Shown: positions 1-64,000 of the stretch, one piece after another | Layout of the letters: every line of letters begins with the position of its first letter | Numbering within the stretch: the first letter of the stretch is position 1 | Notes under the pieces: generated by a model | What the model was told of the DNA's origin: nothing | Databases searched by the model: none | Seen by the model: only the letters and a program-made list of their open reading frames with translations | DNA from: Dehalogenimonas sp. WBC-2 | GTDB taxonomy: Bacteria > Chloroflexota > Dehalococcoidia > Dehalococcoidales > Dehalococcoidaceae | Reading direction: 5' to 3' | Assembly: GCA_001005265.1 (NCBI GenBank) | Contig: CP011392.1 | Span: 1,361,902-1,425,901 of the forward strand | DNA length: 64,000 nucleotides | Made by a program: the position numbers and the translations under genes

Positions 1-298
1 CGTACGATGGCTCGTATGCGATATGGTAAACCTTCAAAGTAAGTTTGACTCCTCTCGAATATTTGAAACATTCTAACCGTGGAAGTATACACTTTGGCAA
101 GAGAAACGGTAAAGTGATAACCTTAAGAAGACTTTCTATTGCTCCTATTCAAACTTTAACTAACATTAAACTACCGTGAGATTGACTCCTATTATCAGAA
201 TATGTATAGAGATTGAATTAAAATGATATACCGAATGGTGTATAATAAGTTACGATTGTAGTTCCAATCAGTCTGATTAACAATTTCAAGGACAACTA
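1..298. other. AT-rich stretch without a supported gene
   Basis: All three forward frames that enter from the left edge stop quickly, at about positions 29, 42 and 76, so at most the last few codons of an upstream gene could lie here and I cannot tell which frame is real. The rest is AT-rich with no convincing reading frame. A TATAAT box at 241-246 is a possible -10 element for the gene that starts at 299, but no good -35 box sits at normal spacing. Confidence 0.5.
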
Positions 299-610
299 AT
301 GACCGACGATATACTTAACGAAGCAAGTAACATAGCCCAATGCAAAGAGTGCCCATGGTACAAGTCCTGCGCCATGCCGATGCGCTTCTCAACTGAAGAC
401 ATCCGCCGGCAGATGGAGTCACAACAGGGCGTGATGATCAATATGCCGGATGATGCTATGATGCAAGGCATGCTGGCCAATATGGCCCAGGCAGTTCAGA
501 ATTCAATGGTGGAGGCTTGCCCGGTACTAATCCAGCGCCTGCGCTCTTCACCTAAATTAGCTGAACGTATCAAACGGATCATGCAGAACTGGTCTGATGA
601 CAACGCTTAG
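299..610 (+). CDS. Small cysteine-containing protein of unknown function
   Basis: This 103-residue protein matches no family I recognise. A ribosome-binding site (AAGGA, six bases before ATG) supports the start. Near the N-terminus it has the cluster CKECPWYKSC, with cysteines spaced C-x2-C-x5-C, followed by a methionine-rich middle and one more cysteine in the motif EACPVL. Four cysteines in a small soluble protein suggest a metal or Fe-S site, but this is inference. It is convergent with the hydrogenase maturation protease and overlaps its 3' end by four bases. It is therefore not in the hydrogenase operon, although it may be functionally linked. Confidence 0.7.
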   Translation: MTDDILNEASNIAQCKECPWYKSCAMPMRFSTEDIRRQMESQQGVMINMPDDAMMQGMLANMAQAVQNSMVEACPVLIQRLRSSPKLAERIKRIMQNWSDDNA

Positions 611-1107
611 GCAGCTTTACTAAAGTAATTCTGCTCTATATAGTCCGATGCATCCCCTACCGCCTTCATGACCACCGCAGATAAACCGCCGGTGACAATT
701 TCCGGTATCGGTTCTGGTTGACAGGCAATAATGGTCACTATAACTCCTGCGTCGTCACGCAATTCCTTCAGCAGGTTGAGGCTTGGTGCCAGGTGCAGCG
801 AGAAATCATGCCGCTTAATGGAAGGGACTTCGTCAACCTTAACCTTAAATATCTCTCCGGGTTGATGACCGCATTCCAATGCGTCAACAATAATTACTTC
901 TCCTGGTCGCTCCGGACTAATAATGAGATCAAAAAGTATCTCGCGCACACCCGTACCCACATCTAACACTGCCGCGTAAGACGGAATCCGGCCGCGGCGT
1001 TCAAGTTCCTCCGCCACGGCCGGTCCGAATCCATCATCACCGAAGAGCGGACTACCCACCCCAAGAATCAAAATATCTTTTTGGTAGTAATCCGGTATGT
1101 ATTCCAT
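607..1107 (-). CDS. [NiFe]-hydrogenase maturation protease (HyaD/HycI/FrhD family)
   Basis: This 166-residue endopeptidase should remove the C-terminal peptide of the hydrogenase large subunit after nickel insertion. The family N-terminus is present: GVGSPLFGDDGFG near residue 16, then the DVGTG motif and a histidine in ECGHQPGE. These supply the acidic and histidine residues that bind nickel in known proteases of this fold. Its start codon overlaps the stop codon of the large-subunit gene (TAATG), so translation is probably coupled. It is the last gene of the Hdr-Mvh operon, which makes the large subunit encoded next to it the obvious substrate; that subunit still carries a 26-residue tail after its last metal ligand. 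Confidence 0.92.
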   Translation of the reverse strand: MEYIPDYYQKDILILGVGSPLFGDDGFGPAVAEELERRGRIPSYAAVLDVGTGVREILFDLIISPERPGEVIIVDALECGHQPGEIFKVKVDEVPSIKRHDFSLHLAPSLNLLKELRDDAGVIVTIIACQPEPIPEIVTGGLSAVVMKAVGDASDYIEQNYFSKAA

Positions 1108-2549
1108 TACTTGTTGGTCAAAGTTTCGATAACTTCGCCGTCCGCATCAACAATATCCAATTTGCATGCCAATTGGCCGTTGAGATCATGGCTAGCGCAC
1201 GACAAACATGGATCATAAGCACGGATTGTCATTTCCACGGTATTTAGGATACCTTGATCGTACTTACCGTCTTTAATAAGCAACTTCGCCGCCTGTTTTA
1301 CCGACATATTAATCGGAGCATTGTTCATACAAGTGGCAACGATCAAGTTGGCGGAAGTCACTAAGCCTTTATCGTCGGTAGTATAGTCATGAATAAGAGT
1401 ACCGCGCGGCGCTTCAGTGCAACCTACCCCACGCGCTGCCCGCGGAGTCACAGGGACACGCGTATTAGTGTTGGTGATTTCAGGATCATTTAGAAGTTCA
1501 ATGGCTTTTTCAGCGCTGTAAAGAAGCTCAATAAGTCGCGCCCAATGAAATAACAGCGTCGCCTGAACTTGACGGCCAAAAGTGGCCCGGAACTCCTCTA
1601 ACTCCGCCTGTGCCAGAGGGGTGCTGATCTTGTCCGCCACATTAATCCTGGCCAGGGTGTTAACCCGGAAGATTCCTTGGGGATTTTCCGGGTCCATGGA
1701 GAATTCACCCCATTTTTTGTTGTAGGGGAATTTGACGAAGGACCATGGTAGAACTTTCTCGGAGATATAGTCCAGATAGTCCTTGGCTTCAAAGTCTTCA
1801 TACTTTCCATCAGCGTCCATCATACGCAATTTACCATCATACATATCCATTGTGCCATCGTTTTTAACTGTACCTAAAAAGCCGGTCTTGATGACACCTA
1901 CTGTTTTTATCACATCAATATAAGCCGGGAAAATACTTTTCTTGGCATAATCAATTGAAAACTTGGCTAATTCAAGAGCTTGTTGCGCCATGGGAATAAG
2001 TTGCTTCCGTTCGGCTTCGGTTAGTGGTTTTGAAAAACCACCTGGAACCGCCGCCGTTGGATGGATTGCTTTGCCGGCGATTATTTCCAGCATGTGGGCA
2101 CACATATGCCGCACCTTAACCACGTTTCGGGCTACATCAGGCAATTTCTGAGCGATGCCAAAAACATTCCTAACCATATAATCCGCATCGGGGCCCATAA
2201 CAAAGTCACCGCCACTCAAAAAATAAAAGTGGAGGATATGCTCTTCCATAAAAGCGATGCTGTTGCACAACTCGCGTAATTTACGGCCTGCAGGTGGGGG
2301 GGTAACACCAAATACTGCGTCACATGCCTTGGCCGAAGCCAGGTGATGAGACCACGGGCAAACACCACAAATACGGGTGGTTATACGCGGCATTTCCTCG
2401 ACCGGTCGTCCGATACAAAAGCGCTCAAATCCCCGAAGTTCAAGAACGTTTACCTGCGCATCTGCGACATTGCCAGTATCATCAAGTGTAATCGTGATCT
2501 TCGCTCCACCTTCAATGCGGGAGACTGGTTGTATGACAATTTCTTTCAT
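1107..2549 (-). CDS. mvhA: [NiFe]-hydrogenase large subunit, MvhA/VhuA type (group 3)
   Basis: This 480-residue subunit holds the Ni-Fe active site that splits H2. The N-terminal L1 motif RICGVCPWSH gives Cys61 and Cys64, and the C-terminal L2 motif DPCLSCASH gives Cys448, Cys451 and His454, so all four nickel-binding cysteines are present. A 26-residue tail follows His454, as expected for a precursor cut by the adjacent protease. The L2 sequence and the Hdr/MvhD neighbours point to the methyl-viologen-reducing (group 3) cytoplasmic type rather than a membrane uptake hydrogenase; I see no signal peptide. It lies 20 bases after mvhG in the operon. A synonym in Dehalococcoidia would be vhuA. 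Confidence 0.95.
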   Translation of the reverse strand: MKEIVIQPVSRIEGGAKITITLDDTGNVADAQVNVLELRGFERFCIGRPVEEMPRITTRICGVCPWSHHLASAKACDAVFGVTPPPAGRKLRELCNSIAFMEEHILHFYFLSGGDFVMGPDADYMVRNVFGIAQKLPDVARNVVKVRHMCAHMLEIIAGKAIHPTAAVPGGFSKPLTEAERKQLIPMAQQALELAKFSIDYAKKSIFPAYIDVIKTVGVIKTGFLGTVKNDGTMDMYDGKLRMMDADGKYEDFEAKDYLDYISEKVLPWSFVKFPYNKKWGEFSMDPENPQGIFRVNTLARINVADKISTPLAQAELEEFRATFGRQVQATLLFHWARLIELLYSAEKAIELLNDPEITNTNTRVPVTPRAARGVGCTEAPRGTLIHDYTTDDKGLVTSANLIVATCMNNAPINMSVKQAAKLLIKDGKYDQGILNTVEMTIRAYDPCLSCASHDLNGQLACKLDIVDADGEVIETLTNK

Positions 2550-2569
2550 CTTATTCTCCTTTTCCTTCC

Positions 2570-3487
2570 TTAGCGGACCGGCATCGGGCGTAATCGCCCC
2601 GATCCTATAAAGCGGTTGAACGTGGCCATTCGATCTTCAATCTGCTTGGGATCCAGTCCCACCGAAGATAGCGCTCCCATCATATCAACCATGGGATTAG
2701 CGCCGTCCCTAATAGGGCCGTAACATCCTCTACATGGCATGTAGGCCTTTATACATCGCGGCGTCTTTTCAGAACCACCACAGCCTGTGCGAGTGGCCGG
2801 GCCAAGGCACAGAATACCTTGTTCATTGAGACAGCGCATATTGTCATAACGGCCGGGAGTAAACTCCGGTGCCTGCAACGGACGCCGAATATCTACTTTG
2901 GCTTTCTTTTCTCTAACCACCGGACAGTCATCGCAAACACTTCTCTCGGGAAGACTAAAACTCTTACCTTCAAGTAAGGCAACCAAAGCGCTGGCTATCC
3001 ACTCTGGGGTTGGGGGACATCCCGGGATGGAAATATCTACCTTTATGACTTCATTAACCGAATATACCCTGTCCGTTAGAGCCGGCAAACCCTCAGATGG
3101 ATTCTCACCAGCTTCAGTGCTGGTATCATTGCGATAGTTGGTATCATAAATCTGCGCATTAGTGTACATATTACCCAAGGCTGGAATGCCGCCAAAATTG
3201 GCGCATGAGCCCAGTGAGATAATAATCTTACACTTACGGCGCATTTCCTCAGCCAGTTCTTTATTCTCCTGGTTTCTGATGCTTCCAGTGACAATTCCAA
3301 TGTCAGCATCAGGAATCTCCATCTTAGATTTTTCGCCAGTCTGACCATAAAGCTTATGATCCATCAGTACCGGCATATGGACAAACTCCAAACTAGGCAA
3401 AAGATCCAGGAGCGGCTCTCCTATATCCAGAATTGACACTTCACAACCACCACATACTGCAAACCATTCTTCAGCTACACGTACCAT
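2570..3487 (-). CDS. mvhG: [NiFe]-hydrogenase small subunit, MvhG type
   Basis: This 305-residue subunit carries Fe-S clusters that move electrons from the Ni-Fe site to MvhD. The proximal-cluster motif VCGGCEVSILD (Cys12 and Cys15) is followed by GSCANFGG and IPGCPPTPEW. The C-terminal half has further cysteine groups (CDDCP, CLGPATRTGCGG, CIKAYMPCRGC) consistent with two more [4Fe-4S] clusters. There is no twin-arginine signal, so the enzyme is cytoplasmic. A ribosome-binding site (GAGG) precedes the ATG. It sits between a 60-codon gene and mvhA. Confidence 0.94.
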   Translation of the reverse strand: MVRVAEEWFAVCGGCEVSILDIGEPLLDLLPSLEFVHMPVLMDHKLYGQTGEKSKMEIPDADIGIVTGSIRNQENKELAEEMRRKCKIIISLGSCANFGGIPALGNMYTNAQIYDTNYRNDTSTEAGENPSEGLPALTDRVYSVNEVIKVDISIPGCPPTPEWIASALVALLEGKSFSLPERSVCDDCPVVREKKAKVDIRRPLQAPEFTPGRYDNMRCLNEQGILCLGPATRTGCGGSEKTPRCIKAYMPCRGCYGPIRDGANPMVDMMGALSSVGLDPKQIEDRMATFNRFIGSGRLRPMPVR

Positions 3488-3562
3488 GCTAGAACCTCCT
3501 CGTTTATTGTTATAGCCTTACAGAACATAAGCCGGAAACCCGGAAAACCGGCGGAGGGATTA

Positions 3563-3745
3563 TCAGGGAACACTGGTGACTACTCGGCGGGTAAAAAGGT
3601 AATATTTTCCGTCTTCAACAAGTTCACGTACCTCAAAACCATCAGTCCGATATTGCTCCGCCTGCCTATGAGCATTGGAGTCACTATCGTAAATTATGCC
3701 ATCCCACATGAACTTCTTATCATCGAATTGGCGGCTAAGCTCCAT
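3563..3745 (-). CDS. 60-residue protein inside the hydrogenase-Hdr operon, unknown function
   Basis: This short gene is real on context: it lies 8 bases after mvhD, has a strong ribosome-binding site (AAGGAG, four bases before ATG), and is co-oriented with the operon. The protein has no cysteine. It reads as a compact alpha-beta fold: KFMWDGIIYDSDSNA, a helical stretch HRQAEQYRTDGF, then two predicted strands EVRELVE and KYYLFTRRVV. I do not recognise a family. Its position between the electron-transfer subunit and the hydrogenase small subunit suggests an assembly or regulatory role for the complex; this is inference. Confidence 0.8.
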   Translation of the reverse strand: MELSRQFDDKKFMWDGIIYDSDSNAHRQAEQYRTDGFEVRELVEDGKYYLFTRRVVTSVP

Positions 3746-3753
3746 TTTACTCC

Positions 3754-4206
3754 TTACGTCTTATACGGGCTAGGGCCCAAGGCTTTAAGTTGAGCAACCA
3801 TGTCAGTCACTATCTGGGCAAAGCGAGCGCCTTCTGAGGCTGAAACCCATTCCAACCGGTATCGTTCTTCTTCCAACCCAAAATCCTGCAACATCAACTG
3901 AATAGCCTCGGCACGGGACTCAGCCCTCAGGTTTCCCTCGCGATAATGACAATCACCGGGATGGCAACCACACATCAATACGCCGTCAGCACCTTTGGTC
4001 AGGGCATCAATTACTAGATTAGGATGCACCATACCGGAACACATTACCCGTATAATCCGCACATTAGGCGGGTATTGAATCCTGGAAACTCCCGCCAGAT
4101 CCGCCGCCGCATATGAACACCAGTTACAGGCAAAACAAATAATAAGAGGCTGATAGCCCTTCTCCTGAACAATCTCCGTAGTATCTAAAGTATTCATCGT
4201 ACTCAT
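3754..4206 (-). CDS. mvhD: MvhD-type iron-sulfur subunit linking hydrogenase and HdrA
   Basis: This 150-residue protein is the delta subunit that carries electrons from MvhAG to HdrA in methanogens. It has the family cysteine set: CFACNWCSYAAADLAG near the N-terminus, VMCSGMVHP, and LMCGCHPGDCHY, which bind a [2Fe-2S] cluster in the known complex. It is 12 bases downstream of hdrA, as expected for subunits of one complex. Length and motif order are complete. Confidence 0.93.
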   Translation of the reverse strand: MSTMNTLDTTEIVQEKGYQPLIICFACNWCSYAAADLAGVSRIQYPPNVRIIRVMCSGMVHPNLVIDALTKGADGVLMCGCHPGDCHYREGNLRAESRAEAIQLMLQDFGLEEERYRLEWVSASEGARFAQIVTDMVAQLKALGPSPYKT

Positions 4207-4218
4207 TATTATTATCCT

Positions 4219-7200
4219 TTATGCCGGAATAAGAACCGTTGACACCATGTCAGATAATTCATCCAGATCGTAATTCTTGACCATAATACCCTTCTTGGGA
4301 CAGGTTGCCATACAAACGCCGCAACCATGACACAGGGCTGGATCGGATTCCACCGTCTTTTTAATGACACCCTTATAAGCATATTCAATCAGGGTGATAG
4401 CGTCATACGGACAGGGATCAACGCAATAGGCGCAACCATCACAATTATCATCCAGCACTTCAGACACGCAGGCATCAAGCTGTATCTGATCTCTGGAAAG
4501 AATAGCCATAGCCTTGGCAGCGGCTGCACCGGCCTGGGCAATAGATTCATCTGCCAACTTCGGCCCATGAGCCAGTCCGGCTAGAAAAACGCCCTCAACA
4601 AGAGAGTCCACCGGTCTCAACTTGATATGAGCCTCCATTAGGAAGCCGTCTTCGGAATGCGGTAGCTTCATTAGCTTGGCCAGGCTCTGATCTGCATCGG
4701 GTATAATACCAGCTGACAGGACAACCAATTCGGTTGGGATTTTCAATTTTGCTTTCAATATAGGGTCAACAACTGAAACACTAAGTTTATCGCTGAGGTT
4801 AGTTACCACCGGTCTTTCGTTTTCTTTGTAACGGAGGAAACGTACGCCGAGCTTGCGGGCACGACTGTATTCAGCTTCATGAAGGCTATACGCCCGGATG
4901 TCCCTATACATTATGAAAACCTCAGTCTCAGGCTGACGCGCTTTAAGTTTCACCGCATTCTTGATGGCCTGAACGCAACACAGACGGCTGCAATACGGAT
5001 GATCCTCATTACGCGACCCAACGCATTGAATCATCACCACCGTCCGGGCAGCGATCTTTTCATTGGCTAAGCGCTCTTCCAACTCCAATTGCGTTATGAC
5101 CCGCGGATCTTGCCCATACAGATATTCAGACGGCTTATACTCGGAGGCACCTGAAGCTACGATGGCAGCACCCACTTTAATCTTGTGTGCCTTTCCTTCA
5201 GTATTGAATTCGACCGCAAAATTGCCGGATGAGCCATCAAATGCAGTTACAGAAGTATTGAAATGCAATTCTATATTAGGGTGTACCTTGATACGTTCGG
5301 TCATTTCTTTAAGTTTGGTTTGTGGCTCCTCACCGGGTTCCCCAAACTTCACGCGTCGTAAATTACCGCCAAGTTCATCCGTTTTCTCAAGAAGATAGGT
5401 CTTGTAACCGGCATCGGCAAGGTCAAGGGCAGCCGTCATACCGGCCAGACCGCCTCCAATAACCAGCCCGTCATTGCATACTGAAACATGTCCCGGGTAG
5501 AGGGGTTTGAGGTGAGTTGCCTTGACCGTCGCCAGACGGATAATATCTTTGGCTTTAGCTGTAGCTTCAGCCGGCTGATTCATATGCACCCATGAACATT
5601 GGTTGCGGATATTGGCAATTTCCAGCAAATATGGGTTGAGTCCGGCCTCACGCATGGTATCCTGGAACAATCCTTCATGAGTGCGGGGCGTGCAGGCGGC
5701 GATGACCACCCTGTTTAAATCATGTTCGATAATAGCTTGTTTGATCTTCTCTCCGGCATCGGTAGCACAGGCAAAAAGGGTATCGGTAACATAAGCCACA
5801 TTCGGTATAGTATTGGCGTAATCTACAACCTCAGGGATATTGACTACCGAGGATATATTTTTCCCGCAGTGGCAAACAAATACACCTGTCCGAAGTCCAC
5901 CTTCACCTTGTGTCCGCTCCTCAGGATATGTCCGCTCCGTAAGCAACTCACCTTTTTTGTCGGCTAAAAGCGCCAACACCTTGGAGGCAGCCGCGCCAGC
6001 CTGAATAACCGTTTCCGGTATATCTTTAGGCCCAGTGAAAACACCGACAGCATAAATGCCTTCTTTAGTAGTGGTTACCGGGTCCAATCCATCAGTGACA
6101 CAAAAACCATCCGGGGTCAATTTGACGTCAAACTTCTTCGCCAGAGCTTGACCGGATTTTGACGGACGTAACCCACAGGAAAGATTTACCAGTTCAAAGT
6201 TTTCTTCATTCAGTTGACCTTGCTCATCCTGGTAACGGATAACTATTTCATTGCTCAAAGGTATTTGCTTAAGGGACGATGGTTGACAACGGATATAACG
6301 GACACCGGCTTTCACGGCCCGTTCATAATAGGATTCAAACCCCTTGCCATATGCCCTGATATCAATGAAGAAGATTGCGACATCTATTTCAGGGTGGTGT
6401 TCTTTCAAAATCAGCGCTTCTTTGGTGGCATACATGCAGCATACCGCGGAACAAAAATCAGCCTCGGTTTCCCTAGAACCGACGCACTGGATAAAAGCTA
6501 CCTTGCGCGGTAATTGCTTGTTTGAAAGGCGCATCACTTCACCGGCAGAAGGGCCAGAGGCTGAAAGCATACGCTCAAATTGCAGGCTGGTCAGCACATC
6601 AGGATAACGGCCGTAACCTAACTGCGGTTTTTCCGAGGCATCAAACAAGTCATAACCGGGCGCTAATATAACAGCACCGACATTAAGTTCTAATTCTTCA
6701 TCTTGCTGATCCAGAAGAATGGCACCAGCCTCGCAGAACTTTTCACAGGCGCGACACCCTTTGCCTTTTTTAAAGTAGATACAGCTATCTTTATCAATTA
6801 TCGGTACATTGGGCACCGCTTGGGCGTAAAGCGTATATATCGCCTTACGCTTGGACAGACCATGGTCAAACTCATTGGTAGTTTTAGCCGGACACTTTTC
6901 AATACAAACATTACAGCCAGTGCATTTGTCTTCATCAACGAAGCGGGCCTTCTGTAGTATTTTAACTCTAAAATTCCCGGCTTCACCTTTGTAGCTCACA
7001 ACACTGGCATTTGTAAGAAGTTCAATATTAAGATGACGGTCAATGGAAACCAGACGGGGTGATACGGTGCACATGGCGCAGTCATTGGTTGGAAAGGTTT
7101 TATCCAACTCAACCATTTTACCGCCGATAGCCGGGGCTTCATCCAATAGATAAACTTTGATGCCGGCTTCAGCCAGATCAAGTGCCGCCTGCATACCGCC

Positions 7201-7251
7201 AACACCACCACCAACCACCAGTGCAGCCCCGACTTTAGTCTTGTCAACCAT
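4219..7251 (-). CDS. hdrA: HdrA-like bifurcating flavoprotein with tandem HdrA modules
   Basis: At 1010 residues this is well above the roughly 650 of methanogen HdrA. Order of parts: an FAD-binding GGGVGGMQAA motif near residue 14; a CxxC at 58-61; a ferredoxin cluster CTGCNVCIEKC at 110-120; a second cysteine group at 157-173 (CRACEKFC); CVGSRE with CSAVCC; then a second module beginning with VFVCHCGKN, a second FAD motif GGGLAGMTAA near residue 595, another CVGSRN with CSRLCC; and a C-terminal pair of [4Fe-4S] sites at 937-947 and 974-984. In the known MvhADG-HdrABC complex HdrA holds the FAD that splits electron pairs between ferredoxin and the HdrB disulfide site. Here two FADs are expected. 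It is two bases downstream of hdrB. Confidence 0.93.
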   Translation of the reverse strand: MVDKTKVGAALVVGGGVGGMQAALDLAEAGIKVYLLDEAPAIGGKMVELDKTFPTNDCAMCTVSPRLVSIDRHLNIELLTNASVVSYKGEAGNFRVKILQKARFVDEDKCTGCNVCIEKCPAKTTNEFDHGLSKRKAIYTLYAQAVPNVPIIDKDSCIYFKKGKGCRACEKFCEAGAILLDQQDEELELNVGAVILAPGYDLFDASEKPQLGYGRYPDVLTSLQFERMLSASGPSAGEVMRLSNKQLPRKVAFIQCVGSRETEADFCSAVCCMYATKEALILKEHHPEIDVAIFFIDIRAYGKGFESYYERAVKAGVRYIRCQPSSLKQIPLSNEIVIRYQDEQGQLNEENFELVNLSCGLRPSKSGQALAKKFDVKLTPDGFCVTDGLDPVTTTKEGIYAVGVFTGPKDIPETVIQAGAAASKVLALLADKKGELLTERTYPEERTQGEGGLRTGVFVCHCGKNISSVVNIPEVVDYANTIPNVAYVTDTLFACATDAGEKIKQAIIEHDLNRVVIAACTPRTHEGLFQDTMREAGLNPYLLEIANIRNQCSWVHMNQPAEATAKAKDIIRLATVKATHLKPLYPGHVSVCNDGLVIGGGLAGMTAALDLADAGYKTYLLEKTDELGGNLRRVKFGEPGEEPQTKLKEMTERIKVHPNIELHFNTSVTAFDGSSGNFAVEFNTEGKAHKIKVGAAIVASGASEYKPSEYLYGQDPRVITQLELEERLANEKIAARTVVMIQCVGSRNEDHPYCSRLCCVQAIKNAVKLKARQPETEVFIMYRDIRAYSLHEAEYSRARKLGVRFLRYKENERPVVTNLSDKLSVSVVDPILKAKLKIPTELVVLSAGIIPDADQSLAKLMKLPHSEDGFLMEAHIKLRPVDSLVEGVFLAGLAHGPKLADESIAQAGAAAAKAMAILSRDQIQLDACVSEVLDDNCDGCAYCVDPCPYDAITLIEYAYKGVIKKTVESDPALCHGCGVCMATCPKKGIMVKNYDLDELSDMVSTVLIPA

Positions 7252-7253
7252 GC

Positions 7254-8120
7254 TTAAGCTGCCCTCGCCAGAACTTTTTCAGATTCAACAAAATGTTTAC
7301 CCAGCATCAATTCCCGTTCTGGCACACCAAGAGCCAGGGCAATAAGCTCGGTGAAATAATAGATTGGCATTTCATATGTCTTGCCTTGTTTGGCTAAATC
7401 TTCTTGACGGATATCGAGATTCAATTGACAAAAAGTGCAGGGCACCGCAACAGCGGAGGCGCCAACTGCCTTGGCATCATCCAGAATGCGCGATGTCAAC
7501 TTCATCACTGCATCAGGGCGGGTGATAGAAAGAGAACCGCCGCAACACTCCACTTTATGAGACCAGTCCAGAGTGGGGATACCAACGGCGTTGAGTATCT
7601 TATCCATTGTCATGGGGTATTCAGGATTGTCCCGAAACCCGGTTTGACTATGAGGACGTACCAAAAGGCAACCGTAGTAGCTGACTATCTTTAAATGAGA
7701 TAAATCCCGCTTGACCAGACTCTTTAAGCGGGTAAGATTTTCTTCCATGGCCAGTATTTCCAACGGGTGCAATACTGAAATAGGGCGTTCAAACTTATGC
7801 TCGATTATCTCTTCAATTTCATGTTTAAGTCTCAGGTCACCTTTATCTTCAAACTGAGCCACCTTGAAACGGTTATAACAGGCCGTGCAGGGAACAATAA
7901 CTTCAGACAGTCCCATCTTGTCTATCTCTGCCAGGTTCTTAAGCGGCAGGGTGTCGGCTAGTAGTACGGAAGCATTATGAGCTAATGTCGAACCGCAACA
8001 AACCCAGTTCTTGGGTTCTTCCAGTTCTATTCCCATTGCCTTGAAAACCTTTTGCAATGAATGGTTATATTCCTTGCCGGTAGTACGCAAGGAGCAACTG
8101 TTATAATAGGCGTATTTCAT
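7254..8120 (-). CDS. hdrB: HdrB-like subunit with two complete CCG domains
   Basis: This 288-residue protein has both cysteine-rich CCG domains that hold the pair of non-cubane [4Fe-4S] clusters in HdrB. Domain one has Cys9, then VCCGST, then PCTACYNRF. Domain two has YYGCLL, then VECCGGS, then PCTFCQLNLD. Because every ligand position is kept, the catalytic disulfide-reducing type of site should be intact. In methanogens the substrate is CoM-S-S-CoB; no sign of that coenzyme pair exists here, so the acceptor is unknown. The start codon overlaps the hdrC stop by four bases (ATGA), indicating translational coupling. Confidence 0.93.
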   Translation of the reverse strand: MKYAYYNSCSLRTTGKEYNHSLQKVFKAMGIELEEPKNWVCCGSTLAHNASVLLADTLPLKNLAEIDKMGLSEVIVPCTACYNRFKVAQFEDKGDLRLKHEIEEIIEHKFERPISVLHPLEILAMEENLTRLKSLVKRDLSHLKIVSYYGCLLVRPHSQTGFRDNPEYPMTMDKILNAVGIPTLDWSHKVECCGGSLSITRPDAVMKLTSRILDDAKAVGASAVAVPCTFCQLNLDIRQEDLAKQGKTYEMPIYYFTELIALALGVPERELMLGKHFVESEKVLARAA

Positions 8121-8707
8121 GAACCAGCCAGCTCCCGTTCTTTCTTGGCAACTTTTGCAAAGAGTTTTTTCATCTCACGGGAATTCTGGAAATGAGGCAC
8201 CAAATCCAGCTTGCCTTTACTGAGCATCCGTAACCCCATATTCATATCCCGGCTAAGAGTACCGGTTCTTATGCTTAATAAACCCGCCACACCAGCTTCA
8301 TACATCATCCCAAAATTTTTCACTAGGGAAAGTCCGGTTTTATAAAACTCAGCAACCGCTGGTTCCTTGGGCGTAATACCCTGTTTTATGGCGATATTCG
8401 ACAGTGCATCCATTAACATCAGCAAACCTGTTCCCTGAGGACAACGGCCAGTACACATGCCACACGCCACGCAAAGCCAATAAGTATTGCTATTCAGCAC
8501 CGTGTCTTTAAGTCCCAGCCGAACCGCATGTATCACCTGCGTCGGCGTCATATCCATGAACTCAGTTAGAGGACAACCGCTGGTACATTTACTGCACTGG
8601 AAGCACATGTTAACATCCACGCCATGAAGAGCTTTGATATTGGAGGCAAATTCGCTGACGTGTCCAGGAGTCAACTCATATTCGGGGATAGCGCTAATTT
8701 CAGTCAT
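8117..8707 (-). CDS. hdrC: HdrC-like ferredoxin subunit
   Basis: This 196-residue protein carries two [4Fe-4S] motifs, CFQCSKCTSGCP and CVACGMCTGRCP, and relays electrons between HdrA and HdrB in the family. It has no transmembrane segment, so it is the soluble form rather than an HdrE-linked form. It is the first gene of the operon: a strong promoter lies at 8790-8818, giving a leader of about 75 bases. An AAGG sequence nine bases before ATG serves as a ribosome-binding site. Confidence 0.93.
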   Translation of the reverse strand: MTEISAIPEYELTPGHVSEFASNIKALHGVDVNMCFQCSKCTSGCPLTEFMDMTPTQVIHAVRLGLKDTVLNSNTYWLCVACGMCTGRCPQGTGLLMLMDALSNIAIKQGITPKEPAVAEFYKTGLSLVKNFGMMYEAGVAGLLSIRTGTLSRDMNMGLRMLSKGKLDLVPHFQNSREMKKLFAKVAKKERELAGS

Positions 8708-8759
8708 GATTCCGCGCCTTGGTGTTTAATCTCAGATAGAATCTTATTGTGAACGAGGC

Positions 8760-8807
8760 CCAGTACTATATCCTTAGTACGATAGACAAATATTAAACTA
8801 GTACTGG
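8760..8807. promoter_or_regulatory. Operator-like inverted repeat overlapping the hdr-mvh promoter
   Basis: CCAGTACTA (8760-8768) and TAGTACTGG (8799-8807) are exact inverted copies. One lies in the -35/-10 spacer and the other downstream of the likely transcription start. A third partial copy, TTAGTAC, is at 8774-8780. This arrangement suits a dimeric repressor that can bridge the promoter. The regulator is not identifiable from this window. Confidence 0.5.
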
Positions 8808-8818
8808 TTTTTTGTCAA
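8790..8818 (-). promoter_or_regulatory. Sigma-70-type promoter of the hdr-mvh operon
   Basis: On the minus strand, TTGACA (8813-8818) and TAATAT (8790-8795) are separated by exactly 17 bases. Transcription should begin near 8783. The -35 box is a perfect consensus match and the -10 box is close. The spacer contains one arm of an inverted repeat, described separately. Confidence 0.8.
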
Positions 8819-8828
8819 TAATATGCGG

Positions 8829-10217
8829 CTACAAAACACTGTTTCCCAAGAACTTCAACAGGTATCCGGATTCCAGGTGATAACCGGATTCTCTGTAGTA
8901 GCCCCGTGCGCCGATGCCGGATAACACGGCCAGCCATGACACATCAAACTCATGACGAGCAATCCGCTCGGCTTCCAATAAAAGGTGACGGCCATAACCA
9001 CGGTGCTGAGCGCTGCTATCATCGCGTTGCCCTATTTCAAGTTCGGCACCATAGACATGAAGCTCACGCACCAGCGCAACGGCTCCATGAACTGAATTTA
9101 AGCCCAATGGTTTATCATCTTGAATTCTTAAGCGCAAAAGTCCAAATAGCGTACTATTATCGTCCTCATAGGACAAAAAGAGCTCCTGACCGTCTCCCGC
9201 TTCATATTCTAAGCGCCGTAATGAAGGAGTCCCGATTGAAGCTTTTTGTCTTACCCGATGACCATACTCACGGCACCGGATACAGCGGCAGGCAGAGCCT
9301 TCCCGGGTCAGACGCTCCTGAACGGCATCCCGCATAGAATTTTTCAGACCGCCGACGATGTACTCCGCCGGAATATCGCGTAGCACTCTGGAAATACGTA
9401 CATAGGGTGGTACGATCTTCTTCATTTCTGCGATGAGAGCGGTCATAACCTCGTCTGAATAGGGTCTGTAACGTCCATTACACTGCCATTTCTCCAGTTC
9501 TGTGCCCTCAACTACCATCGTGGGATAAATCTTTAATCCGTCGGGGCGATACGAAGGATCTTCAAATAGTTGCCGGGTAAGTTCAAGATCATGTTCCGGA
9601 TTAGATCCAGGTAATCCCGGCATCCAATGATAATGAACTTTCAGGCCAGCGTTCCTCAGCCTGCGAGTAGCATCGGTAACGGCGGCAGTATTATGACCAC
9701 GACGAACGATCTCGTAAATGTTATCGTCGAGGGTCTGAACGCCCAACTCCACCCTGGTCGTACCCCATCTGGTCATCCGGTCGATATCGTCATCATCACA
9801 GACATCAGGCCGGGTTTCTATACACAAACCCACAGCACGATCGGCCGCAGTTTCGTTGAAGCTTTGCGCTTCGGCCAGGGTTTCGCTTTCATAACCATTA
9901 AGAGCATCAAAGCAGGCTTTGATGAAGCCGTTTTGATATTCGACAGGTGTGGACAGAAAAGTACCACCCATTATGATAAGCTCTACTTTATCCGTCGGAT
10001 GGCCCATGTCTTTTAATATCCGCAGGCGCAGAGTCACCTGCTTGGCCGGATCATAGTCCCGGGTGGCAGCCCGCAGCACCGCTGGAGAATGGGGTGTGTA
10101 ACTCCGAGGCGTATCGGCGAAATCCGGGCAATAGATGCATTGACCGGGACAGGGCGCCGGCCGGGTCACAACAGCTATGGGAGTAACGCCGGAAATTGTC
10201 CGGGTAAGCTTTTTCAT
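8829..10217 (-). CDS. elp3: Elp3-family tRNA uridine-34 modifying radical SAM acetyltransferase
   Basis: This 462-residue protein has the two-domain layout of Elp3: an N-terminal radical SAM domain with CPGQCIYC (Cys23, Cys27, Cys30) and a C-terminal GNAT acetyltransferase domain with the acetyl-CoA loop around HRGYGRHLL and the GYYRESGYHLE tail. Elp3 uses acetyl-CoA and SAM to put a carboxymethyl group on U34 of certain tRNAs. Bacterial examples are sparse, and a Dehalococcoides mccartyi Elp3 has been studied structurally. The cysteine spacing C-x3-C-x2-C is shorter than in eukaryotes. A TATAAT box lies nine bases before the ATG, while GGAG also precedes it. The gene is divergent, with 42 bases between starts, from a Trm9-like methyltransferase. 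Confidence 0.92.
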   Translation of the reverse strand: MKKLTRTISGVTPIAVVTRPAPCPGQCIYCPDFADTPRSYTPHSPAVLRAATRDYDPAKQVTLRLRILKDMGHPTDKVELIIMGGTFLSTPVEYQNGFIKACFDALNGYESETLAEAQSFNETAADRAVGLCIETRPDVCDDDDIDRMTRWGTTRVELGVQTLDDNIYEIVRRGHNTAAVTDATRRLRNAGLKVHYHWMPGLPGSNPEHDLELTRQLFEDPSYRPDGLKIYPTMVVEGTELEKWQCNGRYRPYSDEVMTALIAEMKKIVPPYVRISRVLRDIPAEYIVGGLKNSMRDAVQERLTREGSACRCIRCREYGHRVRQKASIGTPSLRRLEYEAGDGQELFLSYEDDNSTLFGLLRLRIQDDKPLGLNSVHGAVALVRELHVYGAELEIGQRDDSSAQHRGYGRHLLLEAERIARHEFDVSWLAVLSGIGARGYYRESGYHLESGYLLKFLGNSVL

Positions 10218-10226
10218 CTATACTCC

Positions 10227-10232
10227 ATTATA
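10227..10232 (-). promoter_or_regulatory. -10 box of elp3, nine bases before the start codon
   Basis: TATAAT on the minus strand ends nine bases from the elp3 ATG, so transcription would start two or three bases before the start codon. A clear -35 box is not visible. The GGAG sequence between box and ATG would not be transcribed from this promoter. Confidence 0.45.
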
Positions 10233-10259
10233 TCTTAATTTCTCAATCGATGGAAGATT

Positions 10260-10916
10260 ATGTCAATTGATTCGCAGCCTGATTTCGACCAAATTGCCGC
10301 GGGTTGGTACAGTTTCCGGCATCACACTATCTTCAAAAAAGAATTAACCGAACTTTCGGCGCGCTGGAAAACCGGCAAACTGCTTAATGCGGGCTGTGGT
10401 CACGGCGCCGATTTCCTGCCGTTTGAAAATACGTTCGACCTTTACGGTATTGATATCTCTTCGGAGATGTTGAAATTCGGGGAGAAATTCGCCAGGAAGC
10501 ACACTTTCAAAGCGGAACTCAAACAGGCAGACATGCGCTCCATCCCCTACCCGGACGAATGTTTTGACAACGCCATCGTGGTGGCCAGTTTGCATCACGT
10601 CAAAACCAGGTCAGGACAACTCAAAGCCCTCGCCGAAATACGAAGAGTGCTCAAACCAGGCGGCGAAGCTTTTGTGACCGTTTGGAATGCCACCCAACCG
10701 CGTTTCTTTTTCACCAGACGCGACACACAAATACCCTGGCGCCAGGGCGCCGACACCATCTTGCGCTATTATCATCTCTTCACCTACGGTGAGATCCAAC
10801 GGCTGGCCAAATCCGCCGGGTTCGACATCATCTATTGCAGGCCGGAGTCCCGCTACAACTTTCCTTTTAAATATTTTTCCCGAAATATCTGTCTGCTGCT
10901 TAAAAAGCCAAGCTAA
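10260..10916 (+). CDS. SAM-dependent methyltransferase resembling Trm9/ALKBH8
   Basis: This 218-residue class I methyltransferase has motif I NAGCGHGADF, an acidic end of strand two at YGIDIS, and motif IV-like ASLHHVKTRSGQLKALAEI. Beyond the generic fold it resembles the eukaryotic/archaeal Trm9-ALKBH8 family: the entry motif FRHHTIF before the SAM site, VTVWNATQPRF, an IPWRQG segment, and the near-C-terminal RYYHLFTYGEIQRLAKSAGF, close to the RYYHLYREGEL signature of yeast Trm9 as I recall it. Trm9 methylates the cm5U made by Elp3 to mcm5U. Finding it divergent from elp3 strengthens this reading. It could still be a generic methyltransferase acting on a small molecule. Confidence 0.72.
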   Translation: MSIDSQPDFDQIAAGWYSFRHHTIFKKELTELSARWKTGKLLNAGCGHGADFLPFENTFDLYGIDISSEMLKFGEKFARKHTFKAELKQADMRSIPYPDECFDNAIVVASLHHVKTRSGQLKALAEIRRVLKPGGEAFVTVWNATQPRFFFTRRDTQIPWRQGADTILRYYHLFTYGEIQRLAKSAGFDIIYCRPESRYNFPFKYFSRNICLLLKKPS

Positions 10917-10987
10917 GTCGATTTGTTCAACGTGCCTCAAACTGCTAACATTTAGAGGTCAATCAAACCGGCAAAAGGAGCCAAAGC

Positions 10988-11209
10988 ATGCTGGTCAATA
11001 TTACATGCCCCAAGTGCAACACTAGCGGCGGATTTTCCATCAGCGACGAGCGCTACATCGGCCCGTACCGGTGCTGGAAATGCCGCGCCGCCATGAAGAT
11101 CCATCTGGAGAAGAACAGCCTTGAGAGCTGCGAACTGATGACCGAAGAAGAATTCGGCAAATTTGAGCAGGAGATGGAAATCCGGCGCCGCGCCCGCGGC
11201 GGCAAATAA
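10988..11209 (+). CDS. Small zinc-ribbon protein
   Basis: This 73-residue protein has two CxxC knuckles, CPKC and CWKC, 25 residues apart, and a charged, arginine-rich C-terminal helix. A strong ribosome-binding site (AAGGAG, seven bases before ATG) fixes the start. It follows the Trm9-like gene by 71 bases on the same strand. Its size and fold class are comparable to Trm112, the zinc-ribbon activator of Trm9, but I do not see clear Trm112 sequence features, so partnership is speculative. Confidence 0.75.
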   Translation: MLVNITCPKCNTSGGFSISDERYIGPYRCWKCRAAMKIHLEKNSLESCELMTEEEFGKFEQEMEIRRRARGGK

Positions 11210-11323
11210 TCCACGAGAGTCCCCATGAAAAAGTCTAGAGACGAAGCCCATCTGCCTGATGCGGGCCATTTGAGGCGTAATCACTGCTGTTCTGCGTAAT
11301 AAAATCATCAAGGAGCTTTAGTT

Positions 11324-11521
11324 ATGCCGGTAGTTATTGTGGAAATGCATGAAGGACGCACCATTGCCCAAAAAAAACAGCTTGCCGCAGGTATCACCGC
11401 AGAATTTGAAAAGATCGGCACCGCTCCTGAGAAGGTGACTATCATCTTCAAAGACGTCCCCAAATATAATTGGGCCAGCGGGGGCAAGCTGGCGGCCGAA
11501 TCCGGAATCAGACCTCTTTAG
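11324..11521 (+). CDS. 4-oxalocrotonate tautomerase family protein
   Basis: This 65-residue protein starts MPVVIVEMHEGRT. After removal of the initiator methionine, Pro1 would be the catalytic base of the tautomerase family, and the size equals the short hexameric 4-OT type. The helix QKKQLAAGITAEFEKIG and the following strand KVTIIFKDVP fit the beta-alpha-beta fold. A ribosome-binding site AAGGAG lies eight bases upstream. The natural substrate cannot be read from the sequence. The 3' end overlaps the convergent rimI gene by 14 bases. Confidence 0.87.
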   Translation: MPVVIVEMHEGRTIAQKKQLAAGITAEFEKIGTAPEKVTIIFKDVPKYNWASGGKLAAESGIRPL

Positions 11522-12119
11522 CTTCAAGCTCAAGCGCCTGCCGAGCCGCAGCGATTTTGGCGCAGCACTCTGGAGACGTGGCATCGTCCAGGGTCATGAT
11601 CAAGGCATCCTCGCGGTTGTCGGTGTAATACGCCCGCCTCACGCCCTTACCAACAAAGCCGTATTTGAGGTACAGCCGCTGCGCCTCATAGTTGGATACT
11701 CGAACCTCAAGGGTAATGCATTCGGATTGCTGTTTTATGGCCTCATCCATAAGAGCCAGAAGCAGGAGTTGACCTAAACCCTGCCGCCGGCGCTCACTTT
11801 TTACCGCCAGACTGATAATATGTGCCTCAGAAGCCATGATCCAGAAACCGGCAAAACCGATGATCTTTCCTTTATGGTTGCTGCTATGATCCGGCATCAG
11901 CCATTTTTTTACCCTGCCCGGAAGCCCGGTATTTTCGGGAATACTTTCTTCATCCGGCGAAGCAGGAATGTTCTCAACGGCGACAATATAGTGAGCCAGC
12001 AGATTATCCAGTTCACGCTGATAATTCATCGGGGGCCACATGGTGGGAAAGGCCTCCCGGTCAATAGCGGTAACCTGGGCAATATCGTCGCGGCACATCC
12101 GCCGTATTATATATGGCAT
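11508..12119 (-). CDS. rimI: RimI-like GNAT N-acetyltransferase
   Basis: The start at 12119 (protein MPYIIRRM, 203 residues) is preferred over an upstream one because AGGAG lies five bases before it. GNAT features are clear: IISLAVKSERRRQGLGQLLL for acetyl-CoA binding, LEVRVSNYEAQRLYLKYGF for the C-terminal part, and ALIMTLDD at the end. RimI acetylates the N-terminal alanine of ribosomal protein S18. The protein is about 50 residues longer than typical RimI because of an insertion near residues 50-80 between ENIPASPDEES and HKGKIIGFAG. TsaB, which often neighbours rimI, is elsewhere in this window (60 kb). Confidence 0.8.
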   Translation of the reverse strand: MPYIIRRMCRDDIAQVTAIDREAFPTMWPPMNYQRELDNLLAHYIVAVENIPASPDEESIPENTGLPGRVKKWLMPDHSSNHKGKIIGFAGFWIMASEAHIISLAVKSERRRQGLGQLLLLALMDEAIKQQSECITLEVRVSNYEAQRLYLKYGFVGKGVRRAYYTDNREDALIMTLDDATSPECCAKIAAARQALELEAKEV

Positions 12120-12329
12120 GATTACTCCTGTGCCTGCCATTTTAGCACAGGAGCGGCACACGGAAAATAGTTTATTTGTGTCGGCAGGATATTGAGCAAC
12201 AAGTTCCGAACCATAAAAAAGTAAAAAATATCAAATCCAAAAGGGCAAAGGGTGAACCGGCGAATTGTTTTGACACAAATAGCTGTTTTTTGGCACCTGA
12301 AGTTTTGATTCAAAGCAACAATTCGGCTC

Positions 12330-12920
12330 TCAATCTTCGGTGAGGTCATCTCTTGTGGTTTGTGCTCCGGAGTTGACTGCCAACAATTCCGAATCATGCC
12401 CGAAGCGCTCGTACTCACTATAAAGGCACCCGCAGTACTGCTGGCGGTAAAGCTCCAGCGGTTTGGTCATACAACGGCTGTCAGAGTAACGCTTACGCAG
12501 GTCGGCATATTCAAATCGCACGCCGGATGAGGCTTCAGCGGCACAGGCGGCCTCGATAATGCGGTCATGTTGCTGCCTATGGCTGATGAGGAGGCTTGAA
12601 GTGAAGACGTCGAAGCCGTTGGCGGCATAGGCGGCCGTTGCATCAAGCCTAAGCCGGTAGCAGTCCGGGCAGCGGTCAGTTTCATGTCCGGCGACAGCCC
12701 GGAAATATTTTTCCAGGTCGTATCCCGGCGCAACGATGAAAGGGATAGATTCGCGTTGGGCGAAGGATTCCATGGCCTCCCGTCGCTGTTCATGTTCCAT
12801 GAAAGGATGGATATTGGGGTTATACCAGAAAGCGGTAACGTCAAAACCCTGCTGCCGCCAGTACACCAGGGTGTAGGCGGAGCAATGGACGCAGCAGCAG
12901 TGAACCAGCAGTTTAGCTAT
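12330..12920 (-). CDS. queH: Epoxyqueuosine reductase QueH, probably with a non-standard start
   Basis: QueH (formerly DUF208) performs the last step of queuosine synthesis, reducing epoxyqueuosine in tRNA. The family motifs are present: RCPDCYRLRL, LLISHRQQHD and the YCGCLYSEYERF end. The first ATG/GTG/TTG in frame is the GTG at 12866, but that would remove the essential N-terminal cysteine motif. Reading upstream in the same frame gives AKLLVHCCCVHCSAYTLV, the expected QueH N-terminus, with no standard start codon before the stop at 12933-12935. The best initiation codon is ATA at 12918-12920, eight bases after GAAAGG. The 196-residue length then fits the family. Confidence 0.85.
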   Translation of the reverse strand: MAKLLVHCCCVHCSAYTLVYWRQQGFDVTAFWYNPNIHPFMEHEQRREAMESFAQRESIPFIVAPGYDLEKYFRAVAGHETDRCPDCYRLRLDATAAYAANGFDVFTSSLLISHRQQHDRIIEAACAAEASSGVRFEYADLRKRYSDSRCMTKPLELYRQQYCGCLYSEYERFGHDSELLAVNSGAQTTRDDLTED

Positions 12921-13069
12921 GATGACGGCCTTTCAGTTATCTTTTCCAGTTATAATTTTTACTCAGAACAACGGAAACAACCCCATATTCCCAAGTCGGC
13001 TAATTTCGGAAAACCGGGGAATCAACACACACACGTTTATCATTCAGATTGTGAGGTCAGGGGAGCACT

Positions 13070-13078
13070 ATTATAGCA
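13070..13078 (-). promoter_or_regulatory. Extended -10 promoter, probably for queH
   Basis: The minus strand reads TG-C-TATAAT, a perfect extended -10. A TTGACA is present at 13096-13101, but the 20-base spacer is longer than normal. Transcription would start near 13063, leaving about 140 bases of leader before queH. Confidence 0.5.
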
Positions 13079-13164
13079 CAGACGTATGATATAGCTGTCA
13101 ATGGGCGTTTGGAACTTTTTGCCTGTTTTTTCAAAATATTTATCATGGAGATGCGGAAGTGGAT

Positions 13165-13213
13165 GACCCTTCGACTTCACTCCCCGAGTGCTAACTCGGT
13201 ACAGGCAGGGCAA
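13165..13213 (+). repeat. 49-base dispersed palindromic repeat, copy 1
   Basis: This copy matches the reverse complement of 49174-49222 at 43 of 49 positions by my alignment. The centre CCGAGTGCTAACTCGG is a perfect stem-loop (six-base stem, GCTA loop) kept in both copies. It lies just downstream of ruvB and could also act as its terminator. Confidence 0.75.
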
Positions 13214-13242
13214 ACTTTTTTGGGGAACGATTCGGGTGGAGT

Positions 13243-14283
13243 CTAAATAAGGGTGGCTTGCGGGGGTTCGTCAGCGAGCATGCGGGACTTGGGAAAAGGC
13301 AGGCCGAGGTGTTCATAGGCACGACGGGTGGCGACGCGGCCGCGAGGGGTGCGTTCCAGGAAACCTAGCTGCATGAGGTAGGGCTCGTAGATGTCCATGA
13401 TGGTGTCAGAATCCTCGGAGATGGCGGCGGCCAGTGTCTCCAGGCCGACCGGACCACCGGAGAATTTCTCAATGATGGCCTTGAGCAACTGGTGGTCAAT
13501 ATTATCAAGGCCAACAACGTCCACCTCAAGGCGGCCCAAGGCAACGACGGCGATTTCACGATCAATTATGCCGTTACCCCTGACCTGGGCGTAATCCCGT
13601 ACTCGCCGGAGCAACCGGTTGGCAACGCGGGGCGTACCGCGGGCACGGCAGGCTATCTCTTTGAGACCGGCGCTATCGGCCTGAACGCCGAGGATGGCCG
13701 CGGAGCGGCGCAGAATGGCCTCTATGTCCTCGTCGGTATAAAAATCCAACCGGTAAACGGCACCGAAGCGGTCTCGCAGAGGCGAAGACAGCATGGCATA
13801 GCGGGTGGTAGCGCCGATGAGGGTGAATGGCGGCAGTTTCAGACGCAAACTCTTGGCGCCGGGGCCCTTGCCGATAACGATATCTAAAGCGAAATCCTCC
13901 ATGGCCGGGTAGAGTATCTCCTCCACAGTGCGGCCGAGACGGTGGATCTCATCAATAAAAAGAACATCGTGGGGCTGGAGGCCGGTGAGGATGGCGGCCA
14001 GGTCGCCCGGGCGCTCGATGGCCGGGCCGGCGGTGATGCGGATATTGACCTCCATGCCATGAGCGATGATGTAGGCCAGGGTGGTCTTGCCCAGGCCGGG
14101 CGGACCGTAGAGGAGGACGTGATCCAGCGCCTCTTTACGCTCCCGGGCGGCCATCATGGTTACGGCCATGTTGTCCTTAAGCTTGTCCTGGCCGATAAAA
14201 TCATCGAGCGACCGCGGCCGGAGGTTGGTGTCCAGCTTGGAATCATCGCCTTCCGGCTTGCTGGAGATGATACGTTCAGTCAT
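13243..14283 (-). CDS. ruvB: Holliday junction branch-migration ATPase RuvB
   Basis: RuvB forms the hexameric motor that drives branch migration with RuvA. The protein (346 residues from the start MTERIISS at 14283) has the family core: [14 protein letters not shown], Walker [12 protein letters not shown], Walker [12 protein letters not shown], sensor 1 [19 protein letters not shown], and the C-terminal winged-helix part ending in the [14 protein letters not shown] segment. An upstream in-frame start exists at 14337, but the translated part there would contain the promoter. A TG-C-TATAAT box ends ten bases before the chosen ATG, so the mRNA is probably almost leaderless. ruvA and ruvC are not adjacent. 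Confidence 0.96.
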
Positions 14284-14293
14284 GGTTGAGGGG

Positions 14294-14302
14294 ATTATAG
14301 CA
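14294..14302 (-). promoter_or_regulatory. Extended -10 promoter of ruvB
   Basis: The minus strand reads TG-C-TATAAT with only ten bases to the ruvB ATG. No -35 consensus is visible, which fits an extended -10 promoter. The transcript would begin about three bases before the start codon. Confidence 0.6.
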
Positions 14303-14558
14303 TAGGGGGAGGGGAGGTGGGGAGGATTTCGTGGCAAAATTTAAGGCTGTGAGGCAGCCAAGCGAGTAAGAGAGATATTGAGTTTCCTTAATCTAGGAAT
14401 TAGGGAAAATATCCCAGTTTGGGTAAGTCAATCGTGCGTCCATAAAACAGACAACCCGATATGTGTACAAAGGGCATGACAAACTTGAGAATAGTTCTAG
14501 TAACTATTAAAACCGGGTGATATACTAAGTTCAATTTATTCATGGGAGACTCCAGAAT

Positions 14559-15074
14559 ATGAGCTTGCCAACAACAAACAACCAAGCAGTCAATCAGGCC
14601 ATCACAGAGTCAGGCGCATTATCTCAACATGAGGAAATTACTGCCAACTTTAGGGGCACTTTTATATGCGATAAGAAATCGTTTCCAGGATACGCTTTCA
14701 TTACGGATAAAAGGTTCATATTTGGGAAGCGTCCAGGTGGTTGGTTTTCAAAAGGACTAGATTTAGTTTTTGAGTGTTCACTTGGAGATGTTTTAAGCAT
14801 AACAACAAGTGGAGTATGGAATAAAAAATTGAATCTCTCTATTAGGCAGAACTCTCAACCTTCAAAATTTGAATTCTTCTGCCAGGACAACGAACTTTGC
14901 GCTTCAAGACTCCTGGAAGCAAAAACAGCTTTTAAGGAGAGGGAAACTATTGAAGCAAAAACAATCTTCATTGAAGAAGCGAAAAAAGATAAGCCTTCAG
15001 AGATCATACAGAAAAGACTTGCTAGAGGTGAAATCGACCTTGACGAATTTCATCGTCTAATCCAGCGTTCGTGA
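14559..15074 (+). CDS. PH-like domain protein with C-terminal SHOCT domain
   Basis: This 171-residue protein begins with a region rich in predicted beta strands that resembles bacterial PH/GRAM-like domains: GTFICDKKSFPGYAFITDKR, RFIFGKRPGG, then LGDVLSITTS. It ends with a short amphipathic motif, SEIIQKRLARGEIDLDEFHR, typical of SHOCT oligomerisation domains. The function is unknown; such proteins are often membrane-associated or involved in assembly. The AT-rich codon use differs from ruvB and rpoB and suggests horizontal acquisition. The ribosome-binding site GGGAG lies ten bases before ATG. Confidence 0.78.
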   Translation: MSLPTTNNQAVNQAITESGALSQHEEITANFRGTFICDKKSFPGYAFITDKRFIFGKRPGGWFSKGLDLVFECSLGDVLSITTSGVWNKKLNLSIRQNSQPSKFEFFCQDNELCASRLLEAKTAFKERETIEAKTIFIEEAKKDKPSEIIQKRLARGEIDLDEFHRLIQRS

Positions 15075-15159
15075 CTGGGTTCATCCGACATAATACCCCG
15101 TATTCAAAGTTGAACTTTATTTCACCACTAAAATAATTATCTAACAATGGAGCATATCA

Positions 15160-15384
15160 ATGTCCAGAAAGACAATTACAATAAACAAAAACACAAGGGT
15201 TGGCCATATTCGAACGAGAGAACTTATTGAACGTAAAATTAAAGGCTGCCCTCATTGTGGATCAGCGGTTTTCGAAAGAAACCTGAGAAAGGGATTCCAC
15301 CCTTTCGCTCGTTTCTATTGTAAGAAATGTAAAGGGTTGTTCTTTTCACCCAAATTTAAACACATACGACCAGTTGCGATGTAA
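15160..15384 (+). CDS. Small basic zinc-ribbon protein
   Basis: This 74-residue, lysine- and arginine-rich protein contains CPHC and CKKC knuckles spaced for one zinc ribbon. GGAG lies seven bases before the ATG. The basic charge suggests nucleic-acid binding, but no family is recognised. It is AT-rich like its neighbours and follows the PH-SHOCT gene by 85 bases. Confidence 0.65.
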   Translation: MSRKTITINKNTRVGHIRTRELIERKIKGCPHCGSAVFERNLRKGFHPFARFYCKKCKGLFFSPKFKHIRPVAM

Positions 15385-15598
15385 CAAAATTAATGAAGAT
15401 ACAAATGACGAGAAAACAGGCCCTGGACTTGTAAAAAGGCTTACAAAAAAATACTGACTAACTAAATACAGAGTATTTAATGAATAAGCTAAATTTATTT
15501 ACTCCAATAGAATAAACTGAGATTCTCTTAACCGAGTTGTGAAATTGAAACGTAAGCATGGAAGGGCAACGATCCCAATGTCCGCACGTAGTTAAATT

Positions 15599-16048
15599 CT
15601 ATTGCCAGACATAGAATTTATGTCGGTGTTCAACCCAATTGTTTAAGCCGAGGTTTTTAATTTTCCTAATATTGTTTCTTGGTGTTTCACCGCAACCAGG
15701 TCTCAAGAATTCAAACTTGATACAAGTTTCGAATTCTTGGCATTGCCAACACCCTTCAAAATTATTCTTATTACAGCACTCAATAATTTCACATTTGAAG
15801 GTTGAGCATCCTCCGCCTGTTCGACATGGTTTTTCGCATTGTCGTGCGGCTATTGCGTTCAATACTTCCAAAAACTTATTGTAATTACAAAATACTGGAT
15901 CCTTTGTAACTTCCGCCCACTTATTCCAGTCTGAATTTTGTAATTCGGCTACTAGTTTTTGGGCCAAATCACTAGCCTTGTTTTTGTAGCGTACACAATC
16001 ACCACAGTACAAACCACAATATGCAGTCAAGTCAGATTCTTCAACCAT
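15599..16048 (-). CDS. DUF3795-type cysteine-rich protein
   Basis: The start at 16048 (MVEESDLTAYCGLYCGDC, 149 residues) is chosen because AAAGGAG precedes it at normal spacing. YCGLYCGDCVRYKN near the N-terminus is the hallmark of DUF3795, and many further cysteines follow (ARQCEKPCRTGGGCSTFKCEI, ECCNK, CWQCQEFETC), suggesting metal or Fe-S binding. The biochemical function of the family is not established. It is the only minus-strand gene in this AT-rich block. Confidence 0.8.
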   Translation of the reverse strand: MVEESDLTAYCGLYCGDCVRYKNKASDLAQKLVAELQNSDWNKWAEVTKDPVFCNYNKFLEVLNAIAARQCEKPCRTGGGCSTFKCEIIECCNKNNFEGCWQCQEFETCIKFEFLRPGCGETPRNNIRKIKNLGLNNWVEHRHKFYVWQ

Positions 16049-16339
16049 TAAGCACACTCCTTTGGGGTTTGAACCTGAACCGGATTGTACTTCATCATTA
16101 CGTTCCCCCACAAGCAACCCTACTCGAATTTGATCTTCATTGTTTCTGTATCCTATGAATAGCAATACGCACAAGGAATACACCTCAATGTTTGTTGGCC
16201 CAATATCTATGACTAGCTAAACCGTTGAAACGAAGTATGAAACGGCAGACATCCAGACCAACCCCTGGAGTAATTACAAGTCGCTTTAGATTTAATGTGG
16301 TAACATGAAGAAGACAACATTCAGCAACAAGGAGTAAAT

Positions 16340-16474
16340 ATGGACAATGTGCTGATACTTGGATGGGGTACACCTATTGGAATAGGAATTTTTTTGCTGT
16401 GTCTTGGCGGCTTTATGCTGTGTCTTGGAGGTTTTATCTATTTACTTGCAAAAGCACAAAAACTCAAGGAATAA
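16340..16474 (+). CDS. 44-residue single-pass membrane protein
   Basis: A short gene supported by AAGGAG five bases before ATG and by its composition. The product has one hydrophobic segment that contains a seven-residue tandem duplication, LLCLGGF followed by MLCLGGF, and ends in a positively charged tail AKAQKLKE, predicted to stay in the cytoplasm. No family is recognised. A factor-independent terminator follows about 100 bases later. Confidence 0.6.
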   Translation: MDNVLILGWGTPIGIGIFLLCLGGFMLCLGGFIYLLAKAQKLKE

Positions 16475-16579
16475 AAGTGGGGCATGCTCAGCACTTAGAT
16501 CCAATACTTAAACGATTGGTTTAATAGCGATTCTTGACCGAGAACGAGAATAGAATTAGCCACTCATACGCATCTCTGG

Positions 16580-16603
16580 CAGACATCCCGATGTCTGTTT
16601 TTT
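16580..16603 (+). terminator. Rho-independent terminator
   Basis: CAGACAT and ATGTCTG form a perfect seven-base stem with a CCCG loop, followed directly by six T residues. It would end transcription of the small membrane protein gene upstream. Confidence 0.85.
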
Positions 16604-16724
16604 GGACGTACGATTCGCCTGCAGAAATAGAGTCAATTGAACTAGTTTTATTTTAACGTCGGTGTGCTTAATTTAACCCAGCGTATTGGTGGTACCTTAG
16701 GAATACGCAACGGGATAGGAAGGA

Positions 16725-17321
16725 ATGGAAAGTAGTCCGCCGATGAATAGGAATCTGAACGAAATGACAAACGAGGAACTCTGGCGGTTGTTCCCTATCA
16801 TTCTGAGTGAGCATAAGCCTGAATGGCAAGACAGCTACCAAAAGGAAAAGACCCTGTTGGAGCAGTATATCGGTAAGCGAAATATCATCAGGATAAACCA
16901 CATCGGCAGCACGGCTGTGACCGGTTTGATCGCCAAACCGACGATCGATATCCTGGCCGAGATCGAAGATAATGCCGACACCCAAAGGTTGATATCAAAC
17001 ATGGAATCATGCGGGTACCTGTATAAAGAACAACCGAAGAATCCGGCGCCTCACATGATGTTCCTGAAAGGCTACACCCCGGATGGTTTCAAGGGACAGG
17101 CTTTTCATGTCCATGTACGGTTCAAGGGCGATTGGGATGAACTGCATTTCAGAGATTATCTTCTGGCTCACCCAGATGCCGCTGAGAATTACGGCAAATT
17201 GAAACTGGACCTGCAGAAGAAGTACGAGCATGACCGGGATGGCTACACAAATGCCAAAACTGATTTCATAATGCGAATTACATCGTCAGCGCGAGTTGAG
17301 ACAGAGGTTAAACATTTCTGA
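16725..17321 (+). CDS. GrpB/UPF0157 family nucleotidyltransferase-fold protein
   Basis: This 198-residue protein has the GrpB signature INHIGSTAVTGLIAKPTIDILAEI, which resembles the active-site loop of the nucleotidyltransferase superfamily, followed by FHVHVRFKGD and the LHFRDYLLAHPDAAENYGKLK stretch typical of the family. GrpB proteins may modify CoA-like or nucleotide substrates; the physiological role is uncertain. AGGAAGGA precedes the ATG. It is at the right side of the AT-rich accessory block. Confidence 0.88.
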   Translation: MESSPPMNRNLNEMTNEELWRLFPIILSEHKPEWQDSYQKEKTLLEQYIGKRNIIRINHIGSTAVTGLIAKPTIDILAEIEDNADTQRLISNMESCGYLYKEQPKNPAPHMMFLKGYTPDGFKGQAFHVHVRFKGDWDELHFRDYLLAHPDAAENYGKLKLDLQKKYEHDRDGYTNAKTDFIMRITSSARVETEVKHF

Positions 17322-17795
17322 GTATCAACTTGGTCTCGATCCAATCGGGCTTATGTAGAGTATGAAGAAGATAACAAAAAACAGATTGTCTTATCACAAC
17401 TTTTTTGAAACGGCATTGAGTTTCCCTCTAAACTGCACATATCCCAAGGATTGTGCAATGGTATCAATAGTTACGGATATCCGAATCTCGCGACACTCAC
17501 GCCATGGTCCTGATACCACCAGAGATCAGCCATTGGGGGCGTCTTCATGGCAACTTTTTGCTCTTAACGAAGAGTCTCACATACAGTGCAAATGCAACAC
17601 TGAACTCCACCGCATTTGGTGACAACTAAGTAATTGATGCATCAATAAACAGGTACTTTTACTAATATGAAAGAGTAGTTGAGTGCGGCTATACTTTGTA
17701 TTAGGGTAGTTCCTCCGTACATTAGTGTAATCAAATCAGGTTCAGACGGCGGATTTAAAATTTTCCGCGCGCGCTTGCTACGGAAAGGGAGTCAA
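17322..17795. other. Intergenic stretch, no supported gene
   Basis: An 86-codon frame (17362-17622) exists, but it has no ribosome-binding site and its predicted protein has no recognisable pattern, so I do not call it. The stretch is AT-rich. I see no clear RNA gene or terminator. Confidence 0.5.
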
Positions 17796-17960
17796 ATGAA
17801 TGTCTTACTAATAATCGTTGTTATCCTGGTCATCCTGTGGCTCATGGGTTGGCGCGGAAATTGGGGGAGGGGTTTTTCCAATCAGGGATTGATCCACATA
17901 CTGCTTATCCTAGCTGTGATAATACTGGCGGTCTGGTTAATTCAGGCTTTGTTGTATTGA
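17796..17960 (+). CDS. Small two-helix membrane protein, lmo0937/DUF5670-like (first copy)
   Basis: This 54-residue protein starts at ATG 17796 with AGGGAG four bases upstream. It has two hydrophobic helices, LLIIVVILVILWLMG and HILLILAVIILAVWLI, joined by a glycine- and arginine-rich turn, the pattern of lmo0937-like proteins often found among stress genes. A second copy follows at 18126. The function is unknown. Confidence 0.8.
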   Translation: MNVLLIIVVILVILWLMGWRGNWGRGFSNQGLIHILLILAVIILAVWLIQALLY

Positions 17961-17994
17961 TTGACTGACAGAATAAAACCCGAAGGTTGTAACT

Positions 17995-18084
17995 ATGATA
18001 GATTTTATTTTGATCATCTTGATTATTATTGGGGCAATTTCAGCTGCGCCAGTGATCAGTGAACGAAATTCCAAAATCGACTGA
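17995..18084 (+). CDS. 29-residue hydrophobic peptide
   Basis: A 30-codon frame with GAAGG eight bases before ATG encodes a peptide with one hydrophobic stretch (FILIILIIIGAISAAP) and a short charged tail. It sits between the two DUF5670-like genes. The evidence is the ribosome-binding site, position and composition only; it may be a real small membrane peptide. Confidence 0.45.
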   Translation: MIDFILIILIIIGAISAAPVISERNSKID

Positions 18085-18125
18085 ATTCAAACGGTAGTTG
18101 AGTTGCTGAAAGAAAGGAGGTTTTG

Positions 18126-18272
18126 ATGTTACTACTGATAGCTATAATTCTTGTGGTCTTGTGGGCGCTGGGACTGTTTGCCTTCAGCCTAGGCGCATTG
18201 GTTAATATTGCCCTAGTTCTGGCGGTGATACTGATAATTGTTTGGCTGGTAAAGAGAATCGGAAGGGTTTAG
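18126..18272 (+). CDS. Small two-helix membrane protein, lmo0937/DUF5670-like (second copy)
   Basis: This 48-residue protein has an excellent ribosome-binding site (AAGGAGG, five bases before ATG). The layout is the same as the gene at 17796: LLLIAIILVVLWALG, a turn, then NIALVLAVILIIVWLVKR. The two genes are likely ancient duplicates with the charged end in the cytoplasm. It lies 51 bases before the PRC-barrel gene, so one stress-type operon is plausible. Confidence 0.8.
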   Translation: MLLLIAIILVVLWALGLFAFSLGALVNIALVLAVILIIVWLVKRIGRV

Positions 18273-18323
18273 TACCGCTCACAATTGCCCGGAAAATCAA
18301 TGTTAATAGAGGAGAAATATTCA

Positions 18324-18920
18324 ATGGCTAAACAAGCAAGGTTTGTCCCTACAATTAGGTTAAAGGAATATGATGTAATCAACAAAAAAGGCGAGGATAT
18401 GGGCCAAGTGCAAACCTTCGTCGTGGATATGCATGAAGGTTTGATAGCGTTTGTGCTGGTGGCCTTTGGCGGCACCCTTGGCTTTGACGATAAGTGGTTT
18501 GCCCTACCATGGGACGCCTTGAAGTGGCACCCGGAAACTCATAAGTTCATCCTGGATATGCCGGAAGAAGTCCTTAAGAACGCACCCGGTATGAACAAAG
18601 ACGGATGGTTGCAGGAAATTGAGAAATGGCAGAAAGAAGACGACCTGGCCGATATTGACCGCTATTATACCCGCCACGGTTACCAGGCATACCTGGGTAT
18701 TGTCCATACAGTAAATACCAAGCGGAGCCGACGCAAGGTGGATTCTAAGTTTGAGATAAACAAAGATGTGGCCGGTGAATTCCGCTTTAAGCTAATTGCT
18801 ACAAACGGAGAGATTATCGCCGTTTCCGAAGGTTATACTGCCAAAGCCGGAGCGCTGAACGGGATTGAGTCCGTCAGAGAGAACGCTCCTGTGGCACTGA
18901 TCGACGACAAGACCGTCTAA
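18324..18920 (+). CDS. PRC-barrel protein fused to a DUF1508 (YegP-like) domain
   Basis: The start is at MAKQARF (198 residues) with GAGGAG nine bases upstream. Residues 1-90 form a PRC-barrel: an IRLKEYDVINKKGEDMGQV opening, VVDMHEGLIAFVLV and a FALPWDALKWHPE segment. After a helical linker (about 90-140) comes a single DUF1508 unit, KFEINKDVAGEFRFKLIATNG through GIESVRENAPVALID, similar to one half of E. coli YegP. PRC barrels occur in photosynthetic reaction centres, RimM and many stress proteins. The fusion points to a stress-related regulator or scaffold. A strong hairpin at 18960 ends the transcript. Confidence 0.85.
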   Translation: MAKQARFVPTIRLKEYDVINKKGEDMGQVQTFVVDMHEGLIAFVLVAFGGTLGFDDKWFALPWDALKWHPETHKFILDMPEEVLKNAPGMNKDGWLQEIEKWQKEDDLADIDRYYTRHGYQAYLGIVHTVNTKRSRRKVDSKFEINKDVAGEFRFKLIATNGEIIAVSEGYTAKAGALNGIESVRENAPVALIDDKTV

Positions 18921-18959
18921 CACATCTACACATATTGCTAAAAATACTCAAGGCCGTTG

Positions 18960-19002
18960 AGTGGGAGCTGTCGTCAGCGACGGGGCTCCCACTGCGGTTT
19001 TG
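18960..19002 (+). terminator. Hairpin terminator after the PRC-barrel gene
   Basis: AGTGGGAGC (18960-18968) pairs with GCTCCCACT (18985-18993), with an inner GTCG/CGAC extension and a following GCGGTTTTG. The T-run is short, so termination efficiency is uncertain. Confidence 0.6.
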
Positions 19003-19022
19003 TAAGAGGTGAAGGAAATATT

Positions 19023-19736
19023 ATGGAGAGAAAAAGGTTATCGAAGAAAGTGGTCAAAAACAGCCATAGTACCTTTATCCTCTACGGCATCGTGTTCTGG
19101 ATACCTCTGGGCTTGGTTTTGTACGTCTTTCTGTTCCTTTTCGGCGGTGCTGAAAAGATCGGCAGAGCGCTTTTAGGAATCGTGGTGCCGGACAGATTCT
19201 TGTTCTTTGGTATTGGGGCTATTCTTTGTCTGCTGATCGTATATATCACCGGAGTGATATTGAAACAGACCAGCCTGGGAATAGTTCTTTCCAAGATCCC
19301 GTTTATCGGCCTGTTCTTCGGCCAGGGAGAAATAATGACGATAGGCAGGTTGTCTCATATGCAGCCCTGTCTGTTTCTTTATTCACCCACCTGTCTGTCC
19401 TACGGTTGGATCCTCTCTGAAGAAAAGGTTAAATTGAGCAACCAGAAAGCGCTCTTCCCGATAATAAACATCTATTATCCCAACGTGCCGACATTAATAA
19501 CGGGACAGGTTTTCGCCGCACGGAAAGACACCGTCATGAAGATTGCTAATTCTTCCAGGGAAGTGATTGACCTATTGCTGTACGCTTTTCGCAGTCCGGC
19601 TGCTCTGGAATACATCCCCTGGGAAGACGAGACTCAGGAAAATTTCAGAGAAAGAGCTAGATATTTTGGACTAAAGCTGGACACTGGTAAAAACCCGACG
19701 TTGGATGCAACCGATATGGGAACGTCGTTCCCCTAA
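19023..19736 (+). CDS. DUF502 family membrane protein
   Basis: The start is at MERKRLSK (237 residues), preceded by GAAGGA. Two transmembrane helices are evident, STFILYGIVFWIPLGLVLYV and FFGIGAILCLLIVYITGVIL, followed by the IPFIGLFFGQGEI and NVPTLITGQVFAARKD segments characteristic of DUF502. These proteins are predicted inner-membrane proteins of unknown function, related to plant LIKE-COV. It lies between the PRC-barrel and PPK2 genes in a stress-type context. Confidence 0.8.
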   Translation: MERKRLSKKVVKNSHSTFILYGIVFWIPLGLVLYVFLFLFGGAEKIGRALLGIVVPDRFLFFGIGAILCLLIVYITGVILKQTSLGIVLSKIPFIGLFFGQGEIMTIGRLSHMQPCLFLYSPTCLSYGWILSEEKVKLSNQKALFPIINIYYPNVPTLITGQVFAARKDTVMKIANSSREVIDLLLYAFRSPAALEYIPWEDETQENFRERARYFGLKLDTGKNPTLDATDMGTSFP

Positions 19737-19981
19737 GACAGTGCAACCCGTCAATAGATCAGAACTATCGAAATCCCCAGTGGGACATCCAAGCAGCGCG
19801 TCATCCCTCAGAGACGGACAAAACATCTTCATAAGATATAGTGCCGACGATCCTAAGGGAACAAACCGACCCCTGTCAGTCAGCGATCAAAAAACAGGCA
19901 CTTATAAACTGCAAATTTAGGCAAAAGCAGTAAGTTGTGTCAATATATTTAAAGAGACTGATAAAAACGGGGACGATTGAA

Positions 19982-20815
19982 ATGAAATACAGCCAGATGT
20001 TCAGAGTCAAACCAGGCAGCACTGTAAAGCTGAGCGACGTTGACTCTGACTTTACTACTGATGATAAGGAATTTGCCGAAGATAAGGTCAAGGAATACAC
20101 CAAGGACCTGCGCGACATGCAATACCGCCTGTACGCCGAAGACAAAAGGTCAGTGCTCATATGTTTGCAAGGCATGGACGCGGCAGGCAAAGACGGAACA
20201 ATCAAGCATGTCCTGGGAACCATGAACCTCCTGGGTACCAGAGTCTGCGGTTTCAAAGTCCCCAGCCTGGAGGAAGCCGCCCATGATTTCCTGTGGCGCA
20301 TCGAAAAACAAGTCCCTGCCAGAGGCGAGGTAGTGATCTTCAACCGTTCCCATTACGAAGACGTCCTGGTAGTAAGAGTCCACAAAAGCGTGCCCAAAGA
20401 AATCTGGCAAGGCCGCTACGCGCTGATCAACGGCTTCGAGAAAAACCTGACCGCCAACAACACGCATATTTTAAAATTCTTCCTGCACATCAGCCCTGAC
20501 GAACAGCTCAAACGCTACCGGCAGCGGCTCGATGACCCGACACGGCAATGGAAAATAAGCGAGGCGGATTATACCGAAAGAGCCTATTGGAAGGAATACC
20601 AACAGGCCTATGAAGACGCCCTCAGCAAAACCAGCACCGCCCGCGCGCCTTGGTATATCATCCCGTCAGATCACAAATGGTTCCGGAACCTGGCGGTGAG
20701 TGAAATTGTGCTGGAGACTTTCAAAGCACTGGGGATGAAATATCCCGAACCGCAGCTTGATATTGAAGAGATCAGGCGCAGATATCATCAGGCGGAAGAT
20801 GATGGGCTTATTTAA
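19982..20815 (+). CDS. Polyphosphate kinase 2 family protein
   Basis: PPK2 enzymes transfer phosphate between polyphosphate and nucleotides. The 277-residue protein (start MKYSQMFRVKPG) has a Walker A loop GMDAAGKDG, the lid-like HVLGTMNLLGTRVCGFK segment and the Walker B region IFNRSHYEDVLVVRVH; RYRQRLDDPTRQWKIS and YWKEYQQAYEDAL follow as in the family. One domain only, so it is a short-form PPK2. The pattern is compatible with the class that phosphorylates AMP or ADP, but I cannot assign the class from sequence alone. An in-frame start at 19937 is less likely because the family begins near the chosen start. Confidence 0.9.
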   Translation: MKYSQMFRVKPGSTVKLSDVDSDFTTDDKEFAEDKVKEYTKDLRDMQYRLYAEDKRSVLICLQGMDAAGKDGTIKHVLGTMNLLGTRVCGFKVPSLEEAAHDFLWRIEKQVPARGEVVIFNRSHYEDVLVVRVHKSVPKEIWQGRYALINGFEKNLTANNTHILKFFLHISPDEQLKRYRQRLDDPTRQWKISEADYTERAYWKEYQQAYEDALSKTSTARAPWYIIPSDHKWFRNLAVSEIVLETFKALGMKYPEPQLDIEEIRRRYHQAEDDGLI

Positions 20816-20845
20816 ACAGGCAGGAGATGGAATGAAAGCCTGTTT
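20814..20845 (+). terminator. Possible hairpin after the PPK2 gene
   Basis: AAACAGGC and GCCTGTTT form an eight-base stem overlapping the stop codon. No T-run follows, so this is a weak candidate. Confidence 0.3.
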
Positions 20846-20932
20846 CGGCTGGCTCTTTTGTTGTAGGAGACCGATATTCCGTGTGGTAGAATGGAAGTAC
20901 TAGAGCCGGAAGAGTGAAAGAAGAGGTATCAG

Positions 20933-21178
20933 ATGAAGACAGGTGGCGGGACTTTACTGGCAATACTGGGCGGCATTATCGGCGTGGTCGGTTTTGCAGC
21001 GTTTCAACGGGCAAACGAGATTATTTCAGATGGTGACGCAGCATTCGGGTTCGGGTGGTTTTTCTCAGATATGAGCAAGGATGATGCCGCAACACTCCAA
21101 ATAGCCGGAATCTGTGGACTAGTAATCGGCGCCATCCTGTTAATAATTGGTTTGATCAAGGTGTTCAAATCTAACTGA
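20933..21178 (+). CDS. Small membrane protein with two helices
   Basis: This 81-residue protein has an N-terminal helix (LLAILGGIIGVVGFAAF), a short exposed loop with acidic residues and FGFGWFFSD, and a C-terminal helix (IAGICGLVIGAILLIIGLIKVF). AGAGG precedes the ATG. No family is recognised. It lies between PPK2 and the convergent rlmN. Confidence 0.7.
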   Translation: MKTGGGTLLAILGGIIGVVGFAAFQRANEIISDGDAAFGFGWFFSDMSKDDAATLQIAGICGLVIGAILLIIGLIKVFKSN

Positions 21179-21311
21179 CTTGGCTTCTCACCGAAAGAAA
21201 TTATAAGCCCATCTCCGGCACGCTTGAAAAGTTCAACAGATGAGCCTTTAGTGTGCTGATGATGTCCTTTTCATGCCCTCCTGGTTTTAAACTCTGGTTC
21301 AACAATGATGT

Positions 21312-22412
21312 TCAGGTCCCGAGCCAGCGGCTCCGTAACTGCCCACAACCGGCCTCGATATCGGAACCGCGCGACACCCGCAGCATCGTTCTTATGCCGC
21401 CTGCAATCAGCTTTTTCTGAAAAGCCAGCGCTTTCTCCCTTGATGACGGTTGAAAACCATCCGAGCAGGTGGGATTACCGACGATCAGATTGATAGAACA
21501 AGAAAGACCTTCCAATAATTTTATAAGGGCATCCGCCTGACCCACTGAATCATTCACACCTTCAAAAAGGGCATATTCAATGAACACTTTCCGGCCGCTT
21601 CTGACAGCGTATTCCCGACAAGCGGGAATCAATTGGTCCAGCGGATATTTTTGGTTTACCGGAACCAGACTGATGCGGAGTTCATCAGCGGCGGCGTGGA
21701 GAGAAACAGCCAGCTGAAACTGGAATTTCTCGTCTGCAAGTCGAGCTATCTGAGGTACTAAACCCGCGGTCGAAAGCGTCACCTGGTGAAAACCCAACCC
21801 CATCCCCTTCTGCGAGTTAAGGATGGCGATAGCCCTGACAACGTTGTCATAATTAGCTAAAGGCTCACCCATGCCCATGAAAACGACGTGAGTTACCCGG
21901 TTTCTGTTATTTCCGACTTCCTGTTCCAGCGTCATGGTGCCGAATGTCCGAGCGAAATACAAGACCTGGCCGATAATCTCCGCCGCAGACAGGTTACGTT
22001 CAAAGCCCTGCTGGCCAGTGGCGCAGTAAGGACAACCGAGGGCGCAACCGACCTGGGTGGAAACACACACGGTGCGGCGCTCCCGGCCAGTTGCAGAGTT
22101 GCGGAAGAGCATCAGCGCGGACTCTATAGTCTTGCCGTCTTCCAGACGAAAAAGGGTTTTCCGAGTCTGGGAATCCGCCGAAACAGTCTCGGCGACGGGT
22201 TGGAGAATGTCCAAAACGGCTACTTCACCCAATTTGCTCCTGAATGATGAAGAAAAATCTTCCATCTCATTAAATGAGGCGGCGGCATCGCGATGGATGT
22301 ATCTGAAAAGCCGGTCAGCGGCGGAGGCGCTTTCGCCGAGGCTTTTCACAAATTGAACAAGCTCGGGGTGTGACAGTCCCAGGAGACGAACAGGGGTAAT
22401 TATCGAGGACAT
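21312..22412 (-). CDS. rlmN: Dual-specificity 23S rRNA/tRNA adenine-C2 methyltransferase RlmN
   Basis: RlmN is a radical SAM enzyme that methylates A2503 of 23S rRNA and A37 of some tRNAs. The cluster motif CALGCPYCATG, the GMGEPLANYDNV motif, FHQVTLSTAGLVPQI, and the conserved cysteine near the end (EAGCGQLRSRW) that forms the methyl-carrier linkage are all present. The start at 22412 (MSSIITPVRLLG, 366 residues) is preferred over an upstream TTG because TATAAT ends six bases before it, which implies a leaderless mRNA. Confidence 0.95.
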   Translation of the reverse strand: MSSIITPVRLLGLSHPELVQFVKSLGESASAADRLFRYIHRDAAASFNEMEDFSSSFRSKLGEVAVLDILQPVAETVSADSQTRKTLFRLEDGKTIESALMLFRNSATGRERRTVCVSTQVGCALGCPYCATGQQGFERNLSAAEIIGQVLYFARTFGTMTLEQEVGNNRNRVTHVVFMGMGEPLANYDNVVRAIAILNSQKGMGLGFHQVTLSTAGLVPQIARLADEKFQFQLAVSLHAAADELRISLVPVNQKYPLDQLIPACREYAVRSGRKVFIEYALFEGVNDSVGQADALIKLLEGLSCSINLIVGNPTCSDGFQPSSREKALAFQKKLIAGGIRTMLRVSRGSDIEAGCGQLRSRWLGT

Positions 22413-22418
22413 TGTATA

Positions 22419-22424
22419 ATTATA
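22419..22424 (-). promoter_or_regulatory. -10 box of rlmN, six bases before the start codon
   Basis: TATAAT on the minus strand is followed by TATACA and then ATG. Transcription should start on the A of the ATG. The box lies inside a 16-base palindrome, TTGTATAATTATACAA. Confidence 0.65.
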
Positions 22425-22474
22425 CAAAATATTAGCGGAAGCGGCAGAGATAACCGGAGGGAGACTATTGATGT

Positions 22475-22648
22475 ATGGAACATAAAAAAGCAGCCGATGT
22501 TTTAATACGGCTGCTGGATAAATATGCGCTGGACACCGAGGAAAAAGAGGCGATCATGACAGCCATCGGCGTGCTGGGCTGGACTTCTCTCAATAAAAGC
22601 CGCATTGACGCTATAAAAAGCAAACGTGACCGAAAATATGAACCGTAA
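22475..22648 (+). CDS. Small helical protein, 57 residues
   Basis: The frame encodes a charged, helical protein (MEHKKAADVLIRLLDKYALD through a basic KSKRDRKYEP end). GGAGGGAGA lies upstream, with 14 bases to this ATG. A four-codon minigene (ATG TAT GGA ACA TAA at 22471) overlaps the start in another frame and is better spaced from the ribosome-binding site. The frame fills an otherwise empty gap and its composition is protein-like, but it has no recognised family. Confidence 0.5.
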   Translation: MEHKKAADVLIRLLDKYALDTEEKEAIMTAIGVLGWTSLNKSRIDAIKSKRDRKYEP

Positions 22649-22673
22649 CCCTGCCCAGACCGCACGAAGATAG

Positions 22674-22955
22674 CTAGTTGCCGAGGTTATTTTCAGACAA
22701 GCCTTCTTTTATGGCGGTGTTGATGACTTCCTCGATACGTTTTTTAGCCTTGTCCGCTATCTCGTTGATCTGCTCATGAGCTTCTTCAACGTGCTCAATA
22801 CCCTGATCCCAAATTTCATCAACTTTCTCTCTAAGCAACTGCCTGGTTCTCTTGCCACGGTACGGGGCAAAGAGCAGCGCCGCACTGACGCCTATAACCG
22901 AGCCGATCAACAACCCAACTCCGAACCCGCCCGCGGTATTGCTTTTATCACTCAT
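22674..22955 (-). CDS. YtxH-like protein with an N-terminal membrane anchor
   Basis: This 93-residue protein has a glycine-rich hydrophobic N-terminus (GFGVGLLIGSVIGVSAALLFAPYRGKRTR) that matches YtxH, including the LFAP and G-K-TR turn. A coiled-coil-prone helix with alternating E and K residues follows. YtxH proteins are general-stress proteins of unknown mechanism in Bacillus. AAGGGG precedes the ATG. It is 54 bases from the small membrane protein upstream and probably co-transcribed with it. Confidence 0.85.
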   Translation of the reverse strand: MSDKSNTAGGFGVGLLIGSVIGVSAALLFAPYRGKRTRQLLREKVDEIWDQGIEHVEEAHEQINEIADKAKKRIEEVINTAIKEGLSENNLGN

Positions 22956-23009
22956 ATCAATCCCCTTCCGTCATCAGCTGGCAAATCATCAAAAATCAGG
23001 CCAACCGGG

Positions 23010-23285
23010 TCAGCGCCGGATCCTCTCCCGGTTGCGGTAGCCACCGCCCCATGCGCCGAAGTCTGCCAGAACGGCGATAATCAGCCACACAAAATCAAAG
23101 CCTTCAACCCCGCCGGGGAAAACCAGTACGTAAGCCAGGGTGGTCCAAGGCAGGAAAAAGAAGCCGATGAGGGGGATAAGAAAGGTGTCGAATGCGTTAT
23201 CCCAACGGACTTGATCCGCCAGCCACCAGATGAGAATAGCGGCGCGGGGGCCGAATAGCATCAGGATGATAAGAGGACAACACAT
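23010..23285 (-). CDS. Small membrane protein of unknown family
   Basis: This 91-residue protein has a CCP motif at the N-terminus and at least three hydrophobic segments (LIILMLFGPRAAILIWWLA, FLIPLIGFFFLPWTTLAYVLVF, FVWLIIAVLADFGAW), then a basic tail GYRNRERIRR. GGAGG lies ten bases before ATG. It precedes YtxH on the same strand. Confidence 0.75.
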   Translation of the reverse strand: MCCPLIILMLFGPRAAILIWWLADQVRWDNAFDTFLIPLIGFFFLPWTTLAYVLVFPGGVEGFDFVWLIIAVLADFGAWGGGYRNRERIRR

Positions 23286-23443
23286 TGGCTTTCTACCTCC
23301 GTCCAGTAATCTTATTCATTATAGCCTCATCCAAAGACACGGGCAAGACATTGTTCCTGTTCAAAAGGGGTTTGGGACAACCAGAAGCTGTAACGGGCCG
23401 CTTTCAAGGTTCAATGGATGGGTTATACAACCTATTTTAGCAA

Positions 23444-23473
23444 AAGAGGGAGGCCGCGTGCGGCCTCCCTCTT
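23444..23473 (-). terminator. Terminator of the rpoB-rpoC operon
   Basis: A 13-base perfect stem (AAGAGGGAGGCCG with its complement) and a four-base loop lie 21 bases after the rpoC stop. On the minus strand the stem ends in CTTTT. It should end the rpoBC transcript. Confidence 0.85.
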
Positions 23474-23493
23474 AAGATTCGGTATGGTCCGAT

Positions 23494-27373
<3,880 letters not shown>

Positions 27374-27381
<8 letters not shown>

Positions 27382-30300
27382 CTTCGTTCTCAGTGTCCTC
27401 TTCATCGTTATCGTTCACTTCAAGCAACCTGGCAGAAAGTTCACCAGCCAGAGCGAGTTCAGATTGTTCCTCGTCAGGCTGGATTTCCTTGAGGTGTTCC
27501 GCCGGCAGCAGCCGCTCGTCTTCATTGATGACTTCTACCGAAAGACCCAGACTCTGCAGTTCTTTGACCAGTACTTTGAATGATTCAGGAACGCCAGGCT
27601 GAGAAACATCCTCGCCTTTAACGATAGACTCATAGGCTTTGGCTCGACCGGTAACATCATCGCTTTTTATGGTCAGCATTTCCTGCAGGTTATAAGCCGC
27701 ACCATAGGCCTCCAGCGTCCAGACTTCCATCTCACCGAAGCGCTGACCGCCGAATTGGGCCTTGCCGCCCAACGGTTGCTGGCTGATGAGGGAGTAAGGG
27801 CCGGTAGCGCGGGCGTGAACCTTATCCTCCACCAGATGGATGAGCTTCAGTATATACATGTTACCGACGGTAATCGGCTGATCAAAAAGCTCACCGGTCT
27901 TGCCGTCACGCAGTTCCATCTTGCCGTCAATCGGCAACGGTATGTTTCGTTCACGTGCCAGCTTAAAGGTGCGGTTATAAAGTTCTGTTTCCGGGATATT
28001 CCGGACATCCTCAACGCCCTGCTCTTCCAGCCACAGCCGCAGACAGGTTTCACGGGCGAAACCTGCGTAATTGTCATCAAAAGCCTTATCACCGTCAAAA
28101 CCGCGGGCATTAAGCCATGCCACAGCGGCAGCGGCGATAGTTGTTGCATTCCTTTCCTGGTAATCAAGACTGATAAGTCCGGCCATCTGGGCTATAGTGG
28201 CCCTCGCCAGATCATCCTCAATAGCTACATCAGTGGCCCCGTCAAAGACCGGAGTACGCACCCGGAATCCCAGCAAATGACCGGCCCAGCCGAGATGGAG
28301 TTCCAGAATCTGCCCCAGATTCATGCGGGAAGGGACGCCGATGGGATTCAAGATAACGTCTACCGGCGTTCCGTCAGGCAGGAACGGCATGTCCTCAGAA
28401 GGAGCGATGATAGAAACGATACCCTTGTTGCCGTGGCGTCCGGCCAGTTTGTCACCGACCGATATCTTGCGTTTTTGGGCGACCCATACCTGCACCCATT
28501 TATTGACGCGGGCCGGAAGATCGTCACCGGTATCACGGGAGAATACTTTTACAGCGATGACCTTACCCCACTCTCCGTGAGGCATACGAAGAGAAGTGTC
28601 TTTGACTTCCCGCGCTTTTTCACCGAAGATGGCGCGGAGCAATTTTTCCTCGGCCGAGAGTTCAGTCTCACCCTTGGGGGTGATCTTACCGACCAGGATA
28701 TCGTCCGGACCGACCTCAGCGCCGACACGGATGATACCTTCTTCATCCAGTTCACGCAGGGATTCTTCGCCGACGTTAGGGATATCGCGAGTGATCTCTT
28801 CGACTCCCAGCTTGGTATCCCGCGCCTCAATCTCATGTTTACTGATATGAAGCGAAGTCAGGCGGTCATCTTTAATCAAACGTTCGTTAAGAATAATAGC
28901 ATCTTCATAGTTGTAACCATGCCAGCTCATAAAGGCGCAGACAAGGTTTTGGCCCAGTGCCAGCTCACCATTCTCAGTGGCTGATGAATCAGCCAGCACC
29001 TGACCGGCTTTGACCGTATCGCCGACACTGACCATCGGGCGTTGGTTGATACAGGTTCCCTGGTTAGTTCGCTTATACTTGGTAAGCTTGTACGTATCCT
29101 CCAGGCCACCGTCAATCATGATTACAATCTTATCGCTGGTTACCGATTTCACCGTTCCTGAGTTGCTGGCGAAGATGACGTGTCCGCTATAACGAACCGC
29201 TTCCATCTCCATGCCGGTAGCCACCAAAGGCGCCTCAGGACGAAGCAGGGGTACTGCCTGGCGTTGCATATTGGCGCCCATCAGAGCACGGTTGGCATCA
29301 TCATGCTCAAGGAAGGGAATCAAGGACGCCGCCACGCTAAAGATCTGCTTGGGTGAGACGTCCATGAAATCAAGTTTAACCGGAGGTTCGTAAAGATAAT
29401 TTTCGCCAAATCGGGATTCGATGCGGTCATCTATGAAACGGCCACGGGCATCCAACCGGGCATGCGCCTGGGCGATGACATATTTGTCTTCTTCGTCGGC
29501 AGAAAGGTAGTGTATCTCATCCGAAACGAAGGGTTCAATCTGAACCGGCCGATCTGACAGTTTAGAGATTATCTTGAAAGATTTGTCGTCAACGACTGCG
29601 CCTGCCGCCAGAATGGTTTTACCGTTATCGGTCAATGCCTCACTCAGCGCCATACCCACCAGACGGGAGTCGTGGTTAGGCAGTTCACGCAGAATACGCC
29701 GATAAGGTGTCTCAATAAAGCCGTAACGATTGACCCGGCCATAAGCCGCCAGCGAACCGATAAGACCGATGTTAGGGCCTTCTGGTGTTTCAATAGGACA
29801 AATCCGTCCGTAGTGGGAATAGTGCACGTCACGGACATCAAAGCCGGCGCGTTCACGCGAAAGACCACCGGGACCCATTGCCGACAGACGACGCTTCATT
29901 GTCAGTTCTGCCAGAGGATTGGTCTGATCCATGAACTGAGACAACTGCGAACCGCCGAAGAACTCACGAACCGCGGCAACCACCGGCCTGATGTTGATCA
30001 GGCCGCCGGGCGTTACCTGATCCAGGGCGACGATACTCATGCGTTCCCGCGCCACCCGTTCCAACCGGAGCAGACCGATGCGGAACTGGTTCTGAATCAG
30101 TTCGCCCACAGTCCGGATACGACGGTTGCCAAGGTGGTCAATATCGTCAGCGTGATCTATGCTGTTATTAATCTTGATGATCTGTTTGATGATGGCCACA
30201 ATGTCGTCCCGGGTCAAAGCCCGGTTCTCTTCACTAACACGGCCTTCCAAGTTCAAACGCCGGTTGACCTTGTAGCGTCCTACCGCACCCAGATCATAAT

Positions 30301-31129
30301 GATCCGGGCTAAAGAACATATCGTTGACCAGTTTGGTGGCATTCTCAATATTGGCTGGATCGCCGGGACGCAACCGACCATAGATGTCAATCAGGGCACC
30401 GGCAGTATCACGGATCAACGGGTCTTTGTCGATGGACGACTGGATATACAGATGTTCCATCGAGTTGTCGACATCGGAGAATAAATTAACCAGTTCCTGA
30501 TCCGTACCGTATCCGATGGCGCGTAAAAAACTGGTGACCGGTATCTTGCGCCGACCATCAATCTTGACCGAGATAACATCCCGGTTGGAGGTTTCAAACT
30601 CCAGCCAGGCACCGCGGCTGGGAATGAGGCTGGTATGACACAACGGCCGACCGGTGGCCACATCTTCCTGAACAGTAAAATAGACACCCGGAGAACGCAA
30701 CAGCTGACTTACGACCACCCGTTCTGTGCCGCTGGTAATAAAAGTGCCATTGGCTGTCATCAGCGGCATATCGCCGAAGAATATCTCAAAGGGCTCTTTT
30801 ATCTCCCCGGTGGCCTTAATGATCAGACGGGCCTTGACGTAAAGGGGAATAGAATAATCCTTGTCACGATGCTGGCACTCATCTTCCGATAAGCGGGGTT
30901 CACGGAATTCATAACCGATGAATTCCAGTTCCATCCGGTTGCCATTGAAATCCTTGACCGGGGAAATTTCTTCAATAAGTACCTTCAGACCGTCCTCTAT
31001 GAACCAACGGAACGAAGCCAGTTGAAGGTCAATCAGGTTGGGTACATCCATAACTTCAGGGATTTTGGAATAGGACTTGCGGGCGGCGGCCGCCGACAAT
31101 ACGCCGGTAGCTGGTAAAGTTGAAACCAT
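27374..31129 (-). CDS. rpoB: DNA-directed RNA polymerase subunit beta
   Basis: This 1251-residue beta subunit has all major blocks, including the rifampicin region [23 protein letters not shown], the [20 protein letters not shown] segment, [11 protein letters not shown] and the C-terminal [20 protein letters not shown] switch region. Within the rifampicin region the position equal to E. coli His526 is Met411 here (codon 29897-29899), which is unusual. The C-terminal tail is very acidic. A strong promoter (31240-31268) drives rpoB-rpoC. Confidence 0.98.
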
Positions 31130-31239
31130 GTCTGCTCCTTAAATTTATCGATTGATTAAGGAAAATGGCGGACTAAAGCCAAAGAAAAAAGAGACCGTGA
31201 AAGACTAATATGACAAAGAGGCATAATTAACAACCACTC

Positions 31240-31268
31240 AGTATATACTTCTTATAAAAAGAAGTCAA
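31240..31268 (-). promoter_or_regulatory. Sigma-70-type promoter of rpoB-rpoC
   Basis: TTGACT (31263-31268) and TATACT (31240-31245) are 17 bases apart on the minus strand. Transcription should start near 31233, with about 100 bases of leader. The spacer holds an inverted repeat, ACTTCTT and AAGAAGT, which might be a regulator site. Confidence 0.78.
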
Positions 31269-31359
31269 CAGTATCTTCAGAGAAAAAAATTAATAGGAAT
31301 CAAAGTTATTACCCCCCCACTTACTTGTCTCAACGGTGAATTTCAGCTAACCTTATATT

Positions 31360-32751
31360 ATGCCTAAACTTACTTTCCTCGGCGCAGCTGGCAACGTCAC
31401 CGGTTCCCGCTATCTTTTTGAAGACAGCAACATTCAAATCATGGTCGATTGCGGACTCTACCAGGAACGGGAGTTTCTATCCCGCAACTGGCATCCGTCT
31501 CCTCTGACGCCCGATAAGATTGATGCCATTTTCTTAACTCATGCCCACCTGGATCACTGCGGTTTGTTGCCTAAAATAGTTCACGACGGATTCCGAGGAC
31601 CCATCTATGCCACAGATGCTACCCTGGAAATGGTGGAGGTGATGCTCCTGGACTCAGCCCGTATCCAGGAAGAAGACGCTGACGCCAAAAAACGCCGCCA
31701 TCACAGGGAAGGCCGCCGCGGCCCCTATCCCGAAGAGCCTCTTTACACCGTGGAAGATGCCGAGGCCTGCCTGCGGCTTTTCAGACCGGTCGAATTAGGC
31801 CGAAAAGTACAACTCGATGGGGTTACCGCATCGTTGACGGACGCAGGTCATGTAATGGGATCAGCAATGGTCTTTCTTGAATTTATGTCAAATGGGCAGC
31901 ACCGTTCCATCTGGTTTTCAGGTGACATCGGCCGCCCTGAGCGCCCGCTTGAGAATCCCCCGGGTCTAGCCTCTAATCCGGATTATCTGGTCATGGAATC
32001 CACTTACGGAGATCGGGACCATCCGCCGATGGAAGAAGTTGAGGAACGGCTGGTCAGAACGATAAATGAGACGGTTAAACGCGGCGGTAACATAGTAATC
32101 CCCGCCTTCGCCTTGGAACGCACTCAAGAGATAATCTACTATCTGAAGGTATTGCGCTCCCAGAATAGGATCCCTAAGCTGCCTGTTTTTGTTGACAGCC
32201 CCATGGCCATCAAGCTTACCGGCATCTTTTCACGCCATCCCGAACTGTGGGGAGGCGACATTGAAGGCTATAAAAAAGGTTCGCCGTTTGAATTTCCCGG
32301 CCTTAAACTGACCAGTTCCGTCAATGAGTCCCGAGCTATCGCCAAACAGAAAGGCTCATGCATCATCATAGCTGGTTCCGGTATGGCTACCGGCGGCCGC
32401 ATCAAGCATCACCTGGTGAACAATATCTCCCGTGCCGAAAGCACCATTCTTTTTGTCGGTTATCAGGCAAGAGGCACCCTGGGCAGAGTGATCGTCAGCG
32501 GCACCACGCCGGTGCGTATCCTGGGAAAATACTATGAGGTTAAGGCCAGGATTGAGCAACTGCACGGGCTTTCGGCGCACGCCGACCGCACTGAACTGCT
32601 GGATTGGGCTACCGGCTTTCCGCAGCCGCCGCGGCAGGTATTTATCACCCATGGCGAGGAGGATGCCGCAAAAATCTTCGCCGAAGCATTGCGCCAACGC
32701 ACCGGTTGGTTAGTCACTGTGCCGCAATATCAGGATAGTTTCGAACTGTAA
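31360..32751 (+). CDS. Beta-CASP metallo-beta-lactamase-fold RNase
   Basis: This 463-residue protein belongs to the CPSF73/YSH1-like bacterial family that cuts RNA. Motif 2 THAHLDHCG binds two zincs, with further ligands in DAGHVMGSAM and WFSGDIGR. The beta-CASP part contains IVIPAFALERTQEI, MATGGRIKHHL and the terminal HGLSAHADR and FITHGEEDAA motifs. It has no KH domain. No ribosome-binding site is visible before ATG; the upstream TTGTCT and TAACCT boxes end six bases before it, so leaderless translation is possible. It is divergent from rpoB. Confidence 0.93.
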   Translation: MPKLTFLGAAGNVTGSRYLFEDSNIQIMVDCGLYQEREFLSRNWHPSPLTPDKIDAIFLTHAHLDHCGLLPKIVHDGFRGPIYATDATLEMVEVMLLDSARIQEEDADAKKRRHHREGRRGPYPEEPLYTVEDAEACLRLFRPVELGRKVQLDGVTASLTDAGHVMGSAMVFLEFMSNGQHRSIWFSGDIGRPERPLENPPGLASNPDYLVMESTYGDRDHPPMEEVEERLVRTINETVKRGGNIVIPAFALERTQEIIYYLKVLRSQNRIPKLPVFVDSPMAIKLTGIFSRHPELWGGDIEGYKKGSPFEFPGLKLTSSVNESRAIAKQKGSCIIIAGSGMATGGRIKHHLVNNISRAESTILFVGYQARGTLGRVIVSGTTPVRILGKYYEVKARIEQLHGLSAHADRTELLDWATGFPQPPRQVFITHGEEDAAKIFAEALRQRTGWLVTVPQYQDSFEL

Positions 32752-32768
32752 CAACGGCTAGACACTTT

Positions 32769-33530
32769 TTAAATCTCTTTACCTTTCAAGATGTTTGCCG
32801 CCAGATATGCGCCCGCGCCGATTAGTACCAGTGTAACTCCTAATGCCAGCCATTGAGCACCCCCGCTCTCTCCGGCAACAAGGTGATTACCCCAACTGGT
32901 TAAAGAACTGGGCATCACCCTGTCTATCCACGGAATTACCCCTAAAGCAGAAGTGCCTAACAGCACGGCTATGGTCATGCCGGCAGCGGCCAGTGAATTG
33001 CGGAATAGCGCCGAAAAAACCAGAGTTGTTGCTACACAAAAGATCAGATATACCGCCAATAGCGCTGTCTGGCCGATAAAGCCTGCGATATTACCCTCGC
33101 CTATCAGCATCCAGGTATAGAGGTAGGCGCCAGCACCACCCAATATCAAGCCGATTATGAAACTGAAGCTGATAGCTGCCAGCTTGGTGGTTACGAATGC
33201 GCCGATACCCACCGGTTTAGACAGAGTCATTGCGGCGGTACCGCGGCTGCGTTCTCCGGCAATAGCCCCCATCGAAACAAGCACGGCGGTTATCAATCCC
33301 ATTTGAAGCGCCGTTGAGGAGTACTCGGCCAGGGATTGTAAAGCCGTAGGGTCAGGCAACTCAATAACACCGAGGTCACTGCCTGCCAGTTTTATTATCT
33401 CAGGCAGATACTTGATTAAGACCGGTGTGAGCAAGCCAAAAAACAGAAATATGCCGCTGACAATTAACAAACGGAAGGTACGGATCTGCTCTATCCACTC
33501 CTTCTTCAGTAAAGTCTTGAAACCATTCAT
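32769..33530 (-). CDS. ABC-2 type transporter permease
   Basis: This 253-residue integral membrane protein has six or so hydrophobic helices. Its motif GERSRGTAAMTLSKPVG after the second helix is typical of ABC-2/NosY-like export permeases. Its start overlaps the stop of the ATPase gene (ATGA), so the two form one exporter. The substrate is unknown. Together with the PLDc_N protein upstream, the set resembles the Bacillus YxlE-YxlF-YxlG group. Confidence 0.9.
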   Translation of the reverse strand: MNGFKTLLKKEWIEQIRTFRLLIVSGIFLFFGLLTPVLIKYLPEIIKLAGSDLGVIELPDPTALQSLAEYSSTALQMGLITAVLVSMGAIAGERSRGTAAMTLSKPVGIGAFVTTKLAAISFSFIIGLILGGAGAYLYTWMLIGEGNIAGFIGQTALLAVYLIFCVATTLVFSALFRNSLAAAGMTIAVLLGTSALGVIPWIDRVMPSSLTSWGNHLVAGESGGAQWLALGVTLVLIGAGAYLAANILKGKEI

Positions 33531-34462
33531 GAGCTTCTTACCACCTCAACAAATATGTCCTCCAAACTTGGATGCGCCAATTCATAACGCAACAAAGTAA
33601 GGTTACTTACGGCAATCAAATGAGGTAATTCTCTTCTGGCAACAGTGACATCACTGGCAGTTACACGAAGCGCCGGAATTGAATCCAGCAATACCTGTTC
33701 AGCTTTAACGAACCAGGGCAATGATTCAATGGCAGTGATGAAAGAGGCCGGATCTTCTGCAAACTCCATCTCAAAGACCGGGCGGGCATACTTTGAACGA
33801 AGTTCGTCTACGGTTGAGGTTACCACCAACCGGCCATCGCTTATAATACCAACACTATCGCAAACGCGTTCCACATCCGAAAGAATATGAGTCGACATGA
33901 AAACAGTCGCCTCTTCCTTAAGTCTGGCAATGATATCCAAAACATCGCGGCGGCCTATCGGGTCAAGAGCGCTGGTCGGCTCGTCAAGAAAAAGCACCTT
34001 AGGATGGTTGAGCAGTGCTTGGGCAATACCCAGGCGCTGCTTCATTCCCCGGGAATAGCCGCCTATTCTGCGTTTGGCTGCCTTTTTGAGTTCTACCAGT
34101 TCCAGCAGTTCCGCAGCCCGCTTGGACAGCGCCGGATGGGTCATGCCGTAAAGTTCACCGGCAAAGTACAGATACTCCAGACCGTTCATCCAATCATAGA
34201 AAGCCGGGACATCCGGCAGAAAACCAAATTGGCGGCGCACTGAAACTGAGGCTTGTGTAACTTCCTGGCCGCAGATGAAGGCTCGTCCGTCTGAGGGACG
34301 GGAAAGCCCGGTCAACATTTTGACCGTGGTTGTTTTTCCCGCGCCATTCGGTCCCAGGAAACCGAATACGGCACGCTCTTTTACCTCAAGATCCAGCTTA
34401 TCAACGGCAACCACACTGCCGAAACGCTTGGTCAGACCTTCAGTTTTTATAGCCGGAGTCAT
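33527..34462 (-). CDS. ABC transporter ATP-binding protein
   Basis: The start at 34462 (MTPAIKTEGLTKRFGS, 311 residues) is chosen because AGGAGG lies six bases upstream. Walker A GPNGAGKTTTVKML, signature YSRGMKQRLGIAQALL, Walker B VLFLDEPTSALDP and the switch histidine in FMSTHILSD are complete. A C-terminal extension of about 90 residues follows, as in NatA/CcmA-like exporters. It overlaps the upstream PLDc_N gene by 23 bases and the downstream permease gene by four. Confidence 0.95.
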   Translation of the reverse strand: MTPAIKTEGLTKRFGSVVAVDKLDLEVKERAVFGFLGPNGAGKTTTVKMLTGLSRPSDGRAFICGQEVTQASVSVRRQFGFLPDVPAFYDWMNGLEYLYFAGELYGMTHPALSKRAAELLELVELKKAAKRRIGGYSRGMKQRLGIAQALLNHPKVLFLDEPTSALDPIGRRDVLDIIARLKEEATVFMSTHILSDVERVCDSVGIISDGRLVVTSTVDELRSKYARPVFEMEFAEDPASFITAIESLPWFVKAEQVLLDSIPALRVTASDVTVARRELPHLIAVSNLTLLRYELAHPSLEDIFVEVVRSS

Positions 34463-34694
34463 TCGGTTCCTCCTGTCCGGCATCGGGATGACGGCCCCAA
34501 ACCAGGTAGATGACCGGGCCAATCAAATTGAGGAAGATAATCACAAGGACCCAAACAACTTTGCTCTCACCTTTAACTCTTTTTCGTTTCGATAGATCCA
34601 TCAGGGCAATCACCAACAAAACCAGCTCGATGAGAAAAATAGGAATCAGGACGGGTACCAGATCCTTTAACATCTGGATGTCTGCGTCTGTCAT
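34440..34694 (-). CDS. PLDc_N-type two-helix membrane protein
   Basis: This 84-residue protein has two hydrophobic segments, VLIPIFLIELVLLVIALMDL and VVWVLVIIFLNLIGPVIYLVWG, the second carrying the LNLIGPVIYLVWGR signature of the phospholipase-D N-terminal domain, here stand-alone. It overlaps the HIT gene by four bases upstream and the ABC ATPase gene downstream. In Bacillus, YxlE has the same domain next to an ABC pair and takes part in control of SigY; no sigma factor is nearby here. Confidence 0.85.
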   Translation of the reverse strand: MTDADIQMLKDLVPVLIPIFLIELVLLVIALMDLSKRKRVKGESKVVWVLVIIFLNLIGPVIYLVWGRHPDAGQEEPNDSGYKN

Positions 34695-35167
34695 AAAAAA
34701 TACTCCTTCAATTTATCATATGTCACTTCTAAAGATTCGTTGATAACGCGGGTGCCTCCAATAACCGGCATGAAATTGGTATCGCCCACCCAGCGCGGCA
34801 CGATATGGCAGTGGAGATGCTTATCCACCCCTGCACCGGCTGAGCGCCCCAGATTGAAACCGGCATTAAAGCCTTCCGGTTTCATGGCTGAAGCCAGCGC
34901 CGATTCGCAGCGGGCGGCGAGATCAATAATTTCATGGCGTTCACTGCCGGTAAGTTCAGACAGACGCGCCACATGCCGGAAAGGTACTACCATCAGATGT
35001 CCCGCGGCGTAAGGATAAGCGTTCATGATAACAAAGGCTTCCACTCCGCGGAACAGGATCAAAGTCTTCCGGTCATCGTTAACGGCAGGCAGGTCGCAGA
35101 AGATACAGCCGTCCTCTTTGAACGATTCAATGAATTTTCCGCGCCATGGCGCCCAAATCTGTTCCAT
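34691..35167 (-). CDS. HIT family nucleotide hydrolase/phosphorylase
   Basis: This 158-residue protein has the histidine triad HLHCHIVPRW, an N-terminal CIFCDLPA zinc half-site and the AYPYAAGHLMVVPFRHVARL strand-helix. Together these resemble AP4A phosphorylase/hydrolase-like HIT proteins. The likely substrate is a dinucleoside polyphosphate, but other nucleotidyl substrates are possible. It begins an operon with the PLDc_N protein and ABC exporter and has a strong promoter at 35211-35238. Confidence 0.92.
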   Translation of the reverse strand: MEQIWAPWRGKFIESFKEDGCIFCDLPAVNDDRKTLILFRGVEAFVIMNAYPYAAGHLMVVPFRHVARLSELTGSERHEIIDLAARCESALASAMKPEGFNAGFNLGRSAGAGVDKHLHCHIVPRWVGDTNFMPVIGGTRVINESLEVTYDKLKEYFL

Positions 35168-35210
35168 GATACCCCCGGTAGAAATTCGGTATTTCGCTAA
35201 TTTACGAATT

Positions 35211-35238
35211 ATTATACCTTGTTCCAGTTAACTGTCAA
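35211..35238 (-). promoter_or_regulatory. Sigma-70-type promoter of the HIT-ABC operon
   Basis: On the minus strand TTGACA (35233-35238) and TATAAT (35211-35216) are both perfect, spaced 16 bases. The leader before the HIT gene would be about 38 bases. Confidence 0.82.
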
Positions 35239-35362
35239 TACACCTGAATGATAGTTCTAGCCTGCCCGCTAGATCGCTATTATGCTTCTTGACATCCGCC
35301 CCTTCAACTTTCCATCGACATGGTATGCTAGAATAGCTCAGTCATCTTTTTAAGAAGGCACT

Positions 35363-36283
35363 ATGACCAACAAGGCATTCGCCAAGATAATCGTCAATCC
35401 TGTGGCCGGAGCAGGCACTTCCATCAAACACTGGCCGCATATTAAAAACCAGCTGGAAAAGCTTGGCATTATCTATGATGTGGTTTTTACAGAGAGAATC
35501 GGTCATGGCATCGAACTGGCACGAGAGGCCGCCTCACAACATTACCAATATCTGGTTGCCGTCGGCGGTGATGGCACCATCAACGAAGTGGTTAACGGCA
35601 TGCTCACCGCACCGCAAAACGGGCAAACCGCAATAGGTGTCATCAACACCGGTTCAGGCTCCGATTTTGTGCGCTCTCTCGGTATCCCCAGAGACGCAGA
35701 CCGCGCCTGTCATCACCTGCTCTCAGGTAACCGCCTCAAGGTCGACATCGGGGTTATAGAATGGGGAGATGCCGCCGACCCCAGGCGCCGCTATTTTGTA
35801 AACGCGGCAGGTGTCGGTTTTGATGCTGAAGCCACAGACACCCGGAGAAAACTGCCGAAAGTATTCCGCGGCCCGGTGTCGTATGTTGTTGGTGTCGTCA
35901 GCACCTTGCTGGGATACCACAATAAGTCGATAACAGTAAAACTGGATGCAGCGGACGAAACGGTGAATAAAGCTCTTTCTATTATAATAGCCAATGGCCG
36001 CTATTTCGGCGGCGGTATGAAGGTGGCTCCGAACGCCGAGTTGAACGACCAGCTTTTCGATGTGCTCACCATCGGCGACATCGGCAAGTTTGAATTGATG
36101 CAGGCCTTCCCGCGGGTTTACAAGGGCACCCACATCACCCATCCCAAGGTCAAGGTAGAGCGGGCGGCGCTGGTGAGTCTTTCATCAGTCGAGCGATTGT
36201 TGCTCCAGGCCGACGGCGAGATCATCGGGGAAGGTTCTTTCCGGTTCTCGATCCTGCCGGATGCCCTAAGTATTGTGATCTGA
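35363..36283 (+). CDS. YegS/DagK-family lipid kinase
   Basis: This 306-residue protein has the diacylglycerol-kinase catalytic core: NPVAGAG near residue 12, VGGDGTINEVVNGM for ATP binding, and GTGSGSDFVRSLGIPRD-like residues (INTGSGSDF). The C-terminal half includes ANGRYFGGGMKVAPNA and QADGEIIGE, as in YegS and DgkB. It probably phosphorylates a lipid alcohol. A second family member is at 58409. AAGAAGG lies four bases before ATG, and TG-C-TAGAAT at 35326-35334 may be the promoter. Confidence 0.92.
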   Translation: MTNKAFAKIIVNPVAGAGTSIKHWPHIKNQLEKLGIIYDVVFTERIGHGIELAREAASQHYQYLVAVGGDGTINEVVNGMLTAPQNGQTAIGVINTGSGSDFVRSLGIPRDADRACHHLLSGNRLKVDIGVIEWGDAADPRRRYFVNAAGVGFDAEATDTRRKLPKVFRGPVSYVVGVVSTLLGYHNKSITVKLDAADETVNKALSIIIANGRYFGGGMKVAPNAELNDQLFDVLTIGDIGKFELMQAFPRVYKGTHITHPKVKVERAALVSLSSVERLLLQADGEIIGEGSFRFSILPDALSIVI

Positions 36284-36284
36284 G

Positions 36285-37487
36285 TTAGCTCAGCGTCTTG
36301 ACCGCCTGTTCGATCCTTGATAGTGCTTCCTCTAAAATCAAACGGGGGCAGGCAATATTCATCCGCTGAAAACCTTCACCACCGGAGCCAAAGACAAAGC
36401 CGTCATCCAAACCCACCCGGGCCTGATTTATGAAAAAGCTGCGCAACTCTTTCGGCCCAAGTCCCAGCCCCCGGCAATCCAGCCATACAAGATAGGTTCC
36501 TTGCGGCCGGACTATTTTTATCAATGGTATGCGGCTTTCGATAAAACCGGTGAGAAAATCAAGATTAGCCTGAAGATAAGCCCCAAGTTGTCCCAACCAT
36601 TCGTCACCCTGGCTAAAGGCAGCCTCAAGGGCGGCAAACGCCATGATATCAGGCTGGGGCATGATACCCGCCCGAGCCGATTGAAAATCAGCGCGCAGGC
36701 GCGGGTTGGGGATAATAATAACCGACGCCGCCAGCCCGGCCAGATTAAAGGTTTTGCTGGCCGACATGCAGACCATGGAGTTTTGAGCAAATTCTTCGGA
36801 GATTGAAGCAAATGGCGTATGCGCCACCCCATCAAAAAGCAGTTCGCAATGCACTTCATCCGAGACCACCACCGCCCCGCCATCAATGGCAATCCGGCCT
36901 GCCGTTTTCAGTTCATCTTTGGTCCACACCCGCCCCACCGGGTTATGCGGACTGCATAAGATCATCATCTTCGCAGCCGGCCGGGGTAGGAAAGAACTTG
37001 AATCTAACGCAAATTGCCTGGTCAAATCTTCATAATCCATTTCATATTGGCCGCCAACCATTTTGAGTGGACTGGCAGCCACACGGCAACCGGCATTTGG
37101 TATCAACGACCAGAAGGGATGATACACCGGATCCCCAATAACGACAGAATCTCCGGGATGGGTAAAAGCGCGGATTGCCGCGGCCAGGGCAGGTATCACG
37201 CCCGGAGTAAATACCAGCCACTCCGGTTCCACCCGCCAGTTATATTTGCTCTTGAGCCTTTGGATTATTGACTTGAGAAGTGAAGCGCCTGGCCTGGTGT
37301 AACCATAGAAGGGATGCCCGGTACGCCGTCGCAGTGCCTCAGAAATGGGTTCAGCCACCGGGAAATCCATATCAGCCACCCACAACGGTAACACGTCTTC
37401 CTTGCCGAATACCTCACGCCTCATATCCCACTTAACACTGTTTGTCCCCGTTCGGTCAGTCACCCGGTCAAAATCATATTTCACCAC
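36285..37487 (-). CDS. PatB/MalY-type aminotransferase (PLP-dependent C-S lyase family)
   Basis: This 400-residue fold-type I PLP enzyme has the MalY/PatB pattern: FPVAEPISEALRRR, the FTPGVIPALAAAIRAF region, CSPHNPVGRVWTKDEL, and the lysine motif SASKTFNLAGL that would bind PLP. Family members act as cystathionine beta-lyases or aminotransferases; the sequence cannot decide which. The start codon is GTG at 37487 with AAGGA seven bases upstream. It is divergent from msrB. Confidence 0.9.
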   Translation of the reverse strand: MVKYDFDRVTDRTGTNSVKWDMRREVFGKEDVLPLWVADMDFPVAEPISEALRRRTGHPFYGYTRPGASLLKSIIQRLKSKYNWRVEPEWLVFTPGVIPALAAAIRAFTHPGDSVVIGDPVYHPFWSLIPNAGCRVAASPLKMVGGQYEMDYEDLTRQFALDSSSFLPRPAAKMMILCSPHNPVGRVWTKDELKTAGRIAIDGGAVVVSDEVHCELLFDGVAHTPFASISEEFAQNSMVCMSASKTFNLAGLAASVIIIPNPRLRADFQSARAGIMPQPDIMAFAALEAAFSQGDEWLGQLGAYLQANLDFLTGFIESRIPLIKIVRPQGTYLVWLDCRGLGLGPKELRSFFINQARVGLDDGFVFGSGGEGFQRMNIACPRLILEEALSRIEQAVKTLS

Positions 37488-37558
37488 AGCATAATCCTTA
37501 ATAGGCTTAATTTAACTTGAGCTATAATAGTATTATAAAGCATGAAAGGCTAAAGGAC

Positions 37559-37930
37559 ATGGAATATAACAAGCTCACCCCGGAAGAAGAAAAGGTCATC
37601 GTACGCAAAGGCACCGAACCGCCATTCTCCGGCGAATATGAATCAACTTCTGATGCGGGAACATATGTCTGCCGCCGCTGTAATTCTCCCCTTTACGAAT
37701 CTAAGAGCAAATTCCATTCCGGCTGCGGCTGGCCCAGCTTTGACGATGAGATACCGGGCCGCGTAAAACATGTCTCTGATGCTGACGGGCGCCGGACCGA
37801 AATACTGTGCGCAACCTGCGGCGGTCATTTGGGGCACGTTTTCACCGGCGAGAAATTCACTCCTAAAAACACGCGGCATTGTGTCAATTCCGTGTCTATT
37901 AAATTCATCCCGGAAAACACAAAAACCTAG
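37559..37930 (+). CDS. msrB: Peptide-methionine (R)-S-oxide reductase MsrB
   Basis: MsrB repairs oxidised methionine. The 123-residue protein (start [13 protein letters not shown]) has both zinc knuckles CRRC and CATC, the [10 protein letters not shown] loop and the [11 protein letters not shown] motif with the catalytic cysteine. The resolving cysteine may be in the GCGWPSF motif. GAAAGG is nine bases before ATG. An oxygen-damage enzyme is noteworthy in an anaerobe but common. Confidence 0.95.
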
Positions 37931-38080
37931 CGCAGTCACGCGTTGATCATAACCTTTTGCGGGATCACCTGAAGACTGGCGTAATAATACAGCCAGTCTA
38001 TTTTTGTAGCGGCCGGTGGCGCTATTGACAAGACAACATTGACAGTTCATTATGCTCCTAAATCCAATCACTCAATAAAG

Positions 38081-40354
38081 ATGAAAACAAGTCGTAAACC
38101 ATCTGGCATATCACCGACAAAACACCATCGGATTTTTCGGGAAGCCGAAAAGATCGCCGGTATCGGGTACTGGGAAATATTCCCGGAAGATGATTTGGTA
38201 ACTGTCTCCGAAAATGCCCGCCGGATTTACGGGCTTAAGGGAACATCCTGGACTATTGACGAAGTACGGCAAATTTCGTTACCGGAATATCAGGTGATGC
38301 TGGGGCAGGCTTTTGCAGACCTGATTGCCGGCCGCAAAGCCTACGACGTCGAATTCAAGATACGCCGCCCTTGTGACAATGAAGTTATTGACATTCATTC
38401 AATGGCTGAATATGACCCGCTGGAGCATCGTGTTTTTGGGGTGTTTGTTGACATCACCAGACAAAAACAAATAGAACAGGAAATCAAAGACCGTGAACTC
38501 CGCTACCGGTTGCTGGCCGAAAACGCAAACGATGTAATCTGGTCAATCACTCTCGACGGACGTTTTACTTATGTCAGCCCGTCGGTGTATCAGCTCCGCG
38601 GTTATACCCCGGAAGAAGTTATGCAACAGGCCCTTATTGAGACGGTATGCCCTAGTTCAGTTGAGGTGGTTACAGAAGGATTACGCCGTCTGGCAACTGA
38701 TGCAGACACGCTGGAAAAAGAGAGCCCGTCGTTCTTTGAAATCGAGCAACCCCGAAAGGACGGCACGGCGGTATGGACCGAGGTCAGTCTCAAACTGGTG
38801 AGGGATAAAGGCCGCCCGTCTCATCTCCTCGGAGTGTCCAGAGATATCTCAAAACGCAAGGAAACCGAGGCTGCGCTTAAACAGTCTGAGCAGGCACTAA
38901 GGCATTCTTTGTCTCTTTTAGCCTCAACTCTGGAAGCCACCGCGGATGGCATTCTGGTAGTAGATTCAGCCAGACAGGTGCAACGCTATAACAGTCGGTT
39001 CGTTGAAATGTGGCACATGCCCAAAAAGCTGCTCGATACCAGAGACGATAAAAAATTACTCCAATTTGCGCTCAGCCAACTTACCAACCCCGACAATTTT
39101 TTGGGTCAGGTGGAGGCACTGTATTCACAACCTGAAACACCCGGTTTTGACGTACTGAAATTTAAAGACGGCAGAATTTTTGAGCGTTATTCCTGTCAGC
39201 AGCGTTTGAATGATATCATTGTCGGGCGCGTTTGGAGCTTCCGAGACATCACCAACCGCAAACACATGGAAGACCAACTGCTACACGCGGCAGAGGAATG
39301 GCGGGCTACCTTCGATGCCATCAAAACGCCGCTATCGATCCAGGACCGGAATTATAAGATACTGCGAGTGAACAAGGCCTTCGCAGATGCAATGAAATTA
39401 TCGCCCGAAAACCTCATCGGGAAAACTTGTTTCGAGGTTTCCCATAATACAAGCGAACCGGTCTCAGGATGCCCCCACCGCTTGACGCTGAACACGGGGG
39501 CAGCGGCCGAAGTTGAGATCCACGACCCGGTTACCGGTGCCTACTCGATGGTATCTACGTATCCGATGTTTGGTCCAGACGGGGAAGTCGTCGCCAGCGT
39601 TCATATTTCTCATGATATAACCGAGCGCAAGCGCCTCCAGGAACGACTGATGATAACCAACCGGCTGGCCTCTGTGGGTGAACTGGCTGCCGGCATCGCT
39701 CATGAAATCAATAATCCGCTTACCGGTGTACTGGGTTTTTCCGAACTGGTGCTTTCAGCCGACATTCCGCCGGCAATCCGGGAAGACGTCAAGGTCATCC
39801 ATTCAGAAGCGCAAAGAGCCGCTGAAATCGTCCGGAATTTACTTACCTTCGCCCGCCGACACAACCAGGTACGCCAGCCTTTAAGTATAAACGAGGTGAT
39901 TCAACGGGTGATGACACTGCGAGCCTACGACCAGCGGCTCAACAATATAGAAACCTTATCCAATCTGGGCCCGGGTCTGCCTGAAATCAACGCCGATTTC
40001 TTCCAACTGCAACAGGTATTTTTGAATATTTTCCTTAATGCCGAGTACTTTATGATTCAAAGTCATGGCCGCGGTGAACTACGTATAACCTCTAGCTGGC
40101 TCCCCGAAACTAACAACGTCCGCATTGAGTTCACTGATAACGGCCCCGGTATCAAACCTGAAAACCTCGGCCGTCTTTTTGACCCCTTCTTCACCACCAA
40201 AGATGTCGGCCAGGGCACCGGGCTGGGGTTATCAATGAGTCACGGCATTATAGGTCAGCACGGTGGTAAACTATGGGCAGAAAGCGAACCCGGCTGCGGC
40301 GCCACCTTTATTATTGAACTGCCAGTCAATCAACCTGCTACTGATGGAACATAA
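38081..40354 (+). CDS. Multi-PAS sensor histidine kinase
   Basis: This 757-residue soluble kinase has about four PAS domains (near 20-130, 145-265, 285-400 and 405-520), each ending in a PAC-like stretch such as VDITRQKQ, RDISKRKE, RDITNRKH and HDITERKR. The dimerisation helix has AGIAHEINNPLTG with the phospho-accepting histidine, and the ATPase part has NIFLNAEYF, DNGPGI and GTGLGLS. I see no membrane segment, so it senses a cytoplasmic signal. No response regulator is adjacent. The start ATG lacks a good ribosome-binding site; an upstream TTG is possible but less likely. Confidence 0.93.
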   Translation: MKTSRKPSGISPTKHHRIFREAEKIAGIGYWEIFPEDDLVTVSENARRIYGLKGTSWTIDEVRQISLPEYQVMLGQAFADLIAGRKAYDVEFKIRRPCDNEVIDIHSMAEYDPLEHRVFGVFVDITRQKQIEQEIKDRELRYRLLAENANDVIWSITLDGRFTYVSPSVYQLRGYTPEEVMQQALIETVCPSSVEVVTEGLRRLATDADTLEKESPSFFEIEQPRKDGTAVWTEVSLKLVRDKGRPSHLLGVSRDISKRKETEAALKQSEQALRHSLSLLASTLEATADGILVVDSARQVQRYNSRFVEMWHMPKKLLDTRDDKKLLQFALSQLTNPDNFLGQVEALYSQPETPGFDVLKFKDGRIFERYSCQQRLNDIIVGRVWSFRDITNRKHMEDQLLHAAEEWRATFDAIKTPLSIQDRNYKILRVNKAFADAMKLSPENLIGKTCFEVSHNTSEPVSGCPHRLTLNTGAAAEVEIHDPVTGAYSMVSTYPMFGPDGEVVASVHISHDITERKRLQERLMITNRLASVGELAAGIAHEINNPLTGVLGFSELVLSADIPPAIREDVKVIHSEAQRAAEIVRNLLTFARRHNQVRQPLSINEVIQRVMTLRAYDQRLNNIETLSNLGPGLPEINADFFQLQQVFLNIFLNAEYFMIQSHGRGELRITSSWLPETNNVRIEFTDNGPGIKPENLGRLFDPFFTTKDVGQGTGLGLSMSHGIIGQHGGKLWAESEPGCGATFIIELPVNQPATDGT

Positions 40355-40436
40355 CGGAAAAATATAATAATCTGTTGGATTCTTGACCCATGAAGCGCCT
40401 TTTTGTTATCATAACTCTTCAAACAAGGAGGCTCCA

Positions 40437-41579
40437 ATGACCCATCCCCAATTCAAAGAACTCCGCCGTTCTTACGGTTTTGACGAAGTGGCTATCGTTC
40501 CCGGTGATGTGACCATCAACCCTGAACAAACCGATGTCGGTTTTAACATTGGCGATATCGAATTCAAAATTCCTATCATCGCCGCCGCCATGGACGCCGT
40601 CACTGATGTAAACATGGCCATAAAAATGAGTAAGTTCGGCGGTTTGGCGGTACTTCATGGTGAAGGTATCCAAGCCCGTTATCATGATGCTGAGGCGGTG
40701 CTGGCCCAAATTGCCGAGACACCTCAGTCTGAAATTACGGCGCTGTTACAGAAGATATATACCGAACCCATCAAAGATGACCTTATCGCCGAGCGGGTCA
40801 GAGCGATAAAAGCCGGTGGCGGCATTGCCGCCGTAGCCATCATGCCCGCCAATGCTAAACGCATCGCTCCTATTGTCGCCGAGGCCGGCGCTGACATACT
40901 GGTAGTTGCCACTACCGTCACTACGGCGCGGCATATTTCCAAGAGCTACCGCGGGCTGGTTTTCTCTGAACTTTGCTCCAGTCTCAAGATACCCGTCGTC
41001 GTCGGCAATTGCGTCAGCTACTCCGCCACGCTGGAACTGATGCGTGAAGGCGTCGCCGGTGTGTTTGTCGGCGTCGGACCGGGCGCTGCCTGCACCTCCC
41101 GTGAAGTACTGGGTCTCGGCGTACCGCAGATCACCGCCACTATGGACTGCGCCGCGGCGCGGCAAGCCTACCTGGCCGAAACCGGACGGTATGTTGCCAT
41201 CATTACCGACGGCGGTTTCAAGAAAGGCGGCGATTTCTGCAAGGCTATCGCCGCTGGCGCCGATGCCGCCATGTTCGGTTCTATCATCGCCCAGGCCAAG
41301 GAAGCGCCAGGCCACGGCTACCACTGGGGTATGAGCCACCCCCACCCCTCCCTGCCGCGCGGCACCCGGATTAAGGTCGGCACCACCGTGCCGCTGGAAC
41401 AGATACTCTTTGGCCCCACCTCCGTCGTTGATGGCAGCCAGAACTTCGTTGGAGCGCTCCGCACCGTCATGGGCGTTTGCGGTGCGGCTACCATCCGCGA
41501 CATGCAGCAGGCGGAAATGGTCATCGCCCCGGCCATCACTACCGAAGGCAAGAGCTACCAACTTTCCAAATGTGTGTAG
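40437..41579 (+). CDS. GuaB3-type IMP dehydrogenase family protein
   Basis: The start at 40437 has AAGGAGG five bases upstream, giving 380 residues. It has the IMPDH barrel: IPIIAAAMDAVTDVNMA, then VGVGPGAACTSREVLGLGVPQ with the catalytic cysteine loop, and ITDGGFKKGGDFCKAIAAGADAAM. There is no CBS domain pair, which together with the length fits the GuaB3 subgroup. It may convert IMP to XMP, or act on another purine nucleotide. A possible promoter TTGACC-18-TATCAT precedes it, and a terminator follows at 41602. Confidence 0.9.
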   Translation: MTHPQFKELRRSYGFDEVAIVPGDVTINPEQTDVGFNIGDIEFKIPIIAAAMDAVTDVNMAIKMSKFGGLAVLHGEGIQARYHDAEAVLAQIAETPQSEITALLQKIYTEPIKDDLIAERVRAIKAGGGIAAVAIMPANAKRIAPIVAEAGADILVVATTVTTARHISKSYRGLVFSELCSSLKIPVVVGNCVSYSATLELMREGVAGVFVGVGPGAACTSREVLGLGVPQITATMDCAAARQAYLAETGRYVAIITDGGFKKGGDFCKAIAAGADAAMFGSIIAQAKEAPGHGYHWGMSHPHPSLPRGTRIKVGTTVPLEQILFGPTSVVDGSQNFVGALRTVMGVCGAATIRDMQQAEMVIAPAITTEGKSYQLSKCV

Positions 41580-41601
41580 TATTATAATTTCACGCTGATT
41601 A

Positions 41602-41628
41602 AGAGGGGGCCACACCCCCTCTTTTTTT
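41602..41628 (+). terminator. Rho-independent terminator of the GuaB3 gene
   Basis: GAGGGGG and CCCCCTC form a seven-base GC-rich stem with a five-base loop, followed by seven T residues. It lies 23 bases after the stop codon. Confidence 0.93.
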
Positions 41629-41744
41629 GTCCCGTTTTCCACCGGTGATATTTCCGACAGCATTTGCAGGCAGCACCCTGTCCTCACTTTCCCCAAAATT
41701 CGGGTATAATGGTAAAAAGAACCAAAACACGGAGGGGATTTTAT

Positions 41745-42191
41745 ATGAAAATGCCGGAATACGTATCTAAAAATGAAGTGGAAAGAGTGTGTAAAGAGCT
41801 TGGGTTTAAAAACTGGGCGCAAATGAAAACACCATCGGTGCAGGATACCGAAGCCTCTGTCATCTTAAAGATGGTAAATACAGCTGAAATGGATATTCCG
41901 CTTGAGGAATTCAAGCAGGGATTGGTAGTGGAACTGGAGCACGGCACCATGTATGAAGATGCCAACGTTACCAACAACCATCCCATCCTCACCGGTTTGA
42001 TCGTGCTGGCTCATTTGAAAGAAACTATGGACTACTACGAACGCCTTGACGTTGTTGAAATAGAGGGCGATATTCTCAAAGCCACACTGGCCGGTGATCT
42101 GAAAAAGGCTGACTCCAAATACAGGAAACTTGCTCAAGCCAAATCCATTCTCGCAGATTCAGAAAATAATAAGCTTAATTCATCCCACTAA
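41745..42191 (+). CDS. DUF5661 family protein
   Basis: The start at 41745 has GGAGGGG seven bases upstream, giving 148 residues. The central block VELEHGTMYEDANVTNNHP and IVLAHLKETMDYYERLDVVE match the DUF5661 pattern. The function is not known. TATAAT at 41705-41710 may be its -10 box. It precedes the CDF transporter gene by 36 bases and could be co-transcribed with it. Confidence 0.8.
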   Translation: MKMPEYVSKNEVERVCKELGFKNWAQMKTPSVQDTEASVILKMVNTAEMDIPLEEFKQGLVVELEHGTMYEDANVTNNHPILTGLIVLAHLKETMDYYERLDVVEIEGDILKATLAGDLKKADSKYRKLAQAKSILADSENNKLNSSH

Positions 42192-42227
42192 CCCGGCTAT
42201 GCCCGACGCACCCCAAAGAGGCGTATC

Positions 42228-43172
42228 TTGAAAAGCAGACACGGGTCGAAGGCGGTGATCGTTGCCGCAATCATAGGGAACCTGATCGTTGCAATCATGA
42301 AGTTTGTTGCCGCAGCGCTCACCGGTTCGTCAGCCATGATCTCTGAGGGCATACATTCCCTGGTCGATACAGGTAATGGCGGGCTGATGCTCTATGGCAT
42401 TAAAGAGGCCAGAAAGCCCGCCGATAAAGATCACCCTTTCGGGCACGGTAAAGCCCTCTATTTCTGGGTCCTCGTAGTATCCATTTCTATTTTCGGCATT
42501 GGCGGGGGCATGTCTCTTTATGAAGGAATATCTCATATCCGTCATGTTGCACCTGAATTTGTACTAGCCAATCCTATAGTAAACTATATCGTCCTCGGGC
42601 TCGCGGCTGCTGTCGAAGGTTGGTCGTTATCGGTGGCTGTCAAGGAATTCCGGAGGTTAAAGGGACAGAAAAGCGCCTGGCAATTCATCAGGCAAACCAA
42701 AGATCCCAGTACTTTCACCATTGTCCTTGAGGACGGTGCGGCCATGCTGGGCCTCCTCCTGGCTTTCATGGGTGTGTTTTTCGGGCACATGTTTAAAAAC
42801 CCGTACTTGGACGGCATGGCGTCGATATTGATCGGAATATTACTCATGTTTGTCGCCTTTCTGCTGGCGTTTGAGACCAAAGGTTTGCTCCTCGGTGAAG
42901 GAGTCAGCCCGGAAATGTTAAAAGATATCCGGAGTCGTATTGAAGCCGACCCTTCAGTTGAACAAGCCGCGGAAATACTAACAATGTATTTAGGTCCCAG
43001 GGAATTACTGATAAATATAGGCGTGAGGTTTAAAAAAGATACCAGTCTTACCGAGGTACACGATGCTATTCACCGCATTGAAAAAAATATCCAGAAATCC
43101 TACCCGGAACGGATGCGGGTCTACATAGAGGTGGAATCTTTTCTCAGAAAGAGGGAAGCTAACTCTCCGTAA
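42228..43172 (+). CDS. Cation diffusion facilitator, SLC30A9/ZnT9-like
   Basis: This 314-residue CDF family protein starts with TTG (AGAGG six bases upstream). Six hydrophobic helices and a cytoplasmic C-terminal domain (about 225-305) are visible. Helix two has the metal site EGIHSLVDTGN (HxxxD), and DHPFGHGK follows. In helix five the canonical HxxxD is replaced by LEDGAAMLGLL, as in the ZnT9-like branch, so metal specificity and mechanism may differ from standard zinc exporters. Confidence 0.9.
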   Translation: MKSRHGSKAVIVAAIIGNLIVAIMKFVAAALTGSSAMISEGIHSLVDTGNGGLMLYGIKEARKPADKDHPFGHGKALYFWVLVVSISIFGIGGGMSLYEGISHIRHVAPEFVLANPIVNYIVLGLAAAVEGWSLSVAVKEFRRLKGQKSAWQFIRQTKDPSTFTIVLEDGAAMLGLLLAFMGVFFGHMFKNPYLDGMASILIGILLMFVAFLLAFETKGLLLGEGVSPEMLKDIRSRIEADPSVEQAAEILTMYLGPRELLINIGVRFKKDTSLTEVHDAIHRIEKNIQKSYPERMRVYIEVESFLRKREANSP

Positions 43173-43233
43173 AACTTCAGTTGCATCTCTGGACAAAACG
43201 ATTCCGTACTTTTATAAATGGGGCAAGTTCCCA

Positions 43234-43239
43234 TATAAT
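43234..43239 (+). promoter_or_regulatory. -10 box of tRNA-Thr
   Basis: TATAAT lies ten bases before the first base of the tRNA, so transcription would start close to the mature 5' end. A clear -35 box is not seen. Confidence 0.5.
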
Positions 43240-43248
43240 AGGCGTTGC

Positions 43249-43324
43249 GCCAGCGTAGCTCAGTAGGTAGAGCAGCGGTTTCGTAAACCGCAGGTCGGGG
43301 GTTCGAGCCCTCTCGCTGGCTCCA
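43249..43324 (+). tRNA. tRNA-Thr, anticodon CGU
   Basis: The cloverleaf is complete: acceptor GCCAGCG paired with CGCTGGC, D arm GCTC/GAGC, anticodon stem GCGGT/ACCGC with loop TTCGTAA (anticodon CGT, reading ACG codons), T loop TTCGAGC, and an encoded CCA end. The T stem has two G-U pairs. It lies between the CDF gene and the antiporter gene. Confidence 0.96.
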
Positions 43325-43353
43325 TTCATTTCCTGTTCCCCAGCAACGCTTTC

Positions 43354-44340
43354 CTAGGCAGCAATAACCGAATAAGCGATAAATAACGCATACAGCGTCA
43401 CGAACAGTATACCCGTTTTGCGCACCAGAAAGTGCCTCTTTCTGCCCACGAACAAGGCCCCAAAGAGCAGTAAGGAAGCCAGAATAGCCGCTATCAACCC
43501 CGGATAGTCCGCCGAATTGAAAGCCAGCGGTTTGATGATGGCGCTGACCGCCAGCACGAAAAACACGTTTACAATGTTGGATCCCACGATATTGCCGACA
43601 GCAATATCAGAATTCTTTTTAACCGCAGCCACCACAGACGTTGCCAATTCCGGCAGAGACGTCCCTAACGCAACTATGGTCAGACCGACAAACGACTGAT
43701 TCCAACCCAGATCATTCGACAGTTGCACCGCACCGTTCACGATCCATTGTCCGCCGAACAGTAATCCCAGCATACCCAGGATGATCAGCCTTACTATCTT
43801 CAACGTTGAATAGGGAACAGCCTCCGCATTGCCTACCACAACCTCGGCATAGAAAGTTGAGCGCTGCCGCCGCCCCTGAGCGATGGTATAGTACAGAAAA
43901 ATACCGAAAAAGAGCAGCAGAATTATACCGTCTGAGCGGGAAACCACAGAAAAAGCGGCATTGTCTATCAAGGCATCGCTGGCCATGATCCCCATGGTGA
44001 CGATAGCTAACAGGCTCAAGGGAATCTGCACCCAGACGATCTCGTATTTTACAATGATCGGAAAAATGATCGCCGCAACTCCCAGGATCAACAGGATATT
44101 GGCAATATTACTGCCGATGATATTGCCGACTATCAGTTGGGAAGCGTCGCCGGAGGTGGCAAAAAGACTGACCATCAGTTCCGGGGCGGAAGTCCCGAAG
44201 GCCACAACCGTGAGACCGATGATGAGCCCCGACACCTTCAGCCTGAGGCCCAGGGCAGAACCACCGTCAACGATGTAATCCGCCCCTTTAACCAGGAACA
44301 CGAAGCCGATTATGAATAAAACGTAAGTAAGCATATTCAA
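43354..44340 (-). CDS. Sodium/calcium antiporter-like CaCA family protein (YrbG-like)
   Basis: This 328-residue membrane protein has about ten helices and the two inverted alpha repeats of the family: FGTSAPELMVSLFA with GNIIGSNIANILLILG, and LGTSLPELATSVVAA with GNIVGSNIVNVFFVL. The acidic residue in each repeat is present (SAPE, SLPE). It exchanges cations, probably Ca2+ for Na+ or H+. The start is TTG at 44340 or ATG at 44334; no clear ribosome-binding site is visible. Confidence 0.92.
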   Translation of the reverse strand: MNMLTYVLFIIGFVFLVKGADYIVDGGSALGLRLKVSGLIIGLTVVAFGTSAPELMVSLFATSGDASQLIVGNIIGSNIANILLILGVAAIIFPIIVKYEIVWVQIPLSLLAIVTMGIMASDALIDNAAFSVVSRSDGIILLLFFGIFLYYTIAQGRRQRSTFYAEVVVGNAEAVPYSTLKIVRLIILGMLGLLFGGQWIVNGAVQLSNDLGWNQSFVGLTIVALGTSLPELATSVVAAVKKNSDIAVGNIVGSNIVNVFFVLAVSAIIKPLAFNSADYPGLIAAILASLLLFGALFVGRKRHFLVRKTGILFVTLYALFIAYSVIAA

Positions 44341-44542
44341 TAAGTTATGACAGGCCTGAAAACATTAAGCGATCTATTAATATCGTCACATCCTTTGCTG
44401 CTTAATATGTACCATAAAAAAGCGTGTCTGCCAAAACACTCACAGTCTACCGTAAAATAAATATCTGCATCCATTGCCTGAAATGGTACAATATATGCCT
44501 GACGGCTCCCGGTTGTCGGTCAAGATTGTCTGGTGGTATAGC

Positions 44543-47431
44543 ATGACCCGAAAATTAAAACTTTCACAACAAGACCAGGCTAATTCCCAATCGAACAAAA
44601 ACGATGTACCCATCGTTGCCATTGGCGCCTCGGCTGGCGGTCTTGAAGCCCTCGGTGAGTTTTTTGATGCCCTGCCTGCCGACAGCGGGATGGCCTTTGT
44701 GGTGGTGCAGCATCTGGCCCCGGAACATCAAAGCAGCCTGCCGCAGATACTAGCCAAACACACCAAACTCCATGTCGTTTCTGTTACCGATAAAATGCCG
44801 GTTGAAAAAGCCACCCTCCATGTCATCCCGCCGGGGTTCACCGCCACCATTTCCGGCAGCCGCTTTCATCTGGAGAAGGTCGTCGATCACGTTTTTCGCT
44901 ACCCCATAGATCTACTTTTTACCTCCATCGCCGAAGATGTCGGTCCCGTGGTGGTGGGTATCATTTTATCCGGCACCGGAACTGACGGCACTTTGGGATT
45001 AAAAGCCATCAAGGCGGCGGCCGGTTTGACTCTGGTGCAGGACCCGGTCACTGCCCGTTTCGACGGCATGCCTTCAAGCGCCGCTCCTTACGCTGATATG
45101 GTTTTACCGGTGTCCCGGATGCCGCAGCAGCTTCAAGCTTTCCTGCACCTGACCACCAACGGCGAAGAGGATATTAACGTAAAAAAGACCGACGGCGATT
45201 TCTCCCGGATACTATATCTCCTCCAGTCTCATACCGGCTTTGATTTCTCAACTTACAAAACCGGGACGCTTCAACGCCGGATAGAACGACGCATGGTGGC
45301 CAACCATGCCACGTCCTTATCCGAATACGCCGCTATTTTAAGTCAGCAACCGGATGAGGCGGCGAATCTCCTCCAGGATATTTTGATCAATGTCACATCC
45401 TTCTTCCGTGATCCAGAGGCCTTCTCCGTTCTGACAGAACAATTCACTGACTATATTTCTGAGAATATCGCTGATAACACTTTGCGAGTCTGGGTGATCG
45501 GCTGCTCCACCGGCGAAGAACCGTATTCAGTTGCTATATTGATAAACGAAATCCAGGAAAAGCTCCGTAAGTTTATTCCCGTCCAGATATTCGCCACGGA
45601 TATCGACCGTAAAGCCGTCGACGCCGCCAGGCACGGTCTGTATCTGGAAAACATCAGATCTCACATCAGCGACGAGAGACTGAACCGCTATTTCAAACAT
45701 CAAGGAACCACCTTCCGAATCGAACAAAGTATCCGCGACCGTATAGTGTTCGCTTCTCACGATGTATTGACCGATCCCCCTTTCACCCATCTGGACCTGA
45801 TCTGTTGCCGCAACCTGCTGATATATCTGAACCCCTCAATTCAGAAAAAACTTTACGCGCTGATGCATTATGCCCTTAACCCGGGCGGTCTATTGTTCCT
45901 GGGTCAATCCGAAACGACCGGCGGCGGCAATCTTTTTGCCGCCATTGATCACAAACAGAAGGTATACAAAAAACTCAACGTCCCCTCTCCGGCTCACCTA
46001 GCGCCGCCTTTTAACGCAATCAATAATAAGAAAGTTAGCATTTCGGCTACAGAGAACCCGCCGGTTGTCCGAGCAAAAAACTTGAACTTCACCGAAATAG
46101 CAAAACGTATCATCGCCGAAGAATATACCCCTGCCTACGTCATTATTGACGGCAATAACAACGTCCTCTATGTCTCAGGAGACACCAGCAAATATCTTCG
46201 TCTGGCCACCGGAGAAACACAGTGGAATATTCTAGACCTGGCGGCCGATGACTTTCGCCCCAGGCTGGTGTCAATCATCTATGAGATCCGGAGCCAAACA
46301 GGCGGCACCAGCACATCGGGGCCGTTTGGCATCCGTCAGGGCGGAATCGAATGGCTGGTATCGGTGGAGGCCCGTAAGACATCAGCAGATAGCCAGGAAT
46401 TACTGCTGATCCTCCGTGACCTGGGCAAGAAACCCCAAAAGCGCCGGCCTCAAGTTGCCAAGCACGGCGAAACGGAGGATTCCGAAGCCGCAACGCTGAA
46501 ACATGAACTTAAACTTGTGCAGGACAATCTCCATGCCAACGTGGCGGAACTGGCCAGCTCCAACGAGGACCTAAAGGTGACCAATGAGGAACTCCAGTCC
46601 TCCAATGAGGAACTTCAGAGCACCAATGAGGAATTGGAAACATCACGTGAAGAACTTCGTTCATTGAACGAGGAACTGCTCAGCGTCAATTCCGAAGAAC
46701 GGACTCACGTTGAAGAATTGACCCGGGCTTCGGACGATCTGCGCAACTTGCTTGATAATACAGATATCGCCGCAATTTTCCTCGACCGCGAGCTAAAAAT
46801 TAAAAGCTTCACCCGCCCCGCCGTGGCGCTAATACCGATGATCAATACTGATGTCGGCCGCCCGCTGAAAGATATCCGTTCCAAGCTGGAATATGACAAC
46901 CTGATTGACGATGCCGCCACCGTCCTGCACAGCCTCAGGCCAATGGAGAAGTCAGTCCAATCAAAAGACGGTCAATGGATTCAGGTCCGCATGCGCCCTT
47001 ACCGCACCACCGACAACGCTGTAGCCGGAATAACCATTACATTCTTCGATATCAACGAAAACATCCTCTCCAGGGTGGCTATAAAATATGCCAAGAGCGT
47101 CGTGGACACGGTCAGGGCAGCAATGACGGTACTCGACTCAGACTTGCGCCTGGTTTCAGCAAACAAAGCGTTCTATAAATTATTCGATGTCACTCCAGGT
47201 GAGACCATGGGTAAACCAATCGCTGAGATAGGCCGCGGGGAGTTGGAAGTTCCCGAACTCCAAAACGCCCTCAAGAGTGTTTTGAATAAAGGCACCAAAT
47301 TCGATGATTTTGCGGTTACCCTGAAAGCAGGCACCACCGGTAAAAAACAATTCCTTCTCAATGCGCGGCGTCTGGTCGACAATACCTCCGATCCCATGGC
47401 ACTTCTGTCGATTGAGGCCGTGGACAATTAG
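44543..47431 (+). CDS. CheB-CheR fusion with coiled coil and PAS domains
   Basis: This 962-residue protein joins a CheB methylesterase domain (GASAGGLEAL, QHLAPEHQSSL, SGTGTDGT giving Ser-His-Asp) at about 20-200, a CheR methyltransferase at about 220-490 (TSFFRDPE, GCSTGEEPYS, LDLICCRNLLIYL), then a PAS-like region, a long coiled coil rich in repeats such as SSNEELQSTNEELETS (about 665-735), and two C-terminal PAS-like domains. It lacks a response-regulator receiver domain. Such fusions belong to sensory systems outside classical chemotaxis. The start at 44543 is preferred because a TGG-TACAAT box lies just upstream of it. The kinase gene at 47462 follows. Confidence 0.92.
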   Translation: MTRKLKLSQQDQANSQSNKNDVPIVAIGASAGGLEALGEFFDALPADSGMAFVVVQHLAPEHQSSLPQILAKHTKLHVVSVTDKMPVEKATLHVIPPGFTATISGSRFHLEKVVDHVFRYPIDLLFTSIAEDVGPVVVGIILSGTGTDGTLGLKAIKAAAGLTLVQDPVTARFDGMPSSAAPYADMVLPVSRMPQQLQAFLHLTTNGEEDINVKKTDGDFSRILYLLQSHTGFDFSTYKTGTLQRRIERRMVANHATSLSEYAAILSQQPDEAANLLQDILINVTSFFRDPEAFSVLTEQFTDYISENIADNTLRVWVIGCSTGEEPYSVAILINEIQEKLRKFIPVQIFATDIDRKAVDAARHGLYLENIRSHISDERLNRYFKHQGTTFRIEQSIRDRIVFASHDVLTDPPFTHLDLICCRNLLIYLNPSIQKKLYALMHYALNPGGLLFLGQSETTGGGNLFAAIDHKQKVYKKLNVPSPAHLAPPFNAINNKKVSISATENPPVVRAKNLNFTEIAKRIIAEEYTPAYVIIDGNNNVLYVSGDTSKYLRLATGETQWNILDLAADDFRPRLVSIIYEIRSQTGGTSTSGPFGIRQGGIEWLVSVEARKTSADSQELLLILRDLGKKPQKRRPQVAKHGETEDSEAATLKHELKLVQDNLHANVAELASSNEDLKVTNEELQSSNEELQSTNEELETSREELRSLNEELLSVNSEERTHVEELTRASDDLRNLLDNTDIAAIFLDRELKIKSFTRPAVALIPMINTDVGRPLKDIRSKLEYDNLIDDAATVLHSLRPMEKSVQSKDGQWIQVRMRPYRTTDNAVAGITITFFDINENILSRVAIKYAKSVVDTVRAAMTVLDSDLRLVSANKAFYKLFDVTPGETMGKPIAEIGRGELEVPELQNALKSVLNKGTKFDDFAVTLKAGTTGKKQFLLNARRLVDNTSDPMALLSIEAVDN

Positions 47432-47461
47432 AACAGACTAGTTTCCCCTTGGAGGCAGAAA

Positions 47462-49141
47462 ATGACTGATAAAAAAACGGTTCAATCTTTAAATGAAACA
47501 CCGGAAAAGAGAAGGAATATTCCTTCTATCTCTCCAAGCAGCACTTCAGATCTGGAAACCGAGCTCCGGGTTTACCAGGCCGAACTTGAAATGCAGAACG
47601 AGATGTTGCGGGAAACGGAAGACCACCTGGAAGAATCAAACGCGGTCTACCACCAGTTGTTCAATCTCTCCCCGATGCCGTATTTCGTCATTGACTCCAA
47701 CCTGACTATAACCATTGCAAACAACGCCGGAGCCGAATTGCTGGATAAAACACCATCGGAGCTCATTGGCGAACGTTTCAGCCGATTCATCGTGCCGGAT
47801 TTCCAGGACAGCTTTCATCACTGCCTCGCCGGTTTGTCAGGGAAAAAATTGCGGAACCTTGTGGATACCGTCATAACGCTAGACGATAAAAAACAGATCA
47901 ACGTAGAAATCATCGCCGCCAGGACCGGAGCCACGGGATTGAATTATCTTATCGCCGTGATCGATATAACGGAGCGGCGACAGAACGTCTTCACTCTGCG
48001 CGAACTGAAACTCCTCGATAATGCCCTGGATTGCGTCAATGCCCAGGTGGTGTACCTGGACACCAATTTTAATTTCATCCTGGTCAATACAGCTTACGCC
48101 AAAGTGTGCGGTTACCCCAAAGAATTCTTCCCGGGGAAGAACCATTTTGTACTGTACCCCGACGATGAGAATGAAGCCATTTTCCGCCGGGTCAGGGACA
48201 GCGGTGTTGCCGAAACTTACAGTGATAAGCCTTTTGAATTCCCCGGCCATTCTGAGCACGGCGTCACCTATTGGGACTGGACACTTACCCCGGTCAAATC
48301 ATTTTCCGGTGCAGTCGAAGGCCTGGTGTTTTCACTGACCGAAACCACTCAGCGGGTCAAAGCGGCCAAAGTGCTGCAAACTGTCTCTGAACAACTGGAA
48401 GACCAGGTAAGATCCCGTACCGCCGAGCTTGAGGACGTCAATCAACAATTAGCGCTGGAAATGGCACGCCGTACCCTGGCAAAAGATGAATTACGCGCCC
48501 TGTCACGGCGTCTGGTGGAACTGGAGGAGGCGGAACGCCGCCGCATTTCTCAGGAACTCCACGATGAAGTCGGCCAGCACCTGACCTTGCTCAAAATGAT
48601 ATTGGACACCGGTCGCCGGAACAACACCATGGGCAAAACAGCCATAGAATCAGCCATTGAGCAAACCAATCAGGTGATTACCCAGGTACGCGACCTGTCT
48701 CTACAGCTTCACCCGGCAATGCTGGATGTCCTGGGGCTGTCCTCAACACTGAAGGCTCTCTTTCAACGTTTAAAGGACTCTTCCGGTCTCATGATCGCTT
48801 TTGACGGCAATATTGATGATACCAGACTGAATCCAGACCTCAGACTATGCGCATACCGCGTGACACAGGAGGCGTTGACCAATATTCTGCGCTACGCCGA
48901 CGTCAATGAGGCAGCGGTCAGACTAACAGACAAAAAGGATCATTTTTGCATTGCCATCAGCGATAAGGGCAAGGGTTTTGATTGGGCAAAGCTTACCGCC
49001 GGCAAAAGCAGCGGTATTAGCAGTATGCGTGAGCGCATCATGACCTTTAATGGACGTTTCCGTCTGGAGACAGGGGTCGGCCTCGGCACTCTGGTTGAAG
49101 TGGAATTGCCCTATTCCATTGATAAGAAACAGAGTCCTTAA
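47462..49141 (+). CDS. PAS-containing histidine kinase of the NarL-partner (HisKA_3) type
   Basis: This 559-residue protein has a short N-terminal coiled coil (LETELRVYQAELEMQNEMLRE), two PAS domains (about 65-170 and 185-300), a helical linker, the phospho-acceptor motif RRRISQELHDEVGQHLTLL and an ATPase domain with ALTNILRYA, SDKGKGFDW and GISSMRERI. GGAGG lies six bases before ATG. It starts 30 bases after the CheB-CheR fusion, so the two are co-transcribed and probably act together. No response regulator follows. Confidence 0.94.
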   Translation: MTDKKTVQSLNETPEKRRNIPSISPSSTSDLETELRVYQAELEMQNEMLRETEDHLEESNAVYHQLFNLSPMPYFVIDSNLTITIANNAGAELLDKTPSELIGERFSRFIVPDFQDSFHHCLAGLSGKKLRNLVDTVITLDDKKQINVEIIAARTGATGLNYLIAVIDITERRQNVFTLRELKLLDNALDCVNAQVVYLDTNFNFILVNTAYAKVCGYPKEFFPGKNHFVLYPDDENEAIFRRVRDSGVAETYSDKPFEFPGHSEHGVTYWDWTLTPVKSFSGAVEGLVFSLTETTQRVKAAKVLQTVSEQLEDQVRSRTAELEDVNQQLALEMARRTLAKDELRALSRRLVELEEAERRRISQELHDEVGQHLTLLKMILDTGRRNNTMGKTAIESAIEQTNQVITQVRDLSLQLHPAMLDVLGLSSTLKALFQRLKDSSGLMIAFDGNIDDTRLNPDLRLCAYRVTQEALTNILRYADVNEAAVRLTDKKDHFCIAISDKGKGFDWAKLTAGKSSGISSMRERIMTFNGRFRLETGVGLGTLVEVELPYSIDKKQSP

Positions 49142-49173
49142 AGCATTATACACTGACCTCTGATTCGCCCTGA

Positions 49174-49222
49174 TTGTCCCCCCTGTCCCGAGTTAGCACT
49201 CGGGGAGCGAAATCGAAGGGTC
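49174..49222 (-). repeat. 49-base dispersed palindromic repeat, copy 2
   Basis: Inverted relative to the copy at 13165-13213 and identical at 43 of 49 positions. The stem-loop CCGAGTTAGCACTCGG is perfectly kept. It lies 30 bases after the kinase stop. Confidence 0.75.
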
Positions 49223-49380
49223 TACATTATTCGGCACCCTAATTACAAAATATATCCTCAAAAAGTTCAAAAACCCCATTGACACTCAACTACTCGTGTG
49301 CTAACATTCGTTCTCTGTTTACTAGTTGGTTATAAAGAGTATTTGATTTATTGGTTGATTATGGCAAACAACCGGTTGTT

Positions 49381-49530
49381 TTATCATTTTTTCATTTGCA
49401 GAGAAACAACCACGGGGAATATATCCGGTAGTTCAAAGGAGTATTTGTTTCTTCCGAAAACAACCTCCAAAAATCGCCGTTTTTAATCGTAAACAGGGAG
49501 GTTGTTTCAGTTGATTTACCATTTTTTAAT
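49381..49530 (+). repeat. AAACAACC-type repeat element, copy 1
   Basis: The segment aligns with the reverse complement of the last 150 or so bases of the window. The best part (49448-49513) is identical at 63 of 66 positions. It contains arms AAACAACCTCC and GGAGGTTGTTT around a near-palindromic AAAAATCGCCGTTTTT centre. The AAAGAGTATTTG motif before the core is also shared. Confidence 0.75.
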
Positions 49531-49684
49531 AAAACAATTCCTCCGTTCGCATTTTGAGATTAAGGGTTTAGAATTTTTTACAATTTTGGTATTTGCTGTC
49601 CGTTATGTTATTTACACGTATAACTCTTTATATACACCCCGGCACGTGATAGAATAAGCAGTTGGTATTATATTTGGAGGGTCA

Positions 49685-50080
49685 ATGAGCATCTTCAAAG
49701 CTGTTCTGGGTATCTGCGACACCAAACCTCTGGTTGACACCGCCTGGGAATTAAAAGATGGTCAAGCGATTGTGAATCTGAAAAACGCCAGCGTTTTAGC
49801 CGGCAAGGGCAGCGCTACCTATCTAAAAGGTAAAGGACTGGAAAAGCCGGTGCTGGTGGTGCGGGGCCAGGACAATAAACTTTACGCCTATCAGGACCGC
49901 TGCACTCACGGCGGCCGCAAGATAGACCCCGTCCCCGGCCAGGCCAAACTCAAATGCTGCAGCGTCAACCACAGCACCTTTGACTATGATGGCAAACCAC
50001 AATCCGGCCCGGCCAAACATGACATCAAACGCTATGAGGCTAAGGAGTCCGGCGAGCGCTTGGTGATTAAACTCTCTTAG
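49685..50080 (+). CDS. Rieske-type [2Fe-2S] ferredoxin
   Basis: This 131-residue protein has the first Rieske half-motif CTHGG (Cys73, His75). The second is CCSVNHSTFDYDGKP (Cys91, Cys92, His96). The spacing in the second half is C-x3-H or C-x4-H, not the usual C-x2-H, so the cluster geometry may be atypical. There is no signal peptide or membrane helix, so it is a cytoplasmic electron carrier. GGAGGG precedes the ATG. It is followed after 11 bases by a hypothetical gene. Confidence 0.85.
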   Translation: MSIFKAVLGICDTKPLVDTAWELKDGQAIVNLKNASVLAGKGSATYLKGKGLEKPVLVVRGQDNKLYAYQDRCTHGGRKIDPVPGQAKLKCCSVNHSTFDYDGKPQSGPAKHDIKRYEAKESGERLVIKLS

Positions 50081-50091
50081 GAATAAACACA

Positions 50092-50808
50092 ATGGCTAAC
50101 CGATTTAGCGAACAACTTGAAAAAATAGTCCGCGGTAGTAACCGGCCGATGGGCTTCAGTCAGACGGTGGCGGCGGTTAAACCTCGCCTTTTCGTCATGG
50201 CCGAAGCCCCGGACCTGGAGAATGGCGCCAGCCTGCCGGGTGTTGATGCGGTTTTGACCATCACCCCATGCAAATGTAAAGGCAAAAAATCCGGCGCACT
50301 GCGCGGTTGCGCTGTGTCCGGCACATCCGAACACAGCGGTTGCGATTTTGTCGTTTTTAATCTCGACGGAGCGGTGGCTGCTGAGGGTGGGGAAGAAACC
50401 GCCCGTTTGATCCGCATAGAACCCGACCTTACCGATGCCCAGCTTCGGGCAGTCGGCGGGCTGGATATGGCAGCGGTTATAGCCGAGTTCGGCCTGGGAG
50501 ACGCGCTCACCTTCCGCGATCTTCTGTCGGTGCAGCGCCTGGCCGATTTTTGCGGCAGGCAGCCGATCTTGCTGAAGATCGCGCAGCTATATTCCAAGGT
50601 GGAGCTCCAGTCCCTGTGGGACAGGGGTATCACCGGTATAGTTTTCGATGCCGGAATTATCGACGCCGCCAAACTCAGGGAACTGGTGGATTCACTGGAA
50701 CCCAGGAAACGCACTAAGGAAAAGTCTACGGCTATTGTTAGTCAGCCGCCCCCGGTCGCCGCGCCGGCTGAAGATGATCCCGAAACAGAGCCGGAAGAAG
50801 ACGATTAA
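50092..50808 (+). CDS. Conserved-looking hypothetical protein with acidic tail
   Basis: This 238-residue protein matches no family I can name. The middle has alternating strands and helices (PRLFVMAEAPDL, VDAVLTITP, CDFVVFNLDG, LIRIEPDLTDAQL, GITGIVFDAGII), which suggests a TIM-barrel-like fold, and a CKCKGKKSG cysteine pair. The last 20 residues are highly acidic and proline-rich. It follows the Rieske gene by 11 bases and precedes rsmI by 35, so it is probably in one operon with both. Confidence 0.8.
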   Translation: MANRFSEQLEKIVRGSNRPMGFSQTVAAVKPRLFVMAEAPDLENGASLPGVDAVLTITPCKCKGKKSGALRGCAVSGTSEHSGCDFVVFNLDGAVAAEGGEETARLIRIEPDLTDAQLRAVGGLDMAAVIAEFGLGDALTFRDLLSVQRLADFCGRQPILLKIAQLYSKVELQSLWDRGITGIVFDAGIIDAAKLRELVDSLEPRKRTKEKSTAIVSQPPPVAAPAEDDPETEPEEDD

Positions 50809-50843
50809 TCCCCGGTACCTCACCGGATGAACCGGAGGTAAAC

Positions 50844-51662
50844 ATGCCGACGCTTTACGTGGTCGCCACGCCAATCGGCAACCTTGAGGATATCACCCTC
50901 CGTGCCATCCGGGTGCTCACAGAATCAAGCCTCATCGCCGCCGAAGATACCCGGCGCACGGTGAAACTGCTGAATGCGCTGAATATCAAGGTGCCGCTCA
51001 CCAGTTATTACGAGCATAATAAGCTCTCCAAACTTGACTATATCATTTCTAAGTTGGAAGTGGGCGATGTGGCACTGGTGTCGGACGCAGGTACGCCAGG
51101 CATCGCCGATCCGGGATATGAACTTATCGCCGCCGCCATAGACCGTGGATTCCGGGTCGAGGTCATTCCCGGCCCGTCCAGCGTCATCACCGCCCTGGCA
51201 GTTTCGGGACTGCCGACGGCGGAGTTCCGCTTCATAGCTTTCCTGCCCCGGAAAGCGTCGGAGCGGCGGGCGGTGCTCGAAAGACTTGCGGCCGACCCGT
51301 CAACACTGGTGTTTTTGGAAGCCCCGCACCGGATGACAGAGACGCTTGAAGCCATGGCCGGGGCGCTGGGCAACCGCAGGACGGCGGTGTGCCGTGAACT
51401 GACCAAATTACATGAGGAAGTGTACCGGGGCACACTGGCTGGCGCACTGGCCCACTTCGCCGAACCGAGGGGCGAGTTCGTCATCGTCATTGAAGGTTCC
51501 AAAACGGTGGAAGCCGCACCGGTGCTAAATGACGGCATCATAGAACGCCTGCAAACGATGAAATGTGACGGGGTTCCGGCCAAAGAAGCCACGGCGCGAC
51601 TGGCAGCGGGCACCGGGTTGTCACGGCGGGAACTTTACGGGGCTTGGCTTAAACTTAAGTAA
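50844..51662 (+). CDS. rsmI: 16S rRNA (cytidine-1402-2'-O)-methyltransferase RsmI
   Basis: RsmI methylates the ribose of C1402 in 16S rRNA. The 272-residue protein has the TP-methylase start TLYVVATPIGNLEDITLRA, AAEDTRRTVKLLN, ALVSDAGTPGIADPGYEL and IPGPSSVITALAVSGLP, all standard for RsmI. GGAGG precedes the ATG. It is followed by a small zinc-ribbon gene and metG. Confidence 0.96.
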   Translation: MPTLYVVATPIGNLEDITLRAIRVLTESSLIAAEDTRRTVKLLNALNIKVPLTSYYEHNKLSKLDYIISKLEVGDVALVSDAGTPGIADPGYELIAAAIDRGFRVEVIPGPSSVITALAVSGLPTAEFRFIAFLPRKASERRAVLERLAADPSTLVFLEAPHRMTETLEAMAGALGNRRTAVCRELTKLHEEVYRGTLAGALAHFAEPRGEFVIVIEGSKTVEAAPVLNDGIIERLQTMKCDGVPAKEATARLAAGTGLSRRELYGAWLKLK

Positions 51663-51696
51663 CCTTTATAATACGAAGATATTTTCGGAGGCAAAA

Positions 51697-51912
51697 ATGC
51701 GACGCGGATGTATTTCCCTGGGTAATATGAAATGTGATGAATGCGGCCGGGTCATCGGCTACCCGGAACGCTACCTGGTAACAGATGAAAAAGACGGCGA
51801 GGAAGTCGCCAAAGGCGTCTCTGTACGCTACTGTGTGGAGTGTGCCCTAGCCAAGGGTTATGCCCATTACCGCGAGGAAAAAGGCGAGCGGACACTGACC
51901 TTTCTGCCGTAA
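51697..51912 (+). CDS. Small zinc-ribbon protein upstream of metG
   Basis: The start at 51697 has CGGAGG five bases upstream, giving 71 residues. It has CDEC and CVEC knuckles for one zinc site, with a glycine-rich turn and a YRVTDE-like strand region between them (ERYLVTDEKDGEE). No family name is certain. TATAAT at 51667-51672 may drive this gene and metG, six bases downstream. Confidence 0.8.
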   Translation: MRRGCISLGNMKCDECGRVIGYPERYLVTDEKDGEEVAKGVSVRYCVECALAKGYAHYREEKGERTLTFLP

Positions 51913-51918
51913 TTTAGG

Positions 51919-53583
51919 ATGACGGAACGCATTTTTATCGGCGTGGCATGGCCATACGCCAACAACCGCCTGCACCTTGGGCACGTCGCCGGGGCATATC
52001 TGCCGCCCGACATCTTCGCCCGCTACCACCGCACCCGCGGCGATGAGGTGCTGATGGTATCCGGCTCTGACCAGCACGGCACCCCGGTGACCATCCGTGC
52101 CGAGGCTGAAGGCAAGTCCCCGGCTGAAGTAGCCGATTATTTCCACCGCAAGTTCGTTGAGAACTGGTCGGCGCTGGGTATCACTTTTGATCTTTACACC
52201 ACCACCGGCACCCCCAACCATACGGCGGTAGTTCAGGATATCTTTCTCAAGCTCCTGGAAAAAGGCTATCTCTACAAGGAAACTGTTTCTCAGGCTTACT
52301 GCGCCAGTTGCCGTCGTTTCCTGCCCGACCGCTATGTTGAGGGCATCTGTCCCTCCTGCAAGACCGCAGGAGCCCGTGGTGACCAGTGCGACGCCTGCGG
52401 TAAACCGATGAACCCGGCAGAACTTATCAACGCCTGTTGCAAGTTGTGCGGCACCGCGCCAGAGTTTCGGGATACCGAGCATTTCTTCCTGCGGCTGTCG
52501 GCCTTTGAGCAACCCCTGTTGGAGTGGGTTAGTCAGCAAAGCGGCCATTGGCGGCTAAACGTCCAACGCTTCACCAAACGCTACCTGGAAGAGGGCTTGC
52601 ACGACCGGGCTATCACACGGGACATCACCTGGGGTATCCCGGTACCATTACCCGGTTATGAAGACAAGCGTATTTATGTCTGGTTCGAGGCGGTTATTGG
52701 TTACCTTTCAGCCAGCAAGGAATGGGCACAGCGCAGCGGCGATCCGGAGGCCTGGCGCAAATTCTGGCAGGAAGAATGCAAGAGCTATTATTTCATCGGC
52801 AAGGATAATATCCCGTTTCACACCATCATCTGGCCGGCCATGCTCATGGGATACGGCGGACTCAATCTACCTTACGATGTACCGTCTAACGAGTTCCTGA
52901 CCGTAGAGGCGCAGAAACTGTCCAAGAGCCGGAACGTGGCTATCTGGTTGGACGATTTCCTGTCCCGTTACCAGCCGGACGCTTTACGCTACGTTCTTTC
53001 GGCCAATATGCCCGACACTTCCGATACCGATTTTTCGTGGCGTGAGTTCGTGCGCCGCAATAACGATGAATTAGTAGCCACCTACGGCAATCTGGTCAAC
53101 CGGGTGCTTTCTATGCTGCAAAAGCATTTTGAGGGCAAGGTGCCGGAGCATGGCAAACTGGACCAGCGCAGTTTGGAAGTCATCACCAAGACCGAATCAA
53201 CGCTACAGGTGATGGACGACCTGATTTACGGCTGCAAGTTCAAAGAAGCCATCAAAACCGCTATGGCGCTGGCCGCCGAAGCCAACCGTTACCTGGACGA
53301 AAAATCGCCCTGGAAATCGGTCAAAACAGACAAGCAGGCGGCGGCCGACGCACTTTATACCGCTCTTACGGTGATCTCAGGACTGCGGACGGCTTTCTAT
53401 CCCTTCCTGCCGTTCAGTTCGGAAAAACTGAACCATTTTCTGGGTTATGACGGCAGCATAGAGGCCGATGGCTGGAAGCTGCGGCACCCGGTACCCGGCG
53501 CTGAGTTAAACCCGCCGGAAGCGCTGTTCATTAAGCTGGATGAAGCGATAATCGAAGAGGAAACGGCCCGCTTAGGCCTTTGA
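51919..53583 (+). CDS. metG: Methionyl-tRNA synthetase
   Basis: This 554-residue class I synthetase has the HLGH form of the HIGH motif (residues 18-21), KLSKS as KMSKS, and the connective zinc domain with CASC, CPSC, CDAC and CKLC, i.e. the double-knuckle type. The anticodon-binding helical domain completes it; there is no C-terminal tRNA-binding EMAP domain. No strong ribosome-binding site precedes the start; translation is probably coupled to the zinc-ribbon gene six bases upstream. Confidence 0.97.
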   Translation: MTERIFIGVAWPYANNRLHLGHVAGAYLPPDIFARYHRTRGDEVLMVSGSDQHGTPVTIRAEAEGKSPAEVADYFHRKFVENWSALGITFDLYTTTGTPNHTAVVQDIFLKLLEKGYLYKETVSQAYCASCRRFLPDRYVEGICPSCKTAGARGDQCDACGKPMNPAELINACCKLCGTAPEFRDTEHFFLRLSAFEQPLLEWVSQQSGHWRLNVQRFTKRYLEEGLHDRAITRDITWGIPVPLPGYEDKRIYVWFEAVIGYLSASKEWAQRSGDPEAWRKFWQEECKSYYFIGKDNIPFHTIIWPAMLMGYGGLNLPYDVPSNEFLTVEAQKLSKSRNVAIWLDDFLSRYQPDALRYVLSANMPDTSDTDFSWREFVRRNNDELVATYGNLVNRVLSMLQKHFEGKVPEHGKLDQRSLEVITKTESTLQVMDDLIYGCKFKEAIKTAMALAAEANRYLDEKSPWKSVKTDKQAAADALYTALTVISGLRTAFYPFLPFSSEKLNHFLGYDGSIEADGWKLRHPVPGAELNPPEALFIKLDEAIIEEETARLGL

Positions 53584-53609
53584 TTTAAGATAGTAAGGCG
53601 GATGGAAAA

Positions 53610-54581
53610 TTGGATCTGAGAACCATTTACGCCCCGGTTGTCAGCGATTTGGCGGCGGTGGAGCAAAATTTCCACACCCTTGCTGATACCTGGCAGGATG
53701 ACTTCCCCGGCCTGCACGACATGCTGACCCATATTCTGGTGGGTGGCAAGATACTGCGTCCGGCGCTGACCTTCATGTCCGGACGCTGCCTCAACGGTCA
53801 CACCGACCGCATACTGAATATGGCCACAGCCAATGAACTGTTGCATATCTCCACACTGGTCCACGACGATGCCATTGACCGGGCCGATACCCGCCGCGGC
53901 AAGCTAACCATTAACAAACTCTGGGGCATCGACAATGCCGTTCTATTAGGTGACTTTCTGTTCGCCCGAGCAGGCGAATTCGCCGCCGCCACCGATAATC
54001 TACGAGCAGTTAAACTTTTTTCACACACTCTTCAGGTGATAGCGGTCGGTGAATTACGGCAGGCCAGGGATGTTTTCAGCCCCAAGCAGAGTCTTGAAGG
54101 TTATTTTCAACGCATCTCCGGCAAAACCGCGGAGTTGCTGAAGATGTCCACTGAATCCGGGGCCATTTTAGCCGGCGGCAGTGAGTCTCAAATACAAGCG
54201 CTGGCTGATTTTGGCTTCAATCTGGGTCTGGCCTTCCAAATCGTTGATGATATTTTAGATTTCGTCGGCACCGAGGCGGAACTGGGCAAACCAGTAGGCT
54301 CCGATCTAAAGCAGGGCACGGTAACCCTTCCGGCACTGCTCATCATGGAGCGCTATCCCAACGCTAACCCGGTCAAAGATTTCATAGCAGGCAAGAATCG
54401 GGAAACCGACCTAGGCCGCGTCATCGATATGCTTAAAAACAGTGACATCATCGAAGATACTTACCGTCAAGCGATGATCTATTCTGAAAAAGCTGTTGAA
54501 AAGCTGGACACCATGCCGCGGACTGAATGCCGCGAGGCGCTCAAGCAATTGACTACCTATCTTGTCCGGCGCCGGATTTAA
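53610..54581 (+). CDS. Polyprenyl diphosphate synthase
   Basis: This 323-residue trans-prenyltransferase has the first aspartate-rich motif HDDAID and the second VDDILDF, plus GGKILRPAL and GDFLFARA. The small residues before the first motif suggest a long-chain product (for quinones), but this is inference. The start is TTG at 53610; an ATG at 53602 in another frame stops after five codons. It follows metG by 26 bases. Confidence 0.92.
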   Translation: MDLRTIYAPVVSDLAAVEQNFHTLADTWQDDFPGLHDMLTHILVGGKILRPALTFMSGRCLNGHTDRILNMATANELLHISTLVHDDAIDRADTRRGKLTINKLWGIDNAVLLGDFLFARAGEFAAATDNLRAVKLFSHTLQVIAVGELRQARDVFSPKQSLEGYFQRISGKTAELLKMSTESGAILAGGSESQIQALADFGFNLGLAFQIVDDILDFVGTEAELGKPVGSDLKQGTVTLPALLIMERYPNANPVKDFIAGKNRETDLGRVIDMLKNSDIIEDTYRQAMIYSEKAVEKLDTMPRTECREALKQLTTYLVRRRI

Positions 54582-54723
54582 AAGTGGGCTAAATCAGTGA
54601 AGGGTGTCATCGGTTGCATCGGATTCATATTGTCGGTCATTCCTATTCTTTATCCTGACTCACATTTCGGAAATTTGGAATTGGCTTGAAGGCCTTTTCG
54701 CCTAAAATATCCCCATGTAAAAC

Positions 54724-54755
54724 AAGAAGGCGCTGGCTTCCACCAGCGCCTTCTT
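54724..54755 (-). terminator. Terminator of ftsH
   Basis: A 13-base perfect stem (AAGAAGGCGCTGG with its complement) and a six-base loop lie 17 bases after the ftsH stop; the minus-strand continuation is CTTGTTTTAC. It may work in both directions because a polyprenyl synthase gene ends upstream on the plus strand. Confidence 0.82.
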
Positions 54756-54772
54756 CATAACCTACAATAAAC

Positions 54773-56743
54773 CTAGGCCGGGGCGATGTTAGGCATGGCA
54801 GTGCCGGGCTCCGGTGGTTTATGAGAGACCTTTTTCTTGGTCTTAACAACCTGGGTTTTTTCTTCCAGTTGAGTCTCAGGCTTTTTGGCCTCCGTCGCGG
54901 CAGTTCCGGTACCTGGAGGGGGTATCGGTTCGGTGAAAAGTTTTTCTAATTTTTCACCTTCCAATGTTTCCTCCGCGATCAGCTTCTCAGCGATATAGCG
55001 CAATCGGTCACGATTCTCGGTCAATATTGTCTTGGCCGTTTGGTAGCCGGTCTGGATAATGGCTTCAACTTCATTATCAATAAGATCGGCGGTTTTTTCA
55101 CCGTAATCCCGCTGTTCATGTATCTCTTTGCCAAGGAAAACCATCTCTTCCTTGCTGCCAAAGGTACGCGGCCCCAACTTTTCGCTCATGCCGTAGGAGG
55201 TAACCATCTTCTTGGCCAGGTTGGTAGCATCTTTAAAGTCCTGGGAAGCGCCAGTGGACATCTCATTGAATATGATCTCCTCGGCCAGCCGGCCGCCCAT
55301 AGAGATGGCTATCTTGGCCTTGAACTGGGAATTGGTGGCAATATAGCGGTCTTCAGCGGGCAATTGCTTGGTATAACCGCCAGCCATGCCGCGGGCAACA
55401 ATGGTTATCTTGTGAACCGGGTCGGCTTGGGGCAGCATTTTGGCCACCAGGGCATGCCCGGCCTCATGATAGGCGGTGATCTCTTTTTCATGGGCACTGA
55501 CCTTGCGACTCTTGCGCTCTGGCCCGGCAATAACACGGTCGATCGATTCTTCCAAGTCGACCATTTCAACAACCTTCTTGCCGCCGCGGGCCGCCAAGAT
55601 AGCGCCCTCATTCATCAGATTAGACAAGTCGGCGCCGGAAAACCCGATGGTCTGCTTAGCCAGGGATTCCAGATCAACATCAGGCGCCAGCGGCTTGCCT
55701 TTGGCATGAATCATAAGGATTTGATGTCGGCCATGAAGATCCGGCATATCCAGCACTACACGGCGGTCAAAACGGCCGGGGCGAAGCAGTGCCGGGTCCA
55801 GCACATCAGGCCGGTTGGTGGCAGCAATAACAATCACGGTGGTAGTGGCTTCAAAACCGTCCATCTCCACCAATATCTGGTTTAATGTTTGCTCACGTTC
55901 ATCGTGGCCGCCACCCAGTCCGGCGCCACGCTGACGACCGACGGCATCAATCTCATCAATGAAGATGATGCACGGCGCATTGCGTTTGGCCTGTTCAAAA
56001 AGGTCGCGGACGCGGGAAGCGCCGACACCAACAAACATCTCCACGAATTCGGAGCCGGAGATGGAGAAGAAGGGTACTCCTGCTTCACCGGCGATGGCAC
56101 GCGCGAGAAGGGTTTTACCGGTTCCGGGATAACCGATCAAAAGCACACCCTTAGGGATGCGGGCGCCCAATGCCTGGAACTTCTCACGTGATTTCAGGAA
56201 CTCAACGATCTCTTCTACTTCCTGTTTAGCTTCATCCACACCGGCCACGTTAGCAAAGGTCGTGGTCGGCTTATCCACACTGAAGAGTTTGGCTTTAGAA
56301 CGGCCAAAACTCATCGCCTGGGAATTGGCACCTCGCGCCTGGCTGAACATGAATAGGATAAGACCGCCGATGAATAAAAAGGGAATGACGGTGCCAAGTA
56401 GAGCACCCCAATCAAAACCGGAATTGCCTTTAACATTTACCTCCACACCCGTCAGGTCCAAACCTGGGATGTCGTAAAGGGAAGTCAAATATTCCTTATA
56501 AGTGAACAATTCCAGTGATGGATCCCCAGTATTGGGATAGCCCCCGGTGGTGGTGGCAGTGATCCGGTCGTCTTCGATAACGATACTCTGAACTTGGTGG
56601 TTCTGGGTCAGAGTTACCAATTGGTCCTGAGTCACTTCGGTCGGTTGAACATTGGTGGGGTTGAGAAAAAAGGCGAAAACAGCAATGCTGGCCAGCAGCA
56701 GTACGATATAGGCAATGGTTGTACGTTTCCAATTAAACTTCAT
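54773..56743 (-). CDS. ftsH: ATP-dependent zinc metalloprotease FtsH
   Basis: This 656-residue membrane-bound AAA+ protease has two N-terminal helices ([18 protein letters not shown] and [19 protein letters not shown]) around a periplasmic domain. The ATPase part has Walker [11 protein letters not shown] (Tyr replaces the usual Pro), Walker [13 protein letters not shown] and RPGRFDRRV. The protease part has HEAGH. The C-terminal 50 residues are a proline- and lysine-rich tail not typical of the family. A TATAAT promoter lies at 56786-56814. Confidence 0.97.
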
Positions 56744-56785
56744 TCTAGCCTCGTAAGTGAAAATAGTTGAAATAACATTAACTAT

Positions 56786-56814
56786 ATTATACCAGAAGGT
56801 ACGCTTTCCTCAAA
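56786..56814 (-). promoter_or_regulatory. Promoter of ftsH
   Basis: On the minus strand TATAAT (56786-56791) is preceded by TG-G (extended -10) and, 17 bases further, by TTTGAG (56809-56814). The leader would be about 36 bases, containing GAGG before the ATG. Confidence 0.7.
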
Positions 56815-56885
56815 GCTGTTCCTATTGGCTTTAAGTATCCCCATGTATTGTTTTTTACATTTCAACAGGGACAATCAATGATCAA

Positions 56886-57725
56886 TTATGTCCCCCCCGA
56901 CATCAATTCCTGCCAGGTGCGCTGCAACAATAGAGCATCACCCTCAATACTAGGACTTTCACACACCAGCATACCGCCAGCTTTAAAATCATAAAGTGCC
57001 TGAAGAAGTTCATCAAAACGGTAATCGGTTTCAGCCAGGTTGAGATGACGCCGTTCTCCGGTCCTGCCGTATTCGATGCCGGAGACGTGCAGGTGCAAAT
57101 CAGACAACGCCTCTGCCCCCAACGCCTCACCAATCCGGCTGAGCACTTCTGAGAACTCAGCATAGCTGTTATAACGGCCGGTAACGGCGCGCAGGTGGGC
57201 AAAATCTATAGCCGGAGCGACCCCGGGGAGTTCTTTAGACAGTCGGAGAATCTCCGAAAGGGTACCGAATTGGCTCACCTTGCCCGCCAGTTCCGGGCGC
57301 AGGGTAATCCGGCTACCGTCATCACCCAATTTTTCCAGCACCAGTTCCATTTGTCCCTTTATTTGGTCATAAACAGTTCCCGGGTCACCCTTCAGATAAT
57401 AACCCGCATGAAAAACGATGCCGCCAGCCCCGGCCATGGCGGCGATACGCGCCGCGTGATGCAGAACGCCAACCGACTGCCGCTGTTTAATCTCGTCAAC
57501 GGCATTGAGATTGAGGTAATAAGGTGCATGGCAGGAGAGTTTTAGCCCGAGTTTATCGCCAACATAAGCCACCGGTGGTGCGGTATTCTCTTTAAGATAA
57601 ACACCACGCACAAACTCTATCTCCATACCGCCCAAACCGAGATCAGCCACTCTTTTTAGCCCTGAGATGGTATCGCCTTTACCTTTGGTGCTAGCAGGAA
57701 TGCCCGCAGTGCAGAAATACAGCAT
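56886..57725 (-). CDS. Endonuclease-IV-like (xylose isomerase-fold) protein
   Basis: This 279-residue TIM-barrel protein belongs to the AP-endonuclease-2 superfamily. Metal-ligand-like positions appear in LSCHAPYYLNL, IVFHAGYYLKG, PAIDFAHLRAV and LHLHVSGIEYG, with a final glutamate in LVCESPSIEG. The pattern resembles archaeal/bacterial deoxyribonuclease-IV-like proteins, but a sugar isomerase role cannot be excluded. TTGCCT-17-TATACT ends eight bases before the ATG, so the mRNA is likely leaderless. Confidence 0.82.
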   Translation of the reverse strand: MLYFCTAGIPASTKGKGDTISGLKRVADLGLGGMEIEFVRGVYLKENTAPPVAYVGDKLGLKLSCHAPYYLNLNAVDEIKQRQSVGVLHHAARIAAMAGAGGIVFHAGYYLKGDPGTVYDQIKGQMELVLEKLGDDGSRITLRPELAGKVSQFGTLSEILRLSKELPGVAPAIDFAHLRAVTGRYNSYAEFSEVLSRIGEALGAEALSDLHLHVSGIEYGRTGERRHLNLAETDYRFDELLQALYDFKAGGMLVCESPSIEGDALLLQRTWQELMSGGT

Positions 57726-57733
57726 AAGCGTTA

Positions 57734-57762
57734 AGTATAGGTGACCGGTTACAGGCAGGCAA
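57734..57762 (-). promoter_or_regulatory. Promoter placing transcription at the endonuclease-like start codon
   Basis: TTGCCT (57757-57762) and TATACT (57734-57739) are 17 bases apart on the minus strand. Only eight bases separate the -10 box from ATG. No ribosome-binding site is visible. Confidence 0.65.
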
Positions 57763-57767
57763 ACACC

Positions 57768-58388
57768 TTAATTGACCGACTGACCGGTCCGTATATTTGC
57801 CTGTTCCGACGACCGGATGGATTCTATAACCTTGACAGCCGTCACCCGGACTGCATAGGCACACTCGGCAACAGGCTGGAGACAACTTTGACTTTTATCG
57901 TTGGGCAAAGTCGGCCATGTCCGGCACGTTTGGGGACGGATATTATATATCCGGCACCGGCCATTACGCTGGTTCCACCACTGGCAGGGATGAGCCTTTT
58001 TAATCATCCAAACGCCATCATTAACAGCGAAATAGTCCAGCTTTTTCACCTTGAGTTTACGGCTGATGCGTTCGGCATCTTCCGCCGTTACAATAACGCC
58101 GACAGTCTGAGAACAACACCAGCCACATCCGGCGCATGCCTCTTGGAGCTGCTTCATCATCCGGTGTGAATCTTCTCCGATTACATCAACAAACGACACC
58201 ATCTGCATAAGATTTTGGTCTGGCATATTTCCAAAAACATGGGGGAATTCGTGTCGCAAAAGCTCTATCACCGCAAAGATGAATCGGTCATATTTTTCAC
58301 CGTGCTTTTGCCGCTTTAACTTGACCAGTTCAAATAACGGCTCAAGTTCTTTATCTGATTGTAGTCCGGTATTGTCTTTTTGTGTCAT
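57768..58388 (-). CDS. YkgJ-like zinc/iron-chelating domain protein
   Basis: This 206-residue protein has the cysteine motif CAGCGWCCSQT followed by CRIYNIRPQTCRTWPTLP, which matches the CxxCxxCC pattern of the YkgJ/UPF0153 family predicted to bind Zn or Fe-S. A helical N-terminal region of about 90 residues precedes it. The function is not known. The gene lies 20 bases after a lipid-kinase gene on the same strand. Confidence 0.85.
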   Translation of the reverse strand: MTQKDNTGLQSDKELEPLFELVKLKRQKHGEKYDRFIFAVIELLRHEFPHVFGNMPDQNLMQMVSFVDVIGEDSHRMMKQLQEACAGCGWCCSQTVGVIVTAEDAERISRKLKVKKLDYFAVNDGVWMIKKAHPCQWWNQRNGRCRIYNIRPQTCRTWPTLPNDKSQSCLQPVAECAYAVRVTAVKVIESIRSSEQANIRTGQSVN

Positions 58389-58408
58389 TCCTTAATCCTG
58401 ATTATGCT

Positions 58409-59290
58409 TCAACGAACGATAAAATTTATGACCCGTGGCCTGACCGTGATGTCTACCGGTGTCTTGCCGATAATATCGCCGTCGCCCTGTACCGCAAGAT
58501 TTTGGGTACTGTTTATTCTAATTTCGCGACCCTCACCAATAAATTTGATGACCCGTTTCTTGCGGCGCAGTGCAATATCCAGAGCGGCATCGGCGATTTC
58601 CTGCGGCGTCCATTGGCTCAAAGCTACAATCTCGACACTGCCATCGTCAATGCGGGAGGACTCATGGACATGGTACTGCGGCACGCCGAGGACGCCGGTA
58701 TTGGTCACATGTATTTCCACCGCCCGGATGGAGTAAGGGTGTCCATCAATTAACAGTTCATAATCACAGGGAGTGATTTTATGCGTCGCCTGTGCCACCC
58801 CGATGACATAGGAAAATATACCTGTCCTGGCTTTATATTTGGGATTAAGATTATCCACAGCAAACGATGAAACACCAGTAGAAACATTGAGGAAACACAA
58901 GCGACCGTTGACCTCCATGCCATCAATAGCCCTGGTTTTCTGCGAAACCGCCGCCAGTCTGATGGCCCTGTTGATGTTCATAGGAATCCGTAAGACGCGG
59001 GCCAGGGTGTTGGCTGTACCGGTAGGGATTATCCCCAGAGAATGCGGTTTGCCAAAAAGATGACCCGCCACCAAACTGACAGTACCGTCGCCACCAGCAG
59101 CCAGAAATGAACGGCAGCCGTTACCCGCTGCCCGGTCAATCTCTTGAGCTATCCCCAAATCATCCTCGATATAATGGAAACTGAGTTTTTTCCCCGCCTG
59201 TGAAAAGGCTGCACTCAAATCCCGGTAAAGTTCCGGGTAAAAATGACTCGCTGTTTTTGAAATCAGAGCCAAACAGGTCTCTTCAGTCAT
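58409..59290 (-). CDS. YegS/DagK-family lipid kinase (second copy)
   Basis: This protein (293 residues from MTEETCLAL; a GTG 36 bases further upstream is an alternative) has FLAAGGDGTVSLVAGHLFG, GIIPTGTANTLARVLRIP, and a C-terminal QNLAVQGDGDIIGKTPVDI pattern. It is only distantly similar to the copy at 35363, so different lipids are likely. Neither candidate start has a strong ribosome-binding site. Confidence 0.9.
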   Translation of the reverse strand: MTEETCLALISKTASHFYPELYRDLSAAFSQAGKKLSFHYIEDDLGIAQEIDRAAGNGCRSFLAAGGDGTVSLVAGHLFGKPHSLGIIPTGTANTLARVLRIPMNINRAIRLAAVSQKTRAIDGMEVNGRLCFLNVSTGVSSFAVDNLNPKYKARTGIFSYVIGVAQATHKITPCDYELLIDGHPYSIRAVEIHVTNTGVLGVPQYHVHESSRIDDGSVEIVALSQWTPQEIADAALDIALRRKKRVIKFIGEGREIRINSTQNLAVQGDGDIIGKTPVDITVRPRVINFIVR

Positions 59291-59372
59291 GTTTAACACT
59301 TTACTACTATTTATTGATGCAGTCACATCGCGCTATCCCGACGCTTCGTGATGGAATCTTGCGTAGAATAAA

Positions 59373-59405
59373 AGGGGGAGGGGGTGCTGAAAACCCCCTC
59401 CCCCT
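59373..59405 (-). terminator. Terminator of the thiL-tsaE-tsaB-ndk operon
   Basis: A 12-base perfect stem (AGGGGGAGGGGG with its complement) with a nine-base loop ends on the minus strand in CCCCCTTTTATTC. It is 18 bases after the ndk stop. Confidence 0.88.
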
Positions 59406-59423
59406 CATTCAGCTAACCAGTAT

Positions 59424-59843
59424 TTAGTACGAAAAAATATCTTCCGGTTTGAAATATAAGGAGAGTTCAAACTCAGCTGTTTCAGGTGAATCGGAGCCGT
59501 GAACTGCATTGCGTTCGATGTTTTCGGCAAAATCCTTGCGGATGGTGCCAAGCTCGGCCTTGGAGGGGTCGGTGGCTCCCATAGCTTTGCGGACTTTGAC
59601 CACCGCATCTTCTCCCTCAAATACCGCCGCCACCACCGGACCTGAGGTAATATAACTGACGACACTGCCGAAGAACGGTCTCTCCTTATGAACGGCATAG
59701 TGTCTTTCCGCAGTTGCCTTAGAGATCTTCAACATTCTCACCGCTGCCAATTTAACGCCGGTCGCCTCCAAACGGGCTAATATTGCTCCGGCATGACCAT
59801 TCTCAACCCCGTCGGGTTTAACCAGTACCAGTGTCCTTTCCAT
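59424..59843 (-). CDS. ndk: Nucleoside diphosphate kinase
   Basis: This 139-residue enzyme balances NTP pools by phosphate transfer through a histidine. It has ERTLVLVKPDG at the start, the SGPVVAAVFEG strand-helix and the active-site NAVHGSD (His115). AAAGGAG lies five bases before ATG. It is the last gene of its operon, directly adjoining the tsaB-HAD stop. Confidence 0.97.
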   Translation of the reverse strand: MERTLVLVKPDGVENGHAGAILARLEATGVKLAAVRMLKISKATAERHYAVHKERPFFGSVVSYITSGPVVAAVFEGEDAVVKVRKAMGATDPSKAELGTIRKDFAENIERNAVHGSDSPETAEFELSLYFKPEDIFSY

Positions 59844-61208
59844 CTATGCTCCTTTATGTAATTTTGCGTTTATCAATTCCAGTACCTGCGGCGGGTCCAT
59901 TTCTTCCAGGGAGACGACAACCACGTCCGCTGCATCCAGTTTTTCTTGCGGATGGGTGTTGCTGACAGCGATGACCGCCATTCCAGCGCAACAGGCCGCC
60001 TCTACTCCAGCCACTGCATCTTCAATAACCAGACATGAACCGGCATCCAATCCGAGTTTTTCTGCCGCCTTGAGAAAGACCTCAGGGTCAGGTTTGCCTT
60101 TCCGTACTTGCGTTGCGTCTACGGTGGCGTCAATCAGCGACTCCAGCGACAATTCCCTGATAATCAGGGCCACATTTTCCGGCGGCGCGGACGAGGCCAC
60201 CGCCTGCTTGAAATCACTCTCTTTCAAGGCACGCATCAATTCTATTACGCCTGGGAAAACCCTGGCCTGGCCGACGACCATACGTCTGTAGGCTGCCTCT
60301 TTTTCGTCACCGATCGCCCTCACTTCTTCCGTAACGGGCGGCCTGCCGGTAACATAGGAGATGATGTCGTCGTTTCTACGCCCGAAAGTGTTATCAAACT
60401 GCGCCCGGGTCATTTCTATGCCACGCTTGCCAAGGGCGTCCCGCCATGACTGAAAATGCAGTTCGGCAGAGTCAATTATAACACCATCCATATCCCAGAT
60501 AACACCGCGCCCAGGTAACCCTGAGGTATTGCGCGGAATCTTTGGTGGCGTAACCTGAGGCCGCCGCAGATACAATGCCTGAAGAGATGCCGCCGTATCA
60601 GTTTCACCCTTTTGAAAACGTTCAAAACCAATTTGCCCCAGCGCTGCAGTTCTGGAGATACTGGTTTCGGACCCGATTTCGATATCGCTTCGTGACCCAT
60701 ACAGCTTTTCCAGTAATCGTTCAGGTATCTCCCCGACGATAAGTGCCTTCTTGGGTAAAGTGGCAACCAGTTCCTCAGGCGTCATCGCCTGCTCAGGCAA
60801 GCGATTAACCCATTCACCTTGTAATGTCTCGAAACCGGCAATAGCGTAATCATGACCGAGCGGCAGTACAGAATATATGACGCAAGCGGCGTCACGGAAA
60901 CGTCTGGCCTCAGCCTCCAGCGTACTGACACCGGCAAGTGGTTTTGATAAAGCGAAGGCCAGCCCTTTTGCGTTGGCGATGCCCACTCTTACCCCGTTAT
61001 AACTCCCTGGTCCGCGGCAGACAGCGATGGCATTGATTTCATCCATTCTGACTTGCGACGATTTAAGTAAAGCTTCCAGCCGGGGCAGCAGTTCCACCGT
61101 TTGATTATGGTGCGTTAGCCAAGCCGCCTCGGCGAGAATTTCACCATCCCGTAGTAACGCCAGTCCGGTGTGAGCGGTGGCGGTGTCAAGAGCTAATATC
61201 ACCGTCAC
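59844..61208 (-). CDS. tsaB: TsaB fused to a HAD (beta-phosphoglucomutase-like) phosphatase
   Basis: Residues 1-220 are TsaB, a partner of TsaD and TsaE in making the t6A37 base of tRNAs that read ANN codons: LALDTATAHTGLAL, CRGPGSYNGVRVGIANAKGL and the VSTLEAEA segment. Residues 234-454 are a HAD hydrolase of the beta-phosphoglucomutase type: WDMDGVIIDS (Asp239 and Asp241), a helical cap, VASSAPPENV, RKGKPDPEVFL and VIEDAVAGVEAA. All HAD catalytic motifs are kept, so the domain is probably active. The two are joined by a short proline-rich linker. The start codon overlaps the tsaE stop by four bases. Confidence 0.93.
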   Translation of the reverse strand: MTVILALDTATAHTGLALLRDGEILAEAAWLTHHNQTVELLPRLEALLKSSQVRMDEINAIAVCRGPGSYNGVRVGIANAKGLAFALSKPLAGVSTLEAEARRFRDAACVIYSVLPLGHDYAIAGFETLQGEWVNRLPEQAMTPEELVATLPKKALIVGEIPERLLEKLYGSRSDIEIGSETSISRTAALGQIGFERFQKGETDTAASLQALYLRRPQVTPPKIPRNTSGLPGRGVIWDMDGVIIDSAELHFQSWRDALGKRGIEMTRAQFDNTFGRRNDDIISYVTGRPPVTEEVRAIGDEKEAAYRRMVVGQARVFPGVIELMRALKESDFKQAVASSAPPENVALIIRELSLESLIDATVDATQVRKGKPDPEVFLKAAEKLGLDAGSCLVIEDAVAGVEAACCAGMAVIAVSNTHPQEKLDAADVVVVSLEEMDPPQVLELINAKLHKGA

Positions 61209-61684
61209 GCCTTAACCCCGAATCTGGCATCAATATCAAGGAGAAGCTTCGCATAGCCTTCATTTAGTGCAGTGAACTCCAAACGCCTCCCCTTGTAGCC
61301 ATCGTACCCAAGCTCAATCTTCAAATAATCTTCAGGTAATAAAACTCCGGCCCGGTCGGCCCACTCCACTACCGTGACTCCATCGCCGTAGAGATAGTCA
61401 TCCAGACCAAGGTCAGAGATTTCAGGCAGGTTTTCCAGCCGGTACAGGTCCAAATGATACATCGGCAAACGGCCTTTCAGTTCTCGCATCAACACGAAGG
61501 TCGGACTCATCACACTGCCGCTGATACCTAGTCCACGGGCGATACCTTGAGTCAGCGTGGTTTTCCCTGAGCCCAGCGGCCCGTTAAGCAAAACCACGCT
61601 CCCGGCCTCAAGAGATTTACCAATATACTGCCCGATACGCCGCGTCGCCGCCGCTGTTTTAGTATAAATAAAGATCGAATTCAT
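61205..61684 (-). CDS. tsaE: tRNA t6A synthesis ATPase TsaE
   Basis: The start MNSIFIYTK (61684, 159 residues) is chosen because the upstream in-frame extension lies within the end of thiL and has no family similarity. Walker A GPLGSGKTTLTQG, switch MSPTFVLM, and the LYHLDLYRL-like MYHLDLYRLEN and EWADRAG motifs identify TsaE, which drives t6A turnover with TsaB and TsaD. No strong ribosome-binding site precedes it. The downstream overlap with tsaB (ATGA-type) fits joint regulation of both partners. Confidence 0.94.
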   Translation of the reverse strand: MNSIFIYTKTAAATRRIGQYIGKSLEAGSVVLLNGPLGSGKTTLTQGIARGLGISGSVMSPTFVLMRELKGRLPMYHLDLYRLENLPEISDLGLDDYLYGDGVTVVEWADRAGVLLPEDYLKIELGYDGYKGRRLEFTALNEGYAKLLLDIDARFGVKA

Positions 61685-61730
61685 AGTTGAGATAGTGTCT
61701 CTATTATCTGGCAGCGACTGATTTAGCGTA

Positions 61731-62720
61731 TCAAAAATGCTGCCATCCCGACGCTCCGACCGGCAGACAGCGCCCCTCGGCATCAAGTAATTCAAGTTTG
61801 CCTTTGCCGCGGCATATTTCACCGATGACCGTCACCGGACAGCATGCCCCTCCAATAACTCTCTCTATATTTTCATATTTCCCGGTAAAAAGGAGTTCAT
61901 AATCCTCGCCACCGTTCAAGGCTAATTGCAAGGCATCTGTCCCAGCAACGGCTGCCACCGACGGATGAATCGGAATACGTGCAGCTTCAATCCTCGCCCC
62001 GATATTGCTGGCATTCAAAACGTGTCCCAGATCGGCCAGCAGACCGTCACTGATATCGATGGCGCACTTGATGCCGTTTTTCAGCAGCAGTCGTCCCACA
62101 TCCAGCCTTGGCTGAGGCCGCCAGAAAGCGTCTGTTAGTTCAGCAGTATCAAACTCACCTGGTTTAAGCGAACCGTCGAGTGCCGCCAGACCGGCAGCCG
62201 CCGCGCCTAAACGGCCAGTGACAGCAATAAGGTCTCCGTTCCTGGCTTTAGAGCGCAATAGTACCTTAGACTTCGACTCAGCCCGGCCAATGACCGTCAC
62301 ATGAACACCTAACTGCGAGGCGCGGCTGATATTGCCCCCGGCAATAACCGTTCCTGATTGTTCTGCCAGTTCCAACATCCCCTGGTAAAGCCTGACCACG
62401 TCCTCGGGTTGCGTCTCCTCGGGTAAACCGAGAGACACCAGGGCATAATGAGGCGCGCCTCCCATAGCGGCGATATCAGAGAGATTGACCGCCAGCGCTT
62501 TCCAGCCTAATGCCTGCCAATCAAGGTACTTCCGCTGAAAATGGACGCCTTCATTAAGGCTATCAGTGGTTGCCAGTTGGAATTTTACGTTGGATTTTAT
62601 AACCGCAGCGTCATCGCCGATACCGGAAACAAACGAAGACCAATCGCCCGGTTTAACCCGATTGATCTCATCTGTAATCCGGTCTATGAGATCAAACTCG
62701 CTCAATTTAACGCTTTTCAC
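61731..62720 (-). CDS. thiL: Thiamine-monophosphate kinase ThiL
   Basis: ThiL phosphorylates thiamine monophosphate to the active diphosphate. The 329-residue protein has GIGDDAAVI, the DSLNEGVHF substrate loop, KALAVNLSDIAAMGG, and DISDGLLADLGH, all standard. The start codon is GTG at 62720, and TGA-TATAAT ends seven bases before it, so the mRNA is predicted to be leaderless. It heads the operon with tsaE, tsaB-HAD and ndk. I saw no TPP riboswitch. Confidence 0.95.
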   Translation of the reverse strand: MKSVKLSEFDLIDRITDEINRVKPGDWSSFVSGIGDDAAVIKSNVKFQLATTDSLNEGVHFQRKYLDWQALGWKALAVNLSDIAAMGGAPHYALVSLGLPEETQPEDVVRLYQGMLELAEQSGTVIAGGNISRASQLGVHVTVIGRAESKSKVLLRSKARNGDLIAVTGRLGAAAAGLAALDGSLKPGEFDTAELTDAFWRPQPRLDVGRLLLKNGIKCAIDISDGLLADLGHVLNASNIGARIEAARIPIHPSVAAVAGTDALQLALNGGEDYELLFTGKYENIERVIGGACCPVTVIGEICRGKGKLELLDAEGRCLPVGASGWQHF

Positions 62721-62727
62721 GACCCGG

Positions 62728-62736
62728 ATTATATCA
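62728..62736 (-). promoter_or_regulatory. Extended -10 promoter of thiL
   Basis: The minus strand reads TG-A-TATAAT, with seven bases to the GTG start. Transcription should begin at or next to the first base of the start codon. Confidence 0.65.
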
Positions 62737-62860
62737 TACCCCTTGCTTTCCGCCTCAGATTACGCTCTTACCATAATTACACGACAGGTTTTAAAGCATT
62801 GTTGCCCGGACACCCGATTTAAGATATTCTATCGCATGTATATTCTTATGGAGTAAATTG

Positions 62861-63067
62861 ATGTTCGAAAACATTTTTGGTTTCTTTTTTGCCAGTATTT
62901 TCGGCCTGATTGCATTTGCTTTCAGTTTGGCCATCTACTTTCTGCCCACAATCATTGCGGTGGCCGGAAAACGCCGCAATTCAATGTCCATTTTTCTCCT
63001 CAACCTCCTGCTTGGCTGGACATTCATCGGCTGGGTAGTTGCTCTGGTGTGGTCGGTAAAAAAATAA
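62861..63067 (+). CDS. Small membrane protein of the superinfection-immunity family
   Basis: This 68-residue protein has a hydrophobic N-terminal helix and the IYFLPTIIAVAGKRRNS and FLLNLLLGWTFIGWVVALVW motifs typical of the Imm_superinfect family, named after phage proteins that block superinfection. Chromosomal members are widespread and their role is unknown. GGAG lies seven bases before ATG. Confidence 0.82.
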   Translation: MFENIFGFFFASIFGLIAFAFSLAIYFLPTIIAVAGKRRNSMSIFLLNLLLGWTFIGWVVALVWSVKK

Positions 63068-63071
63068 TCCC

Positions 63072-63734
63072 TTAAAACGGCACTTCAGAGTTTCCGTCCC
63101 TGTCATCGGCTTGACTCTCGCATTTCTCCGGGCAATCCGCACTGGTCAGGTCGCAGTAGCGGCATTCAGCAACACTCGGTGAGCGCCGGGGCGCTTCCCC
63201 GGTCTCAAGTAAGTCCAAGAAATAAGTCACCCTTTTCTGGAATTCCAGATCAATCGCTGACGAAGGAATGACAGAGTGTTCGCCATCCTTATAAACGACA
63301 CACCCGCTGATCTTTTTACCTTTGTACACCGGTGAGCCGTATGGTAAGAAAAGCATATACAGCATCACCTGAACAATGTCGGAATGCCGCGGTGTGCCTG
63401 TCTTTATGTCATATACAGTCGCACTAGCGCCTTCATCAAGAGTGATCAAATCAGGCTTGCCGGACACGACCAAACCACTCTTACGCGTCACTCTGAACTG
63501 GTTCTGATCTTCTTTGAATATCGCCACTTTCGAGGAAGAACATTCCCGGCAAAGTTCGTCGAGGCATTGGTTGTGAGCCATTACCCACGCCGCTTGCTGA
63601 AAATCAGACGGAGCTTTATTAAAGCCCATATAATGGGTGCGGAACCACGGTGCCCAATGACACTGCACCTCGCCAGCCATGAGTTTAGCCAGCCAGGTTA
63701 CCCAGACATACAAGCCGGTGCGCGCTACGGTCAT
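63072..63734 (-). CDS. Cas4/RecB-like PD-(D/E)XK nuclease with C-terminal cysteines
   Basis: This 220-residue protein has the nuclease motifs SGKPDLI and TVYDIKTG (the D and DxK elements), followed by QVMLYMLFLP as motif QxxxY. Cysteines near the end (CRYCDLTSADCPEKC) and an earlier cysteine (VQCHW or DELCREC) could bind a [4Fe-4S] cluster as in Cas4 and AddB. There is no CRISPR array or cas gene in the window. It is also similar in type to the RecB-like PDDEXK_1 family. TG-T-TATAAT ends seven bases before the ATG. Confidence 0.82.
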   Translation of the reverse strand: MTVARTGLYVWVTWLAKLMAGEVQCHWAPWFRTHYMGFNKAPSDFQQAAWVMAHNQCLDELCRECSSSKVAIFKEDQNQFRVTRKSGLVVSGKPDLITLDEGASATVYDIKTGTPRHSDIVQVMLYMLFLPYGSPVYKGKKISGCVVYKDGEHSVIPSSAIDLEFQKRVTYFLDLLETGEAPRRSPSVAECRYCDLTSADCPEKCESQADDRDGNSEVPF

Positions 63735-63741
63735 ATTTTGA

Positions 63742-63750
63742 ATTATAACA
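63742..63750 (-). promoter_or_regulatory. Extended -10 promoter of the nuclease gene
   Basis: The minus strand reads TG-T-TATAAT, with seven bases to the ATG at 63734. It predicts a leaderless mRNA. Confidence 0.6.
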
Positions 63751-63834
63751 GCCTCAATAACGACAGGCGACCAAAGAAAGTGTATCTATAAAATAGTGAT
63801 AGTTCCCTGATGAACCCGGCTGATCTGTTATTGT

Positions 63835-64000
63835 TTTCTCCAAAAATCATAAAACAACTGAAACAACCTACCTGTTTACGATTAAAAACGGCGATTTTTG
63901 GGGGTTGTTTTCAGAAGAAACAAATAAATCAGATACTCTTTTAAACTACTAAATGCGTCCCTGGGAGGTTGTTTCTCCGAAAGTGAAAAAATATTAAAAC
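63835..64000 (-). repeat. AAACAACC-type repeat element, copy 2 (runs off the window)
   Basis: This is the inverted second copy of the element at 49381-49530. The core 63855-63920 matches 49448-49513 at 63 of 66 positions; outside the core, shared motifs include AAAGAGTAT and GAGAAACAACC. The element may continue beyond the window edge. No gene is supported between 63735 and the edge. Confidence 0.72.

Follow-up and report, generated by a model that had tools for sequence, protein, structure and literature searches.

In yeast and humans, Elp3 and Trm9 both modify the decoding base of tRNA, and in eukaryotes and archaea Elp3 makes cm5U34, which is methylated by Trm9. The usual U34 enzymes of bacteria are MnmE and MnmG. 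According to a 2017 review, homologues of Trm9 and other Trm112-dependent methyltransferases had gone undetected in bacteria (PMC5372719), and a 2020 review located bacterial Elp3 in Dehalococcoides alone, with no direct evidence of xcm5U34 derivatives in Elp3-bearing bacteria (PMC7663514). The stretch of DNA analysed here (the window, 64,000 nucleotides of Dehalogenimonas sp. WBC-2) carries an elp3 gene and, divergent from it, a gene for a methyltransferase, which raises the question of whether a bacterium may possess both steps. We consider it very likely that the two genes represent a bacterial version of the eukaryotic and archaeal wobble-uridine pathway, in which Elp3 would make cm5U34 and the methyltransferase would convert it to mcm5U34.

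The initial annotation had placed the two genes on opposite strands, 42 bases apart, and both open reading frames were found in this arrangement, the 42 bases separating their start codons (Table 1). A promoter search of the gap gave one weak sigma-70-like match (10196-10224), which was not above chance.

Table 1. Features of the divergent pair, in window coordinates
Feature	Position	Strand	Basis
elp3, radical SAM and GNAT enzyme, 462 aa, predicted tRNA uridine(34) cm5U synthase	8829..10217	-	TIGR01211, DmcElp3 alignment
Elp3 acetyltransferase domain stretch with E385 and Y440 (DmcElp3 E386 and Y441)	8898..9065	-	DmcElp3 alignment
Elp3 radical SAM cysteines C23, C27, C30 (CX3CX2C)	10128..10151	-	same as in DmcElp3
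Divergent intergenic region, 42 bases, between both start codons	10218..10259	.	ORF coordinates
Trm9-like class I SAM methyltransferase, 218 aa, predicted cm5U34 carboxyl methyltransferase	10260..10916	+	PDB profile matches, structure model
R20, counterpart of tRNA-binding yeast Trm9 R29	10317..10319	+	invariant; spacing to SAM motif equals that of Trm9 within one residue
SAM-binding motif GCGHG, residues 45-49	10392..10406	+	sequence, Pfam, family alignment
H112-H113, counterpart of Trm9 H115 and its neighbour	10593..10598	+	invariant; aligned with Trm9
R169, Y170, Y171, counterparts of Trm9 R241 and Y243	10764..10772	+	R169 invariant, Y171 in 20/22
N209, possible counterpart of Trm9 N271, start of last strand	10884..10886	+	invariant in family

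The product of elp3 exceeds the curated cut-off of TIGR01211 (563.9 bits against 350, over residues 2-456) and carries the Pfam domains Radical_SAM, Radical_SAM_C and Acetyltransf_1. It matches the solved Elp3 of D. mccartyi (DmcElp3, 5l7j) with 655 bits, 293 of the 457 aligned residues (64%) being identical. The roles of the DmcElp3 residues compared were taken from PMC6367351, where E386 and Y441 are described as residues of the acetyl-CoA pocket; in the alignment these two, the CX3CX2C motif, K77, K193 and the Zn cysteines are all kept. By sequence, the window protein is a full-length Elp3 with every named catalytic residue, and its identity is unambiguous. In a genome of the D. mccartyi genus (G049), Elp3 equals the crystallised DmcElp3 at 458 of 458 residues and is encoded 71 bases from a gene for a Trm9-like methyltransferase, so that the model bacterial Elp3 also has this neighbour. 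The neighbour is unmentioned in the Elp3 literature searched, a scope outside which the original 2016 DmcElp3 structure paper lies.

The assignment of the methyltransferase needs more care. Homologues were collected from 148 Dehalococcoidia genomes, and 22 of them were aligned to give a family profile. Against 177,635 PDB sequences this profile had its best match in Yarrowia Trm9 (5cm2_Z), at 81.3 bits; the second match scored 76.9 bits, its alignment being confined to the SAM-binding core. A profile of the C-terminal 75 residues, which lacks the SAM core, found Trm9 with an E-value of 1.5e-6 and the next protein at 0.45, Trm9 being the sole PDB match below 0.4. The reverse search, with the Yarrowia PDB chain (5cm2_Z) as Trm9 query, had as its top 24 matches in the 148 genomes the 24 neighbours of elp3 (E 2e-17 to 2e-8, about 31% identity over the core), the neighbour being the best match in every one of the 24 Elp3-positive genomes. 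By sequence the methyltransferase is thus Trm9-like, as the initial annotation had proposed in likening it to Trm9/ALKBH8.

The fold agrees with this assignment. An AlphaFold2 model (pLDDT 90.6) superimposes on 5cm2_Z with an rmsd of 1.8 A over 172 residues at 27% identity, the lowest rmsd among the 50 structure matches listed, the others of similar Z lying at 2.4 A or above. By Foldseek and VIA-align, Z lies near 20-22 for many class I methyltransferases alike, and Trm9 is set apart by rmsd and identity alone. Likewise, Trm9 and the closest other methyltransferases are not told apart by single-sequence hhalign scores, whereas they are by the C-terminal profile. In phylogenetic trees the family groups with Trm9 at 82-87% bootstrap, a moderate support that is weakened by the long branches of OG_L028 and Trm9, and one-clade tests on these trees rejected nothing.

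A methyltransferase lying beside elp3 by accident, and belonging to an unrelated small-molecule type such as UbiE, COQ5 or BioC, would have much of this fold as well, since enzymes of that type share it at similar Z. Pfam gives generic class I domains alone, including Methyltransf_11 and Ubie_methyltran, of which PF01209 exceeds the low threshold set for it, across residues 17-139, that is, the SAM core. Against such a relationship, every NCBIfam cut-off for UbiE/COQ5/BioC and other families was missed, the UbiE/MenG/COQ5 model TIGR01934 giving 48.2 bits for a cut-off of 158.35, and the C-terminal profile points to Trm9 alone. The comparison of Trm9 with UbiE/COQ5 families suggested in the initial annotation thus came out in favour of Trm9.

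Residues provide a further link to Trm9. The motifs from which the resemblance had first been noticed, FRHHTIF (residues 19-25), IPW (158-160) and RYYHLFTYGEI (169-179), are present and conserved in the 22 homologues, among which R20, H112, H113, W142, R169 and N209 are invariant. In yeast Trm9, mutation of R29, H115, R241 or Y243 impairs tRNA binding and catalysis (PMC5372719), and the alignments pair these with R20, H112, R169 and Y171 of the window enzyme. For N209 the alignments disagree on whether it falls on Trm9 N271, owing to an insertion. Like yeast Trm9-Trm112 and the methyltransferase domain of human ALKBH8, the window enzyme has the fold, these four residues and the C-terminal lid motif PW...RYYHLY. 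Unlike them, it has some 11 additional residues ahead of the last strand, is bacterial, and is paired with a single-subunit Elp3 in a genome in which Trm112 was not found.

We then considered how regularly the two genes occur together. Elp3 is above cut-off in 24 of the 148 Dehalococcoidia genomes, and the methyltransferase occurs in exactly those 24 (E 3e-39 or better); the genes adjoin divergently in them, the pair of G076 being broken by contig ends. A pairing in 24 of 24 genomes within a sample of 148 is far beyond chance. At 80 further named loci from GTDB genomes, elp3 lies upstream and divergent in 71, the remainder showing another orientation (1), a contig end (3) or no elp3 in the stretch examined (5). 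The methyltransferase of L046, L048, L097, L099, L104 and L120 is not divergent-adjacent to elp3 within that stretch. Three contigs titled Deltaproteobacteria (L060, L063 and L071) carry a methyltransferase of the Dehalococcoidia type at 57-59% identity, and are probably misnamed MAGs. Gene-neighbour conservation, which the initial annotation had named as a check, therefore holds across Dehalococcoidia and, in an altered form, across Chloroflexota.

This altered form was seen in a sample of 251 Chloroflexota genomes, where Elp3 was found in 45 and the first methyltransferase family in 21. At 16 of 20 Elp3 loci outside Dehalococcoidia (L150-L168) a second Trm9-like methyltransferase, with the motifs FSATR...LHHIP...QPW...LLDW...RYVH, is divergent to elp3. 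Whole-genome searches detected it in 23 genomes, all 23 of them Elp3-positive and none having the first family. Either family is thus present in 44 of the 45 Elp3-positive genomes and in none of the 206 Elp3-negative ones; in G320, the one genome to depart from this, the contig ends close to elp3. The two genes can also be apart and still co-occur, by about 640 kb in G305 and on different contigs in G275, G362 and G233, so linkage alone does not explain their association. Both families align over 188 columns, including the C-terminal motif. For the second family Trm9 is match number 2 in the PDB and, of the best 60, the only one whose alignment runs on through the C-terminal part; the position of Y243 is mostly V, and it is less certain that this family belongs with Trm9. 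In Elp3 proteins outside Dehalococcoidia (L150-L167) the radical SAM motif is preceded by about 80 additional N-terminal residues that are absent from Dehalococcoidia Elp3.

These distributions bear on the idea of an accidental neighbour. The pair occurs in all 24 Elp3 genomes of the 148 and nowhere else in that sample, and Trm9-like enzymes accompany Elp3 even when unlinked, as in G305. A small-molecule methyltransferase is therefore strongly disfavoured, and we regard it as highly improbable.

The distribution of MnmG complements that of Elp3. MnmG was found in 39 of the 148 Dehalococcoidia genomes and in 99 of the 251 Chloroflexota genomes, with zero overlap with Elp3 in both. The chance of such an exclusion would be 3e-4 and 7e-12, respectively, if genomes were independent, which they are not, the pattern being phylogenetically clumped; even so, the 16 families that have Elp3 and the 27 that have MnmG do not overlap. 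In the window genome (G000) no match to MnmG was obtained at E 1e-20, and the best match to MnmE had 114 bits for a cut-off of 252.6, over the GTPase stretch alone. Neither Elp3 nor MnmG is above cut-off in 85 of the 148 Dehalococcoidia genomes, which implies some wobble-uridine solution as yet unseen.

Other methyltransferases are also active on U34. CmoM, like Trm9, methylates a carboxyl group on this base. MnmM methylates nm5s2U34 in B. subtilis (PMC12548931). The window enzyme might then be a CmoM- or MnmM-like protein acting on cmo5U or nm5U instead of cm5U, and it does have the fold of CmoM (8joz, Z 20.3, 18% identity), though a fold in common does not decide the matter. The fit to CmoM is poorer, at 2.8 A and 18% identity as against 1.8 A and 27% for Trm9, and the enzyme co-occurs with Elp3. 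Moreover, because MnmG is absent and the MnmE-profile matches are limited to the GTPase stretch, the nm5U precursor is not expected. We consider a substrate other than cm5U of this kind very unlikely, and retain the Trm9-like reading.

In eukaryotes, Trm9 requires Trm112. A search with PF03966 gave no match in the window genome (G000) or in G113, G135, G013, G049 and G098, and matched in 120 of the 148 genomes; the negative set takes in two more genomes of the window's genus as well as G013 and G049 of the D. mccartyi genus. As no Trm112 was found by this profile, we name the protein Trm9-like and not a Trm9-Trm112 holoenzyme. If the methyltransferase works in genomes lacking Trm112, it acts either alone or with an unrecognised, possibly very diverged, partner.

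The mechanism that we propose is as follows. Elp3, through its radical SAM and acetyl-CoA-binding domains, would carboxymethylate U34 at C5 to give cm5U34, and the divergent methyltransferase would use SAM to methylate the carboxyl group of cm5U34, yielding mcm5U34. MnmA, which is present in the window genome, would add the 2-thio group to give mcm5s2U34 on the tRNAs for Lys, Glu and Gln. The pathway would stand in for MnmE-MnmG, missing from this genome. Given the lack of MnmG and MnmE and the presence of MnmA, one would expect mcm5U34 and mcm5s2U34 as products. We infer the substrate of the methyltransferase, the order of the two steps, the product mcm5U and an activity free of Trm112 from the sequences.

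The methyltransferase could also act on Elp3-modified tRNA, or at a nearby position, and yet not form mcm5U, for instance if another group were methylated or if cm5U were turned into ncm5U by an unrecognised amidase. Formation of ncm5U34 is likewise known from archaea and yeast (PMC5372719), the identity to Trm9 is modest, and Trm112 was not found. Against this, the enzyme retains the residues that orient cm5U34 in Trm9 (R29, H115, R241 and Y243), and what matches Trm9 alone is precisely the Trm9-specific C-terminal lid. We hold such another product to be unlikely, although less so than the two alternatives above, and mcm5U34 remains the preferred product.

Applied to the phylum, the same evidence makes it likely that in a large part of Chloroflexota MnmE-MnmG is replaced by Elp3 and a Trm112-independent enzyme of Trm9 type, in two subfamilies, making mcm5U34 and mcm5s2U34. 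It is thus probable that Chloroflexota of the Elp3-bearing group produce a tRNA modification so far attributed to eukaryotes and archaea.

Several known systems resemble this one. In S. solfataricus elp3 and trm9 are clustered (PMC2584109), which is also our source for archaeal gene order. As in the archaea Sulfolobus and Haloferax, Elp3 occurs here without Elp1, 2 and 4-6, and a haloarchaeal Trm9-like protein has the R, HH, VW and RFYHIY motifs in common with the window methyltransferase. That protein, the only one obtained when plasmids were searched for archaeal Trm9, has no full-length elp3 annotated next to its gene. Unlike the archaeal genes, the window pair is bacterial, divergent and kept over many families, and the thiolase is of the bacterial MnmA type and not Tuc1/Ncs6. 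B. subtilis MnmL/YtqA and MnmM/YtqB are likewise a bacterial radical SAM protein and a methyltransferase for wobble U34 (PMC12548931). They differ in starting from MnmEG products, taking cmnm5U through nm5U to mnm5U, whereas the window genome is without MnmG and its Elp3 has a GNAT domain.

The initial annotation had suggested that such a pair would be a new combination. This has to be narrowed, as clustered elp3-trm9 was known in Sulfolobus (PMC2584109) and the Elp3 of Dehalococcoides was known and solved; what is new is the bacterial partner of Trm9 type and the replacement pattern. No description of a bacterial Trm9 was found in the literature searched, a search outside which most subscription journals lie. 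The pair predicts the end products mcm5U and mcm5s2U, and names a candidate for the second enzyme of the bacterial Elp3 pathway. It may thus be a variant form of a pathway already known, in a domain of life believed to lack the second step. For the Elongator-Trm9 pathway it could provide a single-subunit model, in an organism for which an Elp3 structure exists. In the genomes sampled from one phylum, Elp3 and MnmG exclude each other, as alternative answers to one decoding problem.

Some other genes surround the pair. Directly 3' of the methyltransferase gene lies a small open reading frame (10988-11209, +) of 73 aa with a zinc-ribbon motif CPxC...CWKC; as a stand-in for Trm112 it was rejected, there being no PF03966 match in the window genome. 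Downstream of elp3, on the same strand, are HdrA-, HdrB- and HdrC-like genes of 1010, 288 and 196 aa (4219-8707, -). On the other side, just downstream, are a RimI-like GNAT gene and QueH (11508-12866, -), followed by ruvB. QueH belongs to the queuosine pathway, another pathway of the wobble base, and a GNAT gene of the RimI-like kind is present at 38 of 80 related loci.
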